From an uncultured bacterium (GTDB lineage Bacteria > Cyanobacteriota > Vampirovibrionia > Gastranaerophilales > Gastranaerophilaceae): a DNA stretch of 48,074 nucleotides. The translations under genes were made by a program, and so were the position numbers. Positions 1-48,074 of the stretch are shown piece by piece. How positions within the stretch are numbered: the first letter of the stretch is position 1; each line of letters starts with the position of its first letter. Below the pieces are notes generated by a model. That model saw only the letters and a program-made list of their open reading frames with translations. It was not told where the DNA came from and ran no database searches. The stretch spans positions 1-48,074 of the forward strand of contig CAMTMK010000014.1 of assembly GCA_947073645.1 (NCBI GenBank), read 5' to 3'.

Positions 1-1
1 A

Positions 2-208
2 AAGCATGGAACAATGAATTCTTATGGAAAAGAAGTTCCTTACGTGAAGTTTGAAGCTCGTGTTAAAAAGCTTCCGATAGGGGATGTCGGCGGAATAGTT
101 TCAGTAGCTCAAATAAAAGACGGAAAACAAAGACTTTTAATTTCTGTCAGTGAAAAAAATAAATATTCACAGTTGATTTCTGATGAATTTTTTAGGAAAA
201 TTAAATGA
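2..208 (+). CDS. C-terminal end of an unrecognised protein (partial)
   Basis: The frame is open from the left edge of the window and ends at TGA (206-208), so this is probably the tail of a larger gene; an internal ATG lies at 14. About 68 residues are visible, mixed in character, with the segment DVGGIVSVAQIKDGKQRLLI suggesting beta strands of a globular domain. No signal, membrane segment or family motif can be recognised. It is followed by a GC-rich structured spacer and a tRNA gene. No function is proposed. Confidence 0.55.
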   Translation, partial: KHGTMNSYGKEVPYVKFEARVKKLPIGDVGGIVSVAQIKDGKQRLLISVSEKNKYSQLISDEFFRKIK

Positions 209-300
209 TGTGTCGGATGGCACTGTGCCGATGCGGAAGATTGAGTATCTTCTGCGGAGAGGGCGCGCAGCGCATTGAGCCATGTTGATGTTAAAATAGT
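206..300. repeat. GC-rich structured spacer with a copy of the tRNA-Leu 5' end
   Basis: This spacer is much richer in G+C than its surroundings. It starts with TGATGTGTCGGATGGC (206-221), which matches 321-337 at the front of the tRNA-Leu gene except for one missing G. A hairpin follows: GCGGAAGAT (233-241) pairs with ATCTTCTGC (247-255) over 9 bp with one G-U pair, and a short GCGC/GCGC arm lies near 264-273. No T-run follows, so it is not an ordinary terminator. It may be a repeat element or the remnant of a tRNA-region duplication. Confidence 0.45.
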
Positions 301-326
301 AGTTGAAAATTAAATAAAATTGATGT

Positions 327-409
327 GTCGGGATGGCGAAATTGGTAGACGCGCATGATTCAGGTTCATGTGGGAAACCTTGAGGGTTCGAGTCCCTTTC
401 CCGACACCA
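327..409 (+). tRNA. tRNA-Leu (anticodon CAG)
   Basis: A complete cloverleaf can be drawn. The acceptor stem is GTCGGGA (327-333) with TCCCGAC (399-405). The D arm carries GG, and the anticodon arm CATGA/TCATG has the loop TTCAGGT, giving anticodon CAG (reads CUG). A long variable arm, as expected for leucine, precedes the T arm GAGGG-TTCGAGT-CCCTT. The discriminator is A406 and the CCA end (407-409) is encoded. Confidence 0.96.
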
Positions 410-436
410 TTTTATAAATTATAAACAGTGAACTTT

Positions 437-901
437 ATGAAATTTAAATATTGTTTTGTTACCATTTTTATACTTATTGTATTAATTGTAATTCATCCAA
501 CAAAAGAATCTATGATTTGCAAGCAAAACTTTCATTGCGAAGTTAAGCATGAATTCTGTAATATCATAAAGTTGATAGAAAAATTTGATATAAGTGAAAC
601 AACAAAGATGGATGCGTTTACACTAAAACTTTTACGTTCTCATTATAGTACTTATATTACATTGGATAATAAGAATCATTTTATAATGGGGGCCTTTTCT
701 TCTCCTTTTTCAATAGATGAATCTACATACTTAAATAAAGAATCTATAAAATTTGAAAAGTATAAACAAAGGAAACTTAGTGAATACAGTATTGACAGCA
801 TAGCTAGTCCATTCTATACATATCTATGGTTGTTTATCTATTTATTATTTGCAATTCCAATATTGAGTGCACTTTTAAAAGATATTAAAAATACTAAGTA
901 A
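437..901 (+). CDS. Small hypothetical protein with N- and C-terminal membrane segments
   Basis: The protein has about 154 residues when started at ATG 437; an in-frame GTG at 428 would add three residues. Neither start has a convincing ribosome binding site. Residues 4-21 are hydrophobic (signal anchor or first membrane helix). A second hydrophobic stretch (YLWLFIYLLFAIPILSALL) lies about 25 residues from the end and is followed by a lysine-containing tail. The middle is polar, with three cysteines in the region after the first helix (ICKQNFHCEV, HEFC), and probably faces the periplasm. No family is recognised. It follows the tRNA-Leu gene directly and is convergent with the broken prepilin gene. 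Confidence 0.5.
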   Translation: MKFKYCFVTIFILIVLIVIHPTKESMICKQNFHCEVKHEFCNIIKLIEKFDISETTKMDAFTLKLLRSHYSTYITLDNKNHFIMGAFSSPFSIDESTYLNKESIKFEKYKQRKLSEYSIDSIASPFYTYLWLFIYLLFAIPILSALLKDIKNTK

Positions 902-902
902 G

Positions 903-919
903 GTTGGGTGAAACCCAAC
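903..919. terminator. Short hairpin between convergent genes
   Basis: GTTGGGT (903-909) and ACCCAAC (913-919) form a perfect 7-bp stem with a GAA loop, two bases after the stop of the upstream gene. There is no T-run on the plus strand, so a terminator role is only a guess from position. Confidence 0.3.
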
Positions 920-923
920 AAAT

Positions 924-1133
924 TCAATTAAATTTCAATTCTAACGCGATTCTCATGTTGCAATATTCTTGTGTCGAATACTTCTTGACCAACACAACCT
1001 TGTGATAAACATTGCATTTATCACCCAACTCTGCTATAATTTTTTTGTCAAAGGGTTCCAGAGTCTGAACATTGACGACATTTTTATATAGGGAAATTAT
1101 ACATGATATATTATTTGTAGGTTTTCTGTCCAT
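924..1133 (-). CDS. Possible small ORF downstream of the broken prepilin gene
   Basis: A 69-residue frame starts at an ATG inside the last codons of the broken prepilin gene (23-base overlap) and runs to TAA-free sequence ending at 924. The composition (lysine and charged residues, ending LVKKYSTQEYCNMRIALELK) is not unlike a real protein. There is no ribosome binding site and no recognised family. It may be a chance frame or the remnant of a further gene. Low confidence. Confidence 0.2.
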   Translation of the reverse strand: MDRKPTNNISCIISLYKNVVNVQTLEPFDKKIIAELGDKCNVYHKVVLVKKYSTQEYCNMRIALELKFN

Positions 1134-1924
1134 CCCAGCTTAATTTTTCAGGACAGTGAAGGTAATCTAAGTTTTCATTTTGTAGTGCCCAGGCTGTGCA
1201 AGTTCCACCATTGTTATGTACTGGGCTATAACTACTTGTTCCTATACATATTTTAAAGTTTTCTATATTATGGTCATTTTTCATACCCATTGGAGTTATT
1301 GTGTTTTGATAAAATGTGAAACCAAATATATCATATCCGTCTTTGTTTGGACCTTTTGCACCGTTAAGGTTAACGTATATTCTTCCGCATTTATACATAT
1401 ATCTGTCGTGTGCACTGCTTAAATTGCTTACAGGATATTTGCACCAAAGACTTGCATAATCTCCTATAACAGTTTTGATTTTTATTACTGTACCATCTGC
1501 GAGGTAAATTGTTGGATTTTGAGTATTGAATTCGTTGCGGTTAAATAACTTATTATTTTATATATCAACATAGTCAGGCATTGCGCATTCTTTTGAATTG
1601 CCTTTTTCACAATATTTAATGTAATTAAAATATTGTTTCATTATATTGTTAATAGCATTATCCTGTTCTGCTTGTTGATTTCGTATAATTTCTTCTGTAG
1701 TCCAAGTATTGATGTCGCCATGTTCGGCTATAGCTGTGTTGAATGCAGTATTCAGTATGCTGTAAACCTTTTTTAATTTAACAATTTGTGCTCGTTCTCG
1801 GTGTTTTTGAATAAGCGAAGGAATAGTAAGAGCACATACAACTCCTATAATCCCTAATGTAATCAAGACCTCAGCTAACGTGAAAGCTTCGGGGGGGGGC
1901 ACTTTGAGCTTTTTTATTAAACAT
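1111..1924 (-). pseudogene. Broken type IV prepilin-like gene (C9 tract plus in-frame stop)
   Basis: The remains of a prepilin-like gene with the N-terminal core AFTLAEVLITLGIIGVV and the C-terminal motif NLNGAKGPNKDGYDIFGF, both shared with the two intact copies at 6676 and 28015. Translation should start at ATG 1924: AGGAG lies 8 bases upstream and overlaps the ricT stop. From that ATG the frame is lost at a run of nine C, ending after 17 codons; 8 or 11 C would join it to the pilin core. A second lesion is an in-frame TAA at 1558-1560. Beyond it the same frame continues without interruption (NPTIYLADGTVIKI, matching the DGT motif of the other copies). The gene directly follows ricT and could be cotranscribed with it. 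A GTG at 1902 inside the tract could in principle start the core but lacks a ribosome binding site. Confidence 0.8.
1891..1899. repeat. Poly-G/C tract (9 nt) at the start of the prepilin pseudogene
   Basis: Nine consecutive G on the plus strand read as C9 in the gene, 24 coding bases plus one G after its ATG. The tract sits inside a 22-base segment (CAAAGTG, C9, GAAGCT) that is flanked by a repeated AAGCT. Without this segment the leader would read MFNKKAFTLAEVL, a normal prepilin leader. The tract therefore looks like an insertion that makes the frame depend on its length. Confidence 0.75.
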
Positions 1925-1935
1925 AAATCTTTCTC

Positions 1936-2862
1936 CTATACATTTCCTGTTGAACTGTTTCTATCATCTTCTAGCTGTCTGATATCAATACCTTCGCTTT
2001 CTTCTGCGTATGAGTTCATTACAGGTACGTCAATTTCAACGTTTACATCTGCATCAACCATTTCAATATCAGCTTTTGCAAATTCTTTTGTTTTGCCGTC
2101 TTCCATTTTTACAGAAACTTTTCCGTTTAAGAACTGTAAGTTGCAAACTTTTCCTAAACCGTCAGGAGTCATAACAGAAGACCCGATTGGTGGCATACCT
2201 TTTGCTGCATCAATATAGTTTGAATATTCATAAGTTAGACAGCATAATAATCTTCCGCAAGTACCTGAAATTTTACCGGGAGCAATAGGCATTCCCTGGT
2301 CTTTGGCAAGTTTTACGTTGATTGTGCCGAATTTTCTAAGATATGAACAACAGCAAAATTCTTTTCCGCAAACTCCACAGCCTTCCATTATAGAAGTTTC
2401 GTCACGAACTCCAATGTGACGCAGGTCAATTCTTACGCGAGTGAAAGTTTGTGTTAAGTCTTTCAATAAAGCTCTGAAATCAACCCTTTCCGGTGCTGTA
2501 TAGTAGAAGGTAATTTTGCGTTTATCAAAAGTTATTCTACACTGAACAAGGTTCATATTGAGTTTGTGTTGTTGAACTAGAGCTTTACATTTGAAAAAAG
2601 CCGTAACTTCTTCTTTTTTAATATCTTCAAGTGTTTGTAAGTCACGTTGTGAAAGTACTCTTATAACATGAAAAGGTTCAGGTTTTACCTTGTTTTTATC
2701 CCAAATCTTAGAAATTTCAGAGTTAATAAGATAAGCTTTTAGAGCTTCTTCGCCTTTTTCTGTTCTGACAAGCACCATTTGACCGTCTTCTATTTTTAAA
2801 GTCTCAGGGACATCCAGCGGGTGGAATGTGTTTTTTAAATATTTAACGGCAAATTTATACAT
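1936..2862 (-). CDS. ricT: RicT/YaaT-like PSP1-domain protein
   Basis: A 308-residue member of the PSP1 C-terminal domain family typified by Bacillus RicT (YaaT), which works with RicA and RicF to direct RNase Y and binds Fe-S clusters. The signature is the cysteine-rich centre: C162-x2-C165, then C170-C171-C172, and later C202 with C207-C208 (EGCGVCGKEFCCCSYL, GTCGRLLCCLTYEY). The last 30 residues are acidic and probably disordered. The start overlaps the end of gpsA by 8 bases. Family membership is clear; in cyanobacterial relatives the actual role in RNA processing is inferred from Bacillus. Confidence 0.88.
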   Translation of the reverse strand: MYKFAVKYLKNTFHPLDVPETLKIEDGQMVLVRTEKGEEALKAYLINSEISKIWDKNKVKPEPFHVIRVLSQRDLQTLEDIKKEEVTAFFKCKALVQQHKLNMNLVQCRITFDKRKITFYYTAPERVDFRALLKDLTQTFTRVRIDLRHIGVRDETSIMEGCGVCGKEFCCCSYLRKFGTINVKLAKDQGMPIAPGKISGTCGRLLCCLTYEYSNYIDAAKGMPPIGSSVMTPDGLGKVCNLQFLNGKVSVKMEDGKTKEFAKADIEMVDADVNVEIDVPVMNSYAEESEGIDIRQLEDDRNSSTGNV

Positions 2863-3856
2863 ATCTTTCTTCTTCTTTCAGCTTTCTGTTCATAAGTTTG
2901 TCTAACAATGCCTGCGGAGTAATATCAGTATATACAGCCTCGTATATTGCACTTGATACAGGAACTTCTATGTCAAGTTTTTTAGCAAGTTCGCAAATAG
3001 CTTTTGAGGTTTTAACACCTTCTGCAACAGAGCCGAGTTCTCTTAAAATGTCATCTATCTTTTTACCTTTAGCAAGCATTGAACCTACTGTGTAGTTTCT
3101 TGACATAGGGCTTGAGCAGGTTGCGATTAAGTCGCCCATTCCCGAAAGCCCGTATAAAGTAGAAGGGTTTGCACCTAAATTAATACTTACGCGAACGATT
3201 TCTGCCATACCGCGTGTTAAAAGAGCTCCTGCACAGTTGTCGCCTAACCCCATTGTATGAGCAAAACCTGACGCAATAGCGATTACATTCTTCAATGAAC
3301 CGCCAAGTTCAACACCAATAACGTCTGTATTTGTGTAAATTCTGAATTTTGAAGGTACATTCATTGCTTTTTGAACATATTCAGCAGTTTTAATATCTTC
3401 ACAAGCTGCACAAGCTGCTGTCGGAAGCCCTGCAAGAACTTCTTTTGCCAATGTTGGGCCTGAAAGAATTACAAGTTTTTGTTCAGGCAAAACATCTTTT
3501 ATAACTTCTGACATTCTCATCAATGACGGCAATTCAATACCTTTTGATGCGTTTACTAGAACTTGTTCGGATTTTATACCTGCTTCTTTCAATTTTTCGC
3601 AAACATCACGAGTACCTGAAGTTGCAACTACAGAAAGGATTATATCAGCTCCTGAAATAGCTGATTTTAAATCAGAGGAAATTTCAATTTTATCGTCAAG
3701 CTGTACTTCTAAAGGTTTTGAACAATGTTTGTTTTTAATTAAATCTTCTGATAAATCTTGTTCTCTGCCCCAAACTGTAATTTCTTCAAAGTTATCTGTC
3801 AATAGCCACGCTAAAGTTAAGCCCCAGCATCCTGCTCCCAAAACTGTTAATTTCAT
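2855..3856 (-). CDS. gpsA: Glycerol-3-phosphate dehydrogenase [NAD(P)+]
   Basis: Reduces dihydroxyacetone phosphate to sn-glycerol 3-phosphate, the backbone of phospholipids, in the cytoplasm. The 333-residue length is normal. The N-terminal dinucleotide-binding motif GAGCWG is at residues 8-13, LSGPTLAKEV is at 131-140, the catalytic lysine is in GGSLKNV (K189), and the GLSGMGDL motif is at 237-244. The start overlaps the murQ stop by four bases (ATGA), so murQ-gpsA-ricT are translated as one unit. Confidence 0.96.
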   Translation of the reverse strand: MKLTVLGAGCWGLTLAWLLTDNFEEITVWGREQDLSEDLIKNKHCSKPLEVQLDDKIEISSDLKSAISGADIILSVVATSGTRDVCEKLKEAGIKSEQVLVNASKGIELPSLMRMSEVIKDVLPEQKLVILSGPTLAKEVLAGLPTAACAACEDIKTAEYVQKAMNVPSKFRIYTNTDVIGVELGGSLKNVIAIASGFAHTMGLGDNCAGALLTRGMAEIVRVSINLGANPSTLYGLSGMGDLIATCSSPMSRNYTVGSMLAKGKKIDDILRELGSVAEGVKTSKAICELAKKLDIEVPVSSAIYEAVYTDITPQALLDKLMNRKLKEEERYV

Positions 3857-4749
3857 CTGCTCACCTCATAAATGTGTAATAATTTGCGAAGAACTCCGCC
3901 ATGTTTTTTTAATTCCAATCTTGCCTGTTCGACATCAAGTTTCATATTAATTGAAACGATTGCAGTTTTAATTTCCCAATTGCATTTTAAAAGTGCTGAT
4001 AATGCTTCACTATGAGATACTTCTGCGATTTGAGCAACGATTCTGATTGCTCTGTCTTTTAATTTTTCATTTGTAGCTTTCAGGTCAATCATAAAGTTTT
4101 CGTAAGTTTTGCCGATTTTAATCATCGAACCTGATGACAGCATATTTAAAATCATTTTTTGTGCAGTTCCAGCTTTAAGTCTTGATGAACCTGCAATAAC
4201 TTCTGGACCGACTTCTGCACAAATTACCAAACCTGCTTCTTCTGCAATTTTGCCTTTTGAATTACAAGTAATAGCAACAGTTTTGCAGTTTATATCATCA
4301 GCTCTTTTTAAAACACCCAATAAATATTTTGGGTTTCCGCTTGCAGAAATTACAACTGCAACATCATTTGCAGATAACACTTTTGCATCTTCATAACCTG
4401 CATCAAAGTTATCTTCAGCACCTTCAACAGCTGTTCTGAATGCTGTATCACCGCCTGCAATAATTCCTTGAACCATAGTCGGTTCAACACTAAAAGTCGG
4501 AGGACATTCAGAAGCATCAAGAATACCTAATCTTCCTGATGTTCCTGCACCAAAGTAAAATAATCTTCCGCCTTTTAAAAATTGTTTTGCAATCATATCG
4601 ATGGCTTGTGCGATGTGTTCTGTTTCTTCTTCAACGGCAAGGGCAACAAGTCTGTCTTCTTCGTTCATTTTACGAACCATTTCAACTGTTGAAAGAATAT
4701 CAATATCTTTCGTATTTTCGTTGCGGTACTCGGTGATTACTTCACTCAT
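3853..4749 (-). CDS. murQ: N-acetylmuramic acid 6-phosphate etherase
   Basis: Cleaves the lactyl ether of MurNAc 6-phosphate to give GlcNAc 6-phosphate and lactate during recycling or uptake of cell-wall sugars. It is 298 residues long, typical for the family. The SIS-domain motif FGAGTSGRLGILDASECPPT contains the glutamate expected in the active site, and the C-terminal helical region (residues 240-298) resembles the family's UBA-like tail. It starts 3 bases after the ribH stop, placing it in the ribH-murQ-gpsA-ricT run. No MurNAc transporter or kinase is nearby. Confidence 0.95.
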   Translation of the reverse strand: MSEVITEYRNENTKDIDILSTVEMVRKMNEEDRLVALAVEEETEHIAQAIDMIAKQFLKGGRLFYFGAGTSGRLGILDASECPPTFSVEPTMVQGIIAGGDTAFRTAVEGAEDNFDAGYEDAKVLSANDVAVVISASGNPKYLLGVLKRADDINCKTVAITCNSKGKIAEEAGLVICAEVGPEVIAGSSRLKAGTAQKMILNMLSSGSMIKIGKTYENFMIDLKATNEKLKDRAIRIVAQIAEVSHSEALSALLKCNWEIKTAIVSINMKLDVEQARLELKKHGGVLRKLLHIYEVSR

Positions 4750-4751
4750 TC

Positions 4752-5213
4752 TTATACTCCTCTAAATAAATTAACCATTTCAATTGCAGATTTTGCGCAA
4801 TCTGAACCTTTATTTCCGGCTTTTGTACCGGCTCTTTCGATTGCTTGTTCAATATTATCAGTTGTTAAAACTCCGAATATTACAGGAACACCTGTTTGAA
4901 GGCTTACTTGTGCAACACCTTTTGAAACTTCCGCACAAACATAATCGTAGTGTGAAGTTGCCCCTTTGATTACTGCACCTAGAGTAATAATTGCACCATA
5001 TCTGCCTGTTTGTGCAAATTTTTGTGCTGTAAGCGGAATTTCGAAAGCTCCCGGAACTCTTACTACATCAATATTATCATTAGATACTCCATGACGTTTA
5101 AGTTCATCTACTGCGCCGTCCAATAGCTTTGAACCAATAAAGTCATTAAATCTTGATAAAATTATACAGAACTTTTCATTCCCTGCAACCAATTGACCTT
5201 CAAAAGTTTTCAT
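4752..5213 (-). CDS. ribH: 6,7-dimethyl-8-ribityllumazine synthase
   Basis: Condenses 5-amino-6-ribitylamino-uracil with 3,4-dihydroxy-2-butanone 4-phosphate in the penultimate step of riboflavin synthesis. The protein is full length at 153 residues, and the family blocks are present in order: [38 protein letters not shown] (with the catalytic histidine) and [22 protein letters not shown] ribosome binding site precedes the ATG. No other rib gene is in the window and no FMN riboswitch is visible upstream. Confidence 0.97.
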
Positions 5214-5256
5214 TATTTTCTCTCCTATAGATACAATGATTTTAACGCATTTATAT

Positions 5257-5961
5257 CTATTTTACAATAAGCGGAGAAAAAATCTTATAGAAAATATACA
5301 AGGAAGCCAAGGTTAATAGTAAACCGCTGATTTTCAAAAGCCAGTCAGAGAATTTATAAAAACCGTTCCAGTTTTTAAGATGTGAAGTTAAAAAGCCTGC
5401 TAAAATTATAATTACGCCTTGTCCTAAAGAGAACAAGAAAAGCATTATGATAGCTTGTGCAATGCTTGCAGAAAGCGATGCAAATGCCATAATACCTGCC
5501 AAAATCGGTGTTGAACAAGGGCTTCCTGCTAAAGCAAACACTCCGCCTAATAAAATCGGATACAAAAAAGTGTTTGTACCGTCATTTTTAGGCATTTCTT
5601 TTATAACAACGGGAAGTTCAAAATCCAACACTCCGAGAAGTTTCAATCCCATTACAAGAATTATTCCGGCAAGGATTATTCCGAAATAGCCACCTGCAAA
5701 AGAAACAAAAACTTTACCTGTAAGAGCGCAGATTATGCCGATTGCAGAAAATACAATCGCTGTTCCCAATACAAAAAACAGCATTTGTACAAATGTCTTG
5801 GCGGGTTTGTTGTCAGAATACCCCCCGACATATCCGATGATTATAGGAAGCATTGCTAAAGAGCAAGGTGACATTGATGCCACAAGCCCGCCTAAAAACG
5901 ATAAAGCAAATAGTAACGGTAAACTACCTTGCTGGGTAAATAAACTCATGTAATTTTCCAT
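5257..5961 (-). CDS. ccdA: CcdA/DsbD-type thiol-disulfide transporter
   Basis: A 234-residue membrane protein with about six hydrophobic helices. The two family cysteines sit after proline in helices 1 and 4: MSPCSLAML (C33) and GSPCSTPIL (C149). These residues carry reducing equivalents from cytoplasmic thioredoxin across the inner membrane. The gene starts at the last base of the preceding thioredoxin-like gene, so the two form a transporter/partner pair. The likely role is to keep extracytoplasmic thiols reduced; whether for cytochrome c maturation or general thiol repair cannot be told, as no cytochrome gene is nearby. Confidence 0.88.
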
Positions 5962-6347
5962 TATTCAAGTCCTTTTAAATAATTGTCCATTTGCTCTTTT
6001 GGAACTTCTCCTTCAAGTCTTTTAACTTGTTTTCCTTGAGAGTTTAATAGAATAATTGTTGGAACAAGTGTTACGTTGTATTTTTTTATTTGCTCCTGAT
6101 TGAATGAGTTATTATCCTGAACTTGAATTTCAGTTAAAGTAATTTTTCCCTCGTATTTAGGGAAAATTTCTTTAAAAATTTTGTTCATGGTTTGGCAGTC
6201 AAGACACATTGCTGATGTGAATTTGATAACCTGCGGTTTGCCTGCTTCAATAGTTTTAGCAGTAGTAGAATTAGATGCATTCATCATCCAGTATGCCAAA
6301 AGCGGTAATGCAAAAATTAATGAAATAATAATCAGATTTTTTTTCAT
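5961..6347 (-). CDS. Membrane-anchored thioredoxin-like protein
   Basis: The protein has 128 residues from ATG 6347. This start is chosen because AAAGGA lies about 7 bases upstream and the next residues (MKKNLIIISLIFALPLLAYW) form a signal anchor; an upstream in-frame ATG at 6395 lacks these features. The redox motif is CLDC (48-51) and the cis-proline loop is VPT (95-97), both standard for the thioredoxin fold. It faces the periplasm and is the natural partner of the CcdA-type protein encoded next. It is preceded by a small cysteine-containing ORF. Confidence 0.9.
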   Translation of the reverse strand: MKKNLIIISLIFALPLLAYWMMNASNSTTAKTIEAGKPQVIKFTSAMCLDCQTMNKIFKEIFPKYEGKITLTEIQVQDNNSFNQEQIKKYNVTLVPTIILLNSQGKQVKRLEGEVPKEQMDNYLKGLE

Positions 6348-6403
6348 AAAAAATTCCTTTCTATTATAAGGATATATGAAAAAAAAATTTTGCAAAACCC
6401 CAA

Positions 6404-6571
6404 TCAGGCAATATCCTCGGGAATATAAAAATTGGCTTTGGATAAAAGTTCTCTGGTGTGCTCGTAACAGCAGGACTTACTGCAAACAACCTGATATTCA
6501 CGAACAATACTCAAAACATCATCCACAGATAATTTTACAATTCTTCTATCATTTTCAATAATTCTAGCCAT
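6404..6571 (-). CDS. Small cysteine-containing protein (55 aa) upstream of the thioredoxin gene
   Basis: A frame of 55 residues starting MARIIENDRRIVKLSVDDVL. It is preceded by a strong ribosome binding site, GGAGG, six bases before the ATG. The middle carries VVCSKSCCYEHTREL with cysteines 30, 34 and 35, and the protein ends NFYIPEDIA. It is encoded 56 bases upstream of the thioredoxin-like/CcdA pair on the same strand. The cysteine cluster and this position suggest a role in thiol or metal chemistry, but I do not recognise the family. It may be a small cytoplasmic regulator or adaptor. Confidence 0.65.
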   Translation of the reverse strand: MARIIENDRRIVKLSVDDVLSIVREYQVVCSKSCCYEHTRELLSKANFYIPEDIA

Positions 6572-6675
6572 AAATAACCTCCAAATGTTATATCGGATTA
6601 ATTATTATGAAACTTTTGTAAAATCAAACATTATATTTAGAAATAGTGTTTTATATAATAAGGTAAACTCGAAAA

Positions 6676-7371
6676 TTACCACCAAGGATAGTGTTTTTCA
6701 ATTTTCCAACCGTCTTTCATAATAATAGTACTGCATCCCATTCCAACATATCCCTGATATCCTGAAATTACGCCTTTTGCAGGGCAGAGATTTTTACCTT
6801 CCAAAATCTCATCTACTGTTTTAGTATCTCCAGAAGAAGAAATTATATTTGGCTTAGCTTTAGACAAAGTAAATACAAATACATCTCTCCCAATTCTATT
6901 GGGTCCTTTAACCCCGTTTAAATCAACAATGATATAGAGAGCATTATACATTGCTGAATAATTAAAAAAATTCATAAAGATTAAAAATGTACCATCAGGT
7001 AGGATATATGGACCTTTTGAAAGTCCACTTGTCCAAAATTGTGAAGCATCATTACCATTAGATGCCATAATTTTATATGATGTACGGATAAGGTTTATTC
7101 TGTTTTTCTTATCATCTATGACTTTTAAGTATGGAATTAAATAGTTTACTTCAGGTTCACCATTATCAATATTTTCCCAATTAGATAAATCTCCATTTTC
7201 AAGTATGGATTTTTGCAAGGCTTGATTTAAAACAGAGTAAGTTTTTTTTAATTGGTTTACAGTAACATGCTTTTGATAATTTGAAATTAATGTTGGCATT
7301 GTAATTGTTGACACTACTCCTAAAATGCCTAATGTTATCAATATTTCTGATAAAGTAAAAGCTTTATTCAA
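6676..7371 (-). CDS. Type IV prepilin-like protein
   Basis: The 231-residue protein begins MNKAFTLSEILITLGILGVV, a short positive leader and the hydrophobic helix of type IV pilins and pseudopilins; cleavage by prepilin peptidase is expected before FTLSE, with the conserved glutamate at mature position 5. The soluble part holds LPDGTFLIF and VDLNGVKGPNRIGRDVF, shared with the copies at 1111 and 28015. Two cysteines near the end (NLCPAKG, GMGCST) may form a disulfide. The ribosome binding site GGAGG is 8 bases upstream. It stands alone, back to back with an XRE regulator gene. Probably a minor pilin or pseudopilin; assembly genes are not in the window. Confidence 0.88.
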   Translation of the reverse strand: MNKAFTLSEILITLGILGVVSTITMPTLISNYQKHVTVNQLKKTYSVLNQALQKSILENGDLSNWENIDNGEPEVNYLIPYLKVIDDKKNRINLIRTSYKIMASNGNDASQFWTSGLSKGPYILPDGTFLIFMNFFNYSAMYNALYIIVDLNGVKGPNRIGRDVFVFTLSKAKPNIISSSGDTKTVDEILEGKNLCPAKGVISGYQGYVGMGCSTIIMKDGWKIEKHYPWW

Positions 7372-7436
7372 GTGACCTCCATAATGTTCTCTTTTAGACT
7401 ACATACTTTTAGAAGATAATAACATAAAATACTTTT
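7372..7436. promoter_or_regulatory. Divergent promoter region between prepilin and XRE genes
   Basis: This 65-bp spacer must hold both divergent promoters. It contains a direct repeat, CTTTTAGA, twice with a 15-bp period (near 7391 and 7406), and an outer ATGTT/AACAT inverted pair. No perfect palindrome like that at 28713 is seen. The repeats are candidate operator half-sites for the neighbouring regulator. Confidence 0.35.
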
Positions 7437-7655
7437 GTGGACAATAAGACTACAAAAATATTACAATTAGGTAGAAAAATTTTTACATTTAGAAGGCAAA
7501 AAAAGCTTTCGCAAAATCAGCTTGCAGAAGAATTAGGTATTTCTAGAGAGCATCTTGCAAAAATAGAAACAGCTAAACGTTGTGTGAGTTTAGGACTTTT
7601 AATAGATATTTCGGAAAAATTACAGATTCCTGTAAAAGAATTTTTTGATTATTAA
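7437..7655 (+). CDS. Small XRE-family helix-turn-helix regulator
   Basis: A 72-residue single-domain protein of the Cro/cI (XRE) type. The helix-turn-helix is at residues 18-40 (KKLSQNQLAEELGISREHLAKIE), with the family's ELGIS turn. It starts at GTG with no ribosome binding site and a TA-rich stretch just upstream, so the mRNA may be leaderless. It is divergent from the prepilin gene and is followed at once by a strong terminator, forming a compact pilin/regulator cassette. It probably controls itself and the pilin gene, by analogy with divergently arranged XRE regulators. Confidence 0.88.
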   Translation: MDNKTTKILQLGRKIFTFRRQKKLSQNQLAEELGISREHLAKIETAKRCVSLGLLIDISEKLQIPVKEFFDY

Positions 7656-7685
7656 AAAAAGACCTCTTTAAGAGGTCTTTTTTTT
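7654..7685. terminator. Bidirectional intrinsic terminator
   Basis: GACCTCTT (7661-7668) pairs with AAGAGGTC (7670-7677), flanked by A-run and T-run, so it can stop transcription from both the XRE gene and rpoC2, whose stop lies just beyond. An almost identical hairpin follows the second XRE gene at 29036. Confidence 0.92.
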
Positions 7686-7700
7686 ATCTGTAATGAAGAA

Positions 7701-10700
7701 TTATTCTTCGTCTTCGCCTAATTGAAAATCAGGAGCGCCGAACATACCTTCGATTTCTTCCAAAATCGCAGATGGTTTGCGAGCTTGATTTCTTTGAGCT
7801 ACTGCACGTTTTCTTTCTTCACGTTCTTTTTCTTCATTTGCATTTGACAAGTGGTGGAAACCTGTACCAGCAGGGATTAAACGACCGATAATTACGTTTT
7901 CTTTTAATCCGCGTAACAAGTCTTTTTTACCGTCAACAGCTGCTTCGGTCAAGATTCTTGTTGTTTCTTGGAATGAAGCTGCAGAAATAAATGATTCTGT
8001 GTTCAATGAAGCTTTAGTGATACCTAACAACATGTATTCGCAAGTTGCTGGTTCTCCGCCTTTTTCTTGAACTTCGCTGTTTTCTTTTTCAAATGTCTGC
8101 ATTTCAACAAGTTCGCCAGGTAACAATGTTGTATCACCGGCATCAACAATTTTAACTTTTTTAGTCATTTGTCTTACGATGATTTCAACGTGTTTATCAG
8201 CGATTTCTACGCCTTGTGAACGGTATACGCGTTGTACTTCGTCTACAAGGTATTGTTGAGCTGCTTCAGGACCGCAAAGTCTGATAACATCGTGTGGGTT
8301 CAAAGGACCGCTTGTTAAAGGCTGACCTTTTGTAATTTGTTGTTTATTTTGAACGATGATGTTAGCATCGATTGCATATTTGATTTCAACTCTGCCGTTG
8401 TCGTTAACGATATAAAGTCTTGGAAGGTCTTCATCAGTAACGATTTCAGCTACGCCGTCTTCTTCTGCAAGGATTGCACAATCTTTAGGTTTACGACCTT
8501 CAAGAAGTTCTTCAACCCTAGGCAAACCTTGAACGATGTCGCCTGTTTTTTGTCTTTCAAATACCAATGTTGCGATAATATCACCGCGAAGTACTAACGC
8601 ACCAGCTTCAACCTGTAACATAGTACCAGGGCTGATTAAGTAAGGACGACCGTTTCTGATAGTGATTTCGCCTTTGTTTACAGCTGTAACCATACCTGAA
8701 ACTGTTGATTTTTCACCGCCGTCAGCAATGATAGAATCAAGTCTTACAAAGTCACCTTTCTTAACGCTTGCTTTACCTTTTATCGGTATTACAGTTTCGT
8801 AAGTTGCACTTGTTAATAACAGTCTGCGAGCTTCTTCTTGGCTAGAATTAATAGAAGCAATACCGTCATTAATTGCTAATACTTGAGTTTTTGCAACAGG
8901 TGTTTTAGCATCAATTGTTTGACCGTCTTTTACAAGAAGTTCTGTTTGAAGTGAAGACATTAATTTAGAGTTGCCTTCAAATTCACGACGAACAATCAAG
9001 TTTTCAAGAACAACAATTCTTAAAATATTCTTTTCATCAAGTTCTACCATACCTTTAAGGTGTGATAAATATCCTTGCATTTGAAGAACTAAACTTGTTC
9101 TTGTAATTGTAGAACCATCAAGGTTTCTTACTCTAGCACCGTCTTTGTATTGTAATTGAGTTACAGGAACGATATCAATTAAATCATCTGATGTGTTGAA
9201 TTTAATTGAAACATTTTTCTGTTCAACTTCCAATACTTGAACAGGTCTTACAAGAATTTGGATTGGCTGGTTAGAAATTGAATCTTCGTCTAAAGAAAGT
9301 GATGTATCAAGTTCTTCATCTAAGTCATCAATATCTAAATCATCCATTGAAGAATCCATAATAGTAACGATTGAAGTTTCTGCTGCTTTGATACCTTCAG
9401 CAATTACAGTACCTTTTTTTACAACTTCGCCTTCATCAACTTTCAATTCAGAAACGCTTGAAAGGTGGTGAACCTCTCCGGGTCTGATTGTAATTTCGTG
9501 AATAATATCGTTATATTCTTTGAATTCAACAATACCGTCAATGTGGCAGTATACGTCTTTTACAACTTCTGTACCAGCTGTAACGAATGTTCCGTTATCA
9601 ACCATTTTCAAAGAGCTGTCTTTGTTGATTTGATGTACTTCTTCCGGAATAAATACAACTTTACCCGGTTTTGTAATGATTTGATTTTCATCAACTTCAA
9701 CGTCAACGTATCTGATTTCACCAGATGATGCTACTGAGCATTCATCATCAATAAGTTCGGCAATAATCATACCGTTTTCTACTGTTGTATCAACAGGAGC
9801 TTTTACGATATATTTTTCGCCAGTTTTATTAACTGTCCAGATTTGTTCTTTTTTAGTTTGTTCAAAAGAAGCATTTTCAGGCATTAATGAAGCAATAACG
9901 ATTGTTAATTCTTTACCTTGAACAATCTTCTTGATATTTTTGCCTTCGAATTTTACATCTTCAATAACTAAATCTTCACCGAAACGAACTTCACCGCCGT
10001 GTTCAGAAATAGTTAATGTTTCAGCAAGTTTTTCACCTTCTTTAATTTTTTGACCGTCTTCAACTAGTACTTTAGAACCGCCAGGAAGGTTGTAAACGTC
10101 GCCTCCAAGAACCCAGATAATACCTTGTTTATTTGTAGTTCTTGAAATATTGCCTTGTCTGTCTTTCTTTTCATCAGCTACGAAATCTTCATAAAGGATT
10201 TCACCTGAAAGGTCTGAAGTAATATCTTTTGTCGCTTTTTCTGTCAAACGAGAACCTGAACCTTGAGAAGCCGGTTCGTATTGAGCAAGCTTAAAGCCTT
10301 TTTCAACAGTCATTCCGTTAGTAAAGAATACTGTAGAACCTGCAGGAATATGATATTTTTCAGTCTTTTTAGCACCTTTAATTTCAATATCTGTTTCGTA
10401 ATTAGAGATATTAACAACATCCCCGTGGCGAGTTCTCAATTCTCTTGTTTTAACGTTTGATACAACTTCACCTGCAATGTTTGCAGTAACTTCTTTGATT
10501 GCATCTTTAACACCAACCGCACCACCTGTGTGGAATGTTCTCATTGTAAGCTGTGTACCAGGTTCACCGATTGATTGAGCTGCGATAATACCGATAGCTT
10601 CACCGATATCAACTGGTTTTTGAGTTGTCATTGCCCAGCCGTAGCATTTTTGGCAGATACCGTATTCCAAACCGCAAGTCAAACCTGAACGAACTCTCAA

Positions 10701-11558
10701 TTCTTGAAGATTCAAGTGTTTAACTTTTTGAACATCGTTTCTGTCCATTGTTGTTCCTGCTTTTACAAGAACTGTACCGTCAGTATCTTTGATATCTTCA
10801 GCAATTGTTCTTCCTAACAATCTGTCTACCAAAGGAACGATTACATTGTCACCGTCCATAATCGGTTTCATATCAATAGCTTTTGTAGTGTGGCAGTCAT
10901 CAGCGCGGATGATAACATCTTGTGCAACGTCTACCAAACGTCTTGTCAAATAACCTGAATCGGCTGTTTTTAACGCTGTATCTACAAGCCCTTTTCTCGC
11001 ACCATATGATGAAATGATGTATTCAGTAACGGATAAGCCTTCTTTAAAGTTTGATTTAATCGGCAAGTCGATGATTTGACCTTGTGCGTCTGCCATCAAA
11101 CCACGCATACCAACAAGCTGAGAAACCTGTGATAAGTTACCTCTCGCACCTGAGAATGCCATCATATATACAGGGTTCAATCTGTCGAAGTTTTCAACAA
11201 CTTGAGAAGTCAATTTCGCAGTTGTTTCAGACCAGGTATCAATAACCTTTGTATATCTTTCAACTTCGGTAATTTCACCTTTTAAGTATCTGTTTGTAGA
11301 TTTTTCGATTTCTGCTTCTGCTTCTTTAAGCATTTCTTTTTTGATTTCAGGAACTTGTAAATCCGCAATAGAAATTGTTGTACCGGATTTTGTAGCATAC
11401 CTGTAACCAAGGTTTTTAAGGCTGTTAGCCAATTCTGCGGTTTTAGCACCGCCAAACTCAAGATACATTTGTGAAAGCAAATTGTTCAAACCTTTTTTGT
11501 CCATTTGCTTGTTAATGTAATCTACAGTTTTTTTACCGTGATTGTAAGTTGTTTCCAT
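7701..11558 (-). CDS. rpoC2: RNA polymerase beta-prime subunit, C-terminal part (RpoC2)
   Basis: The 1285-residue C-terminal half of beta-prime. The second zinc site is formed by ADDC and by LTCGLEYGICQKCYG. The start of the trigger loop reads SIGEPGTQLTMRTFHTGG (near residue 341), and the conserved sequence resumes only at VQGLPRVEELLEGRKP (near 1010). The roughly 650 residues between them are the cyanobacterial-type SI3 insertion, rich in beta-strand repeats with an acidic stretch (MDDLDIDDLDEELD). The end carries the conserved ETTRILTEAAVDGKKD and GTGFHHL. It lies downstream of rpoC1, 87 bases away, with its own AAGGA ribosome binding site. The split is lineage-specific, not a mutation. 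Confidence 0.97.
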   Translation of the reverse strand: METTYNHGKKTVDYINKQMDKKGLNNLLSQMYLEFGGAKTAELANSLKNLGYRYATKSGTTISIADLQVPEIKKEMLKEAEAEIEKSTNRYLKGEITEVERYTKVIDTWSETTAKLTSQVVENFDRLNPVYMMAFSGARGNLSQVSQLVGMRGLMADAQGQIIDLPIKSNFKEGLSVTEYIISSYGARKGLVDTALKTADSGYLTRRLVDVAQDVIIRADDCHTTKAIDMKPIMDGDNVIVPLVDRLLGRTIAEDIKDTDGTVLVKAGTTMDRNDVQKVKHLNLQELRVRSGLTCGLEYGICQKCYGWAMTTQKPVDIGEAIGIIAAQSIGEPGTQLTMRTFHTGGAVGVKDAIKEVTANIAGEVVSNVKTRELRTRHGDVVNISNYETDIEIKGAKKTEKYHIPAGSTVFFTNGMTVEKGFKLAQYEPASQGSGSRLTEKATKDITSDLSGEILYEDFVADEKKDRQGNISRTTNKQGIIWVLGGDVYNLPGGSKVLVEDGQKIKEGEKLAETLTISEHGGEVRFGEDLVIEDVKFEGKNIKKIVQGKELTIVIASLMPENASFEQTKKEQIWTVNKTGEKYIVKAPVDTTVENGMIIAELIDDECSVASSGEIRYVDVEVDENQIITKPGKVVFIPEEVHQINKDSSLKMVDNGTFVTAGTEVVKDVYCHIDGIVEFKEYNDIIHEITIRPGEVHHLSSVSELKVDEGEVVKKGTVIAEGIKAAETSIVTIMDSSMDDLDIDDLDEELDTSLSLDEDSISNQPIQILVRPVQVLEVEQKNVSIKFNTSDDLIDIVPVTQLQYKDGARVRNLDGSTITRTSLVLQMQGYLSHLKGMVELDEKNILRIVVLENLIVRREFEGNSKLMSSLQTELLVKDGQTIDAKTPVAKTQVLAINDGIASINSSQEEARRLLLTSATYETVIPIKGKASVKKGDFVRLDSIIADGGEKSTVSGMVTAVNKGEITIRNGRPYLISPGTMLQVEAGALVLRGDIIATLVFERQKTGDIVQGLPRVEELLEGRKPKDCAILAEEDGVAEIVTDEDLPRLYIVNDNGRVEIKYAIDANIIVQNKQQITKGQPLTSGPLNPHDVIRLCGPEAAQQYLVDEVQRVYRSQGVEIADKHVEIIVRQMTKKVKIVDAGDTTLLPGELVEMQTFEKENSEVQEKGGEPATCEYMLLGITKASLNTESFISAASFQETTRILTEAAVDGKKDLLRGLKENVIIGRLIPAGTGFHHLSNANEEKEREERKRAVAQRNQARKPSAILEEIEGMFGAPDFQLGEDEE

Positions 11559-11645
11559 CTATATTTTTCCTTTTATTTTACTTAAAAATAATTTTGTTCT
11601 ACTGTCAATTAGCCCTCAGTGACGAATTGACCTTCGCGCAATCCG

Positions 11646-13355
11646 CTAAGCAAGAGCATTTCTAACTGCTTCGTTGAAGATAATTCTTCCTGCTGTTGTT
11701 TCAAGTCTTTCGCCTTGTTCATCTCTTACTACGATTTTGTCGTGTAAATCGATTACGCCGACTTCAAGAGCTGAGATTGCATCTTGGAAGTTGTAGAAAT
11801 ATCCTTTCGGATCCATTTCAGGATTTTTCAGGATTGTCAAGTAATACATACCCAATACCATGTCTTGTGTAGGTGTGATAATAGGTTTACCTGTTGCAGG
11901 AGCTAAGATGTTGTTAGTTGCTAACATTAACATTCTTGCTTCTGTTTGAGCTTCGATTGATAAAGGTACGTGAACAGCCATTTGGTCACCGTCGAAGTCG
12001 GCGTTGAACGCTGTACATACTAACGGGTGAAGCTGGATTGCACGGCCTTCTACCAATTTTGGTTCGAATGCCTGAATACCTAATCTGTGAAGAGTCGGGG
12101 CACGGTTCAATAGTACCGGATGTCCGTCGATTACTTCTTCTAATATATCCCAAACGATTGCTTCGGAACGTTCAATTTTCTTTTTAGCTGATTTAATGTT
12201 TTGAACATATCCGCGTTCAATCAATTTGTTTACAACAAACGGTTTGAATAATTCAATTGCCATTTCTTTCGGCAAACCGCATTGGTTCAATTTCAATGTA
12301 GGACCAACAACGATTACTGAACGGCCTGAGTAGTCAACACGTTTACCCAACAAGTTTTGACGGAAACGACCTTGTTTACCTTCAATAATGTTAGATAATG
12401 ATTTCAACGCTCTGTTGTTAGGACCAACAACTGTACGTCCGCGTCTGCCGTTATCGATAAGAGCGTCAACAGCTTCTTGAAGCATACGTTTTTCGTTTCT
12501 AACGATGATTTCAGGAGCACCCATTTCCAAAAGTCTTTGTAAACGGTTGTTTCTGTTGATTACACGTCTGTACAAGTCGTTCAAGTCAGATGTTGCAAAA
12601 CGTCCGCCGTCTAATTGTACCATTGGTCTTAAATCCGGAGGAGTAACTGGAAGTACATCCATAATCATCCAAGTCGGATCTGTTTCTGATGATATCAAGC
12701 TGTCTAATAATCTTAGACGTTTGATTAATTTACTTTTCTTTTGAACAGAGTTAATTGTACCAGCAAGTTCAGTTCTGATTTCTTCTGCAAGTTCTTTTGT
12801 ATTAACTTCTGATAAAAGTTCTTTAATAGCTTCCGCACCGATTCCTACTTTTAATTCAGAATCTTCGTTTTCAGCCATATAATCTTCATATTCTTCTTCT
12901 GAAAGAAGTTGTAATTTTTTGAATGGGCTTTCGCCTGCATCTAAAACTACATAGTTATTGAAGTAAATAACCTGTTCCAAATCTTTCAAAGTCATATCAA
13001 GAAGTAAGCCCAAATATGATGGAATACCTTTCAAGAACCAAATGTGAGATACAGGAGCAGCAAGTTTAATGTGTCCCATTCTCTGACGTCTTACTTTTGA
13101 ATCAGTAACTTCAACACCGCATCTTTCGCAGATGATACCTTTGTGTCTTACTCTTTTATATTTACCGCAATAGCATTCCCAGTCTTTTGAAGGTCCAAAA
13201 ATTCTTTCGCAGAACAGACCGTCACGTTCAGGTTTTAATGTACGGTAGTTGATTGTTTCCGGTTTAGTAACTTCGCCGTAAGACCATTTAAGTATTCTTT
13301 CCGGTGAAGCGATACTAATTCGTATATAGTCAAAATAATCTATGCTTGTTGACAT
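11646..13355 (-). CDS. rpoC1: RNA polymerase beta-prime subunit, N-terminal part (RpoC1, gamma)
   Basis: The N-terminal half of beta-prime with 569 residues from ATG 13355, preferred because AAAGGAG precedes it; a TTG at 13385 would add ten residues. The first zinc site is [19 protein letters not shown], the lid/rudder region follows, and the catalytic magnesium motif [15 protein letters not shown] is near residue 450. The protein stops soon after FNEAVRNAL, where a bacterial beta-prime would continue, matching the split in cyanobacteria and plastids. It pairs with RpoC2 in the core enzyme. Confidence 0.97.
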
Positions 13356-13380
13356 TTTTTGTAATTCTCCTTTTTTTATC

Positions 13381-13403
13381 GGCAAGAGGAAAATCCTCTT
13401 GCC
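13381..13403 (-). other. Perfect 10-bp hairpin between rpoB and rpoC1
   Basis: GGCAAGAGGA (13381-13390) and TCCTCTTGCC (13394-13403) form a perfect 10-bp stem with a 3-base loop, 13 bases after the rpoB stop and just before the rpoC1 ribosome binding site. In the mRNA it is followed by GATAAAAAAAGG, not a U-run, so it is not a simple terminator. It may be an RNA processing or attenuation site that sets the ratio of beta to beta-prime. Confidence 0.7.
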
Positions 13404-13416
13404 TTATAAATTATTA

Positions 13417-16400
13417 TTATATATCTCCGAATGTAGTCGGTGTTTCAAAGAAATTGATGTTCAAAAGTTCTGAATCCATATCAGATAGAACTCTTCTCGG
13501 AGCAGATTTTCTCAAATCGTCCATATCTGTCATCAAGTCTACTTCTACACCGTCTTTTTTCGCTACCGTAATATCCAAACCAATACTTTGTAATTCTCTT
13601 ACAAGTACTTTGAATGATTCAGGAATACCCGGTCTTGGAATATTGTCGCCTTTAACGATTGCTTCATAAGCTCTGTTTCTACCGTTAACATCGTCTGATT
13701 TGATTGTTAACATTTCTTGAAGAGTATATGCAGCACCGTATGCTTCCAATGCCCAAACTTCCATCTCACCGAATCTTTGTCCGCCGAATTGAGCTTTACC
13801 ACCCAACGGTTGTTGTGTAACAAGTGAGTAAGGACCTGTAGAACGAGCGTGAATTTTGTCGTCTACAAGGTGGACAAGTTTAAGAATGTATGATAAACCT
13901 ACTGCAACAGGTTCATCGAATTTTTCACCTGTTCTACCGTCGATAAGTCTTACTTTACCTGTTGGTTCAACCCAGTCACAGCCTGAAGCTTTAATACCTT
14001 TAAGTAATTCTTCTTTTGTAGCTCTTTCTGATTGGTTGTCACCGTATCTTTCATCGAAAGATGGAGTTTCGTAGTAGTTACCGCTCAAGTATGCAGCCAA
14101 ACCAAGCAATAATTCATAAGTTTGACCAACGTTCATACGAGAAGGTACACCAAGCGGGTTCAATACGATATCAACAGGAGTTCCATCCGGCAAGAATGGC
14201 ATATCTTCTTTTGGCAAGATTCTTGATACGATACCTTTGTTACCGTGACGTCCTGAAAGTTTATCACCAACTGATACTTTACGTTTTTGAGCGATGTAAA
14301 CTCTGATTACTGTATTTGCTCCAGGTGGTAATTCGTCGCCTTTTTCTCTGTCAAATACTTTAACGTCGAGTACGCGGCCGCCTTCACCGTGAGGAACTCT
14401 TAATGAGTTATCTTTTACGTCTCTTGCTTTTTCAGCGAAGATTGCGCGTAAAAGTTTTTCTTCAGGCGGATGTTCAGATTCACCTTTCGGTGTAACTTTA
14501 CCTACCAAGATATCGTCAGCATAAACTCTTGCACCGATACGAACAATACCGCGTTCATCCAAATGTCTCAAAGCATCTTCTGAAACGTTCGGAATTTCAC
14601 GAGTAATTTCTTCAGGTCCGAGTTTAGTTTGACGAGCGTCTATTTCTAATTTTTCAATGTGAACTGATGTGAAGATATCATCGTGAACGCATCTTTCTGA
14701 AAGCAAGATAGCATCCTCGTAGTTATAACCTTCCCAAGGCATATACGCAACGATTACGTTTTTACCTAATGAAAGTTCACCGCAGTTTGTAGAAGCACCG
14801 TCAGCGATTACGTCGCCTTCTTTAACCTTGTCGCCTTCGTGTACCAAAGGTTTTTGGTTAATACATGTATCTTGGTTACTTCTTACATATTTCATTAATG
14901 TGTGAACGTGAGGTTTGTTGTTGATATCGCGGATGATAATTTCTTCACCTACAACTCTTTCAACAACACCGTCGCAATCAGATACGATTACCATACCTGA
15001 ATCTTTTGCGGCACGTTTTTCCATACCTGTTCCAACTACCGGTCTTTGAGTAATCAAAAGAGGTACTGATTGACGTTGCATGTTTGAACCCATAAGTGCA
15101 CGGTTCGCGTCATCGTGTTCGATAAACGGAATTAATGATGTCGCAACAGAGATGATTTGGATTGGAGAAACCCCAACGAAGTCAACTCTTTTTGATTCGC
15201 CCATAATGAATTCTGATCTGTAACGTACAGGTACATATTCATCTTTAATTGTGTTATCAGGGTTCAATTGAATATCAGCAGGAGCGCAGCGGAAATCTTC
15301 GTCTTCGTCTGCTGTCATATAAACAACTTCGTCTGTAACTTTACCGTCTTTAACTACAAAGAACGGAGCTTCAACGAAACCGTAGTCATTAACTTTTGCG
15401 TGAGTTGCTAATGAACCAATCAAACCTGCGTTCGGACCTTCAGGAGTTTCGATAGGACAAATACGTCCGTAGTGTGAAGGGTGAATGTCACGAACTGCGA
15501 AACCAGCGCGTTCTCTCATCAAACCGCCTGGTCCTAATGCTGAAATACGTCTTTTGTGAGTTAATTCAGCCAATGGGTTAATTTGGTCCATAAACTGTGA
15601 TAATTGTGAAGAACCGAAGAATTCTTTTAATGAAGCAACTAACGGTTTAGTGTTCAACAAGTTCAATGGAGTTAATGTTTCAGAATCTTGAAGAGTCATT
15701 CTTTCTTTAACGATTCTTTCGATTCTTGAAAGACCAACTCTAAATTGGTTTTGCAACAATTCGCCAACTGAACGGATTCTTCTGTTTCCTAAGTGGTCGA
15801 TATCATCAACTGTTCCTTCGTCGTAAGTCAAATTGATTAAGTATTCAATTGATGCAACGATATCTTGAACTGTTAATGTTCTTTGGTTTTTAGGAATGTT
15901 CAAGTTTAATTTTTTGTTTAATTTATAACGACCTACACGTCCGATATCGTATTTCTTTTCATCAAAGAAACGAGCTTCCAATATTGAACGTCCGCCTGCA
16001 GCTGATGCAGGATCGCCAGGTCTTAATTTTTTATAAACTTCGATTAAAGCGTCATCAGTAGTTTCAGCTGTATCTTTATCCAATGTTTTCTTTAAGAAAT
16101 CAAAGTGAGTGAATAAAGATTCCATTTCAGAAACTGTGATACCCATAGCTTTCAATAAAGTTGTAGCTAAGATTTTTCTGTTTTTGTCGATTTTAACATA
16201 AATAATATCGTTAGAATCTGTTTCGATTTTCAACCATGCACCACGGTTAGGTATCATAGTTGCGTTGTATAAACGTTTACCTGCAGGTGAAATTTCACGT
16301 TTGAAATAAACACCAGGAGAACGAACGATTTGAGAAACGATTACACGTTCCGCACCGTTAACAATGAAAGTACCTTTGTCAGTCATTGTCGGGATGTCGC

Positions 16401-16734
16401 CGATGTAAACTTCTTGTTCTTTGATTTCACCGCTGTCACGGTTAACCAATCTTACCATTACGCGTAATTGTTTTGCATAAGTAGCGTCATGGATTCTTGC
16501 TTCTTCAATTGTATACTTTGCGTTGTCGAAAGTATAGTTTGGTAAGAAGTGCAATTCTAATCTGCCAGTATAGTCTTTAATAGGTGAGAAAGAAAGTAAT
16601 TCTTCTTTCAAACCTTCTTTTAAGAACCATTCAAACGATTTTTTCTGCACTTCAATAAGGTCTGGTAAATCATCCAAACGAGTATGAGGAATACCCATTG
16701 GTGTTACTCTTTCTGCATATTTTGTGTTAGACAT
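13417..16734 (-). CDS. rpoB: RNA polymerase beta subunit
   Basis: The 1105-residue beta subunit, length typical of cyanobacterial forms. Visible blocks include [15 protein letters not shown], the rifampicin region [69 protein letters not shown] and the C-terminal [30 protein letters not shown] ribosome binding site is five bases before the ATG. rplJ/rplL are not upstream; instead there is a long leader and a promoter, so rpoB-rpoC1-rpoC2 forms a separate operon as in cyanobacteria. Confidence 0.98.
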
Positions 16735-16992
16735 TAATTCACCTCGTCTATGTGTACGTACTAAATTTGAAAAGCGTGCATTGTTTGCTCGCTGTCTTGC
16801 TCGTTCGCCTTAAACGTGTCTTCGGTTAATTGCTTCATAAATTTTATTTATTTTGCAATTAAGCCTCGCACTCGGCTCACTTGCGCTCTAACTTAAGGCT
16901 GTAAACCTTTCATTCTACTGCGTTTCAGTAGGAATGAACTTGGGTGAAAAATCTAATTTTAGGCATAGTACACCTAACTTAAATTTAACATG
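16735..16992 (-). promoter_or_regulatory. Long structured leader of rpoB (about 250 nt)
   Basis: The stretch between the predicted promoter and rpoB is GC-richer than its surroundings and rich in inverted repeats. One hairpin is CATTC-TACTG/CAGTAGGAATG (16910-16936). A second imperfect one joins TTAAG (16859-16863) to CTTAA (16891-16895) around a GAGCG-rich loop. A further AGCGAGC-like tract lies at 16776-16806. A 25-codon frame ([10 protein letters not shown]...) is present without a ribosome binding site. The leader could support attenuation or translational feedback, but no known element is recognised. Confidence 0.5.
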
Positions 16993-16999
16993 TTATTTA

Positions 17000-17027
17000 A
17001 TCATAATACATCAAGATATTTCGTCAA
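17000..17027 (-). promoter_or_regulatory. Predicted sigma70-type promoter of the rpoB operon
   Basis: On the minus strand, TTGACG (17022-17027) and TATGAT (17000-17005) are separated by 16 bases, a good match to the housekeeping consensus. Transcription would start near 16992. It is the only convincing promoter between rpoB and the divergent gene at 17156. Confidence 0.6.
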
Positions 17028-17155
17028 GAAAATTGTTAAATTTTTGTTACATAGATTTCTGGACAGGTGGAAAGTTTTGGTATAACTGTATTTGAGTGTC
17101 AAGACTATACATATTATATATTCATAATATGATATTAATTAGAAACGAGGGATTT

Positions 17156-17794
17156 ATGAAAAAAATAATATTTTTATTGTGTATATTAATCATAGGAAAA
17201 ACTGCATTATCAGCGGATTTGCCAGAAACCTTAACTAAAGAAAATACACCTGCATCTGTCGTACTTACGGGTAATCTTGTTTTTGATTGGCTTGACATTA
17301 CTCAATCGGGAAGGGATGCGGTTATTGAAAAATATAAAACTCAGCTTTTTGATGAAGATACTGTGTATAAATTTAATAAAAAAGAATTTAGAAATGAGTA
17401 TAAAGATTATTTGAAAGATTCTGATTTTCAAAGACATTATGCTCTGGTTTCAAATAATGTGACTGAAACTGATAAGGAAAATCTTTGCGGATTTTATAAA
17501 GGAAAGCTTTTAATCAGTTATGCGGTTCAATATAAAAATGATTTAAGAACTGTTTATTATTATGATGCATTGGGAAAACTCAGATATGTTGATAAGTTTT
17601 CAGAAAACTATCCAAATTTCCCGTATATGTCAAAGCAGTATCGAGCAAACGGAACTTTAGTCAGTGCGATTTATATAATTTCGCATGATATGCAGTATAT
17701 GTATAATTCAGACGGTTCGTTTAAGGGCGCGTGGTACAAAGATAAAATGTATGACGCACGCGCTAAACAGATTTTGACTCGTTCAAATTGGTAG
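17156..17794 (+). CDS. Secreted hypothetical protein
   Basis: The protein has 212 residues from ATG 17156, chosen because GAGGG precedes it and the product then starts with a classical signal peptide (MKKIIFLLCILIIGKTALSA, cleavage likely after this). The mature part is polar and aromatic, with SYAVQYKNDLRTVYYYDALG and repeated Y/G/D patterns (YDALGKLRYVDK, YNSDGSFKGAWY) resembling the short beta-hairpin repeats of MORN- or YD-type sequences. A promoter can be proposed at TGGACA/TATAAC (17061-17087). No function is proposed. It is divergent from rpoB and convergent with the protease gene. Confidence 0.65.
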   Translation: MKKIIFLLCILIIGKTALSADLPETLTKENTPASVVLTGNLVFDWLDITQSGRDAVIEKYKTQLFDEDTVYKFNKKEFRNEYKDYLKDSDFQRHYALVSNNVTETDKENLCGFYKGKLLISYAVQYKNDLRTVYYYDALGKLRYVDKFSENYPNFPYMSKQYRANGTLVSAIYIISHDMQYMYNSDGSFKGAWYKDKMYDARAKQILTRSNW

Positions 17795-17881
17795 CGAGCG
17801 TGCCGCTGCTTGATTGCCGCCGATAAACGGGCACGCATCAGCAAAGCTGATGACTACAGCCCTCTGCCGGCAATCCGCTCG
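17795..17881. repeat. GC-rich nested inverted-repeat element between convergent genes
   Basis: Three nested perfect arms can be seen: CGAGCG (17795-17800) with CGCTCG (17876-17881), ATTGCCG (17813-17819) with CGGCAAT (17868-17874), and CATCAGC (17836-17842) with GCTGATG (17846-17852) around AAA. The element abuts a stop codon and is far richer in G+C than the genes on either side. It lacks a T-run. It resembles REP-type or small mobile palindromic elements; a role as a transcription barrier between convergent genes is possible. Confidence 0.6.
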
Positions 17882-17897
17882 ACCCGCCAATTAGGTT

Positions 17898-20468
17898 TTA
17901 AGGTCTAACTATTGATAAAATGTATTTGTCATTGAAGTATTTGTTTGCAACTTCGATGATATCGCTTTCAGTTACGCTGTTTATGAGTTTTGCGTAATCA
18001 TTATCGAAATTATAACCTCTGCCTGAAGCTTCGAACCAGCCGATTGTTGTTGCTTTATCAAGGTTTGTTTCCTGACCGATTATGTAATGTCCTAAAAGTT
18101 TGTCTTTGGCTTCCTGAAGTTCTTTAGAACCTACAAATTCGGTTTTTAGTCTGAATACTTCTTCTAGCATTCGTTTTTGTGCGTAGTCAAGATTTTCAGG
18201 ATTTGTTCCGATGTATGTTATAAAAGAACCTTTTAAGACATTTGGAGAATATTGAGAGCCTAATTGATAGGCAAGGCCGTCGCAGTCGCGAAGATTTTTG
18301 AATAATCTTGAACTCATACCAGTTCCCAAAAGTGAATCAATTACCTGTAAAGCTGCGTAATCTTTGCGATTTAAGACACCTGAGGTTTGCCAGCCCATAA
18401 TTATCCAGTCGGTTTTCAGGTCTTTAATTTGTGTTGAAACTTTTTTCCCTGTTGATAGGGCGGGGATTGAATGTTTGGCATAGTCAAACTTTTCGCCTTT
18501 TTTAGCATTAAATATTTTTGTGAATTCATTAAGAGTTTTTTCTTTGTTCACGTTGCCGTTGATTGAGATTACAATATTTTGCGGATAAAAAGTCTTATCA
18601 TAATAGTTTTTTATATCAGTTTTTGTAATTTTCGGCAGTGATTTTTCAAGAACACTGTTTGAATTTGAGTATGGGGAATTTTCAAAGATAAGTGTTTTGT
18701 AATTATCGATTGCGATATTTAAAGGAATATCTTTACTTTTTTTGATTGCGTTCAACTTGTCTTTTTTTGTTTTTTCGATTTCATAATCATCAAGTGATGC
18801 ATTATTTATTACTTCATTCAAAAGTTCAAGAGTTTTGTCGAATTCGTTTTTAGTTGTAAGCACAGAAATTGAGAATTTATCTGTGCTTGCGGAAGGTACG
18901 ATTTTAATACCGTTATCTTCCAGAACTTTTGCAAATTCTGCGGAAGAATATTTATTGGTGCCTTTAGTCATTAATGATGCTGTCATTTGAGCTGTGCCCG
19001 GGATTGTTTCTGTAAATTCGCCGCCTTTTGAAAAAATAGATATTGCGATTATGTCGTTAACTTGATTAGGTGTGAAAAGCAGTGTTGCTCCGTTTGCCAG
19101 CTCATATTTTTGAGTTGTTTTATTCTCGCTAATAAACTTTGCAGGTGCAGGAGTTGTATTTGAAATTTTTACTTCTTTTGAACATTCAGGTAAAAGTATT
19201 GATACTGCGCTTTTTTCTACGCCGAGGTATTTGTTCGCAACACGTTTTACATCGTCTTGAGTAACTTTTTTTATATTGTCAATGTAGTTTTCGTAGAATT
19301 TTGTATCATCTGTTGTTACTACGGTGTAGCCGATTTCGCCTGCTATATTGGAAATACTTTCTCTTTCATAGTATGTGTTTCTTTCTATTATGTTTTTGGC
19401 TAGTCGTAATTGTTCGGAAGTAATACCGTTTTTTTGAATATGATTTATTTCGTCAAAAATTGCACTTTGAAGTTTATCGCATTTGTCAGGTGCAAAATTT
19501 GTAGAAATATAAAATATTCCATCGTCTTTGAATCCTGTATTTATTGCAGAAATTGAATTTGCAAGTTGTTTGTTTTCTTTAATATTTCTATAGAAAACGG
19601 ATGAGCGTCCGTCGCCAAGAATTGTAGATAGGACGTCAAGAGTGTATGAATCTTTGTCATCAATTTTTGTACCTCTGAAACCTACAAGCATATAACCGGA
19701 TTGAACATCTCCGTATGTAAGTGTTTTAGCCTGTGATGTAAGGATTTTTTCTTGCGGATAAACATTTTTTATCGGTTTTTTGAATTCTGCATTGAAATCT
19801 TTTTTTACTTTTTCGATAGCAGAATTACTGTCAACATCTCCAACGATTATTGTAACCATATTAGAGGGGTTGTAGAATTGATTGTAATATTCAAGAATTT
19901 TGTCGCGGTGGATTGTGCTTATGATATCAGCAGTACCGATAACTTTTCTTTTGTATGGATGATTTGTATAAAGCATTTTTACAAGATTGTCATAAACGAG
20001 AGTCTGCGGAGAGTTTGCATCTTTCATAATTTCTTCGATTACTACTTTTCTTTCCTTTTCCAGTTCTTTTCTCGGGATTAACGGATGAAGAAGCATATCT
20101 GCATGCATTTCAAGTGCTAAGTCAAAGTCTTTTGAAGGAATTGTTATATAGTAATGTGTGAAATCCTTGCTTGTTGCAGCATTTGTCAGCGCCCCTTTTG
20201 TTTCGAGAATTTTGTCGAATTCTCCGGGAGCATGATTTGTTGAGCCTTTAAAGAATAAATGTTCTAAGAAGTGTGAAACTCCGTTATTTTCTTCGTTTTC
20301 GTTTATGGAACCGGTTTTAATCCAGGTATCTATTGTTACAATAGGGTTTGTTTTAACCTCTTTGATTACAACGGTCTGACCGTTATCAAGTTTATAGACG
20401 TTAAAATCTCCAGCGTATACGATTACACCGAAAAATATAGAAATTATTGTAATTGCGATTTTTTTCAT
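17898..20468 (-). CDS. Secreted M16-family zinc protease, two M16 units in one chain
   Basis: The 856-residue protein has an N-terminal signal peptide (first 19 residues). The inverted zinc motif HFLEH is at 66-70, and the third ligand is in the glutamate-rich ERKVVIEEI region near 146. A second M16 unit begins near residue 440 (YELANGATLLFTPN) and lacks HxxEH but keeps the C-terminal arginine/tyrosine pattern (SSRLFKNLRDCDGLAYQLG), as in the non-catalytic partner of processing-peptidase pairs. The two halves form a closed chamber that degrades peptides. AGGGG precedes the start. The substrate is unknown; the location is periplasmic or extracellular. Confidence 0.92.
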   Translation of the reverse strand: MKKIAITIISIFFGVIVYAGDFNVYKLDNGQTVVIKEVKTNPIVTIDTWIKTGSINENEENNGVSHFLEHLFFKGSTNHAPGEFDKILETKGALTNAATSKDFTHYYITIPSKDFDLALEMHADMLLHPLIPRKELEKERKVVIEEIMKDANSPQTLVYDNLVKMLYTNHPYKRKVIGTADIISTIHRDKILEYYNQFYNPSNMVTIIVGDVDSNSAIEKVKKDFNAEFKKPIKNVYPQEKILTSQAKTLTYGDVQSGYMLVGFRGTKIDDKDSYTLDVLSTILGDGRSSVFYRNIKENKQLANSISAINTGFKDDGIFYISTNFAPDKCDKLQSAIFDEINHIQKNGITSEQLRLAKNIIERNTYYERESISNIAGEIGYTVVTTDDTKFYENYIDNIKKVTQDDVKRVANKYLGVEKSAVSILLPECSKEVKISNTTPAPAKFISENKTTQKYELANGATLLFTPNQVNDIIAISIFSKGGEFTETIPGTAQMTASLMTKGTNKYSSAEFAKVLEDNGIKIVPSASTDKFSISVLTTKNEFDKTLELLNEVINNASLDDYEIEKTKKDKLNAIKKSKDIPLNIAIDNYKTLIFENSPYSNSNSVLEKSLPKITKTDIKNYYDKTFYPQNIVISINGNVNKEKTLNEFTKIFNAKKGEKFDYAKHSIPALSTGKKVSTQIKDLKTDWIIMGWQTSGVLNRKDYAALQVIDSLLGTGMSSRLFKNLRDCDGLAYQLGSQYSPNVLKGSFITYIGTNPENLDYAQKRMLEEVFRLKTEFVGSKELQEAKDKLLGHYIIGQETNLDKATTIGWFEASGRGYNFDNDYAKLINSVTESDIIEVANKYFNDKYILSIVRP

Positions 20469-20528
20469 TATATCCCCTCTCTGAATTATTTATAATGATA
20501 CAATAAATTTTTTAAATTGGAAAAGTGT

Positions 20529-20798
20529 TTACTTTTTTATAAGTTTTTTCAAAAAAGGGAAAGCTATTGCAAGTGAAGCTAAACCTAAGAATACAAAGAC
20601 TGATGTTGGAGTTTTCTTTTCGTTTAGCTTTTTAGCTTTTTTTTTGCCTTCGTAAATATCTCTGTTTAACATTTGGAAATCACGTGTTGCTTTGGCATCA
20701 GAATACAAAACAGGCTTGTAAAATTTGTTGGGAGGTACTACTACACCAACATTAAAACCTGTATTTTTCATATGCTGATTTACACTAACACTTTCCAT
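20529..20798 (-). CDS. Small hypothetical protein with C-terminal membrane anchor
   Basis: The protein has 89 residues from ATG 20798 (an in-frame ATG at 20819 would add seven). The first 50 residues are polar (NTGFNVGVVVPPNKFYKP), then comes a lysine-rich stretch (EGKKKAKKLNEKK) and a single hydrophobic segment (SVFVFLGLASLAIAFPFL) ending KKLIKK. This is a tail-anchored topology with positive residues on both sides of the helix. It lies 60 bases upstream of the protease gene on the same strand. No family is recognised. Confidence 0.55.
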   Translation of the reverse strand: MESVSVNQHMKNTGFNVGVVVPPNKFYKPVLYSDAKATRDFQMLNRDIYEGKKKAKKLNEKKTPTSVFVFLGLASLAIAFPFLKKLIKK

Positions 20799-20833
20799 AT
20801 TTTCTATAAAACAAATCAAGTTCTAAAATTGCC

Positions 20834-20890
20834 TAATATATATAGTTATATTAAGTAAGGTGTTGACAAAAAGTTATTACTTTATAAAAT
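20834..20890 (+). promoter_or_regulatory. Promoter of perR-rubredoxin-flavodiiron operon with upstream dyad
   Basis: TTGACA (20863-20868) and TAAAAT (20885-20890), 16 bases apart, make a near-consensus promoter 29 bases before the regulator gene. Just upstream, TAATATA (20834-20840) and TATATTA (20847-20853) form a perfect 7-6-7 dyad. AT-rich repeats TTATAAAATAAGAATTATTA around the -10 resemble Fur/PerR boxes in composition, so autoregulation is plausible. Confidence 0.6.
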
Positions 20891-20918
20891 AAGAATTATT
20901 ACTACTTTTTTAAAGCTT

Positions 20919-21296
20919 ATGAACTATTCAAGACAAAGAGATATAATACTTCAAACTTTAAAAGAAAATGTTGTCCATCCGACAGCAGAATACATTTATG
21001 GAATTTTAAAAGAGAAAGAAACTGGTATTAGTCTGGCAACTTTATACCGAAATTTAAATCAGCTCGCAGATAAAGGTATTATAAAAAAAATAGATGGACT
21101 TGAAACTTCATCTCATTTTGATCATAATACATATGAGCATTATCATTTTATATGTGATAAATGTAAAAAAGTTTTTGATATTCCGCTTGAAGTTGCTCCT
21201 GATGTAGCGGTAAAAACCGAGCAGAAAACAGGCTTTCAAGTAAAAGGATATGATATAGCAATACATGGTATTTGTGTAGAATGCCAAGAAAAATAG
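20919..21296 (+). CDS. perR: Fur-family regulator, PerR-like
   Basis: The 125-residue protein has a winged helix whose recognition helix contains GISLATLYRNLNQLADKG (36-53). The regulatory metal site includes HYH (74-76) and other histidines (SHFDHN). The structural zinc site is two CxxC pairs, C79/C82 and C119/C122. PerR-type proteins sense peroxide through iron-bound histidines. The next genes, rubredoxin and flavodiiron protein, remove oxygen, which supports PerR rather than an iron-uptake regulator, but the sequence alone does not settle this. Confidence 0.85.
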   Translation: MNYSRQRDIILQTLKENVVHPTAEYIYGILKEKETGISLATLYRNLNQLADKGIIKKIDGLETSSHFDHNTYEHYHFICDKCKKVFDIPLEVAPDVAVKTEQKTGFQVKGYDIAIHGICVECQEK

Positions 21297-21305
21297 GAGA
21301 GAAAA

Positions 21306-21443
21306 ATGGAAAAATACATTTGTACAGTATGTCAGTATGTTTACGACCCTGAAGAAAATGATGGTGTAAAATTTGAAGATTTACCCGAAGATTATACATG
21401 CCCGCTTTGCAATGTAGGCAAAGATATGTTTGAAAAGGAGTAA
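21306..21443 (+). CDS. Rubredoxin, unusually short
   Basis: The 45-residue protein has two CxxC pairs (C6/C9 and C32/C35) that bind a single iron and shuttle electrons. The order [14 protein letters not shown] ... [20 protein letters not shown] follows the rubredoxin pattern. It differs in two ways: the usual glycine after the first pair is glutamine, and about seven residues are missing between the DPEEND and FEDLP blocks. The spacing of 22 residues between pairs is shorter than the usual 29 or so. AGGAG precedes the ATG. It is the likely electron donor to the flavodiiron protein that starts 2 bases after its stop. Confidence 0.9.
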
Positions 21444-21445
21444 AC

Positions 21446-22630
21446 ATGCATTTTCAAGAGATTAAAAATAACATTTTTTACTGCGGTTTAAACGACTGTG
21501 AGAGAAAAATTTTTGATGAGCTTATTCCGTTAGAACACGGTACAAGTTATAATTCTTATCTTGTTAAAGGTTCTGAAAAAACAGCAATTATTGATACTAT
21601 GTATCCGCCAATGACCGAAGTATATTTGAAAAATTTGGCTGATAACAATGTTGAAAAAGTGGATTATATTGTTGCAAACCATGGTGAACAAGACCACTCG
21701 GGTTCAATTCCGGCATTATTGGAAAAATATCCGAATGCTGTTGTTTTGACTAACTCTAAAGTTGCTGAAAATATTAAATCAATGCTTCTTGTTCCGGAAG
21801 AAAAAATAAGAGTTATTGCTGATGGTGAAGAAGTTTCACTTGGTGATAAGACTTTGAAATTTATTTTTGCACCGGGAGTTCATTGGCCAGATACAATGTT
21901 TACGTTATTAAAAGAAGATAATGTAATTTGTACCTGCGACTTTTTGGGCGCACATTATACATTTGGTGATGTTTTTGCAGTTGAGTGTAAAGAACTTGAA
22001 CTTAGTGCAAAACGTTATTATGCAGAAATTATGATGCCTTTTAGAATGTTGAGTAAAAAATATACGGCAATGATTAAAGATATGAATGTTGATATGATTT
22101 TGCCAAGTCACGGACCGGTTCATAAAAGACCTGATTATATTTTGGACTTATACACAGATTGGACATCAGATGCGCCGAAAAATCTTGTTGTAATGCCTTA
22201 TGTTTCAATGTATCAAAGTACTAAAGAAATGATTGATTATTTAAGTGAAAAACTTGAATCAAAAGGTGTTAAAACATTTAAATTTGATATAGTAGATGAT
22301 GATTTGGGTGACTTAGCTATGGCATTAGTTGATGCTGCTTCAATTGTAATGGGGACATCAATGGTTCTTGCAGGCCCTCATCCGGCATCGGTTAATGTTG
22401 CATATTTAGCTGCTGCTCTAAGACCTAAAGCTAAATTCGCATCTCTTGTCGGCTCATACGGCTGGGGCGGAAAATTATTTGACTTAATTGCTCAATTGCT
22501 TGCTCCGCTGAAACTTGATTTGGTTGAACCTTTGCAGGTTAAAGGTAAACTAAAAGAAGATGATTTCAAAAAGCTTGATGAAATGGCGGAAAGTATTTTT
22601 GAAAAACACAAATCAATCGGTCTTGTATAA
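21446..22630 (+). CDS. fprA: Flavodiiron protein (A-type flavoprotein, oxygen reductase)
   Basis: The 394-residue protein has an N-terminal metallo-beta-lactamase-like domain with the diiron ligands HGEQDH (79-84), then GVHWPDTM, CDFLGAHY and LPSHGPVH. The C-terminal flavodoxin domain starts near residue 253 (VVMPYVSMYQSTKEMIDYL) and binds FMN. Such enzymes reduce oxygen to water, or nitric oxide, using electrons from rubredoxin. The ribosome binding site AAGGAG is within the end of the rubredoxin gene. PerR-like regulator, rubredoxin and this enzyme form one oxidative-defence operon. Confidence 0.95.
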   Translation: MHFQEIKNNIFYCGLNDCERKIFDELIPLEHGTSYNSYLVKGSEKTAIIDTMYPPMTEVYLKNLADNNVEKVDYIVANHGEQDHSGSIPALLEKYPNAVVLTNSKVAENIKSMLLVPEEKIRVIADGEEVSLGDKTLKFIFAPGVHWPDTMFTLLKEDNVICTCDFLGAHYTFGDVFAVECKELELSAKRYYAEIMMPFRMLSKKYTAMIKDMNVDMILPSHGPVHKRPDYILDLYTDWTSDAPKNLVVMPYVSMYQSTKEMIDYLSEKLESKGVKTFKFDIVDDDLGDLAMALVDAASIVMGTSMVLAGPHPASVNVAYLAAALRPKAKFASLVGSYGWGGKLFDLIAQLLAPLKLDLVEPLQVKGKLKEDDFKKLDEMAESIFEKHKSIGLV

Positions 22631-22643
22631 GACCGATTTTTTT
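22615..22643 (+). terminator. Intrinsic terminator overlapping the flavodiiron stop codon
   Basis: AATCGGTCTT (22615-22624) pairs with AAGACCGATT (22629-22638) around GTAT, followed by a T-run. The stop codon TAA lies at the start of the second arm, so the gene ends inside its own terminator. Confidence 0.92.
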
Positions 22644-22719
22644 ATTAAAATTTGTAAAATAATAGATATATTGGGGCAATTCCTATCTTTGACTGTGTTT
22701 AAATACTTGTCAGGGAATT

Positions 22720-23469
22720 ATGAAAATAAACAGTGTTACAGCAAATTTAATAAATAAAAACAGTGGTAATTTTATTCAAGCAAATTCCAATGATATTGCT
22801 GTAGAAAATAAAATTCAAACTTCAATATATAATCAAAAAGGTGTAACGCTGCCATTTGGAGCTTGTCGTTTTAAACCTTTAAATATTTGCGAAGAAAATT
22901 GTGTTGTAATGCTCAGGAAAATAAAAGACGGCACTCGCCAAAAATTTTTACAAGGAGATGTTAATGAAATAATGGCATCTTTAAGACAAGAAAAAGATCC
23001 TAAAGAAATGGAACGTTTTTTAGGTGATCTTATAGATGCGCTTCGAGATACCGAATGCGATAAACACTCTTTTAAGCGTCTTATTCAATTGATTGCAGGT
23101 AAATCGGAAGATGACAAATATACGATTTTAGCGTTTGCTGACAATGAACTTAAAAATACTGTAGATCCACTTAAAGCTTTTGTTGAGCTTCCAGCAGACA
23201 AGCAAAAAAAACTGATGCCATTTTTAGAAAGAATTCATCTGGCAGAAGTTTCAGAAGATATGACCGAAGCTTTATATGATACTTTTAGAACACTGGTTTA
23301 TGCAGAAGAAGATATGTCTAAACTGAAAGGTGATGCTTTGAATAAATATAAGATAGATAATTGCAGAATGCTTAGAGATAATATCGGATATTTTAAAAAT
23401 CAGCCAGATAAAAATTCAGTTTCAATAGCAAAAGATATTTATTATTATTTTGTAGATAATATGATTTAA
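22720..23469 (+). CDS. Hypothetical helical protein
   Basis: The 249-residue protein has no signal peptide and no membrane segment. The first 50 residues are polar and low in order, with the short block VTLPFGACRFKP. From residue 60 onwards it is predicted helical and acidic, with repeated blocks of similar length (DPKEMERFLGDLIDALRD, DPLKAFVELPADKQKKLMPF) reminiscent of HEAT-like alpha-alpha repeats. I do not recognise the family. It stands alone between two terminators. Lineage-specific proteins of this look could act as effectors or scaffolds, but no function is proposed. Confidence 0.7.
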   Translation: MKINSVTANLINKNSGNFIQANSNDIAVENKIQTSIYNQKGVTLPFGACRFKPLNICEENCVVMLRKIKDGTRQKFLQGDVNEIMASLRQEKDPKEMERFLGDLIDALRDTECDKHSFKRLIQLIAGKSEDDKYTILAFADNELKNTVDPLKAFVELPADKQKKLMPFLERIHLAEVSEDMTEALYDTFRTLVYAEEDMSKLKGDALNKYKIDNCRMLRDNIGYFKNQPDKNSVSIAKDIYYYFVDNMI

Positions 23470-23470
23470 T

Positions 23471-23498
23471 AAAAAGCCCCTTTTAAAGGGGCTTTTTT
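23471..23498. terminator. Bidirectional terminator between convergent genes
   Basis: AAAAAGCCCC and GGGGCTTTTTT form a strong GC stem flanked by A- and T-runs, directly between the stop of the plus-strand hypothetical gene and the stop of thrS. It serves both. Confidence 0.93.
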
Positions 23499-23499
23499 A

Positions 23500-25293
23500 T
23501 TATGCTTTAGCAAATGATTCGGAATTTTTTGATTTTATTTCTTCTTCGATTTTTGAAATAAATTCATCTATATTTAATGTTCCTACCTGTCCTATGCCGC
23601 GAGCACGAACAGCTACAGAATTTGCTTCGATTTCTTTGTCCCCGATTACGCAAACGTAAGGAATTTTCTTATCTTGTAAGCTTTCTCTGATTTTGTAGTT
23701 CATAGATTCTGAACGGTCATCAAGAGTTACTCTTATGCCTGCCTCGCGCATTTTTTTGTAAACCTGTTCGGCAAATTCGGTATGTTTTTCGTTGCTGATA
23801 GGAACGATTGCAACTTGAGTTGGAGCAAGCCAAGTTGGGAATGCGCCTGCATAATGCTCGATTAAGATTCCGTGGAAACGTTCCATAGAACCAAATACTA
23901 CACGGTGAAGCATTAGAGGAGTTTTTAATTGACCGTCTTTATCCTGATACTTGATATCAAATCTTGCCGGAAGGTTGAAGTCAAGTTGAATTGTAGCACA
24001 TTGCCAAGTTCTGCCGATTGCGTCTTTGATTTTAAAGTCGATTTTCGGACCGTAGAATGCACCGTCGCCTTCGTTGATTTCGTAATTCATTCCACGGCGT
24101 TCCATAGCTTCTTTCAAACCAGCCTCAGCTTTATCCCAGTTTTCGATTTCGCCTACAAAGCTTTCGGGACGGGTTGAAAGTTCAACTTCAAATTCCATGT
24201 TGAAGATTTTCATTGTATCTGCAACAAAGTCAATTACGCCATTAATCTCATCAACTAATTGTTCAGGTGTACAGAAAATGTGAGCATCGTCTTGTGTGAA
24301 GCCTTGAACACGAGTTAAACCGGATAGAGCTCCTGATTTTTCTTTTCTGTAAACAGTACCGAGTTCTGCCATTCTTAAAGGTAGTGAACGGTATGAATAT
24401 CTGTTTGCTTGATATATCAAAATATGGAATGGGCAGTTCATCGGTTTTACAACAAATTGGTCATCAGACTCTTTATCTTTTTGGATAAAGAACATGTTTT
24501 CTTGGTAGTGATCCATGTGTCCTGAGATTTCCCACAATTTTGATTTCGCGATTTGCGGTGTGTGAACGATTACGTAACCGCGTTTTCTGTGTTCGGTTCT
24601 CCAGTAGTTTTCGATTTCTTCACGAACTACACCGAGGTTTGGATGCCACAATACCAGGCCGCCACCCATTTCTTCTCTTGTAGAGAATAAATCAAGCTTT
24701 GCACCAAGTTTTCTGTGGTCGCGTTTTTCAGCTTCTTCCATCATGTGAAGGTAGTCTGCTAAATCTTCTTTTGTCCAGAATGCTGTTGCATAAATTCTTT
24801 GAAGCATTTTGTTTTTAGCATTACCTCTCCAATATGCGCCTGCAACTTTTAAAAGTTTAAAAGCATTAGCTTTAATATATGAAGTGTTTGGAAGGTGAGG
24901 ACCTGCGCAAAGGTCGTTGAATAATGCATTTCCGTCTTTGTCTTTAGTGATATACAAAGTCGGGTTGTCATTTTTGTGTTCTTCCAATAATTCTGCTTTG
25001 TAAATTTCGCCTTGTTCTTTAAATTCGGCAATTTGTTTGTCTACGTCAGGAATTACGTATTTTTCGAATGAAAGATTTTGTTTAACAATATTTTTCATTT
25101 CTTCTTCGATTTTAACAAGGTCATCTTCAGTGAAGGCATGCCCGTCCGTTAAATCAAAATCGTAATAAAAACCGTTTTCAACAGCAGGTCCTATAGCTAA
25201 CTTTGCTGACGGGAAGAGCTTTTGAACGGCTTGTGCCATAACGTGTGATGTTGAGTGTCTTAAGATACTCAAAGTTTCTTGATTCTTTTCCAT
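23500..25293 (-). CDS. thrS: Threonyl-tRNA synthetase without TGS domain
   Basis: Charges tRNA-Thr. The 597-residue protein starts directly in the editing domain (RHSTSHVMAQAV with HxxxH at 13-17; later LCAGPHLPNT with the partner cysteine and histidine), so the N-terminal TGS domain of the longer bacterial forms is absent. The class II catalytic core follows: MNCPFHILIY, RMAELGTVYRKEKSG (motif 2), GFTQDDAHIF and the motif 3 region HRVVFGSMERFHGILIEHY. The anticodon-binding domain occupies the last 110 residues (LDDRSESMNYKIRE). The shorter architecture is also seen in cyanobacteria. Confidence 0.97.
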   Translation of the reverse strand: MEKNQETLSILRHSTSHVMAQAVQKLFPSAKLAIGPAVENGFYYDFDLTDGHAFTEDDLVKIEEEMKNIVKQNLSFEKYVIPDVDKQIAEFKEQGEIYKAELLEEHKNDNPTLYITKDKDGNALFNDLCAGPHLPNTSYIKANAFKLLKVAGAYWRGNAKNKMLQRIYATAFWTKEDLADYLHMMEEAEKRDHRKLGAKLDLFSTREEMGGGLVLWHPNLGVVREEIENYWRTEHRKRGYVIVHTPQIAKSKLWEISGHMDHYQENMFFIQKDKESDDQFVVKPMNCPFHILIYQANRYSYRSLPLRMAELGTVYRKEKSGALSGLTRVQGFTQDDAHIFCTPEQLVDEINGVIDFVADTMKIFNMEFEVELSTRPESFVGEIENWDKAEAGLKEAMERRGMNYEINEGDGAFYGPKIDFKIKDAIGRTWQCATIQLDFNLPARFDIKYQDKDGQLKTPLMLHRVVFGSMERFHGILIEHYAGAFPTWLAPTQVAIVPISNEKHTEFAEQVYKKMREAGIRVTLDDRSESMNYKIRESLQDKKIPYVCVIGDKEIEANSVAVRARGIGQVGTLNIDEFISKIEEEIKSKNSESFAKA

Positions 25294-25486
25294 TTTCTAT
25301 CCTTTCCTGGTTAACGATAACATTCGAAAAACCACTATCGGGGTGGATCCCCCATACTACAAGAATAGTTTAGCACCAGCACAAGTGAATTACAAGCGTT
25401 ACAAAAAGTTACAGAAATTTTGGTGTATATTGATTGTTTGTTGTAAAATGTAAGAATACTGAAATAGTCGTCAGAAAGGGTAAAAA

Positions 25487-25822
25487 ATGAATACAGCTGT
25501 ATTAGTGGGAAGAGTAGGCAGAGATGCTGAAATAAGATATTTTGAATCAGGAAAAGTCAGAGCAAATTTTTCTATTGCGGTTAACAGATGGGACAGCAAA
25601 ACAAAATCTGAAGTTACTGATTGGTTCAATATTGATGTATGGGATAAGCTCGCTGAATTTGCAGGTGAATATGTAAAAAAAGGTGTTCAGGTGGTTGTTG
25701 ACGGCAGAATTGCTCAAAACAGATGGACAGATAAAGCCACCGGCAATGAAAGAGAAAATTTTCTTGTTGTTGCAACAAGTATCAGATTGCTTGGCTCAAA
25801 AAGAGATTTAGAACAGATATGA
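25487..25822 (+). CDS. ssb: Single-stranded DNA-binding protein, short form
   Basis: The 111-residue protein is essentially one OB fold, with NTAVLVGRVGRDAEIRYFESG at the start and DWFNIDVWDKLAEFAGEYVKKG in the middle. It ends LLGSKRDLEQI and so lacks both the flexible linker and the acidic DDDIPF-type tip that recruits repair proteins in most bacteria. Its stop overlaps the next start by four bases (ATGA). It could be the main SSB in this lineage or a second copy; the window does not tell. Confidence 0.93.
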   Translation: MNTAVLVGRVGRDAEIRYFESGKVRANFSIAVNRWDSKTKSEVTDWFNIDVWDKLAEFAGEYVKKGVQVVVDGRIAQNRWTDKATGNERENFLVVATSIRLLGSKRDLEQI

Positions 25823-27141
25823 TAATTAATTCAAACATAGTCGGGATTATTGCCGATGATTTAACCGGAGCTAATGATACTGCGCTTCAGTTTCATTTGA
25901 AAGGTGCTAATACTCAGATTTTATTATCTGATGAACTTGAGCTTTTTAATGTTAAAGGCACTCAAACATGGGCTATTGCAACTGAAAGCAGGAATGTTGA
26001 ACCTGAAATTGCATTTGAAAAAGTTGCTAAAACAGCTAAAATGTTTGCTGAAAAATTAAATCCAGATTTTGTTTATAAAAAAATTGATTCGACAATCAGA
26101 GGTAACATTGCACCTGAGGTGCTTGCGATTATTTCTGAACTTGAATTTGATGCATCTGTTATTGTTCCTGCGTTTCCGGCAGAGATGAGGACTACTGTCG
26201 GCGGATATCATATGCTTCGAGGAGTTCCTATTGAAAGAACTGAGATGGCGCGAGATCCGCATTCTCCGATTTTAGAATCTCATGTGCCGACTTTGCTTAA
26301 ATCTCAATTAGCTCCTGAATATAAAGATTTTGTGGGGCATATTGAATTGAAAACTGTAATGAAAGGAGCAGGACCTGTTTTACAGAAAATCAACGAACTT
26401 GTGAATGATGGTAAAAAGCTTATTGTAGCAGATGCTGTTTCAACAGTTGATGTTGAGCAGATTGCGTTAGCTGTGAAAAAATCTGAAAATAAAATTTTGC
26501 CTACAGGCACAGCAGCTCTTGCACAAGCTTTGAGTGAGTTCTGGTTTGCTGATTTGGAATGCGAACATATAATAAAAACATTCCCACGCTTGCCTAAATT
26601 TATTGTCTCGGGAAGTGCAACTCAAATTACGGCAAATCAGATTGAAAAACTTGAAAACAGTGATGAATATGATAATGTTTTAACTATCAGTTTTGATTTG
26701 AAAACTGTTTTGGGCGGGGTTACGGATGAACTTGTTGATAGAGTTGTTTCTAATTTGAGCTTTGATAATACAGTTGTTGTTCATACATCTAAGTTGATTA
26801 AAGATTTTGACGGTTTCTCGGATGACAGTTTGAATGCGGAACTTACTAAGGCTAATCTTGCATCTGTTATTACTGATTTCCTTGCAGATTTGACAAGGAG
26901 AGTTCTTGATAAAAAGGAAACTATTTTAATTACTTTAGGCGGTGAAACTTCTTACAAATGCTGCAGCGCAATTTGTGCCTGCCAGCTTCAATTAATTGAT
27001 GAAGTTGCGCCGGCTATAGCTTTGTCGCTTGACCATAATGCACAGTGGATTGTAACTAAATCAGGAAATCTTGGCGGTGCGAATACTTTGATTGATATTT
27101 TAAAATATTTTGATTCTCATGGCGGACTGGTAAATGAATAA
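25819..27141 (+). CDS. Four-carbon acid sugar kinase family protein (DUF1537 type)
   Basis: The 440-residue protein has an N-terminal sugar-binding domain marked by IIADDLTGANDTA (10-22) and KKIDSTIRGN (87-96), and a C-terminal nucleotide-binding domain marked by VSGSATQITANQIEKL and TLGGETSYKC. Family members (OtnK, DtnK) phosphorylate D-threonate, D-erythronate or related acids. The overlapping pdxA gene downstream is the expected partner: PdxA-type enzymes oxidise the 4-phosphate. The pair could degrade a four-carbon sugar acid, or salvage 4-hydroxythreonine for vitamin B6; the window has no transporter or isomerase to decide. Confidence 0.85.
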   Translation: MIINSNIVGIIADDLTGANDTALQFHLKGANTQILLSDELELFNVKGTQTWAIATESRNVEPEIAFEKVAKTAKMFAEKLNPDFVYKKIDSTIRGNIAPEVLAIISELEFDASVIVPAFPAEMRTTVGGYHMLRGVPIERTEMARDPHSPILESHVPTLLKSQLAPEYKDFVGHIELKTVMKGAGPVLQKINELVNDGKKLIVADAVSTVDVEQIALAVKKSENKILPTGTAALAQALSEFWFADLECEHIIKTFPRLPKFIVSGSATQITANQIEKLENSDEYDNVLTISFDLKTVLGGVTDELVDRVVSNLSFDNTVVVHTSKLIKDFDGFSDDSLNAELTKANLASVITDFLADLTRRVLDKKETILITLGGETSYKCCSAICACQLQLIDEVAPAIALSLDHNAQWIVTKSGNLGGANTLIDILKYFDSHGGLVNE

Positions 27142-28018
27142 AATAGCGATTACTACGGGTGATCCTAACGGGATTGGCGCAGAGATTACGATAAAGGCTT
27201 TGAACAAGCTTTCTCCTGAAAATGTCATATTGATATCTAATCGTAAGGTTTTAGATTTTTATGGAAAACTAAATAAGGATTATGAGATAATTGAAATTCC
27301 TTATGATGTTGAAGTTGCGCCGGGGAAAATTACAAAAGAAGCGGGCGAATTTTCATTCCAATCAGTGAAAAAAGCCTGTCAAATAGGAGCAAAAGCTATA
27401 GTTACCGCTCCCGTTGCTAAAAACGCATTATATCTTGCAGGACATAAATTTAACGGGCAGACTGAAATTTTACAAAAATATCTGGCGCGTGATGGACAGC
27501 TCGCCGAAATGCTTTTTGTTGCAGGCGGTTTTAGAGTTTTGCTTTTGACGCGTCATGTTGCCTTGAAAGAAATTTCTTTATCAAAAGAAATGGTTGTTGA
27601 GAAAATTTCTAATTTAAAAAACTTTTTTGTTTCGCATCTTGGAATAAAAGAGCCAAAATTTGCACTGTGTGCGTTTAATCCTCACGCGGGCGAGGATGGA
27701 ATCTTAGGACGTGAGGAAATTGAAATTTTACAGCCTGCGGTTGATAAGTTGCGTGCGTGCGGGGTAAATATTACAAATCCGCTTCCTGCTGATACTTTGT
27801 TTGTAAAAGCTCTCGATTATGACTGCTGTATTGCAAACTATCACGATCAGGGGTTAATCCCGATTAAAACAGTTGCCGGTGATAAGACTGTTAATATGAC
27901 AATCGGTTTGGATATAATAAGAACCTCACCGGGACATGGAACTGCATTTGATATTGCAGGGAAAAACATTGCGGATGAAACAGGCATGATAGAAGCGATA
28001 AAAGCTGTATTAGACTAA
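27134..28018 (+). CDS. pdxA: 4-hydroxythreonine-4-phosphate dehydrogenase (PdxA/PdxA2)
   Basis: NAD-dependent oxidation of 4-hydroxythreonine 4-phosphate in pyridoxal phosphate synthesis, or of a threonate/erythronate 4-phosphate for PdxA2. The 294-residue protein is somewhat shorter than the E. coli enzyme. Motifs are TTGDPNGIGAE (7-17), GHKFNGQTEIL (H104, substrate), TRHVALKEI, NYHDQGLIP (H237) and SPGHGTAFDIAG (H268); the last three supply metal ligands. It overlaps the kinase gene by 8 bases, which favours a linked kinase-dehydrogenase pathway. Confidence 0.9.
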   Translation: MNKIAITTGDPNGIGAEITIKALNKLSPENVILISNRKVLDFYGKLNKDYEIIEIPYDVEVAPGKITKEAGEFSFQSVKKACQIGAKAIVTAPVAKNALYLAGHKFNGQTEILQKYLARDGQLAEMLFVAGGFRVLLLTRHVALKEISLSKEMVVEKISNLKNFFVSHLGIKEPKFALCAFNPHAGEDGILGREEIEILQPAVDKLRACGVNITNPLPADTLFVKALDYDCCIANYHDQGLIPIKTVAGDKTVNMTIGLDIIRTSPGHGTAFDIAGKNIADETGMIEAIKAVLD

Positions 28019-28701
28019 AATTTATAATCAGATTGCAACTGCCAGTTATCATATTGAAATAGAGCTCCACAATATGCACCCGATTTAGTTTTGTTACACC
28101 CATGACCTGCACCGTTTAGGAGTGTGTTTCTTGGTAATCCATGCCCATAAAAATACACCCCCGCTACTTTAATATTATGAAAACTGTCATTAAATGCTCC
28201 TGGAGTTATGGTTAGAACAAAGTTATCAATACCATATTTGTCCGGTCTTTTATTACCATTTACATCACAATAAATATGTAAATGTTTATTGTCTTGTTTT
28301 CTGAAAGCTATGTAAGTACCGTCAGCAAGTTGAATTTTATAAAAGGATGATGTTTTTATTTGCTCTTCGTATGTTCCATTTAATCCGTATATAATTCCGT
28401 TAGAATTCCAACAACCGTTAGAAGTTTTACAGTTTTTAGTAATATTTAAATTTTTCAAAAGATAAGTTTCAACAAACTGTTGCAAATTTAAATCCCAGTT
28501 CCAATATTGGAGTTCACCATTTTCAATAGTAGTTTGATTGATATTTTGAGAAAATATTGAATATAATTTTTTAGCTCTAGATATATTTACTTCTCTTTGA
28601 TGTGTAGAGATAAGTGTAGGTATTGTAATTGCAGAAACAACACCTATAATCCCTAGAGTTATTAAAATTTCTGCTAAAGTAAAAGCGGTTTTATAATTCA
28701 T
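28015..28701 (-). CDS. Type IV prepilin-like protein
   Basis: A 228-residue relative of the genes at 6676 and 1111. It begins MNYKTAFTLAEILITLGIIGVV, with cleavage expected before FTLAE. The soluble domain has IQLADGTYIAF and the motif CDVNGNKRPDKYGIDNFVLTI, the form of which (acidic residue, NG, K, P, G, D) suggests a conserved loop, perhaps for calcium. Five cysteines (NCKTSNGCW, HIYCD, HGCNK, YCGA) may form disulfides. AGGAG is 7 bases upstream. The gene ends by overlapping pdxA by 4 bases on the other strand and is divergent from an XRE regulator. Confidence 0.88.
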   Translation of the reverse strand: MNYKTAFTLAEILITLGIIGVVSAITIPTLISTHQREVNISRAKKLYSIFSQNINQTTIENGELQYWNWDLNLQQFVETYLLKNLNITKNCKTSNGCWNSNGIIYGLNGTYEEQIKTSSFYKIQLADGTYIAFRKQDNKHLHIYCDVNGNKRPDKYGIDNFVLTITPGAFNDSFHNIKVAGVYFYGHGLPRNTLLNGAGHGCNKTKSGAYCGALFQYDNWQLQSDYKF

Positions 28702-28712
28702 CTATGTCTCCT

Positions 28713-28742
28713 ATCCAAATGTCTCGTACGAGACATTTGGAT
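28713..28742. promoter_or_regulatory. Perfect 30-bp palindrome between prepilin and XRE genes
   Basis: The left half reads ATCCAAATGTCTCGT and the right half is its exact reverse complement, with no spacer. It begins directly beside the prepilin ribosome binding site (28708-28712) and ends 25 bases before the XRE start, so it occupies the centre of the divergent control region. A -10 for the XRE gene (TATAAAT, 28754-28760) would put its -35 in the right half. It is probably the operator of the XRE regulator; in the prepilin mRNA the same sequence could fold into a hairpin that hides the ribosome binding site. Confidence 0.85.
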
Positions 28743-28767
28743 TTATATTAACATATAAATTGAGTTT

Positions 28768-29037
28768 ATGCAAGCTTCAAAAATCAAAAAAAATGAAGAA
28801 ATATGTAAACTTCTTGGCGAAGTTGTACAAGAATTGAAAGGTAAAAAGAAAAAATCAATTCTTGCTTATGAAAGTGATTTACCAAGAAGTGTTGTTTATT
28901 ATATTTTAGAAGGTAAAAAAGATCCTCAGCTTACTACACTATGGCGATTGGCATTGGGTTTAGATATGAGACCATCTGAACTTTTAAAGATTATTGAAGA
29001 TAGAGTAGAAGGTGGTTGGGATTCATTTTTAGATTAA
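28768..29037 (+). CDS. XRE-family helix-turn-helix regulator
   Basis: An 89-residue single-domain DNA-binding protein. The helix-turn-helix runs from about 29 to 52 (KKSILAYESDLPRSVVYYILEG) followed by KKDPQLTTLWRLALGLDMRPSELL, the pattern of the XRE family. The ATG has no ribosome binding site and lies about 8 bases after a TATAAAT box, so a leaderless or nearly leaderless mRNA is likely. It is divergent from the prepilin gene across a 30-bp palindrome, its likely operator. Its sequence differs from the XRE protein at 7437, so the two cassettes are not recent copies. Confidence 0.87.
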   Translation: MQASKIKKNEEICKLLGEVVQELKGKKKKSILAYESDLPRSVVYYILEGKKDPQLTTLWRLALGLDMRPSELLKIIEDRVEGGWDSFLD

Positions 29038-29067
29038 AAAAAAGACCTCATAAGAGGTCTTTTTTTT
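29036..29067. terminator. Bidirectional intrinsic terminator
   Basis: GACCTC and GAGGTC pair around ATAA, flanked by long A- and T-runs, between the XRE stop and the secF stop. It shares the GACCTC/GAGGTC core with the terminator at 7654 behind the other XRE gene. Confidence 0.92.
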
Positions 29068-30034
29068 ATGCTGTTTGTTGTTTATCGTTCCAAAAATCGA
29101 CTAACATACTGCAGAAGAATATACTTGAATATGTTCCGATTGCAATACCGAGTATCATACACAGTACAAAATCTCTTGTTGTTACACCGCCCCACAAGTA
29201 TAGTGCAAGCAATGTAATCAATGTTGTTAGTGATGTATTGATACTTCTTGTTAATGTTTGGTTTACAGAAGCATCAACGATTTCACCGAATGACATTTTT
29301 TTAGAGTAATATCTTAAGTTTTCTCTAATTCTGTCAAATACAACGATTGTATCGTGAACTGAAAAACCGATTACAGTTAAGATTGCCGTAATAAACAAGC
29401 CGTCGATTTGGACATTGTAAACAAGTCCTAAAATTGAGAATGCGCCGACAACGAAGATTACATCGTGAAATACACCTAAAATTGCAGCAAGCGCATAATC
29501 AAATCTAAATCTGAATGAAAGATATGCAACAATTCCTAAAAATGCAAGAGTTACTGCAATTAATGAGTTTTTGAATAATTCTTTACCCATTGTAGGACCT
29601 ACTGAACTTACTGAAATTAATTCAGGGTTGTCATAGTTTCTGGTCAAGCATTCTGTAATTTTGTCAGCATCATCAGAACCTTCTTCGATAAATTTTGTTC
29701 TGATAGAAATTATTGAATTAATATTTGATTTAGTGTTTTCTTGTTGAGTGTTATTAACGTTAAGGATTTGAATGTAAGGGTTTTCAACGCCAATACCTTC
29801 CAAAGCTTCTCTTGTTTTTGTCACGTCACTGTTTTCAAGTTTTTGTTCCAAGCCGTATTGTAAAATAGTTCCACCTGTATAGTCGATACCGACTTTCAAT
29901 GGTGCGTGGTTAGAATATGTCACTGCGGAATAAATCATTGCAATGATACCGGGAACCAATAGTATGGTTGTCAAAAGCATCCACCACCATCTGTATTTTA
30001 CGACTTTTACTTTATGTGTTGTTAAATTTATCAT
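29066..30034 (-). CDS. secF: Protein translocase subunit SecF
   Basis: The 322-residue membrane protein has six predicted helices and a large first periplasmic loop (LKVGIDYTGGTILQYGLEQ). The conserved helix-4 motif is GFSVHDTIVVFDRIRENL, and RSINTSLTTLITLLALYLWGG follows. SecF works with SecD to pull exported proteins across the membrane using the proton gradient. It starts 9 bases after the secD stop. Confidence 0.96.
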   Translation of the reverse strand: MINLTTHKVKVVKYRWWWMLLTTILLVPGIIAMIYSAVTYSNHAPLKVGIDYTGGTILQYGLEQKLENSDVTKTREALEGIGVENPYIQILNVNNTQQENTKSNINSIISIRTKFIEEGSDDADKITECLTRNYDNPELISVSSVGPTMGKELFKNSLIAVTLAFLGIVAYLSFRFRFDYALAAILGVFHDVIFVVGAFSILGLVYNVQIDGLFITAILTVIGFSVHDTIVVFDRIRENLRYYSKKMSFGEIVDASVNQTLTRSINTSLTTLITLLALYLWGGVTTRDFVLCMILGIAIGTYSSIFFCSMLVDFWNDKQQTA

Positions 30035-30043
30035 TATAGTCTC

Positions 30044-31351
30044 CTAATCTAGTATTCCAAAACGAGCTTTTTCACGTTTTGTTTCTGTAGCTTCATAACT
30101 TTGTCCGATTTCGTCTTTTTTCAAGCCGAACAGTGCAGGATGTTTAAGTTCTCCTGTACCGAAGATTAAGTGCATGAAGTTTTTAGTAACTGTAATTGCT
30201 GTAAACATTGACACCATAACACCGATTGCAAGTGTTAATGCAAAACCTTTTACAACACTTGTTCCTAAAAGGTAAAGAATTGTGCAGGTTATGATTGTTG
30301 TCATATTTGAGTCGAAAATACTAGTGAATGCTCTGTCAAAGCCTGAATTAATTGCAGTAAATAAGTTTCTGCCCGCTCTTAATTCTTCTTTAGTTCTTTC
30401 AAAAATCAAAATGTTAGCATCAACTGCCATACCTATTGAAAGGATAAAGCCTGCAATACCTGCAAGAGTAAGGGTTACAGGGATTGTTTTGAATAATGCA
30501 AACAGGATTAAACTATATATAATTAATGCAATGTCTGCGATTACGCCGGGTACGTGGTAGAATAAAATCATAAATACCATTACGGCAGAAAGTCCTATGA
30601 TACCTGCTTTTCTTGATTTTGCAATACTGTCTGCGCCAAGTGTAGGACCTACAGTGTTTTCTTCAACGATTTTGGCAGGAACTGGTAATGCACCTGCGTT
30701 TAGTAAATTAACCATTCTTTCTGCTTCTTCGTAAGCAAATCCGCTGTCACCGCCTGAAATTTGAGCTTTACCGCCATAAATTGCTTCGTTTACTCGTGGA
30801 GCAGATTGAAGTTCTCCGTCAAAGAATATTGCCATTTGCTGACCTACCAAAGCTTTTGTGAGGTCTGCGAATTTTTTAGCACCTTCTGCGTTAAATTCTA
30901 ATGAAACAACCCATTGTCCTGTTGCATCAGTGCTTAGGATTGATTTAGAAAGGTCTTGACCTGTCAAACCTGTTGATACCCAAATCGGTGAGCCGTCTGA
31001 GGCTTTGCCTTCTTTTTTAAATTCTAATTGAGCAGTTTCGCCGATAAAAGCTTTTGCTTCTTTTAAATCAGTAACGTTTGGAATTTCTACCAATAATCTT
31101 TTATCGCCGACTTGCTGAACAACTGTTTCTGCAACACCGAGTTTGTTAACACGTTGTTCGATTGCGAATTGAAGTCTGTTCATAACTTCAGGTGTGATTT
31201 TTGCGATGCTTTCTGTGGTTTCGGCTTCAAGAAGCAATCTTGAACCGCCGACCAAATCAAGCCCTAATTTTGTTGGTTTTACGAAGATAAGTATTGATGA
31301 CACAATCACTACCGCCACGATAAACCAAAACATTAAAATTTTGTTTTTCAT
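30044..31351 (-). CDS. secD: Protein translocase subunit SecD
   Basis: The 435-residue protein has one N-terminal helix, then GLDLVGGSRLLLEAET, a periplasmic P1 domain that is shorter than in E. coli, and five C-terminal helices with GMAVDANILIFERTKEELR. It forms the SecDF complex with the following gene. The C-terminal 35 residues are charged and cytoplasmic. It is preceded by a 135-base spacer after dapA. Confidence 0.96.
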   Translation of the reverse strand: MKNKILMFWFIVAVVIVSSILIFVKPTKLGLDLVGGSRLLLEAETTESIAKITPEVMNRLQFAIEQRVNKLGVAETVVQQVGDKRLLVEIPNVTDLKEAKAFIGETAQLEFKKEGKASDGSPIWVSTGLTGQDLSKSILSTDATGQWVVSLEFNAEGAKKFADLTKALVGQQMAIFFDGELQSAPRVNEAIYGGKAQISGGDSGFAYEEAERMVNLLNAGALPVPAKIVEENTVGPTLGADSIAKSRKAGIIGLSAVMVFMILFYHVPGVIADIALIIYSLILFALFKTIPVTLTLAGIAGFILSIGMAVDANILIFERTKEELRAGRNLFTAINSGFDRAFTSIFDSNMTTIITCTILYLLGTSVVKGFALTLAIGVMVSMFTAITVTKNFMHLIFGTGELKHPALFGLKKDEIGQSYEATETKREKARFGILD

Positions 31352-31486
31352 TTCTTTTACCCTTTTTTATAGATTTTCTTATTATTTTTTATATTTTTGT
31401 TAGTCGCTCGCTTGTGCTCGCTCCCATTTTATTCCTCTTTATATTATCTTATTTAAGATAATAATTTTTGTTATAGTCTGACCGGG
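31352..31486 (-). promoter_or_regulatory. Spacer before secD with AGCGAGC repeats and a hairpin
   Basis: Read on the minus strand, the spacer holds a hairpin (ATTATCTT 31443-31450 with AAGATAAT 31455-31462) followed, with an AGAGG ribosome binding site, by a 12-codon frame starting MGASTSERL. This frame covers a tract in which AGCGAGC occurs twice (31403-31424). The tract resembles those in the rpoB leader. It could be a leader peptide or a repeat remnant; no promoter is certain. Confidence 0.4.
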
Positions 31487-32380
31487 CTAATCTTCATTGA
31501 TTTTGTCAAGAACTGCAAACAAGTCTTGTTTTTCTGCATCTGTTAACTCAACCAGCGGACGTCTTACGTAATCCTCAATCAAACCTTTATGAGCAAGTGC
31601 TGCTTTTACAGGAATTGGATTTGGCGCCATAAATAATTTTCTGAAAGCAGGATATAATTTCTTGTGCATATTAACAGCGGGAAGAAATTCACCTGTTTTA
31701 TAGTTTCTAATCATTGATTTGATTTGTGAACCAAAAATGTGAGAAGCAACAGAAACAACACCTCTTGCGCCCAGTGACATCATCGGAAGCGTCAAGCTGT
31801 CGTCGCCTGAAAGGATTGAGAAATCTTCAGGACATGCAAGTTTCATTTCTGTAACCATATCCATATCGCCGAAGCTTTGTTTGATAGCTACGATGTTCTG
31901 ATGTTTTTCAGCGAGTTCTGCAACAGTTTGAGGAAGCATATTTACACCTGTTCTTCCCGGAATGTTATAAATAATAACAGGAAGGTTTGTGCTTTCTGCA
32001 ACGGCTGAGAAATGTTCAATCATACCTTTTTGAGAGGGTTTGTTATAATAAGGAACGACTGAAAGAATTGCATCAACTTCTTCTTTCTGCGCCCATTTTG
32101 CAGCCATAACAGCAGTATCTGTAGAGTTTGAACCTGCGTTCATAATAACTTTAGCTTTATTTGCAACCGCACGTTTTACTGTGCTCAAAAGTTCAAATTC
32201 TTCTTCATGTGTAAGTGTAGGACCTTCGCCAGTAGTCCCTGCAACAAGAACAGCGTCTGTTCCGTGTGTGATTAAATATTTAGCAAGTTCTTCGGCTTTA
32301 TTATAGTCAATTTCGCGTTTAGAATTAAACGGAGTAACCATTGCTGTAATAACTTCACCTGCATCGTATCTTAAAGCCAT
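31487..32380 (-). CDS. dapA: 4-hydroxy-tetrahydrodipicolinate synthase
   Basis: Condenses pyruvate and aspartate semialdehyde in the first committed step of lysine and diaminopimelate synthesis, so it also feeds peptidoglycan. The 297-residue length is normal. Motifs are AGTTGEGPTLT (threonine pair), YNIPGRTGVNM (catalytic tyrosine), NIVAIKQSFGD (Schiff-base lysine) and SGDDSLTLPMM. GAGG precedes the start. No other dap gene is nearby. Confidence 0.97.
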   Translation of the reverse strand: MALRYDAGEVITAMVTPFNSKREIDYNKAEELAKYLITHGTDAVLVAGTTGEGPTLTHEEEFELLSTVKRAVANKAKVIMNAGSNSTDTAVMAAKWAQKEEVDAILSVVPYYNKPSQKGMIEHFSAVAESTNLPVIIYNIPGRTGVNMLPQTVAELAEKHQNIVAIKQSFGDMDMVTEMKLACPEDFSILSGDDSLTLPMMSLGARGVVSVASHIFGSQIKSMIRNYKTGEFLPAVNMHKKLYPAFRKLFMAPNPIPVKAALAHKGLIEDYVRRPLVELTDAEKQDLFAVLDKINED

Positions 32381-32509
32381 ATTAAATACCTCATAATTAT
32401 ACTCTATCCCTGAGTTTAATTATAAAACAAAAGCGTGAAAAATGTTCAAATATTAAGTTATTTTTTATTTTTTTGTTCAAATTTATAGTTTATGATAACA
32501 TTTATATAT

Positions 32510-33112
32510 ATGGACTTGAAAAGCAGATTACAAAATTTGAGTAAGAAACAGAAAGCTTATATCGGCGCTTTTGCTGTTATAGTGTCGCTTTTAATGTGGG
32601 CATTTATATCGGCGGGTGTTATTACACACAATTTTAACAGAAGCCAGCTTCAAACCGACCAAAACAGGCAGGAAGCTTTAATCAAAGGCATTATTCTTAC
32701 TGAAACCAAGGATGAAAAAAAATATTGGGAAATATACGGTGAGAGCGGAAACTATGACAGTAAAAACGGTATAGCCATGCTCAACAATCTTGTTGGAAAC
32801 TTTTATAATGATAATAATGAAGTTTCTATGAGTTTTGAATCTTCAAGAGGTACGTATAATGAGGCTAAATCTCAAATTATATTGTATGATGATACATTTA
32901 TTGTATTAAAAGATTTTACAACATTAAGGGCTGATAAACTTGTTTGGTCGGGAAAAGATGTTCCGATTACGGCAGAAGGAAATGTGAGAATTACAAGAAA
33001 CAGTGATTTTATCGCTACAGCTTCAAAGGTGGAAATCAGTCCTGAATATGACAGGTTTAAAATTATTGGAAATGCTGTTTCTAAAGTTTATAGTGATAAG
33101 GAGATAAAGTGA
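32510..33112 (+). CDS. lptC: LPS export protein LptC-like (DUF1239)
   Basis: The protein has about 200 residues from ATG 32510; an in-frame ATG at 32492 adds six residues and neither start has a ribosome binding site. After a basic N-terminus (LKSRLQNLSKKQKAY) comes one membrane helix (IGAFAVIVSLLMWAFISAGV) and then a periplasmic domain of beta strands (GESGNYDSKNGIAMLNNL, LRADKLVWSGKDVPITAEGNVRI), the jellyroll of LptC. It is followed by an LptA-like gene, which supports its role in the lipopolysaccharide bridge to the outer membrane. Confidence 0.85.
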   Translation: MDLKSRLQNLSKKQKAYIGAFAVIVSLLMWAFISAGVITHNFNRSQLQTDQNRQEALIKGIILTETKDEKKYWEIYGESGNYDSKNGIAMLNNLVGNFYNDNNEVSMSFESSRGTYNEAKSQIILYDDTFIVLKDFTTLRADKLVWSGKDVPITAEGNVRITRNSDFIATASKVEISPEYDRFKIIGNAVSKVYSDKEIK

Positions 33113-34095
33113 AAAAGTTATTAGGAATAATTACAGCGGTTATATTAACTGCAGGTTTGCTGGTACAGGCTTCCGATCTTGTTATTGAATCAAAAACTCA
33201 AAGCTATGAAGAAAAAGAAAATAAGATAAAATTTGACGGTGATGTAAAAGTTACCATTGATGACTTGAAGGTTGTAGGAGAATCTGCGGATGTAAGTATG
33301 GATAAAGACCAAAAACTTGATACCGCTACTTTCTATGACAAACCTTATGCGTTTGAGATTAAGAAAAACAAAAAACGCGAAGTTAAGGCTAATATTTTAC
33401 AGCTTTCGTTGATTACAAAAGTTGTAAAAGCTCAGGGTGATACACAGTCAATCGTATTTGAGGGAAAAACTCCCGTTGTTGTAATCAATGCCGATGAACA
33501 AGAATATGATACAAAAACAGGGGTTATGACCGCAAATGGTGCCGTAACTATTTTGTATAAAGAATTGGAAACTTTTTCTGATAAAGCAAAAGTTAAGACT
33601 AATAAAAACGGTGATTTGAAAGACATTGAACTTATCGGTAATGCAAGAATTAAACAGCAGGGCGGAAATGAGTCTTTTGCTGACAGATTCTTTTATAATG
33701 CAGGTACAAAAGTTTTGACGGCTGTCGGCAATACTACATCAAATGCGGTTATGGATGATGGCAAAAAACTTGTTTTAAAATCTGCGCGTCAGGAATATAT
33801 TCAAGATAAAAATATATTTAATGCGTCAGGCAATGTTCAGGTTTGGTATCAGGATTATCATGCGGTTGGACCTAAAATTACAGTTTATCCTAACAAAGAA
33901 GGCAAACCTAATGAAGTTTACTTTACAGGACGTTCAAGTATTACACAGGGTGTAAGAACAATTTATGCGGATAAAATCAGAATGACAATGAGTCCGAAAG
34001 ATTTCCATGCTGATGGAAATACAAGAACTGTTATTAAAAATATCGGTTCTAACAACGGCGACAAGAATGACAGTGGAATGGGGTTAGGATTATAA
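33109..34095 (+). CDS. lptA: LptA/OstA-like periplasmic protein
   Basis: The 328-residue protein starts at GTG 33109, which overlaps the LptC stop and is preceded by AAGGAG. A signal peptide (MKKLLGIITAVILTAGLLVQA) precedes repeated OstA-type strands (IKFDGDVKVTIDDLKVVGES, TANGAVTILYKELETFSDKA, FNASGNVQVWYQDYHAVGPK). It is about twice as long as E. coli LptA, perhaps with two OstA units, and would form the periplasmic bridge for lipopolysaccharide with LptC. Confidence 0.85.
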   Translation: MKKLLGIITAVILTAGLLVQASDLVIESKTQSYEEKENKIKFDGDVKVTIDDLKVVGESADVSMDKDQKLDTATFYDKPYAFEIKKNKKREVKANILQLSLITKVVKAQGDTQSIVFEGKTPVVVINADEQEYDTKTGVMTANGAVTILYKELETFSDKAKVKTNKNGDLKDIELIGNARIKQQGGNESFADRFFYNAGTKVLTAVGNTTSNAVMDDGKKLVLKSARQEYIQDKNIFNASGNVQVWYQDYHAVGPKITVYPNKEGKPNEVYFTGRSSITQGVRTIYADKIRMTMSPKDFHADGNTRTVIKNIGSNNGDKNDSGMGLGL

Positions 34096-34862
34096 TGAAT
34101 ATAGATACAGCTTTAGAATTTTATAATAAAGGTGAATACAAAGAGGCAATTGATGCTTTCAGTGTTGTTTTGGAAGAGTGTCCCGATAATGCAGAGCTTT
34201 ATAACAATATTGCTTTGTGTTATGCAAATCTTGGAGATTATGAAAGGGCAGAAAAGAATTACTTGAGAGCGCAGGAGTTAAACCCGAAATTGGCTCAGGT
34301 TTATATAAATCTTGCTGATATCTATTATCGTAATAAAGACATGGGTAATGGTATCGGACTTATTACTACTGGGATTTGTGAAATCCCTGATAATATGGTT
34401 TTACGCCATTATCTTGCAAGATTTTATATGGAAGATGCAAAACTTGATTTGGCAATTGATGAACTTGAAACAATTTTAGAAGTTCAGCCTGATAATTATG
34501 ATGTATATTATGATTTGGGTAAAGTTCATTTTGAGCTTGGAAACTATGCTTGTGCTATAGAAAATTTTGAAAATGTTCTTGAGTATAAAAGTGAAAATCC
34601 TTGGATTTATTATTATCTTGGGGAAGCTTATGAGGCTAATGATGAGATTGATAAGGCAATTTCAAACTTTTTGAAAGCTATTGCACGCAATGAAGCTTTT
34701 TCACCGGCTTATAAAAAGGTTGCAATTTTATTTATGGCACGTGGTGATTATGAAGATGCGATTGAATATTTTGAAGATTATATTAATCTTGATATTCCCG
34801 AAGAAGAAGCAGGTAAAATCAGAGAGCTGGTAGAGAGAATTAAGAAAAAACAAAATGGATAA
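34095..34862 (+). CDS. Tetratricopeptide repeat protein
   Basis: The 255-residue soluble protein is made of about six to seven TPR units of 34 residues, for example YNNIALCYANLGDYERAEKN, VYINLADIYYRNKDMGNG and WIYYYLGEAYEANDEIDKAI. It has no signal peptide. Its ATG overlaps the LptA stop by one base, and its end overlaps dprA by 8 bases, so it is translated in the same operon. TPR repeats bind partner proteins; the partner is unknown, and a link to the LptA/LptC machinery is only suggested by position. Confidence 0.9.
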   Translation: MNIDTALEFYNKGEYKEAIDAFSVVLEECPDNAELYNNIALCYANLGDYERAEKNYLRAQELNPKLAQVYINLADIYYRNKDMGNGIGLITTGICEIPDNMVLRHYLARFYMEDAKLDLAIDELETILEVQPDNYDVYYDLGKVHFELGNYACAIENFENVLEYKSENPWIYYYLGEAYEANDEIDKAISNFLKAIARNEAFSPAYKKVAILFMARGDYEDAIEYFEDYINLDIPEEEAGKIRELVERIKKKQNG

Positions 34863-35928
34863 ATTTTGGATAGCTTTATCATCAATAGAGGAGTTGAGCA
34901 GTTCTTTTATACAAAAACTGTATAATCATTTTGGCGATATTGAAAAAGCTTTTAATGCGGATGATTTGTCTGCTATTGACGGGTTAACAGTTAAAAAAGC
35001 CGAAAAGTTCTTACGCCTTCGGGATAAAACAGACCCTGACAAAGCCTTGCAGTTAGTTTTAGACCGCGGTGTTAACTATTTGACGTTTGAGGATGAAAGA
35101 TATCCTCAAATGCTTCGTAATATTGATGATGCACCGTCAGTTTTATATTATAAAGGTGATTTATTTGATTGTAATTTGGACAGGGCATTGGCAGTTGTTG
35201 GCTCGCGAAGAGCAACTAGTTATGCTAAAGATGCGTTGACAAAGATTATTTCTGAATTAAACGGAACAGATATCTGTATAGTTTCGGGTCTTGCATCAGG
35301 TATTGATACAACGGCGCATATATCTGCGCTTGACAATAATCTGAAAACAATCGGTGTTATAGCAAGCGGTTTTGATTTTACATATCCTGCTTCAAATAAA
35401 GAGTTGTATAAACGGATTGAGAACGGGCATGGGGCTGTTTTGAGCGAATATTATCCTACATTTGAACCGTTGAAATTCCGTTTCCCTCAAAGAAACAGAA
35501 TTGTATCAGGTTTGAGTTACGGTACATTGGTGGCGGAAGCTTCTTTAAAAAGCGGAGCTTTAATTACTGCAAATTTAACTCTTGAACAAGGCAGAGAACT
35601 GATGTGCATACCCGGTCTTATTACTAATCCGAATACGCAGGGTATTTATAAGCTTCTCAAAAACGGTGCAACTTTAGTTACTTGTGCTGATGATGTTTTG
35701 GAGGCTTTGGGCTGGGAAGTTAAAATAGAGCAAAAAAGCTTGTTTGAATTGGATTTGTCGAAAGATGAACAAGTAATTTTTGATGCTCTTGAAATTGAGG
35801 ATAAATGTTTTGACGAGCTTCAAGCATTTACCGGATTAAGTGTTGATGATTTGTTGACCTACTTGACAACAATGGAGCTTAAAGGCATAATTAAACAGGT
35901 CGACGGGGATAGGTACAGGAAAATATAA
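34855..35928 (+). CDS. dprA: DNA processing protein DprA
   Basis: The 357-residue protein has an N-terminal helical domain (HhH/SAM like), then a Rossmann domain with AVVGSRRATSYAKDALTKI, VSGLASGIDTTAHISAL, FRFPQRNRIVSGLSYGTLV and a C-terminal winged helix (residues 300-357). DprA protects incoming single-stranded DNA and loads RecA during natural transformation. Together with the prepilin-like genes it hints at DNA uptake ability, but no comEA, comEC or pilus ATPase lies in the window. Confidence 0.95.
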   Translation: MDKFWIALSSIEELSSSFIQKLYNHFGDIEKAFNADDLSAIDGLTVKKAEKFLRLRDKTDPDKALQLVLDRGVNYLTFEDERYPQMLRNIDDAPSVLYYKGDLFDCNLDRALAVVGSRRATSYAKDALTKIISELNGTDICIVSGLASGIDTTAHISALDNNLKTIGVIASGFDFTYPASNKELYKRIENGHGAVLSEYYPTFEPLKFRFPQRNRIVSGLSYGTLVAEASLKSGALITANLTLEQGRELMCIPGLITNPNTQGIYKLLKNGATLVTCADDVLEALGWEVKIEQKSLFELDLSKDEQVIFDALEIEDKCFDELQAFTGLSVDDLLTYLTTMELKGIIKQVDGDRYRKI

Positions 35929-38222
35929 TGGCAAAAACAGCAGAGAAAAAAGAGAAATCACTGGTTATAGTTGAGTCTCCTGCAAAATCTAAAACTATCA
36001 GAAAGATTTTGGGCGACAGTTTTCAGATTGAAGCAAGCTTCGGGCATGTCAGAAATTTGTTGACAAAAGACCCGTCTACTCAAAATTTGGGATTTGAAAT
36101 AGAAAATCACTTTATGCCGAAGTTTGAGGTAATTCCAGGGAAACAACAGGTTGTAAAAAAACTCAATGATATGGCAAAAAAAGTTGATAAAATCTATCTC
36201 GCATCCGACCCTGACCGTGAGGGAGAAGCTATTGCATGGCACGTTCGTCAAATTTTAAAAGTGCCTGATGAAAAGATTTTAAGGATTGTATTTAACGAAA
36301 TTACTCCCAAAGCCGTAAAACATTCCGTTGCAAACCCGCGCGGAATTGATATGGATATGGTTCAAGCTCAGCAGACAAGACAAATTTTGGATAAGCTTGT
36401 AGGTTACAAGCTTTCTCCTGTCCTCTGGAAACAAATCGGAAACAGAAACCTTTCAGCAGGACGTGTTCAATCCGTTGCGCTTCGTATGATTTGCGAGAGA
36501 GAAGAAGAAATTGAAGCATTTGTGCCTCAAGAGTACTGGTCTATTCATACAGACTTGGAAAAAGAAGGCAAAATATTTGAAGCAGAGCTTTCTAAGATTA
36601 AAGACAAAGCTGTTGAAAAAACAATTAAAAATCAAGAAGAAGCGCAAAAAATTGTAGAATATTTGCAAGCGCCTGACAGAGAGTTTGAAGTTTCAAAAGT
36701 TACTAAAAAAACTATGAAACGCAAGCCGACAGCGCCTTTTATTACATCAACCCTGCAAAGGGCAGCATCTTCTAAACTCGGTTTCGGTGTTCAAAAAACA
36801 ATGCAGGTTGCGCAAAAACTCTATGAAGGTATGGAAATTGACGGAACTCCTGTCGGTTTGATTACCTATATGAGAACGGACAGCGTCCGCGTTTCAGATG
36901 ATGCTCAAGGCATGGCAAAAGATTTTATTTTGAGTAATTACGGGGAAAAATATTATCCCGAAACTCCTAATATTTATACTAAGGGCAAACAAAATGTTCA
37001 GGACGCTCACGAAGCTATCCGTCCGTCATATCCTGAAAGAACTCCAGAAAGTATTAAACAGTATCTTGATAATGACCAATATCGCTTGTATAAGCTTATT
37101 TGGGATAAATTTATGTCGTCTCAAATGTCTAATGCAGAAGTTGCAAATAAATCAATTGAGATTAAAGCAGGTGATTACACATTAAAAGCAGGTACAAGCA
37201 AAGTTACTTTTGACGGCTTTTTGAAACTTTATAATGATGCTGATGAAAAGGAACAAGATGCGGATGCAAAAATCCCTGATTTGGAAAAAGGTGATAAAGT
37301 AAATTGCAAAAAAGTTACACCAAAACAACACTTTACTCAACCGCCTCCAAGATATAATGAAGCATCATTAGTTAAAGCGCTGGAAGAGCACGGAATAGGA
37401 CGTCCGTCTACTTATGCTACTATTATTACAGTTATTCAAACCCGTAAATATGTTGAAAAGAAAGACAAGGCGCTTCATCCGACACTTTTGGGCAGAACTG
37501 TTTCAAAACAATTAGTTGCCCAGTTTGCAGATATTATGGATTATAAATTTACGGCAGGCATGGAAACAAAACTTGACCAAATAGCTGATAAAAAAGCGGT
37601 TTGGAATAAGGTTTTGGAAGATTTTTACGAACCGTTTATTGTAGAAGTTAATAAAGCATTGCAGAATGGTGAACGAGTTAAAATCGAGAGCAAAATTAAA
37701 TGTCCAAACTGCGGTAAACCAATGGTGTTGAGAACAAGTAAACACGGGGCTCAATTCTTAGGATGTTCAGGATATCCTGATTGCAAAACAATGATGTCAC
37801 TCAATGCATTGTCGGAAGAAACAGCAGAAGAAAATAAAGAAGTGGAAGTTTGCGAAGAAAAATGCGAAAAATGCGGTTCTGATATGATTTTCAAAATGGG
37901 ACCGTACGGAAAGTATATGGAATGTACAAACGAGGAGTGCAAACACAGAAAACCGTTTAGAAAATCAACAGGTGTAAATTGCCCAAAATGCGGCGGTATG
38001 ATTGTTGAACGCAAATCAAAACGCGGAACAGTTTTTTACGGCTGTGATAAGTATCCTGACTGTGATTTTACATTATGGAATGAACCGACAGGTGAGGAAT
38101 GTCCCGAATGCAAATCCTTACTTGTTAAAAAGGTATTGAAAAAAGGTACTGTGATTGCCTGCTCAAATATGAAATGCGGGTATAAAAAAGAAATTGAGGA
38201 GACTGAAAACGTTGAATCCTGA
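35928..38222 (+). CDS. topA: DNA topoisomerase I
   Basis: Relaxes negative supercoils. The 764-residue protein has the TOPRIM domain with IVESPAKSKTI and ASDPDREGEAIAWHV, and the catalytic tyrosine in ITYMRTDSVRVSDD (Y314). HFTQPPPRYNEASLVKALEE is the conserved hinge. The C-terminus has four Cys-rich units: CPNCGKPMVLRTS, CEKCGSDMIFK, CPKCGGMIVERK and CPECKSLLVKK. The start overlaps the dprA stop by one base. Confidence 0.97.
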   Translation: MAKTAEKKEKSLVIVESPAKSKTIRKILGDSFQIEASFGHVRNLLTKDPSTQNLGFEIENHFMPKFEVIPGKQQVVKKLNDMAKKVDKIYLASDPDREGEAIAWHVRQILKVPDEKILRIVFNEITPKAVKHSVANPRGIDMDMVQAQQTRQILDKLVGYKLSPVLWKQIGNRNLSAGRVQSVALRMICEREEEIEAFVPQEYWSIHTDLEKEGKIFEAELSKIKDKAVEKTIKNQEEAQKIVEYLQAPDREFEVSKVTKKTMKRKPTAPFITSTLQRAASSKLGFGVQKTMQVAQKLYEGMEIDGTPVGLITYMRTDSVRVSDDAQGMAKDFILSNYGEKYYPETPNIYTKGKQNVQDAHEAIRPSYPERTPESIKQYLDNDQYRLYKLIWDKFMSSQMSNAEVANKSIEIKAGDYTLKAGTSKVTFDGFLKLYNDADEKEQDADAKIPDLEKGDKVNCKKVTPKQHFTQPPPRYNEASLVKALEEHGIGRPSTYATIITVIQTRKYVEKKDKALHPTLLGRTVSKQLVAQFADIMDYKFTAGMETKLDQIADKKAVWNKVLEDFYEPFIVEVNKALQNGERVKIESKIKCPNCGKPMVLRTSKHGAQFLGCSGYPDCKTMMSLNALSEETAEENKEVEVCEEKCEKCGSDMIFKMGPYGKYMECTNEECKHRKPFRKSTGVNCPKCGGMIVERKSKRGTVFYGCDKYPDCDFTLWNEPTGEECPECKSLLVKKVLKKGTVIACSNMKCGYKKEIEETENVES

Positions 38223-39279
38223 GTTGTTGGAACGCTTGTTGGCGAAAAAAGCTAAAAAATTAGGAATAACAGTTGAAGAATTAAAGGCGCAGAATGCATC
38301 ACCGCCCGTTGTTGAAAAGCCTTATGAACCTTTGCCAGCACAGCCTGAAAAGGTTGAAATTCCATCTTATGTTTTCGGCCCTGCAAAATCTGAAGAAGTT
38401 AAGCTTGTTGAAACACCTGTTGAAATACAAGATACGCGCGAAAACAAATTTGCATTAATCGGATACCCTTTGGGGCATTCATTATCAAAAGTAATACATG
38501 AAGCAGGGTTTAAAAGTTTGGGAGTTGAAGGTACTTATGATATCTTGGAAACTCCTCCTGATGAACTTGTTGACAGGATTAAGTTTTTAAAATCTAACGG
38601 GTATAAAGGCTTTAATGTTACCATTCCGTTGAAACTTCCTATTTCATTGTTTGTGGATGAAGTTGATAATTATGCTGACTTGGCACGTGCAGTTAATACG
38701 GTTTATATTGAAGGAGATAAAACTTTAAAAGCTTATAATACAGATGTAATCGGTTTTAAGCGAGCGATTCCTTCTGATATTAATCTCACGGGCAAAAAAG
38801 TCGCAATTCTTGGCACAGGCGGTGCAGGTCATGCTGCTTGTGTAGCTTTGACAGAATGCGAAGTTAAAGAAATTGCGTTTTTTACAAGAAATATTCCAAA
38901 CTCAATTGAGTTAATGAATTATGTAAGACGTAAGTTTCCGTCGGTTGATTTTAATGTTTATCAAATAGAAAATATTAGAAGTTTAGAAGAATATTCAATG
39001 CTTGTTAATACAACTCCTATTGGAATGTTAGGACGTGCAGGTGATATGTCGCCTGTTGAGGTTCGTACATTAGAAACATTAAAACCTGATGCAGTTGTTT
39101 ATGATGTGATTTATAATCCTAAAAAAACAGTATTGATAAAAGATGCGCAGAAATTAGGTTTAAAAACAATAACAGGTCTTGATATGTTAATTTTTCAGGC
39201 AGTTGCGGCTCAGGAACATTGGATAGGGCATACACCCGATTGGAAAGATATGAAAATAGCTGCGTTGGAAGAGCTGTAA
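38212..39279 (+). CDS. aroE: Shikimate dehydrogenase with N-terminal extension
   Basis: Reduces 3-dehydroshikimate with NADPH in aromatic amino acid synthesis. The catalytic core begins near residue 80 (FALIGYPLGHSLSKVIHE) and holds FNVTIPLKLP with the catalytic lysine, NTDVIGF with the partner aspartate, LGTGGAGHAACVAL for NADPH and the C-terminal GLDMLIFQAVAAQEHW. The first 78 residues are an extension not found in the standard 270-residue enzyme: a charged helix (ELLERLLAKKAKKLGITVEE) and then a proline/glutamate-rich linker. TTG 38212 is chosen as start because GAGGAG lies 10 bases upstream, inside the topA end; TTG 38194 would add six residues. Confidence 0.9.
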   Translation: MNPELLERLLAKKAKKLGITVEELKAQNASPPVVEKPYEPLPAQPEKVEIPSYVFGPAKSEEVKLVETPVEIQDTRENKFALIGYPLGHSLSKVIHEAGFKSLGVEGTYDILETPPDELVDRIKFLKSNGYKGFNVTIPLKLPISLFVDEVDNYADLARAVNTVYIEGDKTLKAYNTDVIGFKRAIPSDINLTGKKVAILGTGGAGHAACVALTECEVKEIAFFTRNIPNSIELMNYVRRKFPSVDFNVYQIENIRSLEEYSMLVNTTPIGMLGRAGDMSPVEVRTLETLKPDAVVYDVIYNPKKTVLIKDAQKLGLKTITGLDMLIFQAVAAQEHWIGHTPDWKDMKIAALEEL

Positions 39280-40509
39280 TTACTCATAACGCAGTGCGTC
39301 AATCGGATTGAGTAATGAAGCTTTATAAGCAGGATAGTAGCCGAAAAGTACCCCGATTGCACCTGAAAAACCGAGTGATAAAAATATCGAAAAGCTTGAT
39401 ATTGATATATTCATTCCGCCAAGAAACTGCAGGGATTTTGCGCCAACAACTCCTATTAAAACACCTATAAGTCCGCCGATTATTGATAACAAGAAAGATT
39501 CTATTAAAAATTGGATGCGGATGTCTGAAGCTTTTGCGCCGATTGCCATACGAATACCGATTTCTTTTGTACGTTCAGTAACGGATACAAGCATAATATT
39601 CATAATCCCGATACCGCCGACAAGCAAAGAAACAGAGGCAATTGCACCCAGCAGCAGTGACATTGTTTTTGCGGACGATTTAATTGTTTCTTGCATTTCT
39701 GCAAGGTTTCTTATTTGAAAATCATCTTCTTGGTTTTTTCCGATATGGTGGCGTTTTCTAAGGATTTCATTAATATCGCTTTCAAGCTGTGTCATAACTT
39801 CTGCATTCTGTGCTTGAACGTTAATCATGCTGACTGTTCCAGGAAATGCTGTTCCAAAAACTTTTTTCTGGGCTGTTGTAATCGGGATGAATACCAAATC
39901 ATCCTGATCCATTCCCATTCCGCTTTGGCCTTTAACCTTTAGTGTTCCGATAATTTTAAAGGGGATATTTCCGATTCTTATAGTTTTGCCTAAAGGATCC
40001 ATGTCTCCGAATAGCTCGGTTGCAACTGTGTTTCCAATTATCGCAACTTTTGTTGTGTTTTTAATATCTTCCGGAATAAAGTTTCTGCCTGATGATATTT
40101 CATAATTTCTTATTTTCAAATATGATGCGGTTGTGCCCGCAACAGATGTTGCCCAGTTTTGGTTTCCGTATGTTAGTTGTTTTGATTCTGAAGAATAAGG
40201 CGCAACGGCAAGAACTCCTTGAACGTTTGTATCGATAGCTTCTGCGTCTTTAATAGTTAAGGTTGGACGAGTGCCTGACCCCATTCTTACACCGCCAGAG
40301 GTTACTGAACCTGAGCGAATCATAAGAAGGTTGCTTCCCATTGATTCCATATCTTTTGCAATTTTTTGGCTCGCGCCTGTTCCGACGGCAAGCATTATGA
40401 TAACTGCGCTTACGCCTATGATTATGCCGAGACTTGTAAGCATAGAGCGCATTTTGTTTATTTTAAGCGATACTACCGCCATTTTTAGTGTTGATTTGAA
40501 GTCTATCAT
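39280..40509 (-). CDS. macB: MacB-type ABC transporter permease
   Basis: The 409-residue protein has one N-terminal helix (MRSMLTSLGIIIGVSAVIIMLAV), a large periplasmic domain and three C-terminal helices with the FtsX motif ERTKEIGIRMAIGAK. Unlike E. coli MacB, the ATPase is encoded by a separate gene whose 3' end overlaps this one by 47 bases. The end abuts the aroE stop with no gap (TAATTA). It works with the MacA-like and TolC-like proteins encoded upstream to form a tripartite efflux system. Confidence 0.9.
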   Translation of the reverse strand: MIDFKSTLKMAVVSLKINKMRSMLTSLGIIIGVSAVIIMLAVGTGASQKIAKDMESMGSNLLMIRSGSVTSGGVRMGSGTRPTLTIKDAEAIDTNVQGVLAVAPYSSESKQLTYGNQNWATSVAGTTASYLKIRNYEISSGRNFIPEDIKNTTKVAIIGNTVATELFGDMDPLGKTIRIGNIPFKIIGTLKVKGQSGMGMDQDDLVFIPITTAQKKVFGTAFPGTVSMINVQAQNAEVMTQLESDINEILRKRHHIGKNQEDDFQIRNLAEMQETIKSSAKTMSLLLGAIASVSLLVGGIGIMNIMLVSVTERTKEIGIRMAIGAKASDIRIQFLIESFLLSIIGGLIGVLIGVVGAKSLQFLGGMNISISSFSIFLSLGFSGAIGVLFGYYPAYKASLLNPIDALRYE

Positions 40510-41179
40510 CTATAATATTTCCGTCCTTAAATCTTACAACGCGTTTGCAATATTCTGCAATGTCGGGTTCGTGGGTTACGAGAACTATTGTTTTGCCTGT
40601 TTCTTTATTCAGGTTTACAAAAAATTCCATAACCTCAATACTTGTTTTGGTGTCGAGATTTCCTGTAGGTTCATCAGCGAGAATTAGGGGCGGATCATTC
40701 ACAATTGCTCGTGCGATTGCAACCCTTTGCTGCTGCCCGCCTGACATTTGGTTTGGCATATGGTCTTCGCGTTTGGAAAGTCCTACAATTTCCAGGGCTT
40801 TTTTTGCACGGATAATTCTTTCTTCCTGGGAAATTCCTTTGTAAATCATAGGAAGTTCGACATTTTCGAGTGCAGTAGTTCTTGATATTAGATTAAAACC
40901 CTGAAAAACGAATCCCATTTTTTCGTTGCGAACTTGGGCAAGACTATTTGAATCAAGTGAGAGCATATCAATTCCGTCAAGAAAATATGAGCCTGAATTT
41001 GGTTTATCGAGAGTTCCAAGCATATTCATAAAAGTTGATTTTCCAGAACCTGATGCACCCATTATTGCAACAAATTCACCTTTTTCAATATTTAGCGAAA
41101 CGCAATTTAAGGCGTTGAAATAATCTTCGCCAGTTTGATAAGTTTTTATCGCGTTTTTAACTTCTATTAGTTTGTGCAT
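40463..41179 (-). CDS. ABC transporter ATP-binding protein (MacB/LolD type)
   Basis: The 238-residue ATPase has Walker A GASGSGKST (41-49), the signature QMSGGQQQRVAIARAI, Walker B ILADEPTGNLD and switch histidine VLVTHEPDIA. The sequence belongs to the MacB/LolD/FtsE subgroup that powers mechanotransmission rather than transport through the membrane. It lies between the MacA-like and permease genes. The substrate may be a peptide, antibiotic or lipoprotein; this cannot be told from the sequence. Confidence 0.95.
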   Translation of the reverse strand: MHKLIEVKNAIKTYQTGEDYFNALNCVSLNIEKGEFVAIMGASGSGKSTFMNMLGTLDKPNSGSYFLDGIDMLSLDSNSLAQVRNEKMGFVFQGFNLISRTTALENVELPMIYKGISQEERIIRAKKALEIVGLSKREDHMPNQMSGGQQQRVAIARAIVNDPPLILADEPTGNLDTKTSIEVMEFFVNLNKETGKTIVLVTHEPDIAEYCKRVVRFKDGNIIDDRLQINTKNGGSIA

Positions 41180-42340
41180 CTAAAACATCCTTGGACCGCG
41201 TCGCATACTGTTATTATTTTTTTGTTTTTTGCCTAAAATGCCTGTAATTACTTTGTCACCTTCTGCGATTTCAGTTGTTTTAATTTCTGTTGAGCTGTCA
41301 TCACTTGCGCCAATTTTTATATCTACGCGTTTTGGTTTGTTTTTGTCTAAAACCCAAATACCTTGATTTTTGTATTTTTGTCCGTCAGTATTTGGAGTGA
41401 ATTTTAGGGCAATATTTGGAACACAAATTACATCAACGCTTTCATTTGTTATTATTGAAACGTTTGCTGTCATTCCCGGTTTTAGTTTCAAGTCTTCGTT
41501 ATCAACATCAACGATTACTGTGTAGGTTACGACGTTTGAAACTGTAGTTGGAGAAAGTCTAACTTGTGTTACTTTTCCAAAGAAGTCTGTGTCAGGATAG
41601 CCGTCAAGTGTGTATTTAACTTCCTGTCCTTCTTTAACTTTTCCGATATCGGCTTCTGATACGCTTACTTCAATTTGCATTTTTGTTAAATCCTGAGCAA
41701 TTGTGAAAAGTTCGGGGGCTTGGAAGCTTGCTGCAACCGGCTGTCCTAAGTCGATTTCTCTTGAGATTACTGTTCCGTCAACCGGTGCGATAATCTTTGT
41801 ATAGCCAAGGTTTGTCATTGCTGTTTTTAATGAAGCTTGATATTGGTTAATCTGTGCTCTTGCTGCGTTAATTTGTGCTAAATCAGATTTATATGTGCTG
41901 TATTTTTCGTCAAGTTCGCTTTTTGCAACGAAGTTTTTTGCATAAAGATTTTTGTATCTTTCATATTGTTTTTGGTCAAAATCTGCAACGGCTTGAAGTT
42001 TTGCAAGGTTTGCTACGGCATTATTAATCTGTGCTTGATTTTGCTGAACTTGAGCTTCAAAGTTTGCAGGGTCGATTTGCGCCATTAGCTGACCTTTTTT
42101 AACTTCTGAATTGAAATCAACGTAGATATTTTTTATCAAACCTGACACTGTTGAACCTACAGAAACTGTATTTACGGGGTTAATTGTTCCTGATGCTTCT
42201 ACAAATTCAGTTATTGTACAGCGGTCAATTTTTTCTGTTTTGTAGCGGACTTTTTTATTATTGGCAACAGCGATTGCGCCTGCAATTAAGATTGCGATTA
42301 TTATCAGTGTAATAAAAATATATCTTTTCTTTATTTTCAT
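41180..42340 (-). CDS. macA: MacA-like periplasmic adaptor (membrane fusion protein)
   Basis: The protein has 386 residues from ATG 42340, which has GAGGA about 6 bases upstream; a TTG at 42352 is in frame but less likely. An N-terminal membrane helix (YIFITLIIIAILIAGAIAV) is followed by the lipoyl half (TVSVGSTVSGLIKNIYVDFN), a coiled-coil hairpin (residues 95-175), the second lipoyl half (TKIIAPVDGTVISREIDLGQPV) and beta-barrel domains. It bridges the MacB-type transporter and the TolC-like channel. Its start overlaps the end of the TolC-like gene region. Confidence 0.92.
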   Translation of the reverse strand: MKIKKRYIFITLIIIAILIAGAIAVANNKKVRYKTEKIDRCTITEFVEASGTINPVNTVSVGSTVSGLIKNIYVDFNSEVKKGQLMAQIDPANFEAQVQQNQAQINNAVANLAKLQAVADFDQKQYERYKNLYAKNFVAKSELDEKYSTYKSDLAQINAARAQINQYQASLKTAMTNLGYTKIIAPVDGTVISREIDLGQPVAASFQAPELFTIAQDLTKMQIEVSVSEADIGKVKEGQEVKYTLDGYPDTDFFGKVTQVRLSPTTVSNVVTYTVIVDVDNEDLKLKPGMTANVSIITNESVDVICVPNIALKFTPNTDGQKYKNQGIWVLDKNKPKRVDIKIGASDDSSTEIKTTEIAEGDKVITGILGKKQKNNNSMRRGPRMF

Positions 42341-42341
42341 A

Positions 42342-43772
42342 TTAGTCCTCAATAGTTATAGTTGTGCTTTGCGGTAATGCAATTGCTTTTTCAAGGTTTG
42401 CTCTTGCTACGTTGTAGTTGTAAACTGTTTGAACGTAATTTACCTGTGCATTATTATAATTTACTTTTGCGTCTTGAAGTTCAATATAGTCACCTAAGCC
42501 TACTGCATAACGTCCGTCTGCAAGTTCAAAGTTTTCTAAGGTTTGTTTTACTTTTACGGCAAGGAGCGGAATTTGTTTTTCCAGTTGAACCATATTTATG
42601 TAGAGATTTTGAACTTCAAAATAAATATCTTGTTTTGCAAGTTCAATTTCGTTTTCAGCTATTTGAACCTGAATTTTTGCATTGTCAATTTTGTGCTTTT
42701 GACCTTTTATGTTGAATGAACTTGAAAAATTTACGCCAACATTGTATGAATTTGAATTATACTGGTCACGGTATCCGTAGCCAGCGGTGGCAGAAAGTTC
42801 AGGTAGGTACTCGCGTTTAGTGTATTTCAATGCTTCTTTAACAGCGCTTAATGAAGCGTCTAAAGACATTAAATCCGGTCTGTTTGTGTAGGCAAGATTT
42901 ACTGCTTCCTCAAATGTATATTGAAAAGGTTCAAATTTGTAATTTTCAAGCACATTAATTTTTTCGACCTGAGAGGTTAAAAAGGCATTGTTTACTTCAT
43001 CAGGCGGAGTGCTTAAGTCTTTTTTTTCATCTATTTTTTCTAAATTAACAGGAGCATAATTATGTGAAAAATTAAATGTTTCAGTGTTTTCTATCTCATA
43101 TTCGGGTGCAAATGCAACATACATTGAGTTATTTAGTTTTACAAGTGCATTTTGATAATTTTTTTCGGATTCTACAAGTGTAACTTTAGAATCGCTGAGA
43201 TATACTTCAGCGTTTACAAGGTCTATTTTTGATTTAATTCCTTCGTCAAAATATGCTTTTGTACGCTGATAGTTTCTTTCGTTAATTTGTACGTTAGCTC
43301 TGTTTACGTCAACTGTTGCTTTTGCAGCGAGAACGCCGTAGTAATTTGTTTTTACGGTAAAAATAGTATCGAGAACAATGTCGTTAAAATTGTATAGGGC
43401 AGAAAGTTTATCAAAATTATACATTCTGATATTTGCATTAGTTTTGCCAAAGTTCCAGATAAGTTGTTTAATACTGGCTTCTGCAGAATAAATGTTAGAA
43501 TTTGTATTCATTCTGTCAGTGCGGTTTTCGTTAATGTTATAACCTGTACCTATACCGATTGTAGGGAAATAACCGGATTTTGCAGTTCCAACATTACCTT
43601 TCGCAATACCGTAATTATATCTGGCTTTTTTTATTTGCGGACTGTTTTGAAGTGCCAGTTGGACGCAGTCGGTAATACTTAAAACTGCGTGCTTTTCAAC
43701 ACTCATTTGTTCAACCGCAAAGCAGGAGTTGAGTGTTAAGCACATTCCGATTACTAAAGCTAATTTTTTCAT
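42342..43772 (-). CDS. TolC-family outer membrane efflux protein
   Basis: The 476-residue protein carries the two repeated outer-membrane-efflux units (ITDCVQLALQNSPQIKKARYN and FEEAVNLAYTNRPDLMSLDA), each with long helices and strands. The signal peptide MKKLALVIGMCLTLNSC resembles a lipobox (LNSC), so the protein may be acylated as OprM is; the asparagine at -2 is unusual. It is first in the run tolC-macA-ATPase-permease. Its presence implies an outer membrane. Confidence 0.92.
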   Translation of the reverse strand: MKKLALVIGMCLTLNSCFAVEQMSVEKHAVLSITDCVQLALQNSPQIKKARYNYGIAKGNVGTAKSGYFPTIGIGTGYNINENRTDRMNTNSNIYSAEASIKQLIWNFGKTNANIRMYNFDKLSALYNFNDIVLDTIFTVKTNYYGVLAAKATVDVNRANVQINERNYQRTKAYFDEGIKSKIDLVNAEVYLSDSKVTLVESEKNYQNALVKLNNSMYVAFAPEYEIENTETFNFSHNYAPVNLEKIDEKKDLSTPPDEVNNAFLTSQVEKINVLENYKFEPFQYTFEEAVNLAYTNRPDLMSLDASLSAVKEALKYTKREYLPELSATAGYGYRDQYNSNSYNVGVNFSSSFNIKGQKHKIDNAKIQVQIAENEIELAKQDIYFEVQNLYINMVQLEKQIPLLAVKVKQTLENFELADGRYAVGLGDYIELQDAKVNYNNAQVNYVQTVYNYNVARANLEKAIALPQSTTITIED

Positions 43773-43783
43773 CTTACAATACT

Positions 43784-43801
43784 ATAACGATAAAACGTTA
43801 T
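43784..43801. promoter_or_regulatory. 6-6-6 dyad upstream of the efflux operon
   Basis: ATAACG (43784-43789) and CGTTAT (43796-43801) are 12 bases before the TolC-like start, in the 54-base gap after trkH. It could be an operator or a weak hairpin; T-runs lie on the plus strand only. Confidence 0.3.
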
Positions 43802-43826
43802 TTTTTGTTCATTTTAATAGATGAAA

Positions 43827-45266
43827 TTAGTCTTTAATTGTCCAAAAGTCTTTTTGCAACAGTACTAAGAATGGTATTAATTCCAAACGGCCGACTAGCA
43901 TATTTACTGTGAAAATGAGTTTTGAAACTGTATGCATATTATCAAAATTTCCCATAGGACCTGTTGATACCGCAACTCCGGGTCCAATATTGCCAAGCGA
44001 TGAAATAGCTCCCGTTAAGCCGACTGCAGTATTTTGTTCAAGTATAGACATTACTACTGCAGTGATTCCAAACAGTAAGAAATAGAAGAATACAAATACA
44101 ACAATCTGTCTTGCGACTTCCGGCTGAATTGTTTTGTTATCCATTTTTATGTTAACAACTGCATTTGGATGTAAAATTCTTACGATTTCACTTTTCATCG
44201 ATTTAAAAACAACAAGCCATCTGGCAATTTTTATACCGCCTCCTGCTGAACTTGCGCAAGAACCCATAAACATTACAATAAACAGAATTAATTTTGATGT
44301 GTAATCCCATTTCTCAAAATCAACACTTGCAAAACCTGATGACGTAGTAATACTTATAACCTGAAACAGTGCATCGGTAAAGTTATGAAAATGCAATGAT
44401 GCTGTTATTAATAATGCCATGAATATTACAAGTAAAAAATATGTTCTGAATTCTTCATTTTTAAATAACAATAAAGGATTTTTTTGAACCAAAACTTTAT
44501 ATTGAAGGTTGAAACTTGCACCTGCAAGTAACATAAATATTAATATAATCCACGTAATTGTATTTGAGTGATAACCCATTATGCTGTATTCATTAGGAGA
44601 AAATCCGCCAGCTGAAAGGGTTGATAAAGAATTGCAAACCGCATCAAATGCAGGCATTCCGTTCCATACCAATAAAATTATTTCTAAAACGGTAAATCCG
44701 GCGTAAATTTTCCACAATGCAGATGCTGTATTTCTGATGCGTGGAGTGAATTTATCCTCGGTAGGCCCAGGAGCTTCTGCGAAAAACATTTGACGTCCGG
44801 CAACAGCAAACTGAGGTAAAATCGCGATAAATAATACGATAATCCCTAAACCACCTAACCATTGTGTAAATGAACGCCAGAAGAAAAAAGCATGTGGATA
44901 ATCGTAATGTGTCAAAATTGTCGCGCCTGTTGTCGTAATCCCTGAAATAGCTTCAAATAAAGAATTTACTGGTGATAAACCGTAAAATAAATACGGTATT
45001 GCCGAAATTAACCCGAATACTACCCAGGAAAGTGCCACAATAAACAATGCTTCGCCTTTTTTGATATCATTTAAGTTTTCAAGTGATGCAGGTACAGTTT
45101 TTCTTAAAAGAGCACCAACTGTCATTGAAATAATTGAAGCTGTCAAAAATGGAATAATAGAACTGTATTCACTGTAAATAATTGCAACAATTACAGGTAT
45201 AAGGATTACAAATCCTATATATATTAATGTTAAACCTATTGCGTAAGCCAAGTAATTTAAGCGCAT
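43827..45266 (-). CDS. trkH: Potassium uptake protein TrkH/KtrB family
   Basis: The 479-residue membrane protein has about ten to twelve helices and four pore loops with the family's glycine: ISGITTTGATIL, LSTLSAGGFSP, TTSSGFASVD and SSLGNIGPGVA. It takes up K+ together with the TrkA protein encoded one base upstream. The C-terminus (ELIPFLVLLQKDFW) is typical of TrkH. Confidence 0.96.
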   Translation of the reverse strand: MRLNYLAYAIGLTLIYIGFVILIPVIVAIIYSEYSSIIPFLTASIISMTVGALLRKTVPASLENLNDIKKGEALFIVALSWVVFGLISAIPYLFYGLSPVNSLFEAISGITTTGATILTHYDYPHAFFFWRSFTQWLGGLGIIVLFIAILPQFAVAGRQMFFAEAPGPTEDKFTPRIRNTASALWKIYAGFTVLEIILLVWNGMPAFDAVCNSLSTLSAGGFSPNEYSIMGYHSNTITWIILIFMLLAGASFNLQYKVLVQKNPLLLFKNEEFRTYFLLVIFMALLITASLHFHNFTDALFQVISITTSSGFASVDFEKWDYTSKLILFIVMFMGSCASSAGGGIKIARWLVVFKSMKSEIVRILHPNAVVNIKMDNKTIQPEVARQIVVFVFFYFLLFGITAVVMSILEQNTAVGLTGAISSLGNIGPGVAVSTGPMGNFDNMHTVSKLIFTVNMLVGRLELIPFLVLLQKDFWTIKD

Positions 45267-45267
45267 A

Positions 45268-46608
45268 TTAATTTACCTTAAAGAATTCTTTAATCTGCTG
45301 TGCACTTTGAGCGGTTGTAAAGATTATCAAAATATCACCTGTTGTAATCAAAGTATCGCCTTTTGGAATTATGACTTTGTTTCTTCTCTGGATTACACCG
45401 ATAATTGCGCGTGCGGGAAATCTCAAATCCATAATCTTTTTACCGTTAAATTCAGGCAGGACACTGATTTCTAAAACTTCACCCTGACCTTGTTCTACTG
45501 TTGCAAGAATATCAACATCATTTTCCTGCAAGTCATTGCGAACTTCATTAATCGCAGAGTTTTTCGGTGAAATTGCGATATCAATACCGACTTTTTCAAA
45601 CAGCGGAATGTTTAAAACTTTTGAAACCCTTGCAATAACTCTTTTTACACCCAATTGTTTGGAAAGAAGCGAGCATAACAAGTTTCTTTCATCATTATTT
45701 GTAACGCTGATTACAACATCTGTTGAACCGATTTCTTCTTCATCAAGAAGTTTCAGATTTGTACCGTCGCCGTTTATAACCAGTGTATTACGCAATTCTT
45801 CCGCTAAATACTGGCATCTTTCGTAGTTTTTTTCGATAATTTTTGTCTTAATCTTTAATGTTTCAAGAGTTTTTGCCAGCATTAGACCGACGTTTCCTCC
45901 GCCGATTATAGCAACTGATTTTACAATTTCTTTTTCGTGGAAAAATGTTCCTGCTAAGATATCTAGGGAATGCGATGTGCCCATAAAAATTAATTTGTCG
46001 CCTTCCTGAATTTCTGTTTCACCATTGGGGATAAATAAACAACATTCGCGGGTTAAACCTACCATTAATGTGTCTTTTGTAAATCCGCAATCCTTAACTT
46101 TTTTGCCGACAATTGAATGGTGTGGCTGAACTTTGTATTCCAAAAGTCTTGCTCTGCCGTCTGCAAAGTTTTCAACATCCAGTGCGTGGGCAACGGTGAC
46201 AATTCGGAAAATTTCCTGTGTCAAAAGTTCTTCAGGCCAAATTATATAATCGATAAAGAAATCGCAGAAATGTTCGTTGTTTTTCTCAAAGCTTAATGTT
46301 TTTTTGTATTCTTCTTTGCTTACAAAACAAATTGTTCTGACTCCGCCGAATTTTTTAGCAGAAAGGCAGGCTACAATATTTGCTTCGTCAATTCCTGTAC
46401 AAGCAATAAAAATATCTGCATTTTTTATATCTGCATTTTTTAAAACTTCTATATCAGATGCATTCCCCTGAACAAAACTTATATCAAGTTTATTAAATTC
46501 GTCAGTACGATTTTCTTCTTTATCGATTATTGTTATATCGTGGTCTTCAAAAAACTCAGTTGCAAGCAAACAGCCGATTTCTGTAGCACCGTATATTACT
46601 ATTTTCAT
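45268..46608 (-). CDS. trkA: Trk system regulatory subunit TrkA
   Basis: The 446-residue cytoplasmic protein contains two copies of the RCK unit: a first nucleotide-binding fold starting IYGATEIGCLLATEFF and a second starting IGGGNVGLMLAKTLE, each followed by a TrkA-C domain. It binds NAD(H) or ATP and gates the TrkH channel. trkA and trkH are adjacent and cotranscribed. Confidence 0.96.
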   Translation of the reverse strand: MKIVIYGATEIGCLLATEFFEDHDITIIDKEENRTDEFNKLDISFVQGNASDIEVLKNADIKNADIFIACTGIDEANIVACLSAKKFGGVRTICFVSKEEYKKTLSFEKNNEHFCDFFIDYIIWPEELLTQEIFRIVTVAHALDVENFADGRARLLEYKVQPHHSIVGKKVKDCGFTKDTLMVGLTRECCLFIPNGETEIQEGDKLIFMGTSHSLDILAGTFFHEKEIVKSVAIIGGGNVGLMLAKTLETLKIKTKIIEKNYERCQYLAEELRNTLVINGDGTNLKLLDEEEIGSTDVVISVTNNDERNLLCSLLSKQLGVKRVIARVSKVLNIPLFEKVGIDIAISPKNSAINEVRNDLQENDVDILATVEQGQGEVLEISVLPEFNGKKIMDLRFPARAIIGVIQRRNKVIIPKGDTLITTGDILIIFTTAQSAQQIKEFFKVN

Positions 46609-46684
46609 AACCGAAATTATAACTTAAGCAAATTTTTTTTACAATATACTAGCAAAATTTATTTTTAGCAGTTTTTACAACAAT

Positions 46685-47650
46685 ATGTTACCGAAAATAG
46701 ATCCAGTAAATTATGAGCGTTGTTACCCCAAAAGATTAAAAAAGATTTTTCAGTCTAATCTAAATATGCGGACTTATGATAAATTTGTTCCGAATGTCGG
46801 GGGGGGGGCTATTGTAGGCAATATTCCGCCTGAACTTATCAGGATGTTTCCTGTGCAAAATCGAGGGCATAATATAAAAAATTTTCAAAATGTTTTGGGA
46901 GATATAAGCAGATATATTAGAGTATCAGCTGAAAAATTAAAGCGTACACGCGGGTTTGGTATGCTAAATACTATTACATATGGGAAATCGGATGCTATTT
47001 TAAATTGGGAAAAAGATGTTAATTCTGTTTTTAATGCTTGTCTGAAAAGGTTCCCAAATGTTCCGATGACAGGGAATTTAGAATATATTGACCATGGTGT
47101 TGCAGGAAAGGTTTTTCGTCTTTCAATTTTTGATAAAGATGGGAATAAAGTTATGCATGATAAGGCTTTAAAAGTCTTTCATAATGTGACTTTTGGAGCC
47201 CCTGAAGTTAAAGACTTGCATGGTAATTATGCAGAAGCTAATTTTTGGACATATTTAAAACGTGCAGCAGGTCATCCTCTTGATAAAACTCAATTTACAA
47301 AACATTATATTTCCGATTTGCATAGCGGTTATACATTAACTGAATTTATTGATGAAAAAATAACTAAAACAACGGCAAAAATTGATTTTCAGAATTTGTT
47401 CAGAGTAAAGTATATTGATGGACATCACAATCCTCGTTATTATAAGAAAATATATGATGTGGGAGGGTTTCAAAAAAGTTCAAAATTTATGGATGATAAA
47501 ATTGTCTTGAGGTATTTTAAAAAGCTCTTTTTCAGAAGTAAAAAAGAGCTTCCGGAAGTTCTTGCCAGATATGAAGCTCTTGCTCAAAATCCTAAAACTC
47601 CGCATAGAGATAAAATTCAAAGAGCAATCAGCTTATTTAAGAAGGAGTAA
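46685..47650 (+). CDS. Unknown protein with possible degenerate kinase-like fold and a G10 tract
   Basis: The 321-residue protein has no signal peptide and no ribosome binding site at its ATG. Codons 39-41 are a run of ten G (GGG GGG GGG G). From residue 130 some blocks recall protein or aminoglycoside kinases: a glycine loop (YIDHGVAGKVFRL), a lysine in ALKVF (K163), a glutamate in the next helix (E184), a hinge-like YTLTEFID, and DGHHN with later DVGG (D245, N249, D258). The match is loose and several kinase features are missing, so this is an inference. It is divergent from trkA and its end overlaps the YggT gene by 18 bases on the opposite strand. Confidence 0.7.
   Translation: MLPKIDPVNYERCYPKRLKKIFQSNLNMRTYDKFVPNVGGGAIVGNIPPELIRMFPVQNRGHNIKNFQNVLGDISRYIRVSAEKLKRTRGFGMLNTITYGKSDAILNWEKDVNSVFNACLKRFPNVPMTGNLEYIDHGVAGKVFRLSIFDKDGNKVMHDKALKVFHNVTFGAPEVKDLHGNYAEANFWTYLKRAAGHPLDKTQFTKHYISDLHSGYTLTEFIDEKITKTTAKIDFQNLFRVKYIDGHHNPRYYKKIYDVGGFQKSSKFMDDKIVLRYFKKLFFRSKKELPEVLARYEALAQNPKTPHRDKIQRAISLFKKE
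46799..46808. repeat. Poly-G tract (10 nt) inside the unknown gene
   Basis: Ten G in a row, read in frame as three glycine codons and the first base of GCT. With 9 G the frame stops after three further codons (CTA TTG TAG); with 11 G it stops after about ten (ends TCC GCC TGA). Only the present length, or changes by three, gives the full protein. Confidence 0.85.
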
Positions 47651-47899
47651 TCCGTAAACAACTGCATATTGAATTACCTGCAATACAATAATTGCAACGA
47701 TTGGTGAAAAATCTAATCCGTTTAATGGCGGGATGAGTTTTCTAAATAAATTCAAATATATATCAGTTGAATCTTTGATAAATGCAAAAGGCTGTTTGTA
47801 CCAATCAATAGTTGGGACAAAACTCAATAAGCATCTTACAAGAATTATCCAAAAATATATCTCAAAAAGATTATTAATACCGTATATTAATTTTTCCAT
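47633..47899 (-). CDS. YggT family membrane protein
   Basis: The 88-residue protein has two hydrophobic helices, one at the start (INNLFEIYFWIILVRCLLSF) and one at the end (SPIVAIIVLQVIQYAVVYGL), and between them the family motif FRKLIPPLNGLDFSPIVA. The family (CCB3/YggT) is linked to cell division or cytochrome b6 maturation in cyanobacteria; its precise role here is unknown. It lies 10 bases after the stop of the next gene to the right on the same strand. Confidence 0.9.
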   Translation of the reverse strand: MEKLIYGINNLFEIYFWIILVRCLLSFVPTIDWYKQPFAFIKDSTDIYLNLFRKLIPPLNGLDFSPIVAIIVLQVIQYAVVYGLLLLK

Positions 47900-47909
47900 A
47901 AATCATATC

Positions 47910-48074
47910 CTATAATTGAGAATTTTTCTTAGTATTTTTGCATTCACAATTATTTCTTGAAGCAGGAATGTTTTCAATCATCTTGAAGAGCAAGTTTTTA
48001 AGATTTGCTACGTTTGAATTAAATACCTGAATAACTTCGTGATGAGAAACCGGCGGAACATCTCCTACCAAACC
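47910..48074 (-). CDS. C-terminal end of an unrecognised protein (partial)
   Basis: A frame of 54 codons runs from the right edge of the window to TAG (47910-47912). It reads GLVGDVPPVSHHEVIQVFNS near the edge and ends with a polar, cysteine-containing tail (NNCECKNTKKNSQL). It is on the same strand as the YggT gene, 10 bases away, so they are probably cotranscribed. The family cannot be told from this fragment. Confidence 0.6.
   Translation of the reverse strand, partial: GLVGDVPPVSHHEVIQVFNSNVANLKNLLFKMIENIPASRNNCECKNTKKNSQL

Follow-up and report, generated by a model that had tools for sequence, protein, structure and literature searches.

The divergent XRE-prepilin locus

Within the window, as we call the whole 48,074-nucleotide stretch of DNA that was analysed, a prepilin-like gene and a gene for a small XRE-type regulator are transcribed away from each other across a 66-bp gap (28702-28767), which runs from the prepilin ATG (28701, minus strand) to the XRE ATG (28768). 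An earlier note on this DNA had described an exact 30-base palindrome without a spacer inside this divergent region, and an inverted-repeat search located it at 28713-28742, with arms of 15 + 15 bp (ATCCAAATGTCTCGT/ACGAGACATTTGGAT). Its contact with the prepilin Shine-Dalgarno was likewise confirmed, the minus-strand AGGAG directly abutting the palindrome. The proposed overlap with the XRE -35 held only in part: the palindrome spans the place where a -35 would be expected, but no -35-like hexamer is evident there. The flanking genes are ones that we take to be pdxA-like, secF-like and secD-like, having named them by recognition of their sequences and not by family search. The features of the locus are:

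28015-28701, minus strand: divergent prepilin-like gene, 228 aa, with N_methyl signal and DUF6613 (open reading frame, domain search)
28708-28712, minus strand: prepilin Shine-Dalgarno AGGAG (sequence)
28713-28742, no strand: perfect 30-bp palindrome, proposed XRE operator (inverted-repeat search, unique in genome)
28720-28735, no strand: conserved operator core TGTCTCGTACGAGACA, centre 40.5 bp before the XRE ATG (ortholog comparison)
28744-28749, minus strand: candidate prepilin -10, TAATAT, weak (sequence; family minus-strand -10-like hexamers near -23)
28745-28750, plus strand: alternative XRE -10, TATATT (sequence)
28749-28754, plus strand: alternative XRE -10, TAACAT (sequence)
28756-28761, plus strand: predicted XRE -10, TAAATT, -12 to -7 from the ATG (inferred for the window gene from the family-wide pattern)
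28768-28773, minus strand: candidate prepilin -35, TTGCAT, over the XRE start codon (sequence)
28768-29037, plus strand: XRE/Cro-CI type regulator, 89 aa, single HTH domain (open reading frame, domain search)
29035-29068, no strand: terminator-like hairpin between the XRE gene and the convergent secF-like gene (hairpin and terminator pattern searches)

The palindrome is a genuine, non-chance feature. Spacer-less perfect palindromes with arms of at least 12 bp number three, the window's included, in the 426 kb made up of the window and 19 control stretches from related genomes, and the 30-bp sequence is single-copy in its own 1.71-Mb genome with up to three mismatches allowed. A search of the same genome for further sites found no second one at up to two mismatches and three at three mismatches, the same as the control count (three); a genome-wide regulon was rejected on this ground. 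An extra copy of the half-site, ATGTCTC, lies at 28704-28710, between the palindrome and the prepilin start.

The XRE protein

The window XRE matches HTH_26 with 22.2 bits, against a cut-off of 22, and HTH_3 was found in 48 of 50 XRE relatives at E 0.01. The best solved structures for the family profile (A2) were C.BclI (1.5e-11) and C.AhdI (1e-9); the window protein alone gave 0.0075 against C.AhdI, and its predicted fold was poor (mean pLDDT 60). It had no match among 50,697 phage records and none in viral contigs, and a phage origin was rejected for that reason. No toxin partner was found for the window XRE, its next downstream gene being the convergent secF-like gene, and no restriction or methyltransferase gene was recognised in the compared flanks of the window and its orthologs.

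Conservation of the core among XRE orthologs

Eleven orthologous loci were compared (the window, L032, L033, L034, L035, L036, L037, L038, L039, L059 and L004), additional loci of one genome being counted once. Among the relatives of the XRE locus that bear a name are metagenome-assembled genomes of Candidatus Gastranaerophilales / Melainabacteria, which places the window in this group or near it. Most orthologs share a common locus between the pdxA-like and secF/secD-like genes, with L004 and L059 located elsewhere. The earlier note had proposed that the palindrome is a DNA operator and had counted its absence from orthologous spacers towards a refutation. For the XRE gene the operator reading is supported, since 10 of the 11 loci have the core TGTCTCGTACGAGACA in a common position, its centre some 40 bp ahead of the XRE ATG. 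In six of them (the window, L032, L035, L036, L037 and L059) the 16-bp core carries one mismatch or none. The core is degenerate yet recognisable in L033, L034, L038 and L039, which counts against the operator reading, as does L004, whose XRE is 74% identical and which has neither palindrome nor prepilin. When 383 related genomes were scanned, sites with at most one mismatch numbered six, every one before an XRE ortholog, and two-mismatch sites numbered 11, of which 10 were given a locus and none of these adjoined an ortholog.

At the shared locus the prepilin is present, interrupted or missing. Both XRE and core are intact in L036, from which the prepilin is absent, and the site therefore belongs to the XRE gene. 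In L039 the XRE is broken, the prepilin absent and the core degenerate; the XRE ortholog of L008 / L039 is split over two frames. The outer arms of the window and L032 palindromes differ at three positions on both sides, yet each palindrome is perfect over 30 bp. These paired changes, seen in two cases, could stem from selective pressure on the arms or from a copying process that makes palindromes perfect.

Proposed operators across the XRE family

To cover the wider family, XRE genes were gathered from one similarity search of 191 genomes, from stretches around 60 more matches, and from named and own-genome loci. This gave 103 loci and 106 genes, or 102 once identical upstreams were removed; loci without a retained XRE gene include L120, L123, L125 and L126. 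Because likeness to the window XRE was the basis of the sampling, the genes are not independent. The rule used to pick start codons preferred ATGCAA and similar, which favours both a high number of ATGCAA starts (80 of 102) and a fixed spacing.

A palindrome with at least 8 out of 10 positions paired and its centre between -43.5 and -38.5 relative to the ATG was present in 47 of 102 XRE upstreams versus 4 of 383 controls; as the window is one of the control stretches, its own XRE is among these controls. By this strict test a strong palindrome is missing from about half of the family, which counts against the operator reading. The operator sequence varies with the XRE protein subfamily, while the spacing is constant:

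Subfamily PRSVV: TGTCTCGTACGAGACA
Subfamily STSLL: ATCACGTTCGTGAACGTGAT
Subfamily PSSV: CTATCGCGTNCGCGATAG
Subfamily SKSIW: TGTTCT...AGAACA
Subfamily KTTI: TTGGACATAATTATGTCCA
Subfamily SSSL: TATTACTAATTAGTCATA
Subfamily QKS: GTTCTATATATAGAA

In a Mantel test on the 76 of 102 genes with at least 7 out of 10 palindrome pairs, operator similarity was correlated with similarity of the recognition helix (partial r 0.15, with 0 of 999 permutations as high) and more strongly with that of the rest of the protein (partial r 0.37), the latter counting against a helix-only code. Taken together, the two correlations support the view that XRE and operator evolve together, with no code confined to the helix. 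In SKSIW-type and related XREs (L014, L096, L077, L108) a palindrome at -21.5 accompanies or replaces the one at -42.5, the two positions being about 21 bp apart.

The predicted XRE promoter

Promoter counts were made on the 82-84 XRE genes that remained once similar upstreams had been removed. Base composition before the XRE starts revealed a -10-like element at -13/-12, with G almost absent from -12 to -8. A -10-like hexamer starting at -14 to -11 was present in 75 of 82 XRE genes versus 69 of 329 controls, and a Shine-Dalgarno core in 0 of 82 versus 109 of 329. Given the position of the -10 and the missing Shine-Dalgarno, a transcript starting at the ATG fits, and promoters of the XRE family look leaderless in type; the window XRE transcript is predicted to start at or beside the A of its ATG. 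Matches to a TTGACA-like -35 were below background at spacers of 14-19 throughout the family, where the right half of the operator lies, and this depletion held for subfamilies whose operators differ greatly. A centre near -41 combined with a missing -35 is the usual geometry of an activator that touches RNA polymerase.

The divergent prepilin gene

The window prepilin scored 23.6 bits with PF07963 in the genome search, over the cut-off, and 20.1 in another search, under it; with TIGR02532 it scored 18.0, over the cut-off of 16.3. Its promoter is not placeable, because hexamers like the candidate -10 and -35 are also common at loci where no prepilin was found, which counts against them.

A divergent prepilin lies within 250 bp of 35 of 102 XRE genes versus 4 of 391 control genes (43 of 102 versus 7 of 373 by a looser motif test), and 17 of 40 rough XRE clusters have a prepilin-linked member. 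Across 31 prepilin pairs the operator centre is 39.5-42.5 bp from the XRE start (sd 1.1, the centres having been sought only from -44.5 to -37.5) and -29.5 to 94.5 bp from the prepilin start (sd 21); the value of -29.5 probably comes from L097, where the prepilin start was likely called too far upstream. As to the earlier suggestion that one operator serves both genes, the over-representation of divergent prepilins makes sharing with the pilin gene likely, but the site is fixed to the XRE start and is kept in the prepilin-less L036.

Since other genes also occur as divergent partners of the XRE family, prepilins are common but not exclusive in this role. At five loci (L010, L016, L017, L029, L061) the XRE is divergent from a non-pilin gene beginning MKFLVRKAPENFIRTVNDEISSLL, and at three (L028, L070, L087) from a gene with a LLDLDGV(L/I)NTY-like start. 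The window's own genome contains 71 N_methyl matches in 1.71 Mb, mostly separate frames of 200-300 aa, and this prepilin set is unusually large. Two weak XRE-like matches in the same genome, C35:4163-4381 (E 0.02) and C11:60669-60860 (E 0.06), lie back-to-back with prepilin matches.

The window prepilin shares 31-34% identity with the prepilins of L033 and L038, which occupy the same locus, and of L059, which lies elsewhere, and it matches that of L032 over 52 residues only. The XRE, pdxA-like, secF-like and secD-like genes of the shared locus, by contrast, have 64-95% identity with their window counterparts. By this comparison the prepilins are changing faster than the neighbouring genes. In a different genus, prepilins that are 51-62% identical stand opposite XREs from two subfamilies with only 30-34% identity and different operators. 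From this divergence and mismatch of partners, regulator and pilin look like exchangeable parts.

Interpretation of the palindrome

Comparison of sequences establishes the site, its conservation, its exclusive link to this XRE gene, its fixed spacing, a leaderless-type promoter and an excess of divergent prepilins, and very probably the adjacent 89-aa XRE protein binds at the palindrome. An XRE dimer would bind it with one subunit per half-site and cover the -35 region of the promoter of its own gene, which is predicted to be leaderless and whose -10 suits a transcript that begins with the ATG. With no -35 box and a centre at about -40.5 this would be an activator-type site, so that self-activation at low protein levels is favoured, as in restriction-modification controller proteins. 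The same dimer would sit just before the prepilin Shine-Dalgarno, on the start of the prepilin transcript, and would block the prepilin. We regard this explanation as a whole, with an XRE operator at its own leaderless promoter, self-activation favoured and the prepilin blocked, as probable. The window XRE very probably belongs to a large family of self-controlling switches of these gut bacteria, often back-to-back with a pilus-like gene.

The alternative that deserves most weight is plain negative autoregulation, in which the XRE dimer represses both its own and the prepilin promoter and the missing -35 merely reflects occupancy by the operator. Simple XRE repressors with palindromic operators are common, and the operator does span the -35 region of the XRE promoter; but -35-like hexamers are below background at working spacers across very different operators, and a repressor-only promoter without a -35 would still need a means to fire. 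We consider this reading possible, if somewhat doubtful. That a regulator other than the neighbouring XRE binds the site seems very unlikely, as the site is single in its own genome, near-exact copies elsewhere occur only beside XRE orthologs, and differing XRE subfamilies have differing sites at the same spacing.

A further suggestion of the earlier note was control of pilin translation by an RNA hairpin, which here would form at the start of the prepilin mRNA. A strong fold is indeed predicted for the window (z -5.3) and L032 (z -4.5), and the three differences between their outer arms leave these paired. Among five prepilin leaders folded, however, predicted energies ranged from -19.4 kcal/mol in the window to -3.4 kcal/mol in L006, which was no better than shuffles and has no hairpin, and the hairpin of L059 is weak. 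The window Shine-Dalgarno is left unpaired, L036 retains the site without a prepilin, and the distance is variable to the prepilin start and fixed to the XRE start. What is conserved is a sequence at a fixed DNA position, and RNA-hairpin control was rejected since the fold is not conserved; we judge it very unlikely. An intrinsic terminator or repeat element is more improbable still. There is a plus-strand match to a terminator-like pattern, but its tail, TTATATTAAC, has no run of T, and the palindrome, flanked by genes that diverge from it, occurs once in the genome and has a core conserved in sequence; the pattern match being all that spoke for it, the terminator was rejected.

Likeness to known regulators

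The system most resembles the controller (C) proteins of type II restriction-modification systems. In the passages available from PMC4824078, C proteins have a palindromic C-box in their own promoter, activate and then repress it, and are made from leaderless transcripts; those from PMC4824078, PMC6237814, PMC3695507 and PMC3874152 between them describe such C-boxes, activation followed by repression, and hysteretic behaviour. According to PMC6237814, the high-affinity site of EcoRV lies across the methyltransferase promoter and represses it. Like C.BclI, C.AhdI and C.Esp1396I, the XRE is a small single-domain HTH protein (C proteins being the best structure matches of its profile) with a palindromic operator in its own promoter just upstream of its gene, and the position of the -10 and the missing Shine-Dalgarno predict a leaderless-type promoter for its family. 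Some relatives in other subfamilies, L014 and L096 among them, have paired operators with centres at -42.5 and -21.5, a separation of about 21 bp, like the OL/OR of a C-box. Unlike C proteins, the window system and its orthologs are flanked by no recognised restriction or methyltransferase gene, the core is not the GACT-tat-AGTC C-box quoted in PMC4824078, the gap holds one operator and no tandem OL/OR pair, and the family's partner is often a prepilin. The lack of restriction genes, the different core and the single operator mean that the window system, while resembling C-protein controllers in its working, is not one of them.

Cro/CI-type phage repressors (P22 C2, the ICEBs1 repressor) share the XRE fold, a palindromic operator at the -35 region and possible self-activation, for which lambda CI at PRM is the familiar comparison, but the window XRE has no phage context and its flanks are housekeeping genes. 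The XRE antitoxins HipB and HigA are also small autoregulating XRE DNA-binding proteins, with distant sequence similarity to the XRE family, but the window XRE has no toxin partner in its operon.

A bolder extension, which we put forward as speculative and on balance unlikely, is that among the dozens of prepilin genes in these bacteria many each have a private flip-flop, not cross-reacting with the others, in which a C-protein-like self-activating regulator shuts the divergent pilin through one operator. If so, conserved regulators next to fast-changing pilins would let each pilin be switched on and off independently, and a gut lineage could vary its surface combinatorially with no DNA rearrangement. 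For such gene-by-gene switching of an unusually large prepilin set nothing was found in the parts of the literature searched, nor anything closer on pilins or regulators of this bacterial group; PMC5877343 mentions pili genes in the group, with no such switch in the passages available. The related regulators, with differing operators at one spacing, also form a natural series useful for learning how XRE DNA specificity changes.

A minor observation concerns the prepilins of L032 (-934 to -31 from the XRE), L027, L033 and L100, which have additional N-terminal sequences that are repeat-like by eye (for example AFTLAEGATHV and KILKRVQDD), as if dispersed repeats had been inserted at the signal peptide.

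Follow-up and report, generated by a model that had tools for sequence, protein, structure and literature searches.

Poly-G tracts with a conserved flanking motif and replication-strand polarity as probable phase-variation switches, mostly of type IV pilin-like genes, in a Gastranaerophilales-like genome

The window, a stretch of 48,074 nucleotides, is contig 14 of a Gastranaerophilales-like genome of 1.71 Mb in 37 contigs (G000, the home genome), and contains two long G tracts, one of them in the target gene of this analysis, with the following features:

46685..47650, + strand: ORF for a protein of 321 aa with an ATG start, conserved in the genus, which carries the G10 tract (the target gene).
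46799..46808, + strand: G10 tract, codons 39-41 of the 321-codon ORF, in frame.
46796..46819, + strand: the tract with its flanks, GTC-G10-CTATTGTAGGC, a motif copy that diverges from the genus motif YTC-G10-CANTYTnnRGC.
1891..1899, + strand: second tract, G9 on the + strand (read as C9 by a pilin gene of the - strand), with flanks TTC...CACTTTGAGC.
1108..1924, - strand: type IV pilin-like gene with prepilin motif EAFTLAEVLITLGIIGVV and the C9 tract after codon 8.

Translation of altered tract lengths gives a product of 43 aa with nine Gs and of 49 aa with eleven, so that the target protein is truncated 2-8 codons past the tract, and the frame is restored with 7 or 13 Gs; the original prediction, that the G10 tract is in frame and that both one-base changes truncate the protein within about 12 codons, was correct. 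The protein matched no Pfam or NCBIfam family. Its AlphaFold model has a mean pLDDT of 67, and the top PDB matches of a fold search are kinases with a non-significant E of about 0.15, a weak hint of a kinase N-lobe-like fold. Clear orthologues (43-53% identity, adjoining trkA where checked) are present in 21 other species of the genus, and the earlier description of the gene as accessory holds only insofar as the two nearest relatives have no such gene at this locus. No G/C run longer than 5 occurs within the gene in any of the 21 orthologues, and thus the tract is peculiar to its own species among those compared. The usual orthologue sequence is ...PxMKNAIVGN, versus PNVGGGAIVGN in the target. 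A recent insertion of the tract was considered and rejected, because the orthologues, at only about 50% identity, are too divergent for the route from MKN to VGGG to be traced. The target is atypical among tract genes, being a non-pilin gene that is in frame (ON) at ten Gs and shares its tract with no orthologue.

The second tract, which had been named as a C9 tract at 1891 and counted as a second such locus in 48 kb, was located as described. The pilin-like gene that carries it is out of frame (OFF) at C9 and has an internal TAA in the pilin frame, after PDYVDI, and therefore looks like a decaying copy; by itself it scores below the Pfam cut-off. Two further pilin-like genes of the window (6676-7371 and 28015-28701, both on the - strand) are tract-free and have very short leaders (MNKAFTLSEILITLG and MNYKTAFTLAEILITLG); the tract is an optional extension of the pilin leader.

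Matches to G7 number seven in the window against 0.47 expected, which exceeds every shuffle, and all seven lie inside the two tracts. The home genome is placed in the Gastranaerophilales/Melainabacteria group by its TrkA, to which named records match at up to 96%. The analysis was extended to stretches around the tracts of this and other genomes, together with some control stretches; comparisons between species used one genome per species, G010 being that of a close relative (sister species) of the home genome. Under a second-order Markov model fitted with the tracts excluded, 0.85 runs of at least 8 and 0.02 runs of at least 10 are expected in 1.71 Mb, versus 67 and 54 found in the home genome (4 of length 8, 9 of length 9, 42 of length 10, 10 of length 11 and 2 of length 12). 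A genome-wide list of this kind had been proposed as a check of the original prediction; it confirms that a run of ten Gs is very unlikely by chance, strongly supports the suggestion of a general device in this genome (the runs are mostly in surface genes), and does not show the tracts to be as frequent as chance would make them. A simple repeat beyond chance in or beside a gene is characteristic of contingency loci, as is an altered reading frame upon a one-base change, and both are seen here, the latter at the level of the frame.

Fifty-three of the 67 home-genome tracts lie about 20-50 bases past the ATG of type IV pilin-like genes, directly before the prepilin site. Assignment of these 53 genes to the type IV pilins follows from a prepilin N-methylation motif (FTLAEVLITLGIIGVV-type) behind a short leader; there are 51 N_methyl matches in the home genome, and such pilin-like matches range from 9 to 146 per genome inside one genus. 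The leader of pilin genes on the G strand, once in frame, reads like ...NVGGGGTLGFTLAEV, and that of pilin genes on the C strand like ...KLRIAPPPEGFTLAEV. At five loci (L036, L042, L043, L055, L064) a palindromic spacer (CAAGCGTAGCCGCTTGACCCG..., read KRSRLTRHIGF) stands between tract and pilin, in sense and antisense genes, and resembles a second leader module. The non-pilin tract genes encode a GT2/TupA-ATPgrasp fusion, in which the tract falls within the interdomain linker, a GT-D glycosyltransferase, a hexapeptide transferase, and proteins without assigned function, among them the target. The polysaccharide genes belong to the usual class of contingency genes, and together with the 53 pilin-like genes they give the concentration in surface-structure genes that is typical of contingency loci.

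The consensus on the G strand around the tracts is YTC-G10-CANTYTnnRGC, and these flanks are conserved on that strand whether the gene is a sense, an antisense or a non-pilin one. With a weight matrix derived from the sense pilin tracts, antisense tracts score +5.6 and non-pilin tracts +6.1, versus -16.8 for background and -20.2 for antisense tracts read in the direction of the gene. In antisense leaders, the nucleotides AAAGCTCAGAATTGCC are found in more than one frame, and encode KLRIA in one case and KAQNC in another. Because the flanks hold across gene direction and reading frame, the motif is constrained as DNA and not as protein. Compared within one genome, sense and antisense pilins share 71-85% identity from just past the tract, and differ in leader and tract. 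The constraint on DNA and the unlike leaders and tracts of otherwise similar pairs would also be expected if the motif were a site for some other process, such as pilin recombination, gene conversion or binding of a fork-related protein, that crosses reading frames by chance. This explanation is considered unlikely: it does not predict that the tracts are concentrated in surface genes just past start codons, no enzyme was linked to the motif, reverse transcriptase is absent from the home genome and G026, and the full motif is unmatched in viral contigs. Two specific candidates were rejected, namely an element of DGR or retron type written by reverse transcriptase (no RVT_1 match in G000 or G026) and a phage-borne motif (viral contigs gave no exact match to it). 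Motif copies are common in most of the genus, numbering about 20-52 in the richer genomes, and are rare in the rest of the order; the congeners G022 and G002 have many pilins and almost no motif copies. A control pattern that reads the motif backward (TMAC...G9...Y) is enriched in G157, G079, G062 and G174 (genera g22 and g24), and so G tracts with flanks of a mirror type seem to exist in other genera of the family.

The G run sits on the G-rich replication strand whatever the direction of the gene. Within contigs, changes of G strand number 4 among 126 adjacent tract pairs (1 of 43 in G000, 1 of 39 in G010, 2 of 44 in G026), and at the strand switches in G026 C1, G026 C2 and G027 C3 the GC3 skew, corrected for gene direction, flips sign in the same interval. 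This skew agrees in sign with 115 of 117 tract-bearing blocks in four genomes; it was chosen as the reference because dnaA, rejected as a marker of the origin, is not at the strand switches in G026 or G027. The G-rich strand is presumably the leading strand of replication, a label that is the weakest part of the polarity claim because dnaA, being elsewhere, does not place the origin, and rpoB and rpoC of the window are coded on the opposite strand. A bias of gene direction was rejected as the cause of polarity, since non-pilin coding is evenly split between the directions (46-53% on the G strand) and pilins lie in either, 88 being sense and 49 antisense relative to the G strand. Polarity by replication strand fits a process based on replication, and flanks and polarity together suggest a replication-linked reader of the motif.

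The tracts are nearly fixed in length, being exactly 10 in 38 of 39 cases in G027, 16 of 16 in G026 and 38 of 45 in G010. Pilins that need 8 or 11 Gs for their frame (n mod 3 = 2) number 40 of 53 in G000, 31 of 35 in G010, 15 of 16 in G026 and 28 of 30 in G027; pilins are nearly always one G short of their frame and are thus OFF by default. Across four genomes 16 of 134 pilins are ON and 118 are OFF (p = 2e-8 against the one third expected, a guide only, since related genes are not independent); ON and OFF frames are mixed across loci, as in contingency loci, with a strong bias to OFF. Most non-pilin genes whose tract is internal are ON at ten Gs. In sense genes, the flank supplies a stop in the OFF frame, which is within 6 codons in 97% of them, versus 44% for the third frame. 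The near-fixed length counts against slippage and leaves room for programmed recoding, by which the ten Gs would act as an unchanging slippery site, and a -1 frameshift of the ribosome, or slippage in transcription that adds one base, would make a set fraction of pilin in every cell. The fixed length, the frames that are one base short (above all in G026, G027 and G010) and the nearby stop of the unshifted frame all favor this explanation, and the layout of a -1 frameshift (a fixed slippery run, a second ORF in the -1 frame and a near 0-frame stop) fits most pilins. It does not fit the pilins of the home genome that have nine Gs and are ON at 8 or 11, which a single -1 shift would not rescue; some tract genes are already ON in the DNA; and a translational process would be blind to the replication strand, whereas the tracts have almost perfect polarity and occur as both G and C runs. 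Programmed recoding is accordingly judged improbable.

Orthologous tracts of the home genome and its sister species G010 are mostly ten and ten, at 78-86% identity, and a few are ten versus eleven. Orthologues that differ include a C11 tract that is ON at L071 versus a C10 tract that is OFF at L313, and ten versus eleven at L062. One pair of orthologous pilins with ten Gs each is ON in G000 (L047:3131) and OFF in G010 (L318:5087) because of an indel in the leader and not a change of the tract. Sites orthologous to the tracts at L058:9442 and L076:3003 are tract-free in G010 (L251, L299) and G012 (L252) and have motif-like flanks (TTCAGGAGGTCTAATTCCAAGC; GTCGGTAGTGGGGCAC); they are either birthplaces of tracts or decayed tracts. 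The L076 site differs from sister-species GGTAGTGGGG by three T/A-to-G changes, which is the kind of difference expected if tracts are mainly by-products of leading-strand hotspots that lengthen G runs by converting GnT to Gn+1. Such hotspots of point mutation next to G3-G5 exceed 1000-fold, depend on leading-strand orientation and are strongest with a 3' C (PMC12344412). They may be how tracts arise and set a precedent of dependence on the strand. A 5' C gives the weakest hotspot, yet C is directly 5' of the run in 54 of 67 tracts, and mutational growth leaves unexplained the conservation of positions +3 to +12, the length of ten and the concentration in pilins; concentration in surface genes argues against it as the sole cause, and as the main explanation it is very improbable.

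The tracts are probably devices of slipped-strand phase variation that are strand-polarised and motif-bound, have a preferred length of ten and are used dozens of times per genome, a reading drawn from sequence and favored somewhat above an even chance. Each G10 tract would be one copy of a module, YTC-G10-CANTYTnnRGC, on the G-rich and presumably leading strand, in which slippage by one base at replication would shift the reading frame. For most pilins, ten Gs would be OFF and eleven or eight Gs ON, so that any one pilin would be made by a small minority of the cells; for a few non-pilin genes, including the target, ten Gs would mostly be ON and slippage would switch the protein off. Slippage would have to occur at useful rates in cells, strand polarity may tune its rate or direction, and expression of the tract genes should be heterogeneous between cells. 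The original prediction of slipped-strand phase variation survives as the best reading, lengths differing among paralogues (8-12) and between sister-species orthologues; it had missed the strand polarity, the flanking motif, the near-fixed length of ten and the fact that pilins are set to OFF by default. The conserved flanks are left unexplained by slippage alone and count against it, as does the presence of MutS, found in 54 of the 58 genomes searched, among them the home genome, on which grounds loss of mismatch repair was rejected as the cause of the tracts. It is tentatively proposed, as something possible but short of an even chance, that the motif is a dedicated, strand-polarised switch module with exactly ten Gs, re-oriented in place for genes of the opposite strand, which, as a slippage system on the scale of the genome, keeps the whole type IV pilin repertoire default-OFF by one base and has flanks recognised by the replication machinery or by a protein that binds them.

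With about 65 runs on the same replication strand, mostly at the starts of pilus genes, a very large repertoire of surface proteins is probably under the control of one short motif. Studies of phase variation usually take one locus at a time in pathogens, and here an uncultured gut lineage seemingly has dozens of pilin-like genes per genome behind one motif, which offers a view of how a commensal diversifies its surface. The orientation of the motif follows replication and not transcription, a natural experiment on strand control of homopolymer slippage. For annotators, the dozens of seemingly frameshifted pilins in these MAGs are probably switches and not pseudogenes or assembly errors.

A search of open literature gave no paper on phase variation in Gastranaerophilales. 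In Neisseria, pilC is switched ON and OFF by slippage of a poly-G tract in the region of the signal peptide; the pilin tracts described here are likewise in the leader of pilus-related genes, and belong to a large repertoire of pilins themselves instead of one or two adhesin genes. The poly-G/C loci of Campylobacter jejuni are not known to have polarity or a flanking motif. That species has about 27-29 G/C tracts of at least 8 in or near surface-modification genes, which switch frame by length, and the lengths vary even among clonal isolates (PMC5135748). The tracts described here resemble these in being many, in surface-related genes and with the frame set by length, and differ in a length that is nearly fixed at ten. 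As at GnT hotspots, the behavior of G runs depends on orientation to the replication fork, but here G10 tracts are maintained and the 5' flank preference is opposite. The sortase-dependent pili of Bifidobacterium breve UCC2003 are OFF at the annotated G tract and ON after slippage, as found by deep sequencing, and slippage in the gut turns the pili on (PMC9187656). Both cases concern a gut commensal with an intragenic G tract of 10-11 after the part encoding the secretion signal, OFF at the annotated length, and slippage by one base that joins ORFs, an effect on frame that is here read from the sequence. B. breve has two loci for sortase pili, whereas here there are dozens of type IV pilin-like genes, a conserved flanking motif, polarity by replication strand, and C tracts in genes of the opposite strand; by analogy, the pilin tracts appear very close in principle to those of the B. 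breve pili.
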